From the NCBI GenBank assembly GCA_025201365.1, contig JAIXMF010000001.1:2480001-2544000 (forward strand): a stretch of DNA of 64,000 nt. The letters are read 5' to 3'. The stretch comes from Syncephalis plumigaleata (lineage: Eukaryota > Zoopagomycota > Zoopagomycetes > Zoopagales > Piptocephalidaceae). The notes below the pieces were generated by a model. That model worked only from the letters and a program-made list of their open reading frames with translations, had not been told where the DNA came from and did no database searches. The position numbers and the translations under genes were made by a program. Shown in pieces: positions 1 through 64,000 of this stretch (its first letter is position 1; each line of letters begins with the position of its first letter).

Positions 1-1912
1 TTCGCGTCTTCTGCATTATCGGCTTCCGCGGCAGCATCACCGCCACGACGAGTGGCAGCGCGTTTTACACGTCGAGATGGCGCACGCATCGGTTTAGATG
101 ACTGTTGCGCGGCTACAATAGCACGCGAATCACGTGGATTTGCCTCGGTGGCAACGGCCATTGAACTGAACAACTCGGAGATAAAGGGTGATTTCGAGTT
201 ACGACACACATTCACTAGATCCGCCGATAGAATGTCCAGATTCTTAACGAGTGTGTCGCTGTCCACGTACGTTACTTGTCCGGCATAATGACCGATAGAC
301 CATGCGTTATCAACAGATGGACGGGTAAAGTTATCATGCGACGAGAATAGCTTATTCAACTGGGCGACAAGTTGAGCCTCCGATCGTCTACTCTCGGATT
401 TGGCCGATTCAATATCGAGGGTGGTCACCACGGAATACTCCTTGTTGGAACTGCCGCGTAACAATTCGACACAGGCCGTGTTATCTACACACATGACGCG
501 TGGCACTTGTATGCCGTCATTACGCATTTCCGCGTCAACCGGGCCCTCGAATGCACGACGCGACACGTATGCTTGTACACGTTCGGCGGCAAAGTTAGCG
601 AGGAACGTCTCGAAGTTGCCGGTAGTATTGGGCCTGCCATTATTCATGCCAGCCGCCGTCGTACGGAAACCCTGTGGATCGAGTAGTGCCACGATATTGA
701 CGGTTTCCTCCTCGTGACATAGCTTTTGATTGAGACACTCGACAAGCCAGGTGAACAGTAATGAGTAAAGTGAACAGGCGAAGGCATCACGGTGTTGTCG
801 TGCGGATTCAGGATTGAGTAGTACGGTGCACACGTCGCCGCGTACCTGTTTCGTTTGATAAGTGAGTGCCGTCTCCAATGCGCGGTAGTGACACCGAGTA
901 AGCTGGCCACCACTTCCAGTTGATCATGATTACGAATAACACATGCATCATCCGCTAATTCACCGTCATCGAACTCGAGCTCGCCCAAGTGTAGAATGGC
1001 CGATAGCAGTTGGAATATCTGATCACGGGCACGACTTTTAATGCCGCATACCCGCATGGCCTCGGTAAGTTCTTGATAGCGGAGTGCATCGTCAACGCCG
1101 GGAATTTGAGTGGCACGCCCGCGTAGATAAGCATAAAAGGATAGATCGCGTAGTTGCCAACGCTGACGCTCTTCACTTGTGGCACCGGCTAGCAAATAGT
1201 AGAAGGCGTGGAAACTACGTTCTTGCGGACTGACCGCCAACATACGTGTCTTATCGAAGCCGAAAGTAAGGAACTTGGCACCAACGACACGACCACGCTC
1301 ATTGAATTGTAACTCCTCGAATAGACCATAGCTGGAAGCATTGGGATTATTGCTGCTACGTACGTTACCGAAAGCCTCTAGTACATGCTGAGCCTGTTGC
1401 ACCTGAGCGTGCATCTTGGCATCTTTCTTTGAATGTGCGGCCAACAAGCATAGTTGACGCACAAGAGCTCGATGACTTTCAGTTTTACCACTGCCAGCAA
1501 TACCACTACATCATATTACATTAATAACTACATTAAAAATAGTAATAATGATGGTAGCTTACCTGAAGATGGCAGCTTGATCCTGACCTAGACGACGTAG
1601 ATTCATGTAGATCTTTGTGGCTAGACCAAATAGATGCGGTGGCAATTCAGTCTGATCCGTCGTCTCAACATCACGGTATTGACGAGCGTGTTGCTTCGCG
1701 GTTTCATCGCCTAGGATCGATAGATAACGTCCGGGATTAACAACGGTGAGTGCGCTTGATCCACAGTTGGTATACGGTTGTTCACGACTATGTCGAGTGC
1801 GTAGACATTCGGCGATAGCATCTTCATTAAGGGATTCACTGGGTATTTGAACTAAATCATCTCGATCTTCCACTGAAGGATGCCGACTATGGCTATTCGT
1901 ATGAGTAGCCAT
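1..1912 (-). CDS. Chitin synthase with N-terminal myosin-motor-like domain (class V/VII type), 5' part only
   Basis: Exons 1563-1912 and <1-1505 (minus), separated by a 57-bp intron. The ATG at 1912 opens a short polar leader, then a myosin-head-like domain: IYMNLRRLGQDQAAIF, followed across the intron by a P-loop GIAGSGKT (usually GESGAGKT or GETGSGKS). Then come AQHVLEAFGNVRSSNNPNAS, RGRVVGAKFL and QLLSAILHLGELEF. This arrangement, starting within about 30 residues of the N-terminus and with the LNEDAIAECLRTR block before it, matches fungal chitin synthases with a motor domain better than conventional myosins. In the family the motor helps deliver the enzyme to sites of wall growth. The catalytic chitin synthase domain would lie beyond position 1. 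Near 880-885 the frame changes by -1 (LLGVTT, then ALETALTYQTKQVRGDV) and the motor domain continues to the window edge. A free-standing myosin is the alternative. Confidence 0.87.
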
Positions 1913-4778
1913 AGTGCGATATTTCTTGGGAAATATGCACTAATAGAAGGAGCTAATCTAGCATGTACATGTATGTTAGCAAGAAAAAAAACAATTTAAT
2001 ATAGCATATATGCTCTCCGATTGAATGTATCTCCCTCTTTTTCCACTCAGTTTAATATATACATTATTCATTTTCACTTACAGATAAAATAATGCTTAGC
2101 GGAAGGTGCAAATCGAATAGGGACTGAGCTAACTTGCAAATGGTAAAAGTAGATGGAAAATTGCTGTAAATTGAGCTGAAAATACGCGCGTCGTCGCAAA
2201 AAACCCGCTAGTACAACGTACGCACTATGATTAGCGTTAGTTAGTTGCTTAACCACTAACTAATACTGTTTAAGTTCCGCGTAGGGGGTAGTGGAATATG
2301 CAAATGAGCTAATAATAAAATGATGGATAGTTCGTCGAACAGATGAGAAGTAAGTAAGTGAAAGAAGAGAACACAGCCGATGATGATGAGGGGATATTAT
2401 GGTAATAGTGGTTAGCACAAATGCAGTCCGATAAGAAAGTAAAAATAAATCGGCTGCGTACACCACACGTACAGTATCACTCCTCAGTAACAAAAAAAAG
2501 AATAAAACTCTGTTGTGCTAGAGTATATATGCAGCACTCCAATACTATATATGTAAATATAGCCCTATAAACTGGAATAAACGACAACTTGGACACGTAT
2601 ACCGATAGACTAATCGTAGTAGTGTTCAGTGGCAATATACGAGTGTGAGTGTGTATATGTATGTCGTCGGTGTCTAAATCAGTAGAATAGACAATGGAGC
2701 TATGATGAATAATGAAGAAGAGGAGTAGTAATGAAGATATGGCGTAGCTAAAGAATGCAATAAAAGAATGGGCAAGCACACATGCAATTCATTCACTCGC
2801 TAAAGGGGGGATAATAAGGCGATATATATATAGAAAAAAACGTGTGTGCGATAAACGCTAACACAAGAAGAGAGAGAGAGAGAGAGAGGAAGAGAGCGAG
2901 AATAGAAAAGTAGACGAGAGTGGCAAGGTAAAAGGGCTGAGAGAGAGAGAGGATGGAGAAAAAAGGCGGAGTCCAGCTTGCAAGGGCGGAAAGAGTGTGA
3001 CAGAAGCGGAAAACGCAACCAATTCAACGGCCAGTAAAGCAAAAAAGAGATAGAGATAGATAGAGATAGAAATAGAGCAGAAACAAGTGTTGAGCAGTGT
3101 AGCGTAGAGTAAAGCGAGAGAATCCTTTGAACTGAATAATCAATCGTTCCACACAAACTACAACGGACACTATTAATTAATCCAAATCTATGGATAATGA
3201 AGCAATAGAGATAGAATAGATTAAAGAAGAGGAGGAAGAGGAAGAGGAAGAGAAGAGTTGAAACGAGTTTCTACCCGTTGAGATACTACTAGTCATAGCA
3301 GTGATAGCAACAAGCAATATAAGCTAGTGTTTACGTGTTTGTGTTTAAGCGTATTTTGATGGGACACTATTGTTTCGAGGATGTGAATGGATTTTCATGT
3401 TGTCTGCAGCGTGATTACAGATTGGATAGACGTCGTTAGCGATGATTGGAGCCTCGACTGCAGCTGAAAACAGGTAAAAATAGACCTCAAAGGCCATTAC
3501 TATGGCTGCAAGTACTACAATAGCACAGCCGCTACTTATGGTCAGTTGTAAATTATCGCGATAGCAAGTACGACATGGTCACCTATAGACTAGCTCGACT
3601 GTGACAATACTGGTCGATTTCTACATGATCATCCTTACTAGTGTAGACATTGGTATCGTTGTTGTACCTTATGAATATACGTGAGCTCATTATAATTTGA
3701 TTAGATAATTTCCAAGTGTATAAATAGAGAGGGAGGGAGGGAATTGAGTTTATAGAAGGTGGCGCGTTCCTCTTGTCATCTTCTATTCTACGCGAAAACA
3801 GACACTAAAAATAGTGGAATACGTGTCCACATGTCCTCCCTCTGTGTAGCATCATATGACATAGTGGTATAAATAGCCGATGGACATGTTATGCGTATAT
3901 GTATTTAATCAGTTATTCGGAGTAGTAACCATTTTATATCGAGTTGTAATGCGAATACTAATGTATCACATTCACGGTCTTGTTGCATAATGACAATCAA
4001 GACAAGTATTAGACCATATACTTCTTGTAGTAGTAGTAGTAGTAGTAGCGATGGTATGATTTGTAATTGTACTCTGATTAAATAGTGTCTCCTTTTTGTT
4101 ATAAATAATCTCCATATACTTATATCCATTAATATTGCCACCAATATACGTATATTACTTTATTGCTTGAATAAATACATTATATAGAAGAATACGATAT
4201 CTACTACTAGTATTAGAGATGAACAAGGGAAATGTTATCATTCATACTAATAGTGGTGTCAGTGTTTTTTTTTTCGGTTATTTGAAAAAAGTATATCACT
4301 CTGTGACCTGCTGCACCCAGCTGTAAAGCAAACTTACTCTCTATCGGTCTGTCCTTTTCTACGAAATCAATCGCTTTTATTGTCAATAGTATACTTGAAT
4401 TTGTTGTACCCTATTTGGATCAGCCACAGTTAGCGGTAGTTGACACAGGTAAGCATACGGACACTGTATAGATTAGGGTGATCAAGTGGTTACGTCTAGT
4501 ATTTATGGGGGAAAACACAATCCACAATTGAACTGTTCCTTAAACATACTATAGCGACAGTAACAACAATAGCAGTAGCAGTAATAGTAGCAGTAGCAGT
4601 AGCAATAGCAATAGCAATACTAATATTCACGCCTACACTACTCTATTATATTTTTATTTAGATCTAATCTATCAAGTGCTACTATCGTGAATCAATAATT
4701 ATAATCGACAATTACCTTGTTAAAAAGAGAAAAGGGGGAAGATCGAGTTAGACATTATTGTCTAGATTGCTTGCCAAT
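1913..4778. other. Intergenic region between divergent chitin synthase and chromatin-protein genes
   Basis: About 2.9 kb without a convincing gene. It must hold both divergent promoters. Visible content: a purine-rich GA tract at about 2865-3270, including runs of AGAG; a short AGT trinucleotide run near 4028-4050; and an AGC/AGT/AAT-type repeat at about 4555-4620 shortly before the chromatin-protein ATG. Open frames on the minus strand in 2260-3156 are only the pyrimidine-rich complement of the GA tract (Ser/Leu/Tyr-rich translations) and are not taken as genes. Confidence 0.6.
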
Positions 4779-7700
4779 ATGGCTGACGCCTTCGAGATAC
4801 CGGAAAGTCCTGCCTCGACAGATGATACGGATGATAATAATGTTTTTGAAGTGGAGAGAATTCTCGACTATGAACTACTGGATAAAGGCCCCTTTTATCG
4901 CGTGAAATGGCTTGGTTTCCCTATAGAGCAGGCCACTTGGGAACATATATCGAATCTTGACGGCTGTATTGAATTGGTGAAAGAGTTCGACAGAGAGCGC
5001 TTAAGGAGCGCATCACATCACACGACTAAACGTCCGGCTAGCATGTTGAACACGGTAAAGAATGAATCGTCACATCAGCGACATCAACAGCAATCACAAC
5101 AGCAACAACAGCAGCAACAACAACGGGGTAAGAAGAGTCGGCGTCATGAGGATGATAGAGAACCACCCGCTAAGCGTAAGGCACACACAAAATTGACTAA
5201 TCGACGCTCGTCCGTATCCTCGGAATCATCATCATCTATCTCTGATACATCGCACTTGACGAAGAGTCAGGAAAGACTATTAATCAGCGCCGTTGATCGT
5301 ATGATTGACACGATGATGCATACGCAACATTCTGTACGTCACTACTATAAGACTTGGCATCAACGATTACAGGGAGTGACCCCAGCCTCACGTAAACATA
5401 TTAGTAGCTATATGGAAGCCGCGCAACACTTGAAACTAACCCCATTGTTGCCGATTATTAACTCGACATTAAGTACTGATACGATGGACGGTAGTCCCGT
5501 AGCTGATATAGTAGAGATTATTGCTAAGCGTACCGAGGAAGGTGGTCGTGTTTACTATTTAGCAAGAAATGCCGACAATCAATATAGCTGGGTAAGTGAC
5601 ATGAACACAATGAATATGAATAGGGAAAGCAAGCAAGAATTAATAGCTAATTACTCATTAATATGTACTAGGAACAACTTACTTCGCTGGATAATGCTTC
5701 GATGCTTATTGAAACATTCGAGTATATCATTAGCAAGAAGAATAAATCGTTATGGCAATCAAAGGAGATAGGATCACCGGCACCCGCTAAGCTTACCATT
5801 CTCGTAGAAGCAGCATCGAATGGTACCTTTACATCCAGCAACTCTACTGCCACTACTGTCACTGCTACTGTCACCGATGATGATGGATCATTAAGTCGTA
5901 AGCCATTTTTAAAACAGGATACGAATAGTTCATCACGCATACAAACGAGTAATAGGAAGAAAGGAGAGAGCAAGGAACAAGAGGAACATGCAAGTGATTC
6001 AGAGTCATCTTTATCGATGTTAGAACAACCGATTAGATCACCGAGACGGCGAGGACTGCAACAACGAAATAGAATCATCCTGGATGAGAATGAGGATGAT
6101 AATCATAGTGATAGTAGTAGTGATCCTGCGTCATCATCAGCATTAACAGCATCAGTATCATCAGCATCAGCATCAGCATCAGCATCAGCATCTCATAACT
6201 CAATATCAAGTAAAGTAAAGCCGGTATGGTCCAATGGATTGAATATCAAGCGTCGCATGTTGGGACAGCGTACATTAACATCTGAGCAACGTGGTAGCAA
6301 GCAGTCTGAATCATCTCGATGGACATGTGATAATTTGTCATCAACATCAGAAGAGGAAGAGGGTGAGATATTGACTGATATGAGAAAGATGGTCAAGCAA
6401 CAGAAAGTGGAGAAGCAGGTAGAAAAAATAATATGGAGGTTATAGTGAATGATGACGAAGAAGAAGAGGAGGAGGAGGGAGAGATCATAGTCAATGAGAA
6501 CTTATTGACCAATTCATCGATGGAGATTGATAGTACACGCGAGGAACAAGTGATCAATAGTGTTGGATTAGAGAGCACATCAACAGCTAATCTAGATTCA
6601 AATCTTGATACATCTATGCAAGACGATGATATATTAATGAAGATAAATGATGCGGATGATGATGATGATGAAGATCATTATACTACTACAGTAGCTGAAT
6701 CTGATACTACTGCAACGACGCCAATGAAACTACAACGATTGATGTAACAATGAGTGACGAGCGAGATACCACAACAACTAGCAATGACATGGCAACATCT
6801 AGTATACCATCTACAGATAGTACAGCAAATAGTACAACAGATAGTAATCAAACAGAAACCACTACTGCCAGTACTAGTACTCATCAATCCAAACATGTTA
6901 CGGAGACATCTACTACTACTACTATCACAGCAGTAACCAGGAAAAAAGAACATTGCTTTATTTGTGGTGTACTATTTGATGATGGCCCTGTCAACACGGA
7001 GAATACCGTGTTGAGTGAACGGACATCATTCTCCTATCTGAAACCAGTCATCGAGTGTCAGCAATGTCATCGTCGTGCGCATAAACTATGCTTTCCCAAT
7101 ACGTTCTTTCCGAGTAACGTGTCATGGAAATGCGGTGAGTGTAATCTATACGGTACACTCATACCAGAGCGTATTATTACATGGCGTTCTATTAATCGAG
7201 CCGGTCATAAATCAAGTAAGTGACACCTTATAATACTAATACAAATTACTAATGATGATCTACTGATGAATAGTATCCTATAATTTACACTATGAATACG
7301 CGATTAAATTCAAGAACAAATCATATCGTCAAGTGCAATGGGTGACTGCATCATGGTTATTAGCAGTGGCATCCCCATTGGTTAGCAGCTACACTCTATC
7401 TGACAGACCATTAACACTGCAACAAGCAATACCTGGCATGTGGTGCTTAGTGAACTACGTCTATTGTATTCGATGGATACCGGACACATTCATGACACAA
7501 GTGTTGCCACGACTAAAGCAGCACACCTACATTTATCGTATTCCACCTTTAAATACTAATCTACCAGTGGAAGTGATTCGATCCATATTACCATTCATAC
7601 GTGAAGTGTTCATTCAATGGCGTGGTCTATCCGTGGCAGAAGGTAAGTAATAATAATAGTGATAATGATGATGATAATTAATAGTAACAATATATGAATG

Positions 7701-10700
7701 GTATATTAGGTACTTGGGAGGCACCACTTGATGAGAAGGATATTTCATTTTCACCTTATTACTTAAAGGCGATTGAACACTATCTCTACTCGTTATGGGT
7801 GCGATTATCCATACCGCCCATGAAACCGATTGATTCATCGACAATTCTACAAGTGAACGACGATAGTGTGGCCAATATACACGCCATCAATATATTTCCA
7901 CCTAATGGCAATGCAACCTCTCGATTAAAGCCATTCCAAGTAGAATCAATTAGGTAAGCGTGTGTGTGTATATTAATTAGTTAGCTAGATATTCACTATT
8001 TGATTAGATGGCTTTATCAGAAATGGTGTCGCTGTCAATTAGCGTGGATTGGTGATGACCACGGTCTGGGTAGACGTGTACAGATTGTAGGCTTCCTATC
8101 CCATTTGGTGAATCAACACCCGGATACCACGTCATTGATCGTTACTTCCGAGACACTTTTAGTGTATTGGAGTAATTTGTTCACCAATTGGGCACCACAT
8201 ATTGCCACCTCCATCTATGTCGAGTATAAAGAACCGCATGCTGCGATCAAGGAGGGACTACTAGCAATTAAATCGGTTATCGGTCGATTAACCGCTCATG
8301 TAGCCATTGTGGCTCAATCGGCCCTATTGAATAATGATGAATTACTGTTTGCAAATGGTATCTCATGGTCTAGTATTATTGTTGATGATCTAGTGTCAAG
8401 TATTAATATTAGTGAACCACTCTTGGATCCAATTAATCGACTTGATCATCGACAACTCATCGTTCTTGCGGGTAAGTAGTGTCATTGATGACATGATTCA
8501 CTATTTATCTATTTATTTATGATACTATAATGCTAATATTGCATATGTGACTAGAACATAACAAGGCAAACACCGTATATCAGCATTATCTAAACTATTT
8601 ACGACGCATCAATGACCAATCGACCATTCAATCACTGCCCACTATCCAGCCATCTGTTGATGATTGTCTCAAGGTATGATAATCCTACATAATCATCATT
8701 ATGGTAAACAGTGACTAATGTTACTATTAGATATTAGATTCGCATATTCTATATCGAACTAAAAAAGATGTGATACAGGAACTACCCGATACAGTAAGCA
8801 ATAATAGTAATATAATAGCAGTATTAGTAACGAATGAATGAATATGTAGATACAAGTAATACTGCCCGTTACAATGACAACATGGCAACGTCAATTATAC
8901 GAACAATTATTGGAACAGCATCAGAAAGAACTATTAATGTACACTAACCACAATAATCATGATAATAGTCTACAATTTGCTTCCGATAATGCGCGTACTC
9001 TATTTGACGCATTACGTTGTATTATTGACCATGATGTAACTACGGACATTGACAAACCATCTGATATACGATTAGTATCTGGGAAATACTCGCTATTACA
9101 CAATCTACTACTAGTGTTAACATCGCAACAACATCGTCGTGTATTACTGCTCACCCATTCGAAATCGGTACTCGATCAGTGTGGTTTATTCTTAACGGCA
9201 ATGTCCATTCCTATCTACTAGTGGTAAGTAACGTGCATTATTCCTAGTGAACTTGTAATATTGATAATAGTATACCATTCCTTTTAGCATGATGCCATGA
9301 CCAAGGACGAATTAGAGAAGGCAATTCGAGTTTTACGCTATCAAAAACACTTTCTAGTCATTACAACCTATAAGATGGTGCCGCGAATACCCTACCTAGT
9401 GGACACTATCATATTTATGGATCCCGTTCCGTGTAATGATAGTATCATTCATCAGTATCGCCACGTAGGTTCCAAGGAGAAGTTCACAATATTCCATATT
9501 ATCATTCAACAATCAGTCGAGGGTAAGTGCAGTGTGTGTATGATATAATGAAACAGCCATCTAATTGCTATTATTAGAGGGATTACTATTGGCACTATTG
9601 ACTAAAGCACCATCAGTGGCGGAAGCCTTACCACAAATATTTCAATGTGGCATGAACATCTCCACGGGTAAATATGTGCCACCCAAAATTGATCCCATCT
9701 ATACGCCATCGAATATAGAGGCACAACTATCAACATTGGAACAGCTTAACGATGCAGGAGAACCTCATATAGCCTACATATGGATTAACGATAAATTAGG
9801 CACGATTGATTTGCGTTTAGCGTTAGAGTCAGTCGAGCTAACTGATGATAAAAAACTAGAGAGGAAGAAGAAGGAGAAGAAGTCGATGACAACAATGGTT
9901 CACGATGACAATGAATCTACTGCTGCTAATAGTGCCGCTGCTAAGATTGTTATAGATGTAGATTCTATACATGAAACACCAGCTGCTACCGCTAATCATC
10001 ATGATGCTAATACAAATGTACATGACTCGTTTCTTCATAAATGTATCACATCACCGGAGGATCGTGTTAAACTGGCCAGCTTCGTACGACGTGCTCGTGA
10101 TCTAATCGCTACACGCAGTGACACATCTGAGAGCTTACTTGGCTCAGTTTATAACGTGGTCAAGGATATATTTGCTAAATACAATGTGGACACGAAATGG
10201 TATAATCGTTTGATTAATGAGGCGATACGATATGAACAGAAACTTGCCAGTAGTCATAGTAGTACATCACCGCTCAGCGTACATCCACCCAATGAGACAA
10301 CTGTTACATTACTACGTGAAGGTGGCAGTGCCAATGGTACATTTACATCTCCTACCATGTCAACACCTGTTACACCTGGTACTGCAGCTGCAATAGCCGT
10401 ATCTGCACTAGGCCACTACCACCTCCACCACCATCATCGTCATTATCAAGTAATGGGTCGCTTGATACATCATCGTTATTGCTTGCTCATAGCCATGTTA
10501 ATGCAGTGAAACAAAGTGATCGTCATCTTGTACCCTCTACTTCTTCTTCATCACCATCCAATTATATAGCAAGAGAACGTCCACCATTACTGTCCTTTAA
10601 TAAGCCAACAGGTCAGGTAGCATCCACTATACCTGTAAAGAACTGGCGTGTACCATGGTCTAGGATGAAGAATAACTTTCCCAATTTATCGGATGCACCA

Positions 10701-11992
10701 CGTTCTGCTGTTAGAGCCATTAATAGACCGCTTAATAGCAATAACAATAGTAATAGTAGTAGTAGTAACATTAGAAATATGACTAATCCGAGTGTTCAAT
10801 CCAATATGGCTCAACAAGGATCACCGGTCATTTATGAGATACCACACGTCTGATTCTCATAAATCAACAAATCAAGCTAATTTATCAATTGCTACTATTA
10901 CTACTAGTAGTAGTGGTGGTACATCAATGGGAACAAGCCACACTCCTCTCGCTGAACAATCGCCATCATTACCTGCATCCTCGTTGCCATCCATGCCTGC
11001 ATTATCTAACACGATGACCGTACCACAAAACCATGTATCATTCCAACAGCGTGTATTAATGATATACCGACATCCAGCGTGCCTACAGCAACACCTATGG
11101 CTACTACTACTAATATGACTACTATGGTTACAACAACACCTATGACTACAACAACTGCTGCTGCTGCTATGAATAATATCAGGGCAGTGTATTACCGGCA
11201 AGTCCTTCTAGTGCTACATCCTCACCCACTACACCGACAAATGTGCTTCAGCCAGGCATGGGCCATCATATAAGAAGTAAAAGTCTTGGTTCTACTCAAG
11301 CTCATTCTAATGTAGCACCACTTACCGCAACACCCACTGGTGGTGGTTACAATCCAATGGTAAGTATTAACTAATTAAGTAATAGTAAGCAATACTAATC
11401 ATTATAATAGATGGGAATGCCATCACCTACTACTACTACTACTATTACTACTACTACTATTACTTCTAATAGTACTAGTAATCTACACAATGGACTAGCA
11501 CCAATAGATCAAAGGAATATGATACAATCAAAAGGACATTTACAAAACTTACAAAGATCGGCACATCCACCAGTCACGCCATCTTCATCATCAGCATCGC
11601 CATCTTCATCCTCCACTACAATGACTCCTATGCATATACTACCTAATGCCACTCCTATCGATGTTCATGGATTAATAACGGATATGGAGACTGATTGTCT
11701 ACAACGTATTATAGGGCCAATACCACTTCCTGGATGTGTTCGATCCATCCCAATGCCCGCATTATATTGTCCTATTGGTTGTCCGCAAGATGTACACCCA
11801 CCGCTTCATTGTCGATATCGTAACGATTTGAATGTAATTGATCGTCGTATCAAACAGATTGCCTCACTTTATCAGCTAGACCCGCAAATACGTCAGCAAC
11901 AAATGGCCATTCTATTCTATTATCGACTATTGGCACTACAACACGAGATGGTCAAGACGGCTCAGCTCGTCTACCGGCCAAAACGACAATAG
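4779..11992 (+). CDS. CHD/Mi-2-like chromodomain, PHD and SNF2-fold protein with degenerate ATPase motifs
   Basis: Read introns: 5592-5671, 7216-7273, 7643-7709, 7954-8007, 8472-8554, 8674-8730, 8794-8849, 9224-9287, 9533-9577, 11360-11410. Domains in order: HP1-type chromodomain (FEVERILDYELLDKGPFYRV, then WLGFPIEQATWE); poly-Q; a second chromo-like segment split by intron 1 (VEIIAKRTEEGGRVYYLA); acidic and Ser-rich linkers; a PHD finger from about 6953 (CFICG, CQQCHRRAHKLC, CGEC); a Mi-2-like chromodomain pair (YEYAIKFKNKSYRQVQW; VFIQWRGLSVAEGTWE); then SNF2 lobes (LKPFQVESIRWLYQ; RTKKDVIQELPDT). Catalytic motifs are lost: GDDHGLGRRVQ where ADEMGLGKTVQ is usual, IVDDLV where DEGH is usual, and QYRHVGS for RAHRIGQ. 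It is therefore probably a chromatin-binding pseudo-ATPase. Frame changes occur near 6430, 6740, 9210, 10,480, 10,800 and 11,100. The C-terminal third is Ser/Thr/Pro-rich, ending in a conserved-looking block at 11,680-11,992. The N-terminal chromo part could be a separate gene. Confidence 0.8.
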
Positions 11993-12141
11993 ATTATGTC
12001 ACGTGTTTTGTTTTACTATCACTATTTGCAGTTATAAATAAAAATAAATGGATTCGTTGTATTCTGGCCTTTTTACTTTCTATATCTTTCTTTACTTGCT
12101 CATTATTGTTTGATATATACATACATATCTATATCTATCTA

Positions 12142-13903
12142 ATGGATCCTTTTAGTTTTCGTCATCAGCAGAACTACAACTATAGTTCTAGTGCTAATGA
12201 GGCAGCAGCAGCAGCAGCAGCAGCAGCGTCATTTCAACCGCCACATCATATTACTCCTACCGGTGAATAAGTTGTTCTATAATAATATACTATTTAGCAA
12301 ACTATAGAAAGAATAGCTGAATTCCTAATAACATGCACACGCACGTATGCGTATATGTATATGTCTATGATAGATTCAGAACAGTTACACGTCATTGATA
12401 AACTCGCTCAATCGGTAGCGACTAATCCTGATCTTGAAGCAGTGGTAAATTACCTCTACTCGTTGACTAGTATACCATACCATACACCTTGTTAATAACC
12501 ACTACTATTGCGTATATATGCATATATACACATATACATGTATGTAGGTGCAACAGCGACATAGACATGATAACAAGTTCTCGTTTCTACATCCGCATTC
12601 CCCGTATCATCACTATTACCGAATGCGTGTTGCCTATTATGCGGGTGATTCATCGGCCAGCATGGATCGTAAGTTAACTTCATAGTCATTTCACGCTGCA
12701 AATCGACATAGTTACGTATCGACTGACCGATGATCTATAATGAACATGCATTTGTTTGTTTATTTGTTTGTATAGCACATTATACTGCAATGAGATATGA
12801 TGGAGCAGGATCGACACAATGGCATAATGACTACTATCATCCAACCTATCCGGAATACTATAATGATACGAGACCATCATCATCCTCACCATCATCAAGA
12901 GAACCACGTAGAAGAGATCAGTACGCAAGCATGAGATATGAAATGCCACCACCACCACCACCACCACCGTCATCAGTATCATCATCATCATTGGGAGCAG
13001 CAGCAGCAGCAGCAGTATATGATCAACGATATACATCATATCGTTCAACTAATACTAGCAGTAATACTAATACAACTAGATATGTACAACGATCACCGTC
13101 TCCACCACCTCCACCACCTACTACTTCTTTAAAATACTGGAAACAACCGGCAGGTATGATGGTAGATATGATCAAGGTAAGTCTATCGACAATATAGATA
13201 TATAAATATGTAGATCATAGAAATGCGCAGTTACTAAATGAAGACTACTTAGAAATCAAAGTATTTGTATGAACCGATTAGTGTGGAGGATATTACAAAG
13301 CTACGTGTACCGCGTGCCTTAACCAACGCGGAACTAGAAAGACAACATGAGTTGAATGAAGCGATTAACGAATACTACCAAGGATTACCCGCTGATGAGA
13401 ATGATATAGCCGCACGATTAGGTGACTCATCCAACACGACACACGTTGACATGAACAGAGATGGATGGGAGAAGGGTTATCTTGAATTCTGGTATAATTC
13501 GTCTTTGTTAGAGCAACGTCGTTCTCGTACCTTATCGCGTAAACGGTATTCACGGCGTAGTCGATCCTATAGTCGTAGCAGAAGCCGTAGCCGTAGCCGT
13601 AGTCGTGGACGATCTACCACTTCATATCGACATCGATCTACACATCGTAGTAAACGTCATAGACATAATAGTAGCAGCAATAGTAGTGGTAGCAGCAGCA
13701 GCAGTAATAGTCACAATGGTAGTAACTCGGATAGTGACTATGGAACACGACAACATCGTCATCCTCCTCATCCTCCTCATCGTGATAGTCATGATCGTAA
13801 TGGTACTGCACAACAATTTGCATACAATTATACGGAGTCTCGTAAACGGTCACGTAGTCGTAGTTCAAGTTGGGATCGTAGGCGTGCTCATATGGATAAA
13901 TAA
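12142..13903 (+). CDS. SURP-domain, RS-rich splicing protein, CHERP-like
   Basis: Five exons: 12142-12262, 12374-12444, 12548-12668, 12776-13176, 13253-13903. They join in one open frame of 454 residues. Exons 2-3 encode a SURP (SWAP) module: VIDKLAQSVATNPDLEAV, then QRHRHDNKFSFLHPHSPYHH and YYRMRV. Exon 4 is low complexity (poly-Pro, Ser, Ala). The exon 4/5 join gives PAGMMVDMIKKSKYLYEPI, followed by RDGWEKGYLEFW. These match the region of CHERP that precedes its RS tail (PAGLMVPLVKLEDYEYKPL; GWEQNGLYEFF, recalled). The C-terminus is an RS domain from about 13,530. CHERP is a U2 snRNP-associated nuclear protein in animals. Unlike animal CHERP, no CID domain and no terminal G-patch are visible. 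ATG choice: the first Met, followed by Gln and an Ala run. The SURP and RS assignment is firm; orthology to CHERP is inference. Confidence 0.75.
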
Positions 13904-14813
13904 ATACATGTAAATGAACGGAATGAACTGCATAAAGGAACACCCACGAATACGACAAGTTTCTTTCTGTCGTTCTTTTCTTACTTGTAACATTGTACTG
14001 ATTGGTCTGACTGCATATTGAAAGAGTAAGAAAGTAGAACGTGCACTTTTATATTGTCATCATCATCATCATCATTGTTGTTGTTGTTGTTGTTGTTGTT
14101 GCTGTGATATTGCTGTTACTTTGATGTACATCTACTATTTCTAGCAAGTACCACATGAATCGATGACGATCATTTAAAAGTCATCTAGAAAATTATGCGT
14201 CTTTTTTTGCTTTTCTTTTCTTCTCTCTTTCTATTCTCAGACTACTTCATTTGTACAGTGACCAATCGACGATATTAACAATAGCACACATAGTAGATTT
14301 TATGAACTGTCTCACATTACTGTTGTACAACATGTATCTTGTTGAGAGTCATCATTTCATATAAGCTGTTATTGTTATACTATTTCTTTTCTTAATACTT
14401 GTAATGTAAATGTATGTATATCCTACTAGAACCATAAAGTACTTTTTTATTTGATCTTTTTCCTAGTGACTATTGTCTTATTGTATCCATGTATGATATG
14501 TGTATGATGTGTGCGTGTGTCCATTTACATGACTAAAGCAATCTTTGTTCTCAAGGAGGAGCGTGAAAAAAAGTCAACATGCGGAAACAATGGTTGGCAT
14601 GTTTTCATTACTAGATTAGTTCATGATTTTTAGTCACACGTGGCTATCACCATAATGGTGTACCATTCTAGATTGGTTTAAAAAAGAGGCACATCCAACC
14701 GCCTACCAAGTGGACAATGCTTTTTTCATTTATTTTTATTGTTATTACTTAACGATACTTACGGCGCAATAATAATAATCATAGTGATGATGATGATGAT
14801 GATGATGACGACG
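13904..14813. other. Intergenic region with GTT and ATG-type microsatellites
   Basis: About 0.9 kb without a supported gene. It holds the 3' flank of the SURP gene and the promoter of kinase-like gene 1. Short repeats are present: CAT/GTT trinucleotide runs at about 14,059-14,101 and a GAT run at about 14,785-14,808 directly before the ATG. Nothing else is recognised. Confidence 0.5.
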
Positions 14814-16122
14814 ATGCATAGACGATTATTCTTACTAAAGCTTATAGGCATTCTTGTGGTTATACTGTCATGTAGTAACCTAGTTATTGGTATACAACAG
14901 GATATTGAGCCTACCTAAAGGAATACTTTGCAGCTAATAATATCCACAAGAATATTCCAAGATTGATATTGAAAGATGAAGTTGACATTGGTAAAGCAAC
15001 ATTTAAGGCTAGTACCGGTGAATACGATGGTAAACCAGTATTCGTCAAGTGTAGTCGTGATAAGAAAAGCTATGAAATGGAAAGAGAAGTATTTGATGTA
15101 AGTAATAGAACGTGATTATACGAGGATAATAGTAAGAATAGTGATAGTAATACATTGTTATATTTGTATAGTATTTGAACCAGAAAAGAAGAGAAGATAC
15201 TAAACGAAGAGATATATGGGATGCTGAACTAGTGGTTCGTCAAATAGGCGAGTTTACACTAAACAGCGGAGGCTTTTACTGCATGGTACTATCCTCGTTA
15301 CGTGAATCATACGATTTACTCACTTACGTCGCATTAACGCCCCGAGAGGCGCGTATACCCTCTCTATACAATATTATTGTAAAGACAACACGAGGTAAGT
15401 TATATATGTGTACACATGTATACATGATATACGTATAGATTACTAATCATTCGCTATTTATTTCTATACATGTTCGTATGTGTGCACATGTGTATTATAA
15501 TAACAATAATGATTATAATGCAATGCAGCCTTGGCCTATTTGCATAGAAACGGTGTCATGCACAGCGACATCAAGCCAGACAGTAAGTAGTGATGCTATT
15601 TTTAGATTGTGTTATCCATTTTTGCTTATGATTGCATGAATATTCCATTTAGACATTCTAACCAATGAAAGGGGCGAGGTGCTACTAATCGATTTTGACC
15701 GGTCGATTATCTTTGGAAAAGATTTGACTGTACGTCCTAGCGGTGGTACTGCTGGTTACGTGCCGATCGATTACTTCAATTTGCCGTATAATAACCAACA
15801 TTGGAAAGAGAAAAACTTTTACGCCTATGATGCATGGGAGTTTGGCAGCACCATCTATTCGCTACTCATGGACATGCCGCCGTATGGTTATGATAGAAGT
15901 GGTGAAATCCCTAGGATGTACAATATTCAAGAAGCAGCAAAGGAGTTGCTTTCACTAATGAATTTTAAGAAACACACGTGTCCTAGTTTAGATTTTCCGA
16001 CCAATACACTAAATTCAGAAGAAAAGAGATTAGCTAAAAGGCTAATAAAATGGACGACTAAACTTATAGCGATTGATCCATTGGAGCGACTAACACCTAT
16101 TGGCATGCTTGCAAAGCTATAA
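14814..16122 (+). CDS. Secreted protein-kinase-like protein 1
   Basis: Exons 14814-15097, 15172-15394, 15529-15582, 15653-16122. The ATG opens a signal peptide with a hydrophobic core (LFLLKLIGILVVILS), so the product should enter the secretory pathway. Kinase fold: VFVKC supplies the ATP-site Lys, EMEREVF the helix-C Glu, HSDIKPDN the catalytic loop (HRD as HSD, Asp kept), IDFD the metal-binding motif (DFG as DFD), GTAGYVP an activation-segment-like stretch, and YDAWEFGS the DxWxxG motif. Length is about 343 residues. Exon 3 is only 54 nt and carries the catalytic loop, as in the three paralogues. A -1 frame change is needed near 14,909, between the signal peptide and AYLKEYFAANN. The substrate is unknown, and activity is plausible but uncertain because of DFD. 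It is the first of a tandem trio. Confidence 0.75.
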
Positions 16123-16894
16123 AGAAAGGAGAAGAGGGAAAAGAAGGAAAGAAGAAAACGAATAATAACTTTTTTATATACTATACACGTATCGATCTAC
16201 TCCTATTGATGTGTATCTATAAACATACATGAATATAATTACCATTGATTTTTCTCTTTTCTCTTTTCTTTTCTTTTCTTCTCTTATTCTATTTTATCTT
16301 CTGTTGCGATGATAAATGAGTAATAAAAAATACCTATGACGTATGATAAACTTGATATTCATCGATATACATGTAAATGAATGGGCAATAACACTCATTA
16401 ACTAATGCTGTATCGTTGCATCGGATGTGCATGATAATCGTGTACCATTAACGGCCGAATCGAGCAATACCCGATATATGACAATTCCTCGTACGTCTCC
16501 ATCTGTAGATGCAGAGAAAAAGGCAAGATATGCTCGTTTCCTTTTTTTAGTTATTCCATCATCATCATTCGCCCCCCTTGTTTATTGTCCGCTATCCAAA
16601 ACGAAAGAACTGATACAGCCGACGCTCCCGTCCGACTGAACATTGCCAACACAAGGATAAGACGACTAGTGGCAGTTGCAATGTCTGTTGCTCGTTTCAA
16701 GTTGTAGCACATGAACAATGATATAAGCGTAACTTGAGGAGAGGAGATAACAGGAAGGTGCTACAGGCTTGTATCACCGCTCAATTCTCCTCTTTCTCTC
16801 CCTTCAATAACAGCAACAATCGTTTCCCTTTCATTCCTTTTCATTTATTCTTCTCTTTAACGACATTTACCAATAGATATACGCATATTATACC
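16123..16894. other. Intergenic region between kinase-like genes 1 and 2
   Basis: About 770 bp, with pyrimidine-rich tracts near 16,250-16,290 and 16,785-16,860. One open frame (16,427-16,639) has no recognisable domain, no splice support and no homology I can name. I see no gene here. Confidence 0.5.
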
Positions 16895-18287
16895 ATGAAC
16901 ACTATGCTCTCCTACCTTTACATCTGCATTATTCTCACTACTATCCATCTAAGCTGGCGCTTAGTCAATGGAGCACCCAATGCTATTCCTTTGTTGTCCA
17001 CCACCATACCGCGTACGACATCAACACCCACATCAACATCAACATCAACATCAAATTTAGAATTATCAAATAATCATCAACGTCAACATGATCATGATCG
17101 TCATGTTCCACATCGAGTCTCATTAAAGAGCAGGTCACCATCTAGAGTGCCAGATGGATTTGCTGAAGCGATAGCCAAAATTCCCGGTCTAGTTATTAAT
17201 GAGCATCCGAAAACAGAGAGGGACAATTTATTCTTAGCCAAAGGCATGCTGGTCAATGATCCAGTGTTTATAAAGTGTTCAACCAACGATTTTCTTCTTG
17301 GTAATGAAGTAAAATTGCTCACCGTAAGTAGACTCTTACTGTTGATCATGATGATACATTGGTGTTCATCTAATCAATGCTTACTATTATTATTTATCGT
17401 TCATCTAGCTTATGAAACGTATCGATCCTAAAACCATTGGTAAGAGCGAGGAGGATCGTGCATCGATCGTTCGTATGTACGACGTCTTCAGCGTGGGCGG
17501 ACAATACTCGTGCATCATCATGTCCACCTATAAAGACGCAGTTGATATGTACGACTTTTTATTCAAAAAATCTGTAGACTCTCGTATGGAAGCACTCTAT
17601 GTGCTAGTACCGCAAATCATGCGAGGTAAGCGTTTACGTGGAATGACAGATTGCCACATTACTTATGACGTATGCGTGTGTACATGTTGACTCTCTAGGA
17701 TTGCAATATCTTCAAAAACTTAGTATTGCTCATCGAGACATTAAACTTGATAGTAAGTAGTCGTGCAATATAGGCACGTCGATTATTGTTAGTAATTGCG
17801 TTCATGGCTAATGCATTGCTGTATAGATATCATTGTCGGCACAGTGAACAATGAGCTCAAAGCGATGATTATCGATTTCGACCGTGCTATCCAATTTGAT
17901 AATCCAGTGGGCCAGCATAAGCGGGTTGGCACGGTTGGTCATTTCTCTCCGGAATTATATCTACCGGGTCAAAGCAACCTTTTGCACAATGAAATCTGGG
18001 CATTTGGCGTTCTATTATACGCCGGAATCTACCAAGAGTTCCCTTATGGCGTCACGACTACTGGTGAACTTAAAAGACTTTCCAGCAATAGTGCAAGCAT
18101 TCAGATGCTCAAAGTATTAAACGGTGGCGAGCACACGTTTGTAGAACGAATGATACCGCAAAATAGCATAACGCCGGTCAACTTTGCGAAATACAATAAG
18201 TTGCGAGCCCTACTGCATCAACTACTAACGATTGACCCGACAAAACGTAAGACAGCACAAGATTTCCCATTGCCTCTGTTCCAATAG
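16895..18287 (+). CDS. Secreted protein-kinase-like protein 2
   Basis: Exons 16895-17323, 17409-17625, 17699-17752, 17827-18287 join without any frame change into 386 residues. The N-terminus is a signal peptide (MLSYLYICIILTTIHLSW, likely cleaved near VNGA), then a Thr/Ser- and His-rich linker to about residue 75. Kinase features: VFIKC (ATP-site Lys), NEVKLL (helix-C Glu), complete catalytic loop HRDIKLDN in the 54-nt exon 3, MIIDFDRA (DFD in place of DFG), GTVGHFSPELY (APE-like) and NEIWAFG. Of the four paralogues it is the one with the most canonical catalytic loop, and so the most likely to be active. The small kinase core (about 290 residues) and the leader make a secreted or lumenal kinase the simplest reading. 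It shares intron positions with genes 1, 3 and 4. Confidence 0.8.
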
Positions 18288-18737
18288 CACCAAGCAATAT
18301 GACAACAAAATTAGCCATAGGCATGGGCACATTCAACGATTGCAGTATGTCTTCTTTCATTTTTGTACTAAACAAACATTTATCACGTATAACATTAAAT
18401 AAACGCACACGCATATATTGATCTACTAAGGATCATTCAAGTACTTTTACATTTTTACTCTTCCCTTTACTATTATTATTTAGCTTATCATGTTGATTAA
18501 TAATCCACCAGCATTAGATTATTTCTGTATGGCGTGCGGCATTATCGATGCGGACATTGAGCATCAGATGCAGTTAACGTATTTATCCACGTCATTACCT
18601 TATTTGTAACGAGAGCACATGGAGAATTACAAGGATTGTTACGTTTCCCGAAAGGTAAACTTACTGGAATGTCATGAATTCAGCGAGTCAAGGCAGCTCC
18701 ATTCTTTCTTCTTTTACTTTTTATTATTACGATAATC

Positions 18738-20116
18738 ATGCACCACTACTACCATTACTACTATTTGTCCATTACACGATGGTCTTTCATGATAATGATC
18801 ATTATGCAATTTGTTATTATTAGAACATATGGTATAGATGTTGGTGTGAGCATACGCAACCGGATGCAAAAGATATTTCCGACATTATGGCGACCAGATA
18901 CTCGTAATATACCAGAATTAACGATAAATAGATGGAAGGTATCGAGCGATGACAAGTTATTCACTACCACTGGTGTTTATGGTGGCGACACAGTATGGGT
19001 AAAGTGTAATCTTGATAGAAAACTATTTCAAAATGAAATTAAGATCTACGATGCAAGTAATCAATATGCCATAGTATAATAGAGATAAGTCGACTAAAAC
19101 AGCGTAATTACTTTTAGGCACTAAAGAAGTTACATGGATCAAACGAGAATGAGCATGGCTATCATCCATTTACGCGATATTTCATGTATTTGAAGCGCGA
19201 AACCAAATCGATTGCGTATTATTAAAGCAGATTGACACTGCTATCACTTTGTATGATTACATAAAGGCTCATTCGTTTCTGCAACGCGTAACACCATTCT
19301 ACCATATTGTTTATCAAGTATTGAAAGGTAAGCTGCCAGTATAACATTTGTATGTTCATGTGTATGTGTGTGCATAATCATCTAACAATCAATGCTTGTC
19401 ATGATACCATGTAGCTATCGCTCAATTGCATAAACTAAAGATTGCACATGGTGATATAAAACTAGAGAGTAAGCAGTTACAATTCTACATGATGAATCAC
19501 CATCATCACATCAGCATCATTAACCGTTCATTCTTTTTTTATTATTTACTGATTACCCTTAGATATTATGATAGTGCCTTCTACTCCTACTACAGGTTGG
19601 TCATCGCCGTCTATTTTCCTTGCTAATTTCGAGTATGCCATCCAGTTGGATAGTGTATCATCGATGCAAACACCACCGCGTGGCACACCAGGTCATCGTC
19701 CACCCGAGGCGTATGTTGGTAAAGATCCCGAGTTATCTCCACCAAAAGTGGATATGTATAAATATGACTCGTGGTCACTCGGTGTACTCATGTATGCCGT
19801 TCTACTAAATCAATATCCCTATAGTACGGGTACACTGGATACGAACAATCGATGGGTAGCGTGGACGTCGACGCACCATCTCATATGGGGAATGAAGCAT
19901 TTGGTCACCATGAATAAGCATACCTGTAAACCTATACATATTTCGCCCGTTGGATTAACGCCGGAACAAGTACAACAACTACATGCACTCGTTAAATCGA
20001 CAACTAGTCTAATGACCATACGGCCAATGGATAGACCCACACCTACTGATCTATTAAATAGAACACCTTGGGTGGAGATGATTGAACGATCATCATCATC
20101 ATCATCATCACAATAG
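18738..20116 (+). CDS. Secreted protein-kinase-like protein 3, probable pseudokinase
   Basis: Exons 18738-19052, 19118-19327, 19415-19468, 19563-20116. The start is at an ATG before a hydrophobic stretch (WSFMIMIIMQFVII) that acts as signal peptide or anchor; the Met within it is an alternative start. Kinase features: VWVKC (Lys), NEIKIYDA (Glu), catalytic loop HGDIKLEN (HRD as HGD, Asp kept), LANFEYA where IDFD stands in the paralogues, RGTPGHRPPEAY and YDSWSLGV. Loss of the metal-binding Asp (D to N) suggests a pseudokinase. Intron 1 uses a GC donor (GCAAGT at 19053) and intron 3 is slightly longer than in the paralogues. A -1 frame change is needed near 19,182 (RYF, then VFEARNQIDCVLLKQ). 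The tail is a poly-Ser run. Third gene of the tandem cluster. Confidence 0.75.
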
Positions 20117-20266
20117 AATTAGAAACAATTGATTGTAATCATTCGTCAATTCATCAATAAAACATTATTCTTCTCTTTCATTGTTTTCTCCACTTATTCA
20201 TATTTCACTCATCTTATCCTTGATAGTTTTGTTTATTCGTATTATTCGGTGTACATCTTATTCACT

Positions 20267-20874
20267 ATGGTAAGTGGCGTGGTATTAGTGCTATTACTTT
20301 ATGATTATAACGAAGCAAGCTGATGATATGCTATGGTTGTTTACCTTTGTATTCCGTTTGTATATATCATCTAGTCGAGCGGCAATGATCCTAGCTTTAC
20401 CCCGCGTGGTCCCTCTGATATCACGGCTCCTACCGAATTCAACATAGAGGAAACAGTTGAGCGTATTGCTTCGCGTAAGGGTGTGCACGGTGTCGTGATT
20501 CTTAACCGACAAGGCATGGCTGTACGCTCCACGCTTCCCATCGATATGACGCGTCAATACGCTCATCTACTCAGTGGTCTCGTGCAACAAACACGCAATG
20601 TTGTTCAAGACTTGGACAATGAAAACCAGGTAAGCTAGCCAGTCATACGCGTAGCAAGTAGTCTAATCCAATGGTTACATTCCTCTTTTTCTTTTCAGAA
20701 TGAATTGACATTTCTACGTATCGGACCAAGAAACACGAGATTATGGTAGCACCAAGTAAGTATATTCTCTAATGTATATACCGTTCGACTTGTTACTTAT
20801 TACTCAATGTTATGCTATTAGGTTCAGAGTATTTATTAGTGGTTATTCAGAATCCACAGGAACACTATCAATGA
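20267..20874 (+). CDS. Dynein light chain, roadblock/LC7 family
   Basis: Four exons: 20267-20269 (only the ATG), 20375-20629, 20699-20755, 20822-20874. The product of about 120 residues carries the LC7 fold: IEETVERIASRKGVHGVVIL, NRQGMAVRSTLP, QYAHLLSGLVQQTRNVVQDL, ELTFLRIR, EYLLVVIQNP. Roadblock proteins dimerise and bind the dynein intermediate chain in cytoplasmic dynein. The first exon choice follows from ATG immediately before GTAAGT and the perfect roadblock start (M, then SSGNDP) after splicing. A -1 frame change is needed near 20,722 (FLRI, then RTKKHEIMVAP); without it the frame stops early. It is 78 bp upstream of the small inverted-repeat element. The slightly long N-terminus (about 20 residues before IEETV) is the only other feature of note. 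Confidence 0.85.
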
Positions 20875-20951
20875 TGCTGTGTAGTAATTTTCGTATTGCG
20901 TCCATTTGTTTCCTCACCATCTCTTTACTTGCCTCGTAGTAATCAATAATA

Positions 20952-20977
20952 CAGGCTTTTTCCATCCAATTTGCGCA
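20952..20977 (+). repeat. Terminal inverted repeat of the 569-bp element (right-end type)
   Basis: Begins CAGGC, then a T-run and CCATCCAATTTGCGCA. It continues GTTAGCCTTCTG, which is also found inside the right end of the 4.4-kb element, so this is the right-end type. Its partner is at 21,495-21,520. Confidence 0.9.
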
Positions 20978-21494
20978 GTTAGCCTTCTGTTTTACGAATA
21001 AATAATAGTTAACACTTACAATTACTACTCCGTATTTTGGGGATGTGTTGGCGACAGTGGCGGTTGACGATACACCTGGTTAATTTGTATTTGTTGTTTG
21101 GATCCTCATGTCTTGTCCTCATTAGTGATGCTTTGCGATTACCATGATCAGGAAGGAACGGCACCTCGTTGGAATTGTGTTGGAAACCCTTTCCATTGCG
21201 AGCACTGCGGATAATCTGAATAAAATTCAGACATGCAGCCATATCCCGATTCCATACACGATAATCAATAGCTACTTGTAAGTACATGACATGGCAATAT
21301 CCAACTATACTAGTACACTTGTATCTCTACCTTATAGAATTGATGATGATAGTTATCGCTATCAATAAATGGTTATTACTAATACTGAATTGTTATTATT
21401 ATCATGCTGTATCAATTGCCATTTCTATGATGATAATGGTGTTAACAATTGTGTAAATCTATCTATCAATAAACTGCAAATGTTAAAGGGTAAA

Positions 21495-21520
21495 TGCGCA
21501 AATTGGATGGAAAAACACTG
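21495..21520 (-). repeat. Terminal inverted repeat of the 569-bp element (left-end type)
   Basis: The reverse complement begins CAGTG, then a T-run and CCATCCAATTTGCGCA, followed by TTTACCCTTTAACATTTGC. That extension matches the left end of the 4.4-kb element at 28,055-28,075. A 5'-CAGTG end with TA flanks resembles Tc1/mariner termini; this is a resemblance only. Confidence 0.9.
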
Positions 21521-21646
21521 TAATACAATACAATACATACAATACAATATAAATTATTGTATTTATTCATCTATTAACATTGTGCGATACATGTTACAAG
21601 TGTGTATGTTATTAGCTATTTATTAAAACGAATAATTACGAATGGT

Positions 21647-27661
<6,015 letters not shown>

Positions 27662-28029
27662 GATAACTATTGCGTTTCTAAATAGTTGGATAGATAGAAA
27701 TACGTTAAATGAGGAATAAAAGAAAAGAAAAAAAACTAGAGGATACGCGACTATTATTAAGGAAAAAAAAGATACGGCTCCGCTATATGCTATTGCAATC
27801 ACACTACGCGGTAGACACAATAACTATCCTCTTCCTAGTTAGTATGCCTTCGTAAGAAAGACGATAAATGCGTGGCATACAATCCAGCAACAATAATAGA
27901 ACACTCAAACGCCAGTGGTAGACACGAGAATGAGAATTAGCGGCTGGTTGTGCATAAAGAGAAAAAAAATTATATTTCTTTTTTTCTATTTGCTCTCATT
28001 GGCAGGTGGACATGATGATGATAATAATA

Positions 28030-28054
28030 CAGTGTTTTCCATCCATTTTGCGCA
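28030..28054 (+). repeat. Left terminal inverted repeat of the Fanzor transposon
   Basis: Starts CAGTGTTTTCCATCC after a TA dinucleotide. It matches the reverse complement of 32,382-32,406 with a few mismatches, and matches the left-type end of the short copy. Confidence 0.88.
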
Positions 28055-29701
28055 TTTATCCTTTAACATTTGCTGTTTATTAATAAATAGATTTACACGA
28101 TTGTTTACACCATTATTACCATAGAAATGCCGATTAACATAGCACGATAATAGTAACAATTCAGTATTAGTAATAAACCATTTATTGATAGCGATAACTA
28201 TCATCATCAATTCTATAAGGTAGACGATACAAGTGTACTAGTATAGTTGGATATTGCCATGTCATGTACTTACAAGTAGTAATAAACTAGTATGATAGAT
28301 AAGTTATGATGATAATGCTTACGGTTAACTGCATAGAGAGCAACGAGTGAACAAATAGTATACACGATAAACAATGTAATAAACAAGCAGTAGTTAGTAG
28401 ACTGACTGGCTTGTCACCGAACGAGCAAGGAATGAGCAAGGAATGAGCAAGGAAGGGTGCATGAACACGTATGTCAGTTTATTTGAAGAATCAGTGTATG
28501 CTTGTATGCCGTGAATAGAGTATGTAGATGGCAGTAAACAAATAAAAATACAAATAAAAGCATGATGTAGTGGTGGCATACAAACAGATGACGGAAAAGA
28601 GTGGTAAAAGTAAAAGGTACATATTACAACGAGAGCAGTGAATGCTTAAGCATTGATAAATAAGCAGGACAGTGATAGAAAATAAAGGACTAGAACGAAC
28701 AGTAAACAATGCTTATTGGTATAGGAATAATAACGACAAGAGAGCATATAGATAGTTTAGAGCAAGAGGAAAACAAAGAGATAAATAAACGTCATAGAGA
28801 TAGTATAGCAGAATAGCTGCTATTGGGAATGTGTATGCTAAAGTGAAAGAGGAAGTAAGTGGAATGCGAATGACACGAAGAAGACGCGTATTACTTAGAA
28901 AGTAAAAGAACTAGCTAGCATATAGTTAAGAGGAAGTAGACGCGTGTTGTTTACTGACAAGTGGGATGTAGTTGACACAAATAAGTGTGTTATTGAATGA
29001 CAAGAGAAAAGACGCTAGTTCGAAGAAGACAGCATTAGTAAAGAGAGAGAAAGAAAGATGTTTTTATTGATTAATAAAGAAAATTAAGAGTTTATACATC
29101 AGTCGATAATGAGGAATGGAAATATATTATCATTGTTAACGAAGTAAAGGAGGAGGAAATAATGTAGATAATGAAGTAAAAGGAAAGGGGAAAGAGAAGC
29201 AACGATGAGATGGATACTTGGAATGGATTGGTAAACCATTAATCAAGTGTTAACAAATAGATAAGGAGAAGTTGCTAACGGAAGCATTAATAGAATGCAA
29301 ATGAATATATTAACATCCATTACAAGACTCTGTTCATTTATTAATAGCGAATCTTTCATTAATAAAGTGTTAACAAGTTCATTAGTACTTATTAATGCTT
29401 ACCGATTGCTAAATTATCATCGGCGTTATACCATTGCTACAATGACACTAGATGATACGAGTCTTACTGTGCTGCGCTGTAAATGATACTACTTACCATA
29501 ATAGATTCACCCTTCCTGTATGTGTCTGCACGAGCGTTTCACCCCTACGTCATCAGATCCGCGCAGTTAGTACTACCAACATGCCACGTATATAAAGAAG
29601 CGTCTATACTACAATAAAATAAAAGATTAATTAACCCTTCATATTGTAACTGTGCTCGTTTTAACATACTGCTTCTATATTGAATAATATCCCTTTTCTT
29701 C

Positions 29702-32318
29702 ATGATGCCACAGCCAGGCACTCATGGCTCGTCTACTTCTGCCAACAGTGAACGAGTTCTGGCTGTGAAGTCCTCGCTTTCCGGCATTGGTTGGAAGAGG
29801 CATTACGATGAGTTGCGCAATTTTGTAAACATCGTACACACCACGACCTTCCATGCCTATTCGCTCTTAAAGTATATATTCCTTAAAGAGCAATATAACC
29901 CACATTTTCAATTGGAGAAGTATATTGATGAAAAGTTCTTCAGACAAGTTTGGCTCTCCTTAGTCAAACGTACACAAGAAGGCTACCCTAAAGAAAAAAC
30001 AATTCAACTTCGCGCGTTCATCGGCAACTATTTGGGCGATTACCTTAAGATTGCTCGCTATCAACTGCCGATGTTAGCCTATGCCGATCAATCAGCTAGT
30101 TACGAGGCAAAGAAGATGTACGTCGCTTACACCAACAACGTCCGATTACGCTTTGGGGAGTTTCTTCGACGCGCTATTAACAAAGTTTTCGATGTTAAGA
30201 AGAAGTTAAAGACTATGAGGGGAAGGTTATCCAAGAAAGCAAATGCTGATGAGCTTCACAAGAAAACCAGTGCTATCACTGAGCCAGCAAAAGAGTTCAA
30301 GCTAGCGATGGTACACCGAGGGGGGATTGAAGCATTGGCTAAAAAGGATCCCACCTTTACTGAGGTATTTGACACATTTAAAGACGTTTTGGATGCTTAC
30401 ACTGAGGGCTATGACTTTGGTGAAAACGGCCTTTATTACGACTGTAAAGAAAACCCAGTCAAGCACTTTAAGGCGTTCTTTGAACTTGCGCGCCTGTTTA
30501 AGGACCTCGACCTGAAGGGTTTCAACTGCTTCCCCTGCGCCGATCCTTCTCACTTTGTAATCCGCTCCTGTGATATATGGACTTCACAGTAGGATTTCCT
30601 CACTTTAACGAATCTCCTTATAGATTTGATCCCGTGATGATACACTTGCTCATTATTACGTCAGAATCTATAACGATCACCCGCTCACCTCTTATTCCCT
30701 TACACAAACAATCAACAACCACCCGACGATTCAACATAAAGTAGCATTCGCCATGCTACGCTTCCCGCTCATCAACAAGTACTACGCGAACTAGTACATC
30801 TTCGACTAACTCGGCAAAGATGCGCTGTAGCAAACTCACATCTACTGCTGGTACCTCTTTACATTCATAGCTGTTCTAGCTATATAAGCGTACTTACATT
30901 TATACGAAATAAAGACATTATCTTATCACACACTTACTCATCGAACAATACCCTCTACTCTACAATTCTCTCAACTTATCATAGTGTCTTATCTTAACAC
31001 GAGCTCTCGAATCTATCGTAACATTATTTCAGGCAGAACAAATTGCCGCGTTACAACTTGTTACGTGAAATTTACGTACGCTTTTTGCGCTATCAAAAAT
31101 GTCATCTCAAAATAATAGATCGCAAACATAATAATTGGACGATCAGTTTGTTTGTGATCGCCCAAGCAGAGATGCACGCGATTTACAAAGCGTTGCAAAT
31201 CGTGAGGATCAGTCTCCTTTATTCATTATCACTTAGAATACTTTATTATTAGCATGTTACTAGTGTTCGCTAAGTATAAATAGTAGCACTTTTATTATCT
31301 AATAAAGAACAATCATTCATACAGCAACAATTGGCTTAATAAGATCACTTACTATACTATTGTGCCTCCTATTCATCACACATATCGTCAAGTAGCGAAT
31401 TACTACTTGATTAGGTCGACGCGATTTCGTAGCTATCTCACTTCAACACGATATCCGCGTGACACTACTATCCTTTGCGAAAACATATATATCTGAAGTG
31501 TCGATCAGATCACTCAGATATACTCATCGACTTTTACCGAGATACCACCACCGACCATCCTACTCAACATCCTCTTTTCAGGAAGTTGAAACTCTCGGCC
31601 TACATCAGCAAGCAGCAAAGTGATCAAAAGCTGATTGATGAGCTGACTGAGAAGTTCAAGAAGGATGCGGTGTTTGTGAAGGGGAACTGGTCCGCTCCTC
31701 ACACCAAATATCACGAGCCCATACGTGGTGTTGGCTTTAGAAGACTTTTAAAACGACATGGGTTTAAAGTCTTTCTAATCGACGAGCACAAGACCAGCAA
31801 GTGCTGCCCAGCTTGCAACAATCCCACCCTCGAGAAATTCAAGCCAGTTGCGAATCCTCGGTCGAAGCAACATGAAGACAGCCATAAAATTATCTGTCAT
31901 GGTCTCTTAAGGTAAGTACAATTTATTACACTTTGCTATTTATCATGATATATTAATTAATTATTTTATTAGATGCACACATCGAACTTGTAATAAAGCC
32001 ATGAAAGATATAAAGGCCAGGAAGAAGCGAGAGGGCAAGCTGGAGGTGGATTATAAAGAGGATCCGGAATCTAAAAGATACGAACACCGCTTATGGAATC
32101 GGGATATGGCTGCATGTCTGAACTTCATTCAGATTATTCGCAGTGTTCGTGAGGACAACCCTATTCCAACACAATTCCAACGACGTGCCGTTTCTCCTCC
32201 TGAGCCTAGTACATCCGCCAAGCATTCACTAAATGAAGATCAAGATCAAGAGGACAAGGCCAAGAGGGATCCAAACATCAAAAAACAAATTAACCAGGTT
32301 GTATCGTCAATCGTCTAA
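29702..32318 (+). CDS. Fanzor-type (eukaryotic TnpB homologue) RNA-guided nuclease gene, probably not intact as read
   Basis: Two coding blocks are clear. Block A, 29,702-30,592, encodes 296 residues with a basic helical N-terminal region (VKSSLSGIGWKRHYDELRNF). Block B, about 31,475-31,911 plus 31,973-32,318 across a 61-bp intron, encodes the RuvC core and zinc ribbon: FRKLKLSAYISKQ, VFVKGNWSAPHT (RuvC-II-region strand; the acidic residue usual there is not obvious), YHEPIRGVGFRRLLKRHGFK, LIDEHKTSKCCPAC, HGLLRCTHRTC, and WNRDMAACLNF with the last RuvC Asp. This order is that of Fanzor proteins. The 880 bp between the blocks has no long frame, and I could not find the first RuvC Asp (usually D-P-G), so it is either decayed or hit by several indels. 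Fanzor enzymes cut DNA guided by an omega RNA made from the element's 3' region; here that would be near 32,200-32,400 (inference). Confidence 0.78.
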
Positions 32319-32381
32319 AATACAGGCTAGTTGTAAGTGTTAACATAACTATTATTTATTCATAAAAAACAGAAGGCTAAC

Positions 32382-32406
32382 TGCGCAAATTGGATGGAAA
32401 AGGCTG
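32382..32406 (-). repeat. Right terminal inverted repeat of the Fanzor transposon
   Basis: TGCGCAAATTGGATGG followed by AAAAGGCTG, then TA at 32,407-32,408. It matches the right-type end of the 569-bp copy at 20,952-20,977 (reverse complement) almost exactly. Confidence 0.88.
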
Positions 32407-32578
32407 TATTCAACTTGCGCCTTTGATCATCAAAAAACACCTTCCTCGTCCAATTAATCCTTCTATTTCTTAATGATTACTGTTTGATAAAGGAATCACT
32501 ATTGGCACTTGTTCTTGTCGATTAATATTCATATGAAATAGGTTACCTGTATTTCTAGTTGTTGTACTAAACAAAGCA

Positions 32579-33711
32579 ATGCTGACTCCAATCGTGCCAC
32601 TGGCAGGCATTAACCTGACACTAAGTGCTAATGGCGTAGAGGAACGTGGTCTATCGCCCAGTCAGATAGTCTATGCTGATTGGAAGGCCCTCGTAAGTAG
32701 ACTGTGCAAATAACTGTCATGCTATGAATCCGCCTACTTACCTAGTATTCCTATGTTCATTATGAGACAGGAGGAACAAATACCGGTAGTGGAATGGAGA
32801 TATGAACATAGGAATAATGCGCAACTACTACTGCCTGGTCTCTACTTGGGTTCACTTCAAATGTCTCGCTCGTTGCCTAGACTTCGTGCACATCATATCA
32901 CACATGTCATTCATGCGTGTGACTCTCGTGGTCGAGCATTACCCGCATCACTCGCTAATGCCAGTACGGATAACGGTAATGACAATACTATCCAAGGTAA
33001 GATCTAAGCGTGCTGACTTGCATTAATACATGAATCTATTATTGTTTTCCTCGCTCACTCGCTTCCATTTGTCTTTCATAGCTAATGATGCAGCAAGCAT
33101 ACAGCTTAAAGTACTCGATATCTATCATCAGGATAATCATACATTTGCTGTATTTAATGAGGCTGTTCAGTTCTGCCGTATGGCATGGGCACAGCATGGT
33201 AATGTATTGATCTACTGCCTTACAGGCATTGATGCAAGTGCAGTCATTGCCACCGCCATTGTAATGAACATGACGGGTATGTCTCATACAGATGCAATGT
33301 ACTGGGTGAAGATGCGTCGGCGCTGTGCCGATATACGTGGTACTTATCTTCGACTACTACAAGTAAATAGACAACGAGAAAAGGAATCTATCTCTGTAGA
33401 TGATTAGTTAACATGTTCCTGTTCATCTGTTTATTCTATCTAGGAGTATGATCCTTTTCTGTATGCGCAACATCAAATGGCTGCCATGTCTGTTAACTCT
33501 GATAGTAGTAGTACGTCAGATTCCTCCAATATCGATATGACCAATTTAACTACTACAAAACGGTAAGCGCATTATCCAAATAAAGGATCGGCCTATCTTC
33601 ACTTGTCTCATTTCTAATGATCATCGTTTATATGCTGCCTTTATTAGACGCATGGAAACAAACGATCATTCTACAGAAGACGGTACTAATAATCACAAAA
33701 AGCGATTATAG
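32579..33711 (+). CDS. STYX-like pseudophosphatase (dual-specificity phosphatase fold)
   Basis: Exons 32579-32692, 32771-32996, 33082-33362, 33444-33562, 33648-33711 join in one frame of 267 residues without any correction. Fold landmarks: QLLLPGLYLGSLQMSRSLP, HHITHVIHACDSR, KVLDIYHQDN, the P-loop region NVLIYCLTGIDASAVIATAI, MSHTDAMYWVKMRRRCADIR, and LLQEYDPFLYAQHQMAAMS. The last block is the STYX-type tail after the catalytic domain. The active phosphatase signature HCxxGxxR is here Y-C-L-T-G-I-D-A: the Cys remains but the phosphate-binding Arg is Ala and His is Tyr. Animal STYX lacks the Cys instead, so inactivity would arise by a different route. STYX proteins bind phosphorylated partners and substrate adaptors without dephosphorylating them. 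The role here is inferred from the family only. Confidence 0.82.
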
Positions 33712-34379
33712 CAGTGATTATTACAAGCCATTTAACATGGATACTCTCTCTACACTATACTTGCTATTCATTTACTAGAGTAGCCATAGAGTAGAAGCAT
33801 GGTTACTATTATTAGGATCTATTAGATGATGACGATGCACTTCATACGTTTAACGCCGATCTCTTTCTCTTTCCCTCTCCTCCTTCCCACTTGTACCATG
33901 TGTTCCATATTAATGGACATATGCTCTAATAGCAGGGTCACCATTACGTCATATGATCTTTATCATAGAATAGAAGAATGCCAATATTCAGTTGATTCAT
34001 GACTATCACATGAGCAACGGTGTCTATATGCTCTAGATAGCATGCATGTACACAGAAACACGCAACTAAATCATAAACAAGTTGCAATATGCCTTGACCA
34101 CATGTTCCACTGAATTATGCTGCAACTACTCGGCATATTTCGGTATACCTTTGGTACCCTTTCATTTTCCTTTCTCCTCTCTCTGTAAACTGATTAGAGA
34201 TTGGAGGTGGAAGTGACCAGATGATATGCATTCGTAGAAATGTATGCAGCTGCACTTGAAGGCATGGCTATTTATCCACCACATTAGATATCCCCCACCT
34301 ATCCACAACATATTGTACTTATTCCTCCCCCTTCCTTCCTTCCTTTCTTTTCATTTCTATCTCGTTATTTATCTGTCTG

Positions 34380-34414
<35 letters not shown>

Positions 34415-35120
34415 CTCTCGCTACCTCTTCCTCTTTTATCACACACCTACTAAGAAACGTAATACACACACACAAGCATACACACACATATTTGCCTTTT
34501 CATTTGTTCTATCTATTAACGACCACAGCCTACTTGCTGTTGCGTTTTTGTGTTTATACGTGTACGTGTACCCGTGTATGCTCTAGTATACGTTTGTGTG
34601 TGTACGTATAGTTGTGGATTCCCTTGCTTTCATCTAAAAACAAACCAATTTGAATTCTCGTAGTGTTTATTTACCTCTACGTCGCCGTTTCTTCTTTCTA
34701 TATCTCAGTATTCCTTTATTATTACTCTTCCTTTTTATTATTGTTATTATTGCTACTATTATTACTAGTATACCTGCGTGGTTATTTGTATAGGCCTCGT
34801 TTTATTGCAACAACGTATATAAATAAATCACCACTCAAACTATTGCTATTGCTACGTTTACTAGTAAGTTCATACTATTTATCGCTTGTTTCTTTATTTA
34901 CGCTTATTCCCTGACTACCTATATTCTAACTATACCTTTATTTTATAGTTACTATTATTATTATTATTACTGCCGTTGTTGTTATTAAGCTAGAACACCT
35001 TACGGATTAGCAATTCACCATATATAATAGCAATAATAGCACAACAGCAACAGCAGTAGCAGCAAGAAATTAAGCGTGTTCAACTTTTACACGTATTACA
35101 TTTCAGAACCAAGCTGCAAC
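33712..35120. other. Intergenic region with a CTAT microsatellite and pyrimidine-rich tracts
   Basis: About 1.4 kb. A CTAT tetranucleotide run lies at about 34,376-34,412, with CT-rich flanks at 34,325-34,440, CA/GT-rich sequence at 34,460-34,610 and TTA/ATT runs at 34,720-34,770 and 34,950-34,985. The open frames at 34,244-34,453 and 34,663-34,914 are Ser/Leu/Tyr translations of these simple sequences. It should hold the long 5' leader and promoter of the coiled-coil gene. Confidence 0.5.
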
Positions 35121-38100
35121 ATGTCATTATCCAATACTGATCATACTCATCGTCAACATGCTAGTGGTGTAGTCACCTCGTTCGATGCTACATCATCATT
35201 ATCTGCATCTGCATCATCAAGTAAACCGAAACCGCTCTTTGATTCAGAATCCGAAATATCCATCAATGATCATGATGATGACGCCGATTCTATCGCGAAT
35301 GTCTCTGTGCACACGGCACAAACCGTACTACCCGATGTTCACGAAGAAGATTATAAGCCGGGCCAAGAGACTAACTATAAGTTGACAACCGTTGAAGACA
35401 TGATCGATAGTTATAGCAGTAGTCATCATCATTATCGAGCAACACCACACGGATCGAATGGTGGACATGCGCGTTCACTTACCGCTGTCGTCATTTCTCC
35501 TACGACATCGCATTATCTAGGGATGAGACCGGAACACTTGGCCCAACTCATAATCCACCAGATGTACTCGATAATGATGCTTATCGTGAAGCACTAGTAC
35601 AACTACGTAAGTATACTCCAATAATACGTCTATGCATGTGTGCGCTTGTGTGAGCATGAGAGGGGAAGGGGAAGGGTACGATCAATGGTGTTAGTTTATT
35701 CTTATCAGTGCTAGTATCACATGAAGGGTAAGCATGCTAATAACTAGAATACACGTAATTGTACAATAATTGAAGGGTAATAGTAAGATGAATTGTCATA
35801 GTAATGGTCGTAGTAATGCCTCGCTACTATTTATTATGATTACTCTCACGGATTCAATAGACGTTTAAGCAATCTCAAACAAATTAGATACAATACTTAA
35901 GAAAAGTTCAATAGAAGGATGGATAACGGTTTCCAACCCCTTTTTTAACTCTTGCATCGCTACTGAAATATCATCATCATCATCGTTGTTATTGTTACAC
36001 TTGTTGCTACGATCGTAACCTATACTCACCTTGGTGATCATCTACTTTATTGTGCAGGGCTCGTTCATTGTTTGTTTGTTTGTTCCGATTCATTTATTGC
36101 TAATCGTCAACCTGTGCTTAGCATTAGCCTTGATTTTATGGCGTATGCAGGCTAGTTTTTCTTGTTATGAATATCAGGTTGATCGAATATCAGCCATTTC
36201 ATTACTTATAATCACTCTCGTATTCTATAATCAAACTATATCGCGTCTATTCAAACAAACAGAATACGATTAGTCTAGATAGTGTATAGTATCATTATCA
36301 TTGTCATCATCATTTTCATTACTTAATCATTTCTTTTTATAACTATTGACAATGTTCTATGAACATTATATAAATATCATCTATTCAATTTAGGAGTATT
36401 CACCGCTACTCTTGGTGTTGCCGATAAAGTGCAGAATCCAGCTCGTTCACCTGGTCTACGAGCATCTAATGCCCAGTGGCGTCGTAGGACCATGTCGTTA
36501 TCGGCCATGGCTGAAACATTAGCCCTTACTACTGGAATCAATTCTACCAGCGGCGGCGCGGAGGAGGAGGAGGAACTCGATCTGGATCGAATCTACGAAC
36601 AACACATGTTATATCACCATTAGCGGGGACAGTATCATTAGCGAGGATTATCGGTAGATCACACGGATACGACTACATCCAAACATCTACTGTGTGCAAT
36701 GGACGATGCAGGAAATCAACCAGCTGCAACACCTAATACTGCAATGAATACTAGAACCGAAGAGGAGATGATGATGAGGTGGAATCAGAGGTGGCGGCTG
36801 TAACGCAAACTGCTGCCACAAAACAACAGCAACACGTCGTCGTTCTACAGCTGTGTCATCATCATCAACCACCGCTACAACAACTACAACGGGACACACG
36901 CGTACTGCATCGACACGTAGTACATCAGCCATGGCACCTACCAGTAGTAGTGCTGCAAGACGTATAGCATCTAATCCTACCGCTACCTCTGCCACCACTA
37001 CATCCAGCAATCCTCGGGCTAGACCATCCTCGGCGGCATCAACGGCTCGTTCCACTCATGCACCTATGGGACACACACGTAGCGCCACTTCCACTTCATT
37101 GTCACGACGAGCATCATTGGCCAGTATGCGTTCATCGGCCAATTCATCACCTACCACAATGAGTCGAGAGCCAAGTGTTACAGCACGACGTGGTAGTGTA
37201 ACTACAGCAACCACTGATCGAAAACGCACTGGTTCTACTGTCAGCAATATCAATACCGCAACAGCAACAGATACAGCGAAAACACGTAGGAATTCATTGG
37301 ATAAACGAACACGTAGTACTAATAGCAGCATTAGTAGTATTACTAGTAACACTACTACTACTGCTACTAGGAGTAGTACACGTTCAGCTTCAACATCAAC
37401 CATTGTTCCAAATCGACGTACTGCTAGTAATCGAACATCAAGTAACAGTACTAATGTTAGCAATAGTAATCGTCCACCAACATTAGGCAATTATACAGTA
37501 TCATCACGTACTACCGCCGTATCTCGTGGCGGCATGCCGTCAACTCGTGTTCGTTCCAGTAGTAATGCTAGTAGTACTACGAGCAATCCTGCCACAAAGA
37601 CTCTAGTCCATTCTCGTGGTTCCTCGCGTGCCAGTGTTACCTCGCCTACTCCACTGCCTGCCGATCATCTTGATATTGAACTCGATCTATCTTCCGGATC
37701 ATCATACGATTATCGTACAACAGGTGGAGGAGGTGGAGGCATGCCATCACTTCCTGGATCTCCCGTACCAACAGATGTATTCCCCAGTGATGCGTTGAAC
37801 ATATCTTCATCGAACTTTCTATCTTCTGAGATTGGTGATCTACCACCGTCAGCGGTGGAGCATGCCTTCACCACGGAAGAGGAAGACGGTTGTTGCTGTC
37901 ATCGATCCGACTGTCCACGCTGGCGTGTATGGTTGAATTCTATAAATGCGCGTGATGAAGATCTACGAGTTGTAGCACGTAAGTTATTCATCAACTCATT
38001 GATTGATTGATCGTTGTTTGACGTTTTTTGCTTTTATTTGTATTTATTAGAAATTGGTCAGATCATGCTTGAGAACCATGAATTGCATGCGGCACAATCA

Positions 38101-41100
38101 CAAGAGAAGATTCACGAGTTACAGGAACGATGCCGTCAAGATGAAGAGCGAATTGCAGAGTTAATACGGGCGCGTGATCGATTGCAACGAACAGCTGAAG
38201 ATGCCACTCGTGAACGTGATACACTTGACGAGGAACGGGTACGATCTGAACAGGCAAGTATAAATAGATGGTACACCAACGAATACTAATGTCAATACCA
38301 ACAATGTCATTGATAATAGACCCTACAAGCGATGGAGGCAGAAATATCTCGTCTACGTAACGAATTAATACGTGCCCATTCAGCTGCTGATGATTCAGAA
38401 ACACATGCAGAGGAGGTAAGAATGAAAACTACTAGTATTTACATATTTGCAATAGTAACAATCTGTTGAATATTATAGAGTTATAAATTGCAAGATGAAT
38501 TAGAAGCAGCTCGTGATGCTCAGCATAAGGCAGAATCTCGTCTTCGTCGTTTGAAGACACGTCATGGTACGAGTAATACATTGTATATCATTGAATATAT
38601 ATATATATATATAGTATTAACATTGATTAATATATCTATAGAGAATTTAAACAACTCATACGATCAATTGAAAAGAGAGCATCAAAAGGTGCAATCATCG
38701 CATGAAACACAACGTCAATCGATTAGTCAACTACGTGACGTGAATGATAAATAAGAGGAGAACTCGATAAGGCAAGTCGTAATAGCAGCAACAGTGCAGT
38801 AGTTATTAACATATTATCATCAACTATAGATTGTACACAAATCGAGTCAGGATGGTGGTAGTCCGGAACAAACTAAGCTGCTTAGTGTAATTGGAGATAT
38901 AACTGCTCGCAATGCTGAATTGCGATCATCACTTGAGGAACATCAAAAATGTTGAATGACTCACGCGAAGAAGCAGCTCAATTACGTGAGCAGATATTGT
39001 GCTCTACACCAACCGAGAATCGAATGAGCGTCTACTCGGACAGTGTATTCCTTGATGAAGAAGTGGCATCGGCAGGTGGTTCACGACGTGGTTCCATTCA
39101 CTCCATAGCTACGAATGCAACATCTAGTGCGCCATATCCATTACAATCTACTATTGCCTTGGGTGAGATTGATCCACTATGCTTGACACCACCGGTTAGA
39201 TCAATGTCAAGTCAAGGATATGATAGTCAACGTCAACGATTAAGCAGGGCTAGTGTGGATTTCCCACCTGCACCGGTACAAGCCACTCCTAATCGTAGTC
39301 CGGATCTACGTCCAGTATCCGATCTACACGATATATCAGCTTACCGTAGTGGAGCACTTACCGATGATGATCAGGGTTACTATGGTCGGGTGCATCATCG
39401 ACAGCAGCAACAACGCTTGCGACGTGGAGCACGTCGATGGACAGAGCTAACAGCATTACCACCTGCAGTGATGATAACCGATACTACCAGTAATAATGCT
39501 GCTTCCTCTCAGATGTGCTCACATTGTCAACAACGTAATGAGTTGACATCGACACATGTATCCAATGGAGCATTATCCACTACAACGACAATGGCAACGA
39601 CCACAGTCGATGCTGGCATTCAAACGGATGACACGCTAATGAACACATTGAATCGTCGTAGTGTAGCACGTCCTCAGCCTATAACTGTAGTAGCGGACAC
39701 TCGACCTCGTTCACAATTTAGCAGTAATAGCCAGGAGGGAGATGATAGCAGCGAGGAAGGAAGTAGTTACGATGAATACGAGTATAATGCCGATGGAGAT
39801 GATGAGAGTATGACTGAACGACGTAACACACTAGGCAATGATACTATGACAGGAACGGCAACCTCATTGAATAGACGTCGTCGCAATTATTATTCCCATC
39901 GTCGTCGTCGTCGTAGTAGCAGTAACGGTAATAACAGTAACAACAACAGCAGTAGCAATAATGACAATGAGGATGAAGACAATGAAGCACAGGACAATGA
40001 TAATGCCAGTCGCGTCAAACGCGAGGTAAGCTGGTGGGATATGTGGATATAATCACTCTATCAAATTTGCTCTATCCACATACACATGTACATATACATA
40101 CATATATATACATATATATACATATATACACATACGTATGGATCTATATTAGATAGATAGATGGATATGCGTACAATGGTCCTTTCCCTTTTTATCATTC
40201 GACGACACTTTATCCATTATCTATAATCTATTAGTATTATAGCAATAATCCATGGACGTGTAGGCACAGTGCTCAATTTATCATTATCACTATCATTATT
40301 ACCGTATATTCCTCATCTATTTACGCTATATCATTGTTTATCGGTATTAATGATGTCGACACTTTTACATTCGTATAACTTATTCATGGATTGATGTAAT
40401 TGCTCTAATGACTATCCTTGTCATACACATCTACTGCTGGTTGCTTTCTTTTCTTCTTCTCTTACTTTTATGTTATACTGCCATTGCCTTCTCATTTACT
40501 TTACTCTATTTTATCTTACCATAGTCGTGCATACCTAGATTGATAGTCATTGATGTGTGGTGTGTGTGTGTGTGTGTAGATGTCTAGGCATGTATGTATA
40601 CCCTATAAATCGACTATGTGTTATTCATTCCTATTATAATCAGTGATTGGCGTGCCATTATTAATTTTTTGATTTATATCGATGATGATGATGATGTTGA
40701 TATTATAATCAATTGTATATACACGAGTATAACGTGAATTGATTCTATAACATATGTATATGTATATGTATATATATGTGTGTGTATGTGTATACGATAC
40801 AATCATTATTGTTGCTTATTTATACTAACTACTTTTATAGAAACGTAGTAAACAACCTGCCAATGCTTTACGGATACACTTACCTGCTACTTCCAATCAA
40901 CGGCAATCCTCATCCACGGGTGTTATTGATACGATAACTGGTTTTACACCTGATGATATGGTCGCTTCACCGGATAGTGAGCATGCCCTTCATGCTCCAC
41001 CATTAGTAGGTGATACACCACAACCAAGTGTGGTGGAATTCACACCTAATGGTGCAACCCTTGAACCTGTACGACAACCCTTATTACGCCTATTATCACT

Positions 41101-43318
41101 GGGTAAATCATCCACGGCATCGACAGTAGTTGCTTGGGGGTCAGCCGATGAACATACATGGACACCACAAGGCTCCATTTATAATAGCCCAGCTGTATCA
41201 CCATCAGTATCTACTCGGGAATCATTCTACCACCGATGCCTGATACTTCACTATCCAGTGAACGAAATGATTCGATGATGGGTCGCATTAGAACATCGGC
41301 TCGTACATTATGGCGTCGTTCCACTACTTCATCAGTTGATTTCATACGAACGGAAGATTCATCACCCTACGATGATGCTACTGTTAGTACAACAACAACG
41401 CAAACGGCAGCTGCAGCTATTATGGCCGCTGCTACTGCATCACGTGAGAATACTCACATCATCAGCAACAACCAGCGTCGATCCCGTACACGATTAAATC
41501 GACGAGCAACCACTCATATACCCTCGCCATTAACTTCTAGTCCATCTCATTCCCTCGCATTATCTGAACAAAATGCTCATGCCATACTATCACCGCCATT
41601 CATGAATCCTAGGGTGCGTACATCCATCAGCGCGTATGATCTGGCTCGTTCATCATCCTCACCAATGGAAAAGGATAAGCTGGTCGATTCTATGGCGAAT
41701 GATGTGCATCACTTCCATCATCATCATCATTATCATCCTATCTACCTCGTAATAGTAGTAATAGAGCTATCACTGACTCTGCAGCAACTGCGGCAATTCT
41801 ATCGGCTACATCACGACCTGGTGGTACTTACCAACGCGACGAAGCATTCTGTACCACGGGCCAAACAGGACACACCACCATTGCGACAGTTGCACGATCG
41901 AGCCATGACACTATTACAGAAGTTGAAGAACGCTGAACCACGCGCGTTGAACCGACAATTAAGCGTGCCTATGACGCTGAGGAATTGGTCAATCGAGCGA
42001 GTTCCGTGCTTAACAATGTACTGGATGATGTACATACACTGCCCGATCGATTTACATGGTTACTCTACGAGAAATCAAGTGCAACTACAGATACAACGGC
42101 AACAACGCAACAGCTACACTACGGCAAACAACAACCAAGAAGTGCCATTGTCGTCAAATGGTCATACGGTGAATGATCACAACGACAGGATTAAAGACCT
42201 CGATGGCGTGCCATTCGTGACCACGTTAGGTGACTTTATTGCCGTTGTTGATCTAGTAGCACGATTACTTGAAGAGGCCGTTGAGCTACAACATACACTA
42301 AATTCCATGACTCTATCCTACGTACAAACGGTGGAGGAACGAAGTCGTGAAGCCGTAGGCGCCGATTATATCGGGGATGCGTTGCATGAAGTTTGGCAGG
42401 TGCGAGGCTCAACGGGAATGGCTAGCGGTGAAGAGGATGAGGCGGCGATAGCAGCAGTAGCAGCGGCGGCTGTAACATTAGATGGTAGAGGGAGAGCGTA
42501 TAACCTTGCAGTACGTGTCATAAGGCAAAAGCGATATAAATGCGTGATATATATATATATATGAGAAAGGGAATGGAATAGAAAGAATGCCATCATTAAA
42601 AGAATGATGAGGAGGGAAAGGCGATGAGGATGCTCAATAATGGGCTATCAATAACATTATACTAACAAATGATATTGCTCTATTTATTATTATTATTATC
42701 TTATAGCGTATTAGGCAAAGTGACAGGACAAGAGCTCATGTTTATCAAACGATGCCACATCGACGAGGTGCATCTACGATTAGACCGGGCACCTGGGCAG
42801 ACTGGGCTCGACAACAATTTGGTGGCCTACGTCGACAACAAATGAGACAAGGTAACACGATATCGCCACAACGTGGTACCATTTCCGATGATGTTACGAA
42901 TGGTGCCTATGGACGACGACGACCACGTCTAATCACATTTCAGCAACAGCAACAGCAACAGCAGCAATCGGCATCTTCATCGAATACAACTACTCAACTG
43001 AATGAAGGCACTACTTCATCATCTACTAGTGCGAATACGAATGCGAATAATAATACATCAATACCACCTGCACCTATTCTTACGGCTCGTGATGTATTAT
43101 TAAATAGAGCAGAATGGTTATCAAGTAGTGACGCTGATGCCAACAACACTGCGAGTAATAATCGCGCACAGGAAGATGGTAATCATCATTCCACCACGCA
43201 TGCTCGATTACGACAGCGGCGAGAAACAATTGCTATAGCAGAACAATTCGCTTCTACACAACGTACATCATGGTGGTGGCCACAACCCTTGGCGCTTATT
43301 TCATCGGGGCAGCAATAG
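35121..43318 (+). CDS. Large Ser/Thr-rich protein with central coiled coil, function unrecognised
   Basis: Read exons: 35121-35606, 36394-37978, 38051-38253, 38320-38415, 38479-38566, 38642-38771, 38830-40025, 40841-42510, 42707-43318. The first and the seventh introns are unusually long here (787 and 815 bp); introns at 38,254 and 38,772 use GC donors (GCAAGT). The N-terminal half is Ser/Thr/Arg-rich (36,850-37,600), with a CCCHRSDC patch and WRVWLNSINARDEDLRVVA just before the coil. The coiled coil (38,051-38,990) is heptad-rich (KIHELQERCRQDEERIAELI; LLSVIGDITARNAELRSSLE; DSREEAAQLREQI). The C-terminal part has acidic/Asn runs and a further helical segment (LGDFIAVVDLVARLLEEAVE). Frame changes are needed at many places (near 35,535, 36,600-36,850, 38,755, 38,947, 41,260, 41,950, 42,150). 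It may be a cytoskeletal or polarity scaffold, but I do not recognise a named family. Confidence 0.6.
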
Positions 43319-43488
43319 CAATGACGGTAATGCAGCACCAAATAACTCCATAAACAATAGTCATGTAACAACTTAATAATGCTGTAATTGGTATTATTAA
43401 CAGTAACAGTAGCTGAAATAGTAGCAGTCGTAGTAGTATCATTATCATTATAAGTCTATATGACTTTGCATTATTATTATTATTATTA

Positions 43489-43552
43489 CAGGGTTTTTCC
43501 AGCCGATTAGTGCACTTCTCCTTTAATTTTTGCTGTTTATTAATAAATGTGT
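43489..43552 (+). repeat. Diverged left-end fragment of a Fanzor-transposon relative
   Basis: After TA it reads CAGGGTTTTTCC, and further in CTCCTTTAATTTTTGCTG and TTTATTAATAAAT. The left end of the 4.4-kb element (28,030-28,085) has the same order with CAGTGTTTTCC, ATCCTTTAACATTTGCTG and TTTATTAATAAAT. The middle of the repeat differs, so it is a related subfamily. No matching right end was found in the window, so only an end fragment is claimed. Confidence 0.65.
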
Positions 43553-43563
43553 AGAATTTTGTA

Positions 43564-43735
43564 TTTGTTTGTATTCTATAAGCATATGTGCTCATTCGCT
43601 CTATTCACTCCTACTGCTATCCATACTACTTGTTCCTCTGCTTCTATTCTCATTCAGCCAATAAACACCATATCAACCTCATACATATCGCTGTATTCTC
43701 TACGCTCTATTGAACATACTCTGCTTTCAACTAAT
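43564..43735 (+). repeat. Inverted repeat arm A flanking kinase-like gene 4
   Basis: About 172 bp that is nearly identical, in reverse complement, to 46,371-46,542; I count one small indel and a handful of mismatches by eye. It begins TTTGTTTGTATTCTATAAGC and ends in GCTTTCAAC. Similarity stops abruptly at both borders. Confidence 0.85.
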
Positions 43736-44114
43736 ATAGCTATGCCAGTAAGCAAGCATTCACCATTCATAATTATCAGTTAGCATCAGTCATTCTGTAT
43801 AGTCATTGTATATCTAATTGTATACACTAGCCAAGTCCATTGCTGGCTATACTCCTAATGACGAGCACATCATATTGCAGCAGTACATTTAAAGCTATAA
43901 TAATATTGTATCGAATAGTGAATATGTTTTATTGATGATGAAATCATTAAATCATACAGCGATATCAGCAGTTGTATGGTCATGCTGTGCGAGTGTCATC
44001 ACATTCTCATTGCCTATATGATTACTAATTGATTCAATGGCATATTAGCATTTTAGTATAATGAATCAGTTATTGCTCGGTACTTACCGTCTACTAATAG
44101 TGTTCCAATTATAC

Positions 44115-45401
44115 CTATAAAGTGCGCGGTGGTAGTCCTTTCAATGCTCGCATAGGAGAGGAGCAGGGATATCGGTCGAATATTAATGTGGAGTGCGCTT
44201 TAAGGAGATAAAGCATTGAAGGAATGACTGGCTTTACATCAGGTAATGGTGGTGATAAACCAGGTACGCTTTGCTTTAGGCCAATAGCAATTAGGTATTC
44301 GTTAAAATCGTTTAACCACGCCACAGCGACTGACTCGGAAAGCACATAGCCTTCCTTAAAAAATTCTTTACTACCGTCGAGGTAAACAAAAAAATAAAAA
44401 AAGGCTGTTACCATAGTCTTAAAATAATTACAGGTTGGGGATCTTTGATTTGGATTCGGTAACAAGTATTCGTTATTGTTCGGGTTTATACGAGTCCAGA
44501 CATCCTTTTCAAATGTGTCTATTGAGTCAAAATCTATAATTTTAACAATTGGTGTACCACCAGTTGGATTTTTCTCTAGCATGATATCTATATTCCATTG
44601 TTAGCATATTTCATAAATATAAATGCTTGCTTACTTCTCGGAGCTACATCTTTATGAAGAATACCGGCATTGTAAATATAAAGCAAACCTACAAAGCAAT
44701 TAGTAATCACGTTATATAAATGACCATGATGCTTACCTTGAGTAACTTGGGGTAGTATCTTAGCAATAAGAATAAACGCTTGAATAGGGGTGTATTCTTT
44801 GAGGTAGTCTACTAGGGACACTCCATCAATGAAGCTGTAAAGATAACATACATACAGTTGATCGAAATCAGCCAAGTCAATATCCACCGGACCGTTCCTA
44901 GTAAAGCCAAATCGATGCAAGGGATTCATGACATTTTGCTGACCTGCTGCGTAATCCTTTGACAACCTCCCTTCTTTCAATTCCGTTTTCATTATATCCA
45001 ATGCCTATTTTACATCATATGATGAGTGAGGTTATTTGAATAATAGATTGATATACTCACTTTAAATGCATCTACTTCATTAGATGCCTTGTCGCATTTC
45101 ATAAAGGCATCGTGGTGATGCCAATTTACCCGAGCAAAGCTAAGCTCTTTACCATCTCCACCGCCCCAGCGTACATTCGTCAGTTTAAGATTGCCTTGGT
45201 ATTTATCGACGTATTCCTTGGTAAACGTAGATTTGATTGGACGACCTATAAGCAGGTTAGCAGACGTCGGATAAGACTACGTATGAATAACTTGCCTTCT
45301 TGGAAAATACCACCTCCAAATGAGTGAGCACTCGGTAGCTGGAATAACAGTGCTAGAGCACAAATGCTAATAGTCAATGCAGAATGTGAAGTTACTCGCA
45401 T
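44115..45401 (-). CDS. Secreted protein-kinase-like protein 4
   Basis: Exons (minus) 45296-45401, 45061-45245, 44737-45004, 44635-44688, 44115-44587 join in one frame of 361 residues with no correction. Signal peptide: LTISICALALLFQLPSAHS, with likely cleavage before FGGG. Kinase features: AFMKCDKASNEVDAF (ATP-site Lys and helix-C Glu), catalytic loop HKDVAPRN (HRD as HKD, Asp and Asn kept) in a 54-nt exon, and KIIDFDS (DFD in place of DFG). The C-lobe is divergent (TCNYFKTMVTAFFYFFVY). Intron 1 (45,246-45,295, 50 bp) uses a GC donor. The same exon plan, including the 54-nt exon, links it to the three tandem genes at 14.8-20.1 kb although sequence identity is low. It is enclosed by the inverted repeat 43,564-43,735 / 46,371-46,542. 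Confidence 0.78.
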
Positions 45402-45530
45402 ATTGTTCGTTACAGCCTAAGAGCAAAGAAGTGAATGTGCTTATGTTGTGCGTGTAAATGAGAAGAGGATAGTAAGCTATCGACTTGCTCACGGCAAATG
45501 GCTGCTCATTTATAGGTGAGTAATCGATGG

Positions 45531-45900
45531 TTACGGTATTGAAGTGTTTTCAAAACCTAGTATCAAATAAACAAACCATGGAACCGTTCGCCATGTGTAA
45601 TTTCGAATGATAGATATTAGATGGCATTTACGGTACTCATTTAAAGCTGTAACTCTGTTACAACTAACGTGGATGAATACAGAATAGTGTGTTGGAATGT
45701 CTTTCAAACGTAGTATCACATGAACGAACCATGGACCCGTTCGCCATGTGTAGTAGCTAATTATAGACATTGAATGACATTAGGGTACTGACTTTATTGC
45801 AAGCCAGCATGGATGATGGCCATAATAGATCTTGAATGCTATTAGGGTCCTGATTATATTGCGACTAACGTGAATAAAATCCATAATAGTGTATTGAATT
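45531..45900. repeat. Degenerate tandem repeat
   Basis: A block with AAACAAACCATGGAACCGTTC and CGCCATGTGTA at about 45,568-45,602 recurs with changes at about 45,722-45,755 (GAACGAACCATGGACCCGTT, CGCCATGTGTA). Between and after these, ACTAACGTG(G/A)AT and ATAGTGTRTTG-type segments recur at about 45,663 and 45,863. Copies are about 150-200 bp apart and clearly diverged. Confidence 0.6.
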
Positions 45901-46370
45901 CAGCTGCAATGAAACATGCATGATTGATGTGAAATGGAAACGCAATGGAATTCGATTTAGTTTCAACAATAGCACGATCACATGATGCATTGGTATGCAA
46001 CTAGTTAACATTAGAGCATTCGAGATAATAGACAAGTCATTGAATACACTCCAACTATGATGGCAATGACCATTAAACCATGTTTCTACTTGTAAGCCAC
46101 GCTGTCATTCAGTTATAGGTCATGATTCAAGTATTAGGTAGTAATGTGTATCCATGTCAATGCACGCACGATCACGTCAGATGATCAGTATCTATTGTGT
46201 TGTTCGATGATTTGCTATACAATTCATTACAATGACTACAGGTAAATATACATCCATTGATATTAATGCATAATCAGTGAGTGTATGAGTGATATATTCT
46301 AGTTGACTGCATACTGCTGATAACTGAATAAGAATGATAGGAATAGCAGTAGTAGTAGTAGCTAGTTGTA

Positions 46371-46542
46371 TTGGTTGAAAGCAAAGTATGTTCAATAGAG
46401 CGTAGAGAATACAGCGATATGTATGAAGTTGATATGGTGTTTATTGGCTGAATGAGAATAGAAGCAGAGGAACAAGTAGTATGGATAGCAGTAGGAGTGA
46501 ATAGACGAATGAGCACATATGCTTATAGAATACAAACAAAAC
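46371..46542 (-). repeat. Inverted repeat arm B flanking kinase-like gene 4
   Basis: Reverse complement of 43,564-43,735 with very few differences. The arms are 2.6 kb apart and enclose the kinase-like gene with its flanks. Sequence outside the arms is unrelated. Confidence 0.85.
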
Positions 46543-47077
46543 AAACAAACAAACAGAGTTGACAGAACAAGAAAGAGGAGCAGTAGCAGCAGCTAGTGAA
46601 TAGAATGAATACCGCGTATACATCACTTACCGTGTAGATACAAATAAACAATAGAGATACGAGTGTATGAATAGAGTAGTAGACGAGTAAACGAACGAGC
46701 TATCAGTACAAGCAACAAGCAGTGCTGTCAATAAACTATTAGAAGCAGTGTTCGTTGTGAGCGATATTAACCAAACAATATGCTTTAGCAAGTGGTATAC
46801 TACCGGGGAAGCTATAGCAGTACATTCCTGGTCGACTAACCTGCATGTATGCATATAAAGCTACTCCTAGTAGTCAATACAGACTGATGACGATACGAAT
46901 ACAGACTGTAAGCAAACAGTGTGAGTATTCCATAGGAGCATACAGTGATAGAATACGGGTAAATGGTACGGATCTGACGAGAGTGCAGTATCGTAGTTTG
47001 ATAAACAAGGGAGAGGGTCAACAAGTAGCAGTAATATCGTGCACAAGTACAAGCACCAGACTAGAATACAAATAAAC

Positions 47078-47235
47078 AGTGTAGCCTTATCGTGTACAAG
47101 TGTTATAGAGTGGAGGACAAACACAGCGGAATAAAGTGCGTATAACGTGTAATTGCAGTGGCTGTCCGTAGAAAAGCCTCACAAGCTGCAAAGAAGTAAA
47201 GGCAATAGAGAAAACGAATATAACGCGTAAACGTA
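47078..47235 (+). repeat. Diverged dispersed repeat, copy 1
   Basis: Reads along with 50,915-51,075: CGTGTACAAGTG / CGTGCACAAGTG, GGAATAAAGTG / AGAATAAAGTG, CGTAGAAAAGC in both, GCAAAGAAGTAAAGGCAATAG / ACAAAGAGGTAAGGACAATAG. It is a direct repeat, moderately diverged, about 3.8 kb apart. Confidence 0.65.
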
Positions 47236-47528
47236 TGACGTGGCGTTGACCTATTGCTAGAGCAGCAGCAGTAACAATAGGAATAGGAATATACGAATAG
47301 TGAAGGTGACCGAGAACAACAAACGAGTAATGAGAAGAGGAGTACAGGTATGGGAGTGTATTCAGGTAAGAGACGTGTAGCGTTAGCGTAGCGAAGAGCA
47401 GATGGAGAGTGGCTAACGGGGAAAGACGGGTAGAGATGGAAGAGTAAGCAAAAGAATCAAGGGAAGCAGGAATGATGATTGGCAACCAAATAGTGAGAGG
47501 AATAAAGAAGTAACGCGTAAACAAACAA

Positions 47529-48133
47529 GTGGTTAGCGAGTGTGTGAGTGAACATATCCACCTCCTACGAGTGTCACGGTGATAGATACGCGGTTGACGA
47601 GTGAACTAGTCAGCTAGTCAGCTAGTAAACAAACAAGTGGTTAGCGAGTGTGTGAGTGAACATATCCACCTCCTACGAGTGTCACGGTGATAGATACGCG
47701 GTTGACGAGTGAACCAGTCAGCTAGTCAGTTAGTAAACAAACAAGTGGTTAGCGCGTGTATGAGTGAACATATCCACTTCCTACGAGTGTCACGGTGATA
47801 GATACGCGGTTGACGAGTGAACCAGTCAGCTAGTCAGTTAGTAAACAAACAAGTGGTTAGCGCGTGTATGAGTGAACATATCCACTTCCTACGAGTGTCA
47901 CGGTGATAGATACGCGGTTGACGAGTGAACTAGTCAGCTAGTCAGCTAGTAAACAAACAAGCAGGTTAGCGAGTGTATGAGTGAACATATCCACCTCCTA
48001 CGAGTGTCGCGGTGATAGATACGCGGTTGACGAGTGAACTAGTCAGCTAGTCAGCTAGTAAATAAACAAGCAGGTTAGCGAGTGTGTGAGTGAACATATC
48101 CACCTCCTACGAGTGTCGCGGTGATAGATACGC
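47529..48133 (+). repeat. 108-bp minisatellite, about 5.6 copies
   Basis: The unit contains GTGGTTAGCG, GAGTGAACATATCCACCTCC, TACGAGTGTC, GTGATAGATACGCGGTTGAC and CAGCTAGTCAGCTAGTAAAC. Copies begin at 47,529, 47,637, 47,745, 47,853, 47,961 (109 bp) and 48,070 (partial, fading after about 48,133). Copies differ only by a few substitutions, mostly shared between neighbouring copies. A degenerate further relative appears around 48,215-48,265 (ATATCAGCCAATTAAGAGTG, GTGATAAATACGCG). Confidence 0.93.
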
Positions 48134-49209
48134 TGATAACAAATGAACAAGTGAACGAATGAGCGAGTAAACGAGTAACGCATAAGCAATAAACGGGTGT
48201 GCTGACAAGTGTGTTAGTGTGCATATCAGCCAATTAAGAGTGGTACGGTGATAAATACGCGAATAACGAGTGAGCGAGGAGATCGAGCAGGAAACAAGTA
48301 TAGTGAATAAGAGGAATAAATAAAGCACGCAACAACTAGAGCGTGCAAGAGGAGTGAGCTCAAGCGAAAGAAGTGAGTAAAAGGACAAGAGCGAGCGAGA
48401 GGAATGAGTGAAGCGCACGAGAAACGAGCATAGTGAGTAGATCGTATAAGGGAGCGAGTAGAACACGAGAGAAAGGAGAGTAAAGCACGCCGCGAACGAG
48501 TAGATCGAGCAAGAGGAGTGGATATAGTGACAAGATGGAGCGAGATGAGTGTGTATAGTGACGAGATGAAGAGAGAGGAGTGAGTATAGTAAGTATAAAG
48601 AACAAGATCGAGTGAGAGAAGTGAGTAGAACGCACGATGAAAGAATAGAACGCGAGAGAATAGTGACGAGATGAAGAGAGAAGTGATGAGATTGAGCGAG
48701 AGGAATGTGAGTATAGTGACAAGATTATGCAAGGAATGAGTAGAGCGAGTGAGAGAGAGAATGAGTGTAATGAATATAACATGCGAGGAAGGAGCGGGAT
48801 TAGTAAAGAAAGAGTATAACAACATTGAATGAATGCAATAATGTATAATAATCGAGTAACAAAGCTACAGCATTGTAATGGGGAACATGGTGGTATTAAT
48901 GAAACAATATAGGAAGCATACTAGAGGAGGTAGCGACATGGGAGCCATGTGTATAGTGAACATGTCAATTACACTCGCCGATTTTCATGACATGGGTAAT
49001 GAAGCGAGAACACTACAAGTGCATTCATTCAATCATATTGAAATGAGGAACATGGTGGTATGTGTTGTATTATTATTGAAGGGATATAGAAGGAGGTATA
49101 GTCATGAAGGCTAGAGTGTATGGTCATCGGCATGCATATGTCTCAGTATTGAAACAATAATGAATGTTGTCATGATCACCATGGCTATACCTATAGACCC
49201 ATTAATGTG

Positions 49210-50650
49210 AGCCATTGTTATTAATAAATGTTGATAAAGGTCAGTTAGCTTACTAATACCCATCAGATTGCTTTGTTGTCTCTTGCTAATAGTATAGCCA
49301 TGACTACATGCTAATAAAAGCTAATAGGCCAATGGGGGACCATTGCGACTCATGGAGGATCAGGTCATTTTTCTGGTTAATAAAAGTTAACAAATTACTA
49401 ATAAAAAGTTAATGAATTTATTAATAAAAGTTAATAGCTATTTGGGCTCTTCTGCGGCTCTTCTGCGGCTCTTGAGGGACCGGACCCATGTCTGGCTAGT
49501 AAAAGCTAATGAATTACTAATAAAAAGTTAATAAAATGACTAATAAAAGTTAACAAACTTATTAATAAAGTTAATAGCCCATTGGGGCCCTTGGAGAATC
49601 AGGTCATTTTTCTGGTATATCCATTTTTCTCGCTCAATTCTGGTCTTCTGGAGGTAGTATTGCGTCTATTGAAGTCAGAAGGCCCGTCCGGACCAGAATA
49701 TGCCACTACCATTGAGAAATAACGCCATTTGAGCAAAATGAAAAGGACCGGACGACAAAATAACACGATTTGTATGGGAGAAATAGACTATTTGCGATTT
49801 ATTGCCTGGAAATGCATCGATTGTAGCCGACTCGCATATCAATCAACTTGCTATTGCCGTCTGGACATGCGAAATGCACTATTTGTGCATGTTTTCAAGT
49901 GCGTTATGGCAATAGCATTGGATAACACGGTATTATAGGGAAACTACCATACAAATTCAAGAATCACGGCGATTTCCGCGGCTTTACTCGCCATACTACT
50001 AAGCAACGCTGGGTTTAGCGAATAAGTAAACTTGTGCACACTGTGTTACCCAGTAGAATGGTAGCATCCGCATGCCGATCTGATGGATATCGGGGAGGAA
50101 AACATGGATAGTGGAAAGCACAGCCAAATCAAGAATCACGACAACTATCGGCGTTTTACTCGCTCTATTTGTCATTTATTTAGGCAACAGGCACATATTC
50201 TGGTCCGGAAAAGCGAGATACGTTGAATGAGCGCATAAACAGTGAGATTGGACCACAACAACGATAGTTAATGGGGGAAAGTAAAGCGCCATACAAATAG
50301 CAATGTGACTGCGTTTCTATTAATAGCTATATAGGGTTAGGGCTAGGGCTGTTAATAATGGGGGATAAATGTTAATAAATTTGTTAACTTTTTGTTAACT
50401 TTTACTAATGGGTTCATTAGTAATATTTTGTTAGTTTTAAACTGGCAATTTGTTAACTGTTAACTTTTATTAATAGATTTGTTAACTTTTATTAATATCT
50501 TCATTAGTAACTTTTTGCTAGTTTTAAGCTGTTAACCCTTGTTAATTTTACTAAGGGCTATATTAGTAATTTATTAACACTTTATTAATACCGTACTAAT
50601 GGCCAATTAGTAGGTGTACTAATAGCTTTATTGCTTTTTATTAATAAACG
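49210..50650. repeat. Fold-back-like AT-rich inverted structure with unique core
   Basis: Left arm 49,210-49,600 repeats TAATAAAAGTTAAT-type words; right arm 50,350-50,650 carries the reverse complement type (GTTAACTTTTATTAAT). The core of about 730 bp between them is more GC-rich and different from its surroundings. Within the core, TCCGGACCAGAATATG at 49,687-49,702 has a perfect inverted copy at 50,194-50,209, and TCAAGAATCACG recurs directly at about 49,959 and 50,130, each followed by a TTTACTCGC word. Function unknown; a fold-back-type mobile element is one reading. Confidence 0.6.
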
Positions 50651-50914
50651 GCTTATACGAGTGTAATGAGCATAGAAAAGTAAACAAACGGAACTTACTT
50701 GAAGCGTACACAGTATGCAAAACAGCATACAGAATAGCGTTAGACGCGCAAGCAACACCCGTAGCTAGTACACAGTAGAAATCTAATAAACAGACGGCAG
50801 CATACATTGCAATACAAAGAGTAGCAGATGAGCACTATTAACGTACAAAGAAATAAACGCGCGAGTGGATCATGACGCAATGACAGCTGTAAGACACTCG
50901 CGAGAACAGCACGG

Positions 50915-51075
50915 TAGTCTTGTCGTGCACAAGTGCTACAGGCTGAAGAGGAGGTGATTACAGCAGAATAAAGTGAGTATGAACGCGTGATCGTAGTGAG
51001 CGTGCGTAGAAAAGCACCGCAAACAACAAAGAGGTAAGGACAATAGGCAGGATGAATAGAACGCGTAGATGACGA
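50915..51075 (+). repeat. Diverged dispersed repeat, copy 2
   Basis: Partner of 47,078-47,235 in the same orientation, with the matching words given there. It is followed by AT-rich sequence up to the Rpc31 gene. Confidence 0.65.
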
Positions 51076-51591
51076 CACAAACTACCGTTAGATCAACCGA
51101 CAACAACAAGAAAGAGTGGTGAACAGCAAACGCGGGTAAAACATAAACAAGCGAGAGAAAAAAAGGAAGATGTTTGCAAATCCTGCACTAATAAATTATT
51201 TGCTATTTATCGAGTGTTCATTGCCAATGCCGATACATTATAGATGTTCATATCCATTAATTTACTTAGCAATTCATTAGTTAATAATTAATAATAACAT
51301 AATTATAGGCAATAATCGCGTCTATCCTCATTAGCCGTAATAGATTCATGAATTCTGTATGCTTACTAACTTGATTTCTTATACCAGTCGAGCTTTCATT
51401 AATATAGCTCTTTTTACTGGAACATCATAAATAGGGTGACATTCCCCGGCGAGCATCACCAACTATTGATTATTATATTCCTGTATTCATTTTATTCAAA
51501 TTTATTCTAAAATTGATGATACTATTCTGTATTGATCGTTGTACAGTGAAGCAACTAGAATCCCATTGCTTATGCAATATATATACTCCAT

Positions 51592-52608
51592 CTAAAAGGT
51601 ACCTCCATCCAAATCTATAATAGTTGAATGTTAGTTATTACATATACATACACATACACATATATATATCATTACCTTCATCATCACCGCCTTCATCACC
51701 TTCACCATTATCAAAGTATTGCTGCGCATAGTAATCGTCGTCTTCGTCCTCGTATTCGGCGTCAACAGCACCGTCATCTTCGTCATCGTCTCCATCTTGA
51801 CGTCCACCCTTTGCATTACCGCCTTCCTTGTCCTCTTCTTCTTCATCTCCTTCCTGTTATTCAGTCGAAATCAATACAAATGACAAATTGCAGTCAAATT
51901 ACTCATCAACTAACTCACCTTGTCATCCTCCAGCGCTTGTTGTTCAATTCGTTCAAATGTCGTTGCCAGATCCATGTCTATCTTTCTTTGTACTAATATC
52001 CAACGCGTATTATTAACATGAAATGAATACCGCTTACGTCAAACTTGCCATTTCCTTTCTTGGTAGGATCCAGTATTCGATGCAATTCATCTGGGAAGAA
52101 GTTCAAGTCTATCCAGCTATTAGAATGACACTAATTATCGAGTAGATCATCTAGACTAATTACCGGTTAGAATGGTTCGTAATTTCGGTCGATGTTGATT
52201 CGTAGTCAAATACTTGTCCGAGTATCGTTCAATATCTTATTAACAATATTAGTTGATTGTATCGATCAACTACGCGATTCATCACTCTATTAAATACCTT
52301 TAGACGGCGGTGGTACTGTGAGATAAAACGCGCTATTACGTAAAACTTCCATAAGCTTATCCTGCTGTTGTAGTATGGCCTCCTCTTCACTCGTGAGTTT
52401 ACGCGGTATAGGTAGTGTGATTTCCTGAACAGTTCGTTAACTACTATTGTTTTACAATATAATGTTGAATCTATCCTACCGGAAATGTTGCCACTGGCTC
52501 GGTTGGAAACAAGAAACCCTTGTATTTCACTTTGTAAACCTGAAAAGCCATAGCACCACGACCTGCACCGCCACCGCCACCACGTCCTCTACCTCTTCCA
52601 CGCGACAT
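51592..52608 (-). CDS. RNA polymerase III subunit Rpc31/RPC7 homologue
   Basis: Read exons (minus): 52480-52608, 52298-52424, 52164-52235, 52038-52116, 51919-51981, 51676-51853, 51592-51614; about 223 residues. The N-terminus is MSRGRGRGRGGGGGAGRG, as expected for the Gly/Arg-rich start of RPC7-type proteins. The middle has LPIPRKLTSEEEAILQQQ, FYLTVPPPSKDIERYSDKYL (compare the ETPEERQDIERYSKRY block recalled from human POLR3G) and WIDLNFFPDELHRILDPTKK. The C-terminus is the typical acidic tail, ending YYAQQYFDNGEGDE and DLDGGTF. Rpc31 is part of the Pol III-specific trimer that helps initiation at tRNA and 5S genes. A single missing base is implied at the exon 3/4 boundary, because the summed exon length is one short of a multiple of three. 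It is divergent from the PPR gene. Confidence 0.8.
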
Positions 52609-53048
52609 TTAGAATCTATTTCCTATAATATTAGATTCAACTACGAGATAACAACAAATATATGACAACTTCGTTGTCGTGGTCGTGTCAATAGAGTGAG
52701 TGTAGCAATACAAACAAACAAAAACGGGTGAAGCCAAAAGAAAAAGAAAATTAAGATGTAAAAACTAATCATGTGATATCTTACATGCTCGATACCATAC
52801 TTTGTCCTTATTGTTTTGTGTAGAATCCTTGTCATTACTCAAAAAACAGCAAACAATATTCTGCTTTGCACGATAGTATTTAATTGGAAGCATCGGTGTC
52901 AAGTAAGTAGTTAGTATGTTGCAGTATGTGTATATACCACGCGATATAAGTAATCGCTGCACTGTGATATATTAGTAGTATATAATCAATTCACCTTGAC
53001 TAATACGCGATTGTTGCAAGAAAAACAATCTAGAAAACTTACCATGCC
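52609..53048. promoter_or_regulatory. Divergent promoter region between Rpc31 and PPR genes
   Basis: 440 bp between the two opposed ATG codons. AT-rich with several T/A tracts; no specific factor site is claimed. It must hold both promoters. Confidence 0.5.
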
Positions 53049-56000
53049 ATGTTTATGAAGGCTACCAGGAAACATTGGCAGCTAATAGACATTGGTTTTT
53101 GGAATGGAATCACGTCTACTTCGATTCTCCTACCGGATTTATGGCAAACACGATTATTACGACCGCAACTTTACATTTATTCACGTCAGCTTAGGAGCAA
53201 TCCAACTTCAGTAGCACGCGTGTTAACAGCATCGACTATCCCGTGCAAACGTCACCATTCAACGTGCCTATCTAAGCGTCGATCTTTTACGCGACATATT
53301 AATGGCGAGCACGTACGTCAATTCAATATGCAAAGTACGTCGGTGTCCGTATCCAATTGTAACGAATCAACTCAACATACCGATAAATGTTCCACTACTA
53401 ATCTTGAATCATCGGATAATGGCGCATCTTCACCAATTAATCCGCAAATGACACGTCGGCAGCAGCATTCAGAATGAGGAAATACGACGAATCTCATAAG
53501 AAGCTTATTGCTATGCGGCGAGATCGACTTGATCCACCGGGACTCAATCAAGTGGCGACACGTCGATTGGTAAAAGCATTCAACGAGGCCATACTTTACC
53601 GACGTATAACTCCACTTATGGATGTATCTGCTCAATTATCTGCCCTACATCATCATCGATTAGAGCAGGTGAACGCGGATCAATTAGCGGCGATCGTATC
53701 TGGCTACAATTCCAACGAATTACCGTTATACCAAAGACATTACGTCAGATACCCATTAATGCCTATGTCCTATTAGTGAAGCAATTATCGATGGGGAAAC
53801 CAACCACGGAGGCAGCACGCCGACTACGAACCGTACTATCTGATATGCTTATGGCACGACGCGTATTGAGAAAGTCAGAATGGAATGCCACGTTACATGC
53901 ATTCTCAGTATGCGGCGATCTAACCTCGATGGAACGCGTTTGGCAAATGATGTGTGCACAAGAGTCATCTTCTATGATCGATACTACACCGGATAATAAT
54001 GAGTCAACAAATTCTCAACCTATGCATATTCAAACGGTTAAAAGCAACAAGCAAGAGCCAACTGGTTGATTGCCTATAACACGCGTATGCAAGCCTATGC
54101 CAATGAAGGTGCCTTAGCAGCAGTCGAATGGATATGGAAGGAGTTGATGGAACATCCGGGATTGTTACCGGATAGAATTAGTTGGAATACACGTATCAAT
54201 GCGCATGCCAAACTAGGGAGTATCGATAGTATGGAAAAGTGTGCTCATGAAATGACATCAATCTATCGATTACCATGGGATGCTTATACGCAACAAGCAC
54301 TACTAGTTGGCTATGGTCGCGCCAATCGATGGGATGCCGTAGATAGAATACGAGCTATGTTGGAACAACGTGAAGCAGTATGGATGTCTACACGATTCAA
54401 TAATAGCAACAGCAGTAATAGTCAAAGTGACGAATCAACTTGTAAAAGCCTAACTAGTCTCACTGTCAACTACGATGCATTTACAAAGTATGCTCATACG
54501 ATATCGGAACTGCCCAGCCCTACAGCACACACCTATACCGCCCTAATGTCATTGCAAATAGAACAAAAGGACTACGTTGCAGCAAGTCATACCTTACGTC
54601 GAATGTTGCAAGCGGGTATTCAACCGACACAAACAACAGTAAACGTCATTCTACGTCTACACGCGGAACAGCGTGATTTGAATGGTGCACTACATCTGCT
54701 TAATCAACTCATGGATAGTACTAGGAGTAACAATGGATTTTCGATGGAATGGCGTCCCGATGCGTATACCGCATCCATTTTATTGAATGCATGCGCTCAA
54801 CAGGAGGCTTACGAAGAGATGCATAGTATACGACAAATCATGATTACCCTTGGTGTAAGATTTACCATTGCTACGCTTACAGCATTGGCACTCGGCTACG
54901 CTAAAGCAGGTCAATCCAAGGAGGCGCGACACTTTACAACGCGTAGTCGAGAGGCAATCCTCAATGAATCCTCGTCCAATCGTCCATTATCCGAAACTGA
55001 CTTGGTAGCCCATGATTACTCGTCGACGGGCGTGTTAAACACGGCATTGAAGGCGCGAAGTGGATCACGCGTAGCCGAGGCAGTATCAGTGTGTTGCGCT
55101 GTCATTCGTGCGCTAAGTGATGCAAAGTGTCCAGATGGAGCACATGCTATCTGGCAAGATCTCGTTGCATCCGGACTACCATTGGGAGCAGACGAGCATA
55201 ATACACGATTGTACGCGCTAGGTGAACGATGTGACTTTACCGCATTGAGGCTATGCTACCACGAACGGATAATGGCATTGTTCCCGCGGAATACAAACGA
55301 ACAAATGGAGACGGATCATGAGGAACTATTAACGGATATAGCACGCGGACCACCTGCCAATGTTAAAACATTCTCGGTGATCATTCATTGCCTAGCGAAA
55401 CATGGCAAACTCGAATGGGCCGAGCAGATCTATCAGCAACTATTATGGCTGGCAGGTTTATCGCCACATTGCAATATATTCATTCGGAAGCCGATAAGCA
55501 TGAACTATTGAAGAAGCCACACCTATCATTGACGGCTTTAGAGCATGCGCGTATCTTCTCTATCCTGGTGATGACACGCCTACAACGACATGATGAAAGA
55601 GGCGCGTATAAACGATACATGCAATTGACGTCATCGTTAAAGTCAACCCTTACGGTACCGATCTACACGGCACTCATGGACGCATCGGCACGTAGGAATC
55701 GTTGGTCTCGCGTTTATAAACTGCTTAACGATCTACTTGCTGCGAATCTTCCACTGGACACCACTGCCTATAATGCATTGTTAAGAGCACACACGGCAAG
55801 TAAGAATTACGATGCCGTACTTGCATGTCTCGAACGAATGAAGGAGAGAGACGATGACATGCAACCTGATGCTCGTACCTATGCGACAATCATAGCTGCT
55901 GCTATTCGTCATCAACGATACGATCTCGTACAACAATGGCTACAAGAATTGGGTGAACCAATGCTGTGTCCGTAGATACTCCTACTCCTATTACTCCTAT

Positions 56001-56761
56001 TACTACTCCCTTACCTGAATCTCCTTTATTGCGTAATCATGTATTAGCTACGGTGATCATTCGATGGTATACTATGAATCATAATCTATCTGCTGCTCTC
56101 GCTGCTTATCGACGCATTACAGAGTTAGCAACGGATGATACGGAAGTAAAGGTGAATAATGCCAATGGTACATGTAATAGCATACCAGATCTTACCACAC
56201 GACACGCTTTATTATCAGCCTATGCTCGTGAGGGTGATTTAAACAATGCGCACAAATCTACGAAGAACTATGCAAGGATGGCTTGACACCCACGTCAGAG
56301 ACCTTTGCCATCCTATTGACTAGTTGTCGACGTGCCACAATGCTGCAACAATTGAAACAAAACACAATGAAAGTGAAGACAATGAGTCAACTACTAAAGC
56401 AATATTATATTGGCCTACTACTACGTCATCGTCATCGTCATCGTCATTACCAAGATTACCGGCTGTTATTGAGATATGGCGTCGAATGTGTGAATTAAAG
56501 ATCAATCCTGATACACGTCATGCACGTCGTGCTATATTCTCGGTCAATTCACCTAGTCTTCTTATGGCTGTAATACGAATGATTCGACGAACACCTATCG
56601 CATCAACACCAGCATTACTAGAAAGTAGTAATACTCATGGAGAAACACTCAACACGATCACTGTACATCCATTACTTGAATCGGATCCAGTCAAGGAGGC
56701 CATCGCTGAGACAGCACATCGTGTAGGATGGAGTGATCAAGTAAATGACCTTACATCGTAA
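53049..56761 (+). CDS. Pentatricopeptide-repeat (PPR) protein, probably mitochondrial
   Basis: Apparently intronless, about 1,240 residues. The N-terminus is basic and hydroxylated without acidic residues for the first half (MFMKATRKHW, LRPQLYIYSRQLRSNPTSVA), fitting a mitochondrial targeting peptide. PPR-like helical pairs recur from about 53,850: EWNATLHAFSVCGDLTSMER, SWNTRINAHAKLGSIDSMEK, TYTALMSLQIEQKDYVAASH, TTVNVILRLHAEQRDLNGAL, YTASILLNACAQQEAYEE, VPIYTALMDASARRNRWSR, TAYNALLRAHTASKNYDAVL, RTYATIIAAAIRHQRYDLVQ. Such proteins bind organellar RNA. Seven frame changes are needed (near 53,472, 53,715, 54,063, 55,450, 55,966, 56,250, 56,330). Every one is in the -1 sense, and each restores a PPR pattern or a plausible linker. 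I take it as one gene with lost bases, not several genes. Confidence 0.83.
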
Positions 56762-57541
56762 TTAAATATACCAATCGATAATCAGTTAATGTATTATAAC
56801 TTAAATAAATTAAAATCTTATACAATCAGATATATGGATTAGAGATATGTATTGCTAACTGGTGTTCATGATTAGAAATAAGGCGAGTTCATGAAACGAT
56901 TTGCTTGATCATGATGATGATGTGATGGTATCATGCATGCTGATTGGCTGTCATATCATAATCTAAAATGATGATGCTTTTCAATTTTATAGTGTACATC
57001 TATGATCCATACATTCTCCCTACTATCATAATTTACTTATATTCTGATACACACACTCACACACTAAAACTGTTCCAAGGATTCCTCATTCATTTACTCT
57101 CTCATTCACTCTTACTCTCTCTCTTCTCTCACTTGTCCTTTCTACGTTTCTTACGCATATCACTCTATTCCTCGTTTACAAAAAGAGACAGCTTGTTATT
57201 GTCAGATCTGTCCACTCATCCGTGCGTAAGAGTGAACGCCGGTGAAAAAACAACTCTTTTCTCGTTGCGCGATCTTTGTCATTCTTCTATAATATCGATC
57301 GCTTCACTAACTAAGACTAGCGAGGTCATTGTGTAGGGTTAGCCAACACTGGCCGAACAGCCACTTGGAATCGCTCGTATAAATCTTACTTTTCTCATTC
57401 TAAGCATAGAAACGATCGCATCAATTCCGACTTATTGTACTGTATTGATTACTGTTTCGATTCTATTCTATCCTTCTTCCTTCCTTCCTCACTTGTGAAA
57501 CTCTTTAGTTTAGCCTGCGTATTCTCATATAATTATTTATA

Positions 57542-57572
<31 letters not shown>

Positions 57573-57809
57573 ATTTACTATAAGATTCTTAATCGTACTC
57601 ATTTCTCTCCTTTTTCTCTACGTTTATTACTCTTATTATTATTATCGGATAGACTATATATACATATATATATACTTGATATATAGTCATAAGTGAAAGT
57701 GCGAGGGTGTGGGTTGTGAAGCTTAACCACATTCCACTTTCTGTATAGTCTATATACGCATACATACATACATACATACACGCACACAATCTATACGATC
57801 TTGTAAAAT
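56762..57809. other. Intergenic region between PPR and SANT corepressor genes
   Basis: About 1 kb. AT-rich 3' flank to about 56,990, CT-rich tracts at 57,080-57,180 and 57,470-57,490, a CTAT run at about 57,543-57,570, and a CATA run near 57,761-57,780 before the ATG of the next gene. No gene is seen. Confidence 0.5.
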
Positions 57810-60800
57810 ATGCTACCTTTCTCATCATCTTCCTCACGGCCTCATTTGGCCTCGACTGATTCCACATTCCGCTCCTCGTCCTCACCTTCAACCCGTACAC
57901 CGTTCAACTACGCTTTGGGAAATAATGGTGGTACAGGAAGCCATCACAGCGGAGATAATGGTGCCAGTAGTCATCGATCCACCATCATGACCAACAACAC
58001 CACAAATATAGTAGTATGTATAGAATGGATATATGCATAGATAATACTAGATATTACCTTATGATACTATTAGATACTAGTTCATTTGGTACGACGAATG
58101 CAGATGGCACAACCTTGAACTATTCAAGAATGCGACACATGGATCGTAATACAGCTTAGTGAGTATTATAGTTGGAGACAACGTATATTGTTATAATTAT
58201 TAATATATATATATATATATATATGCATACATTATTAGTGATGATGATGAACCAGGTCAACTATACGATAATATAAATAGCGGTAATAGTAATAGTAATA
58301 CATCTACGGTAAGATAATGAATGATTATAGTAATGTAAATGTAAACTTATTAGTATTTGTATATACATTGTTGATGAACATTAGATGCAATCTTCATCCT
58401 ATCGAGATCGATATGACAGTTATGGTGATGATATACGAGATCGATATCGATATCGAGAACGTAACATGGATTGGAATCGATCGAGAGATACTGATCGAAC
58501 ACATGATCGTGGATGGAATAGAGAACGAGAGTGGAATAGTAACAATACGCGTGATCGAGGAGACACGGATAGAGGAGTAAGTAGCATAGTAACTAATCAT
58601 TTATAATTCATATACTTACACTGCAGTAGATGTCACGTAATCATCAATCCTCATCTACATCACCTTCAGTATCTGCTTCCCATTTGGATAGGAATCAATC
58701 GGGTTATACACGTCTCGTTATGATTCATACTATTCATCACCTCCACCACCAACAGCATCATCCAACGCGGATACAATGGAACAATCTCGTAATGTAAGAT
58801 GATTGAGTAAGAAGCACAGCATCATTGATTGTAATACTAATCTCTACCTTTATCTATTCATTTATACTATACAGCGATCTAATCGCTATAATGGTCCCAT
58901 ATCAGATAGAGAAATGAACAACAGCAGTAATAGTAATAATAATAGTAGTAGTGAAAGAGATAGAGATACGAGTTTCACATCAAATACAAATCGTGGTCGT
59001 TTCTCATCTGTAAGTGTAATCAAGTGTAATCATATATAGAGACATTATTAATGATTATCTATGAATTACAGGATAATACACGTCGATTGAATGATAGCAA
59101 TACTAGTTATGGTGATTATTACCGAGTAAGTACATTTGTCTATAGATATAGATACATGATTAATGATTGATTGTTACCCTATAACCCTACCCTATTATTA
59201 TAGGGTTCACGTCGATATGATACAAGTTCTATGGGTTCACCTATTCAAGGTCGATTCCCTAATAATAGTGACAATGGTGGCAATAGTAGTTATTATGGTG
59301 GTGGTGGTAATTCAGCATCATCTAATCCATCCACTTCTACGGATACAAGATCATTACAACGATCAATAACTATTTCAGCACCATCCTCATCTACTAATCT
59401 AACGGGTAGTAGTTCCAGCAATAACAACAATAGTAATAGTGGTAGTGGTAATAGTATTACACCATTACCAATGCAGCGTCGCTCTTATTCCAATGATCCA
59501 CGCAGTTATTCTAGTTATCGTGGACGTGGACGTGGACGGTAAGTATTTCCTACTAGTAGAAATAATAGTAGATTAATTAGAATAATGAATGGTAGATATC
59601 GTGGTTCTGAACGTAATCATCGAGGACTTCATTTGTCATCTGGATATGATCGATGGCGACCAGATCGTTATAGTAGTAGTAGTAGTGGTACGAATCGTGA
59701 TGACTCGTCATTTAATGAGCCTGACTACGACATGAACTCACCGATACATCGACGTCGAACTCGATCAGATGCAGGATCTGATGACAATGATGAGGAAACA
59801 AATGAACGTCGTTCAATCACTAACAACAGTAGTATAATAATACTAGTAACAATAATGAATGGCGTTCATCAAAATGGCGATCTTCCTCGAATTACACATC
59901 TTATAACAGTTATTCAAAGTCACGTCCAACAATGGAGAGAAGATCGATCGCAGTCATCATCACTTAATAATAGTAATAGCAATAATAGATCATCCTCTTA
60001 TTATTACGGATCATCTCAGCAAGCATATGACAGTAAGTGTAGTTGTGCATGCATTATAATGAGTTAATAGATTAATATTCAATCTACTGTTACTGTTATT
60101 TAGCATACGATGGCAAACAACAAGATTACTATCATCGATCACACACTTCATCCCGTGCTTATTCGAATGAAAAGGAAAAGATCGACAATGAACGTGATGA
60201 TGAAGATGGTCAGATACAAGATATTGAACCGGGTCAAGTATCATCTGGTATAGCGGCAGTAGCATCATCCGGATCTACAACACCAATAGATCAGGCTGCT
60301 CTCTATGCCAAGTCAACTCCTGTAGCGTCCATGACAACTAGTTCGAGTCCGATAGTAGTATTAGATAATAATCGATCATCTAAGACTACTAATGCACCTT
60401 CCCTGGAACAACCAGTATCTGATGTTGATTTAACGGCGACAACGACAACAGTCACAACTACAGCAACTACTGATACATTGGCAGACATGAGTAAAGACTT
60501 GCCATCAAGTCCACAATTGACTGTACTAACCACATCACCACCTGGAACACCGCATCGATCGGCTAGCATCACCTTAGACTCGATGCCATTAATCGCTGTA
60601 GATGGGCCGATAACCAAAGAGAAGATATTCACTCGTATGGATGAGTTGGATACACAGATTGCCGAGAATGAAGCGAGACTACACACAGTACGGCAATTAT
60701 TAGCTGATTTATCAGTGCCTGTATCATCGCCATCGCCATCGCCATCACTTGTTAGTAAAACTAAAGAAGAAAGCGTTAAAGATGTACCAGTCGTGCCATG

Positions 60801-63800
60801 TACTAGTGAACGACGTGTTACAACAGCTAGTTTATGGCAAGATGTTGAACAAGTAGTCCACGACATTTACGCTGCTAATCAACGACGAGCTACACTGTGC
60901 GAGTTGAACTTGAACGAAATGGATCTTTCAACTGTACCGCCCAAATTGCAACCAGATCCAAACACGCTGTCATGTATTAAACGTAACACGAGAATCTACC
61001 ATCAATTGAAACCGGCGATGGTTCGCGCGATTGCCATACGTAAATCGACTGTTGCGAGCAAGATCAAGTCGCTAAAGCACGAGTATCGATCTTTATGGAA
61101 GAAATGGCAGTTACGCGTCGAGAAACTTGATCGAATTCACAATAACAGCAGTGGTGGTGGATTACGCGAGGGAACACCCGGTGTACTCGGTCTAGGTGAT
61201 GGCGGCGATGACTACTCCTTCGTTACGGGTCGACAATACTCGCGGAGGACATTCCACAATCCGGATGCAGCGCGTAGTGAGGCGGAATTTTGGAGATACT
61301 TCAGTTGTTGCAAACGGCCGAAGAGCGAGATCCCGAGAATCGCGCGCAACGTACCGCTGCCACCATCGCAAATATGATTCTCGATCCTATTGCCGATGAC
61401 TACGCTAGTACAATGTGTTATCGTAATCGTAATGGATTGGTGGAGCATCCACCGTTATACTATCATTGTACACCGCCACCCGGTGCCAGTAAACCATTGG
61501 ACGTTGATCACTGGACGAGTGAAGAGGAGGCGATATTTAAGGAGGCCTATTTGCAATACCCGAAGCAGTTTGGCAAGATAGCCACCATGCTACCGGAGAA
61601 GACGTCCGAGCAATGTGTATTATACTATTATCGCAACAAGAAGCGTATCAACTTTAAGACGTTGCTGGCGCGTAAGGAAGCGGCCAAACGACGTAAAGGT
61701 GGCAAAGGTCGTAAAGGCGGTGGCAGTTCGGTGGGTCAAGTGGACACCACGACCAATAAGCGTAAAGGCAAGAGTAGAGGCAGTGCACTACTCGATAACA
61801 TCAAGGAAGCGACGAATAAGAAGAAAGGGCGTAGGAAGGAGGCGGAACGAGAAGCCGATGCAAATGCAGCTGCATCCACCACAACAACATGGATATTATA
61901 ACGACCACTACCATAGAGGAGGATGAAGCGTATGCGCTAGCGGTGGCAGCTGCCGACGAACGTCCACTCACCCGATCGAGTCGATCACGTATACGTAAAC
62001 AGGTGACGGCCAAGACAACCCGCCAGTCTGCCGCATTGCAGACATCCGATGCCTCCACTGGTAGATTGGAGGATGGCACGCCAGTTCCATCGGCTATCCC
62101 GTTGACTATGGCCACCTCATCGTCGCGTTCTATCGATGAAGCAGAAGAAGAGGACGAGATGGGCGATGAAGAAGGTGAAATAGAGGCGATGTACGGACAA
62201 CGATCATAGAGGAAAGGCAGCGATCTATGAGTGCTACGGCAGTCACGAGTACTACGACAACAATGGTAGAACAAGATAATCCGATCAAACCATGGCAACT
62301 TCAATGGTAGCATCCTCTAACTATCCAGGTAAGTTATATTAGTTTGATATACGTGTATATTAATGTCCCTTTATTTGTATAGATACAAGTAATTATTCGC
62401 TATTACCCTATCCAGATGATATGGATACCGATGATGGTGGTGGTGAAGATGAGGAGAAGAAGACGAAGAAGGTCTCCTATTGAGTACAGGTGGACATCGT
62501 GCAAGCAACTCGCGATTAACCGCACGATGGACGGAGGGTGATCGATTAACGGCGCTCAAAGCGTATCAGCAGCATGGACGTGATTTCGAGGCAGTAGCAC
62601 GAATAGTAGGCACGAAAACGGAAGGACAATGCCGTAACTACTATCATAACTATCGACGTAAGCATGGTGTAGCAGCATCTGAAGGTTACGCCTTGCTCAA
62701 ACGAGCAGGTAAAGTGCCCGGTGTAATATATGATGATGAGATATAATTGCTGATCAAATGATGCAAGAAGAGATGGAAGACGACGAGTTGAAACAATTAA
62801 CGAACAAGGTAATTGATGTGTATTAACAAATAGAATAGAATGATGAACTAACTAAACAATATTCTATAGACGAGGGATTAGGTCATTTATTGGGAGATGA
62901 TATGGAAGAATCCGAGATGCTACTACCGTTGAATGGCGACGACCTTGATGATCCTAATAGTGTCGAGGCAAGATTAGCAGCAGTTGCCGAGATTGCTCAA
63001 CAGCAACAACAAAGTAAAGGTACCAGCAATGCTGTCACGACATCTCGTAAACCACAGAGTAGAGCAAGATTCCATAGAAAATCATCTACTCCTACCGCAA
63101 CTACTGCCATTGCAACTAATACAACTACTGGCAATGATGGTATGGACCTATTACCCGATACAAATCATCCTCGAAGCAATAGTTATCAACGTGGTAGAGG
63201 ACGTGGCCGTGGTGCTAGTAGTAGTAGTAGTATCAACAGCAATGTCGTTAGTAATAGCAGCAGTAGTAGCAATAACAATGGTGGACGTCGTGCTTCTGTA
63301 ACACCACTTCAAGTGGCTAATCGACTACGACATAGTGGCATATCATCGGCTGCCTCTGAAGTGTTGGCTGAAATATCACCTGATATACTACCAGAGATGA
63401 TGTCAGGTTATTATGAACGGGAAGTGGTACGCTCACCATCTAAGGAACGAACATTCATCATCATCATTATTATTACGCAATGACAACAATGACGATAATG
63501 CTAATAATGATTATGACTATTCGAATCCCATTGAAGCATCCAATACAAATATCATACCAACCCCATCCTCGCCACCTGCTCATGATCCTATGGCAGCATT
63601 GGCAGCAGTAGCGGCAGCTCGTAGTCTTATGGAGGATACACCATTGGCATCAGTAGTAGCGGCAGCAGCTGCAGCAGCAGCATCGACATCATCGACATCA
63701 TCTACTACGAATACACATGGTGTACCTAGTAGTGACAAGCCACGATCTGTAAAAAGAGGTCGTCCCTCGGAAGACATGTCACACATGGGAGATCGATCAT

Positions 63801-64000
63801 CTGATGGAGTTGTAGCAGGCAACATTACAGCACATAAAAGCCCCATTTATGATCAACAGCCACAGCCACAGCCACAGCAACAGCAACAACAGCAATCTCC
63901 CATTACTAATTCCGCTACATTAATGGATGATATGGCAGGAGCACAAGTATTGGCACAATTAGCAGTATCATTACAGCAACAACAACAGAAACCACAATCT
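57810..64000 (+). CDS. SANT-domain corepressor, NCoR/Snt1-like, 3' end outside window
   Basis: Read exons: 57810-58013, 58074-58158, 58239-58308, 58385-58576, 58630-58793, 58875-59009, 59072-59125, 59204-59538, 59596-60032, 60104-62328, 62383-62808, 62870->64000. The N-terminal part is Ser/Asn/Arg-rich (RDRYRYRERN, RGRGRGR). Exon 10 holds the conserved core: ITKEKIFTRMDELDTQIAEN (paired-helix region), KRNTRIYHQLKPAMVRAIAI, LVEHPPLYYH, then SANT1 WTSEEEAIFKEAYLQYPKQF through TSEQCVLYYYRNKKRINFK. Exon 11 holds SANT2: ARWTEGDRLTALKAYQQHGR and TKTEGQCRNYYHNYRRKHG. This is the layout of NCoR/SMRT and yeast Snt1, which scaffold class I or Hos2-type deacetylase complexes. Frame changes of -1 are needed near 61,300-61,370 and about 61,885, and others in 62,200-62,480. 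The C-terminal part is poly-Ala, Ser and Gln and continues past the window. Confidence 0.85.

Follow-up and report, generated by a model that had tools for sequence, protein, structure and literature searches.

A broken Fanzor1-carrying TIR/TA transposon copy and its family in the genome of the mycoparasite Syncephalis plumigaleata

TnpB of the IS200/IS605 and IS607 elements is an RNA-guided RuvC nuclease with its guide RNA at the right end. The working model for the Fanzor described here is taken over from TnpB; the likeness is one of description, and the Syncephalis element differs in being eukaryotic, in its TIR/TA structure and in its probable association with a DDE instead of a TnpA transposase.

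The passages of PMC10432273 that deal with Spu-1 of Spizellomyces punctatus describe Fanzor1 as a single ORF between inverted repeats and report no transposase found between them. The right end is conserved over ~75 nt, which equal the omegaRNA, and the bases upstream of the left repeat are conserved and equal the TAM, the left-flank base being CA (CATA). Spu-1 is accompanied by 134 gene-less “ghosts” of around 550 nt. In the same source, Saito et al. (2023) call the biological role of Fanzor unknown. PUl-4-type elements, in the account given in Bao and Jurka 2013 (PMC3627910), contain Fanzor1 only, have Mariner-like TIRs identical to those of confirmed Mariners, and have a TA TSD. The closest solved protein is Fanzor1 of Parasitella parasitica (PpFz1, PDB 9cf0), for which PMC11423790 gives the TAM as ATN.

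The window analyzed here is a stretch of 64,000 nucleotides from S. plumigaleata, a mycoparasite of the Zoopagomycota. A 4,377 bp element that carries a Fanzor1 gene lies in it at 28030-32406, bounded by TIRs and flanked by TA at either end. The inverted repeat (28026-28063 / 32373-32410) is 38 nt long and 87% complementary, and the outer ends read CAG...CTG in the sequence, which bears out the ends and TA flanks of the initial annotation. We read the element as a copy, now inactive, from a non-autonomous family of TIR/TA (Tc1/mariner-type) transposons in which Fanzor1 is the sole recognised protein and which would spread by homing with a helper transposase acting in trans, a reading that we put at a probability of about two in three. 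The features of the element are as follows.

28028..28029, no strand: left TA target-site copy; the A before TA (...AATAA/TA) is the favoured left-flank base, and other copies have the same border
28030..28063, + strand: left TIR, CAGTGTTTTCCATCCATTTTGCGC..., with one T fewer than the common family form
28028..28279, + strand: left 252 bp, common to the fetched ~570-bp copies, a biased measure of sharing since most of these loci were picked because they resemble the left or right 201 bp
29705..30555, + strand: Fanzor N-terminal block (REC/WED side), an ORF 77% identical to residues 2-281 of the L010 Fanzor
30556..31059, no strand: insertion of a high-copy repeat whose other copies are 98% identical to it, LTR-like by eye
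31060..31468, no strand: foreign or rearranged stretch, matching among the compared loci solely those at the same place and lying outside the other listed repeat matches
31469..31489, + strand: junction, where what is left of the IDTVILCENI codons, short and weakly matched, is fused directly to YLKCR
31490..31911, + strand: Fanzor C-terminal block with the RuvC-II Glu (LIDEHKTSKCC) and the first zinc-ribbon Cys pair
31912..31972, + strand: probable intron judged from the frames (GTAAGT...TAG); the frames of L010, L024, L028 and L026 are interrupted at the same place
31973..32318, + strand: last exon with the second zinc-ribbon Cys pair and the RuvC-III Asp (WNRDMAACLNF), as in intact copies
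32339..32408, + strand: conserved right end, TIR and TSD included, a putative omegaRNA scaffold on the basis of block conservation over 41 right ends
32373..32406, - strand: right TIR, a CAGCCTTTTCC... variant
32407..32408, no strand: right TA target-site copy, from the sequence
32409..32423, + strand: flank bases, the would-be guide of ~15 nt by analogy with published Fanzor1 omegaRNAs

The Fanzor gene in the window is broken, and the element is a dead copy. Where intact copies continue the gene, 936 bp of other sequence are found, and a 1-nt deletion near 30531 relative to the intact L010 shifts the frame. The inserted repeat may be an LTR, TGTAAT...GTTACA, that runs to 31055 with ACTT on each side as TSD. 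The RuvC-I segment, ~551 bp including the DPG motif, is absent. The lesion junctions are defined by local matches, one of them weak (window 31469-31488 to 2577-2596 of the L010 element, E 0.075; window 31490-31641 to 3148-3299), a global alignment across the lesion being uninformative. With an LTR-like insertion, ~0.4 kb of extra sequence, no RuvC-I and a frameshift, the Fanzor gene announced in the initial annotation is thus present as a Fanzor1, but its two coding blocks are the remains of a gene.

The identity of the protein, previously called from its C-terminal core, is upheld. The zinc-ribbon block of the window copy matches Fanzor1 of Parasitella parasitica with an E value of 5.7e-33 and that of Spizellomyces with 3.6e-12, and exon 1 of L010 reaches 8.4e-115 and 1.6e-32 (SpuFz1). 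These matches indicate a Fanzor1 related to the solved Fanzor1 over REC, RuvC and zinc ribbon. A Pfam profile search gave no match for protein P0001; PF26935 is given for most of the Fanzor matches in the protein search.

Clustering of 91 matched stretches gives 41 Fanzor loci in the genome, haplotype duplicates retained. Fanzor might be useless to the element, a transposase alone moving the family in trans and the Fanzor copies hitch-hiking while all decay. The window copy is not alone in being broken, as stops interrupt a matched stretch at 9 of the 41 loci and others are fragmented or partial, and many family copies, such as those of the ~570 bp and ~235 bp classes, are too short to contain the gene. 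However, 18 copies selected for an open exon 1 all retain DPG, 17 have the RuvC-II Glu motif (L071 has K), and WNRD is present in all four copies in which the last exon was examined, in keeping with a RuvC D-E-D triad and a C4 zinc ribbon in working copies. The median dN/dS among these 18 is 0.38 (range 0.29-0.59; 150 of 153 pairs, which are not independent and come from copies chosen for open frames) and is alike in close and distant pairs. The open frames are under purifying selection, and decay without selection is thereby disfavoured; we regard a useless Fanzor as quite unlikely.

The genome search with the TIR end that had been proposed gave 322 exact matches to the left-end 19-mer TACAGTGTTTTTCCATCCA, haplotype duplicates included, and none to the reversed control pattern; the window copy, with its missing T, falls outside them. 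In a list of ~30 family copies, some entered twice, nearly all read TACAG at both ends in unrelated flanks (exceptions: TATAG, TACGG and AACACAG), so the borders are not due to chance. The left and right TIRs of the family differ in sequence. A few left-type ends are found at right ends and vice versa (C23:23617/24198; C1:1196445/1197032); these were kept in the counts.

The named relatives of the Fanzor outside this genome in the protein search are from Mucoromycota, and the account in PMC6784888 has S. pseudoplumigaleata contaminated by its host in axenic growth trials. The contig could on these grounds come from a Mucoromycota host contaminating the mycoparasite culture, making the family a host family. 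However, the copies are spread over the whole 32.6 Mb assembly, on multi-megabase contigs among others, and in the tree the Fanzors of Syncephalis group in a single clade (100/99), away from the named rows of Mucoromycota, including those of Parasitella. Contamination is very improbable, and the tree would fit a transfer between Mucoromycota and the fungal parasite.

No transposase frame was seen among the ORFs inspected in the window copy, in agreement with the initial annotation, or in four complete copies (frames of at least 90 aa on both strands, judged by eye). A DDE_3 search of the genome, with 26 candidates scored and 31 matches, found no transposase within the family TIRs except a nested foreign Tc1 in L045. 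This one match, at C1:572852, was rejected as the cognate transposase: it has its own 213-bp TIRs and a 100% identical copy elsewhere over 1,657 bp. TIR neighbours were assessed among 100 listed places. The TIR of a sister DDE_3 family, which showed no Fanzor, agrees with that of the Fanzor family at 34/45 bases without being identical, the best of 100000 shuffles reaching 26. Judged from this similarity, the sister transposase is the likely helper in trans and a reasonable source for the transposase previously supposed to lie elsewhere in the genome.

The right end is 88-100% identical in 10-nt blocks over 41 right ends, compared with 46-79% farther upstream; only the blocks before the last ~20 nt count as conservation, because those nucleotides belonged to the selection pattern. 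The ~235-bp copies retain this end. Its last ~70 nt fit an omegaRNA scaffold, and the right end probably encodes a guide-RNA scaffold. Published Fanzor1 omegaRNAs extend 14-15 nt into the flank, according to the parts of PMC10432273 and PMC10711439 that describe them. In fold prediction, four right ends did not outperform dinucleotide shuffles (z 0.3 to 1.4), and we therefore make no structural claim; right ends were also sought with a loose motif, which gave no match.

An A is favoured at position -1, before the left TA. Among the matches listed, it is found in 105/162 left flanks and 49/171 right flanks (p 3e-11, pooled); the first list gives 54/87 and 28/92, and the second, disjoint list 55/79 and 21/80 (p 5e-8). 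The lists comprise 100 of 210, 100 of 228 and 100 of 116 matches and, in the last case, all 99 of 99, reduced by removal of near-identical flanks before counting from 100 to 87, 100 to 92, 100 to 79 and 99 to 80, respectively. The idea arose from the ~30 border copies, some of which are present again in both samples. Paired within elements, the counts are 46 and 21 (p 0.003, n=93). No A at -1 is present in 57/162 left flanks, and AAC is found in 20/162. The left base did not differ between right-TIR subtypes (15 CAGAC and 78 other elements), leaving a subfamily-specific TAM unsupported.

The left A could instead be caused by the transposase, with Fanzor a passenger that has no effect on insertions: since the left and right TIRs are unlike, an asymmetric integration complex might prefer A on the left. 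Copies that have no room for the Fanzor gene show the bias as well. The sister family, for which the orientation of the gene is known, has an asymmetry that runs the other way: A stands at -1 in 0/9 of its 5' ends and 7/11 of its 3' ends (p 0.005), which the homing model does not explain. However, the two ends of the C90 copy of the sister family are the same over their first 261 bp, so that TIRs hardly explain the asymmetry there. Pooled, the sister flanks, taken as control, are at background (10/31; 32% in the window) and differ from the left flanks of the Fanzor family (p 0.001); all 38 control matches were listed, 31 remaining after removal of near-identical flanks, and the pattern excluded copies with A at -17. 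The favoured A with TA also matches the ATN required by PpFz1, and the same left-sided rule, with CA, holds for the Fz and ghost loci of S. punctatus as presented in PMC10432273. A transposase-made bias is unlikely, if the most serious of the alternatives, and the left-flank mark fits a nuclease having shaped where the element survives.

In the homing model, the DDE_3 transposase of the sister family would probably mobilize the family in trans through its similar TIRs, and intact copies would produce Fanzor. The right ends of both Fanzor-bearing and gene-less copies would supply the omegaRNA scaffold, with the flanking DNA as guide. Fanzor would then cleave the matching empty site where the insertion is downstream of A-TA, the presumed TAM, and repair would copy the element into the cut. 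The occupied site has GTA ahead of the guide and would be spared. Cutting of the unoccupied homologous site fits better than the earlier proposal that Fanzor acts after excision, which is doubtful for a TA/CAG element because a footprint of CAG or CTG would leave G in front of TA instead of A.

A bolder version, which we consider speculative and rather unlikely, is that the mycoparasite got its Fanzor transposon from Mucoromycota prey, that the nuclease drives homing in trans of a gene-less, guide-bearing swarm, and that the left A-TA rule is a population-level record of homing in a DDE-moved element. A natural experiment is provided by well over 100 separate insertions of a single family, some with the nuclease gene and some lacking it, together with a sister transposase family that showed no Fanzor. 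The left-right asymmetry is a cheap genomic test of whether Fanzor influences the sites where transposons persist, the open paralogues make TAM screens possible, and the tree makes it worth testing whether the element passed between Mucoromycota and a fungal parasite.

Compared with PpFz1, the Syncephalis protein has the same RuvC and zinc-ribbon layout, but a gap at 990-1096 leaves L010 about 105 residues short of the chain, a segment that may correspond to the FRI insertion. The family shares Fanzor1, Mariner-like TIRs and the TA TSD with the PUl-4-type elements but has only a similar transposase family as its best partner, where theirs are identical in TIRs. In its architecture, it is of the already known kind represented by Spu-1, with gene-less copies in place of ghosts, a conserved right end and a favoured base before the left TA. 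It differs from Spu-1 in belonging to another phylum, in an omegaRNA that is here putative, in having A (ATA) and not CA (CATA) at the left flank, in having several length classes and in having a sister DDE_3 family with similar TIRs. What is new is the host, the candidate transposase, the measured left-right asymmetry and a tree compatible with transfer between Mucoromycota and their parasite.

The initial annotation had placed a Fanzor element at 28030-32406, a position borne out by a 38-nt inverted repeat (28026-28063 and 32373-32410, 87% complementary) with CAG...CTG as the outer ends and TA on both sides. Alignment of other copies gives identical borders in unlike flanks, with a few point variants. 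With alternative haplotypes counted, the exact left-end 19-mer of the family has 322 matches in the genome (32.6 Mb), and its reversed control pattern has none. The window copy lies outside these exact matches, as its left end is one T shorter. The window also holds a 573-bp copy of the family at 20950-21522 on the minus strand, too short for the gene (identity 92% at the left end and 75% at the right), and 62 bp at 43487-43548 that share 82% identity with the window element's left end and possibly belong to another related TIR element.

The Fanzor assignment rests on the C-terminal block of the window gene, which matches Fanzor1 of Parasitella parasitica (E 5.7e-33) and Spizellomyces (E 3.6e-12); for exon 1 of L010, an intact family member elsewhere in this genome, the values are 8.4e-115 and 1.6e-32. 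The window copy is dead. Compared with intact copies, its middle holds 936 bp of other sequence, including:

30556-31059, high-copy repeat inside the gene, 98% identical to other copies, LTR-like in sequence as judged by eye
31060-31468, second stretch of other sequence inside the gene

Since the element sequence picks up again only at the YLKCR codons, about 551 bp that include the RuvC-I DPG motif are absent. There is also a 1-nt deletion shortly before the break. The match that supports the final short gene remnant is weak (E 0.075). Both coding blocks described earlier are thus the remains of a broken gene.

Pairing of left and right ends across the family gave 93 distinct pairs with lengths near 235, 570, 970-1240, 2000 and 4000-6300 bp, the longest of which may hold nested insertions or join ends from two copies. 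In four complete copies there is a Fanzor gene with an exon 1 of 626-700 codons and a last exon, and no transposase-like frame was seen beside it in these four (frames judged by eye). A protein search yielded 91 matching stretches that cluster into 41 loci, haplotype duplicates included, of which nine have stops within a matched stretch. Among 18 copies chosen for open frames, all have the DPG motif and 17 the RuvC-II Glu motif; their median pairwise dN/dS is 0.38, with values from 0.29 to 0.59 over the 150 of 153 pairs whose dS lies between 0.05 and 1.5. These ratios indicate that selection has acted on the open copies and give no measure of the open fraction among all copies.

Many flanks are present twice, once on a small contig (G000, e.g. 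C12, C38, C42), presumably as alternative haplotypes. One Fanzor copy, L045 (C1:569750-575620), is broken by a nested Tc1-like element. This insertion measures about 1,657 bp, has TIRs of 213 bp and encodes a transposase of 380 codons. It has a second copy, at locus L046, with 100% identity across 1,657 bp, suggesting that the element moved recently. In another type, L026 (C373), about 40 residues rich in Pro and Thr are inserted between FYRDT and the FRKLKLS segment (by eye), at roughly the same place as an extra stretch of Parasitella Fanzor1 that is taken to be the FRI domain.

A sister family encodes a DDE_3 transposase and includes five 4,525-bp copies (C90, C39, C116, C344, C362) with a 383-codon frame, as well as shorter ones near 2.6 kb. 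Between its TIR and the left TIR of the Fanzor family, 34 of 45 bases agree (best of 100000 shuffles, 26). This transposase probably mobilises the Fanzor elements in trans.

The final ~70 nt of 41 right ends are 88-100% conserved per 10-nt block, against 46-79% in the adjoining 110 nt further in. The right ends were collected with a pattern covering their last ~20 nt, so conservation of the last two blocks is built into the sampling; that of blocks -21 to -70, which lie outside the pattern, is 88-99%. The ~235-bp copies retain this end and are dissimilar immediately upstream of it. By analogy with reported Fanzor1 RNAs, the conserved right end is taken as a putative omegaRNA (guide RNA) scaffold, although folding of four right ends did no better than shuffles and gave no support for one. 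Reported Fanzor1 omegaRNAs measure 75 nt (PpFz1 of P. parasitica), 90 nt (SpuFz1 of Spizellomyces) and 150 nt (GtFz1), and are described as taking in the TIR, sometimes the TSD, and a further 14-15 nt of flanking sequence (PMC11423790, PMC10432273, PMC10711439).

PpFz1 is reported to require 5'-ATN (PMC11423790); with a TA TSD, an A is therefore expected before TA, as observed on left flanks of the Fanzor family (Table). The idea of an A bias arose from about 30 aligned copies, some of which recur in these samples. The background of A before TA in the window is 32%. Of 93 same-element pairs, 46 have A at the left end alone, 21 at the right end alone, 10 at both ends and 16 at neither (p 0.003).

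Table. A directly before the TA target copy, among the matches listed
First sample: left 54/87, right 28/92
Second, disjoint list: left 55/79, right 21/80, p 5e-8
Both lists pooled: left 105/162, right 49/171, p 3e-11

An occupied site has GTA ahead of the guide, and Fanzor would be expected to spare it. G is rare before the left TA (13/162 vs 23% background), but the difference from the right (23/171) is not significant (p 0.12).

The sister family complicates this model. Its pooled flanks are at background (A in 10/31), but in gene-oriented copies the 5' end shows A in 0/9 cases and the 3' end in 7/11. This counts against the Fanzor model, which would predict the reverse pattern. As the test is post hoc, the result may be due to chance. 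The TIRs are hardly the cause, because the two ends of the C90 copy (G000:C90:380462-384986) share the same sequence for their first 261 bp. That copy showed no Fanzor frame, and the oriented sister copies lie outside all 41 Fanzor loci. The asymmetry, which the Fanzor model does not explain, lowers confidence in it.

The best protein matches are from Syncephalis plumigaleata (Zoopagomycota, Piptocephalidaceae) itself. All named Fanzor matches beyond this species belong to Mucoromycota, apart from one Coemansia that came up in a profile search. In a tree of 37 hand-chosen rows, the eight Syncephalis rows form one clade (100/99) within a clade of 21 rows that also takes in Mucoromycota and two environmental rows (99/98; inner order unsettled). 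Coemansia adjoins that clade (91/83), and the Parasitella rows are more distant. Because the tree is midpoint-rooted and the Coemansia branch very long, its topology makes a Fanzor transfer between Mucoromycota and Syncephalis only possible. Syncephalis is a mycoparasite, and Zoopagales mycoparasites are described as preying on Mucoromycota (PMC10386755).

A literature search (main texts, few subscription journals) found no paper on Fanzor together with Syncephalis or Zoopagomycota. The closest likeness is to Spu-1 of S. punctatus, described as having the same layout of Fanzor loci, ghosts and conserved bases ahead of the left inverted repeat that match the target-adjacent motif (TAM; PMC10432273). 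The layout is also like that reported for Fanzor1-only Mariner elements (PMC3627910).
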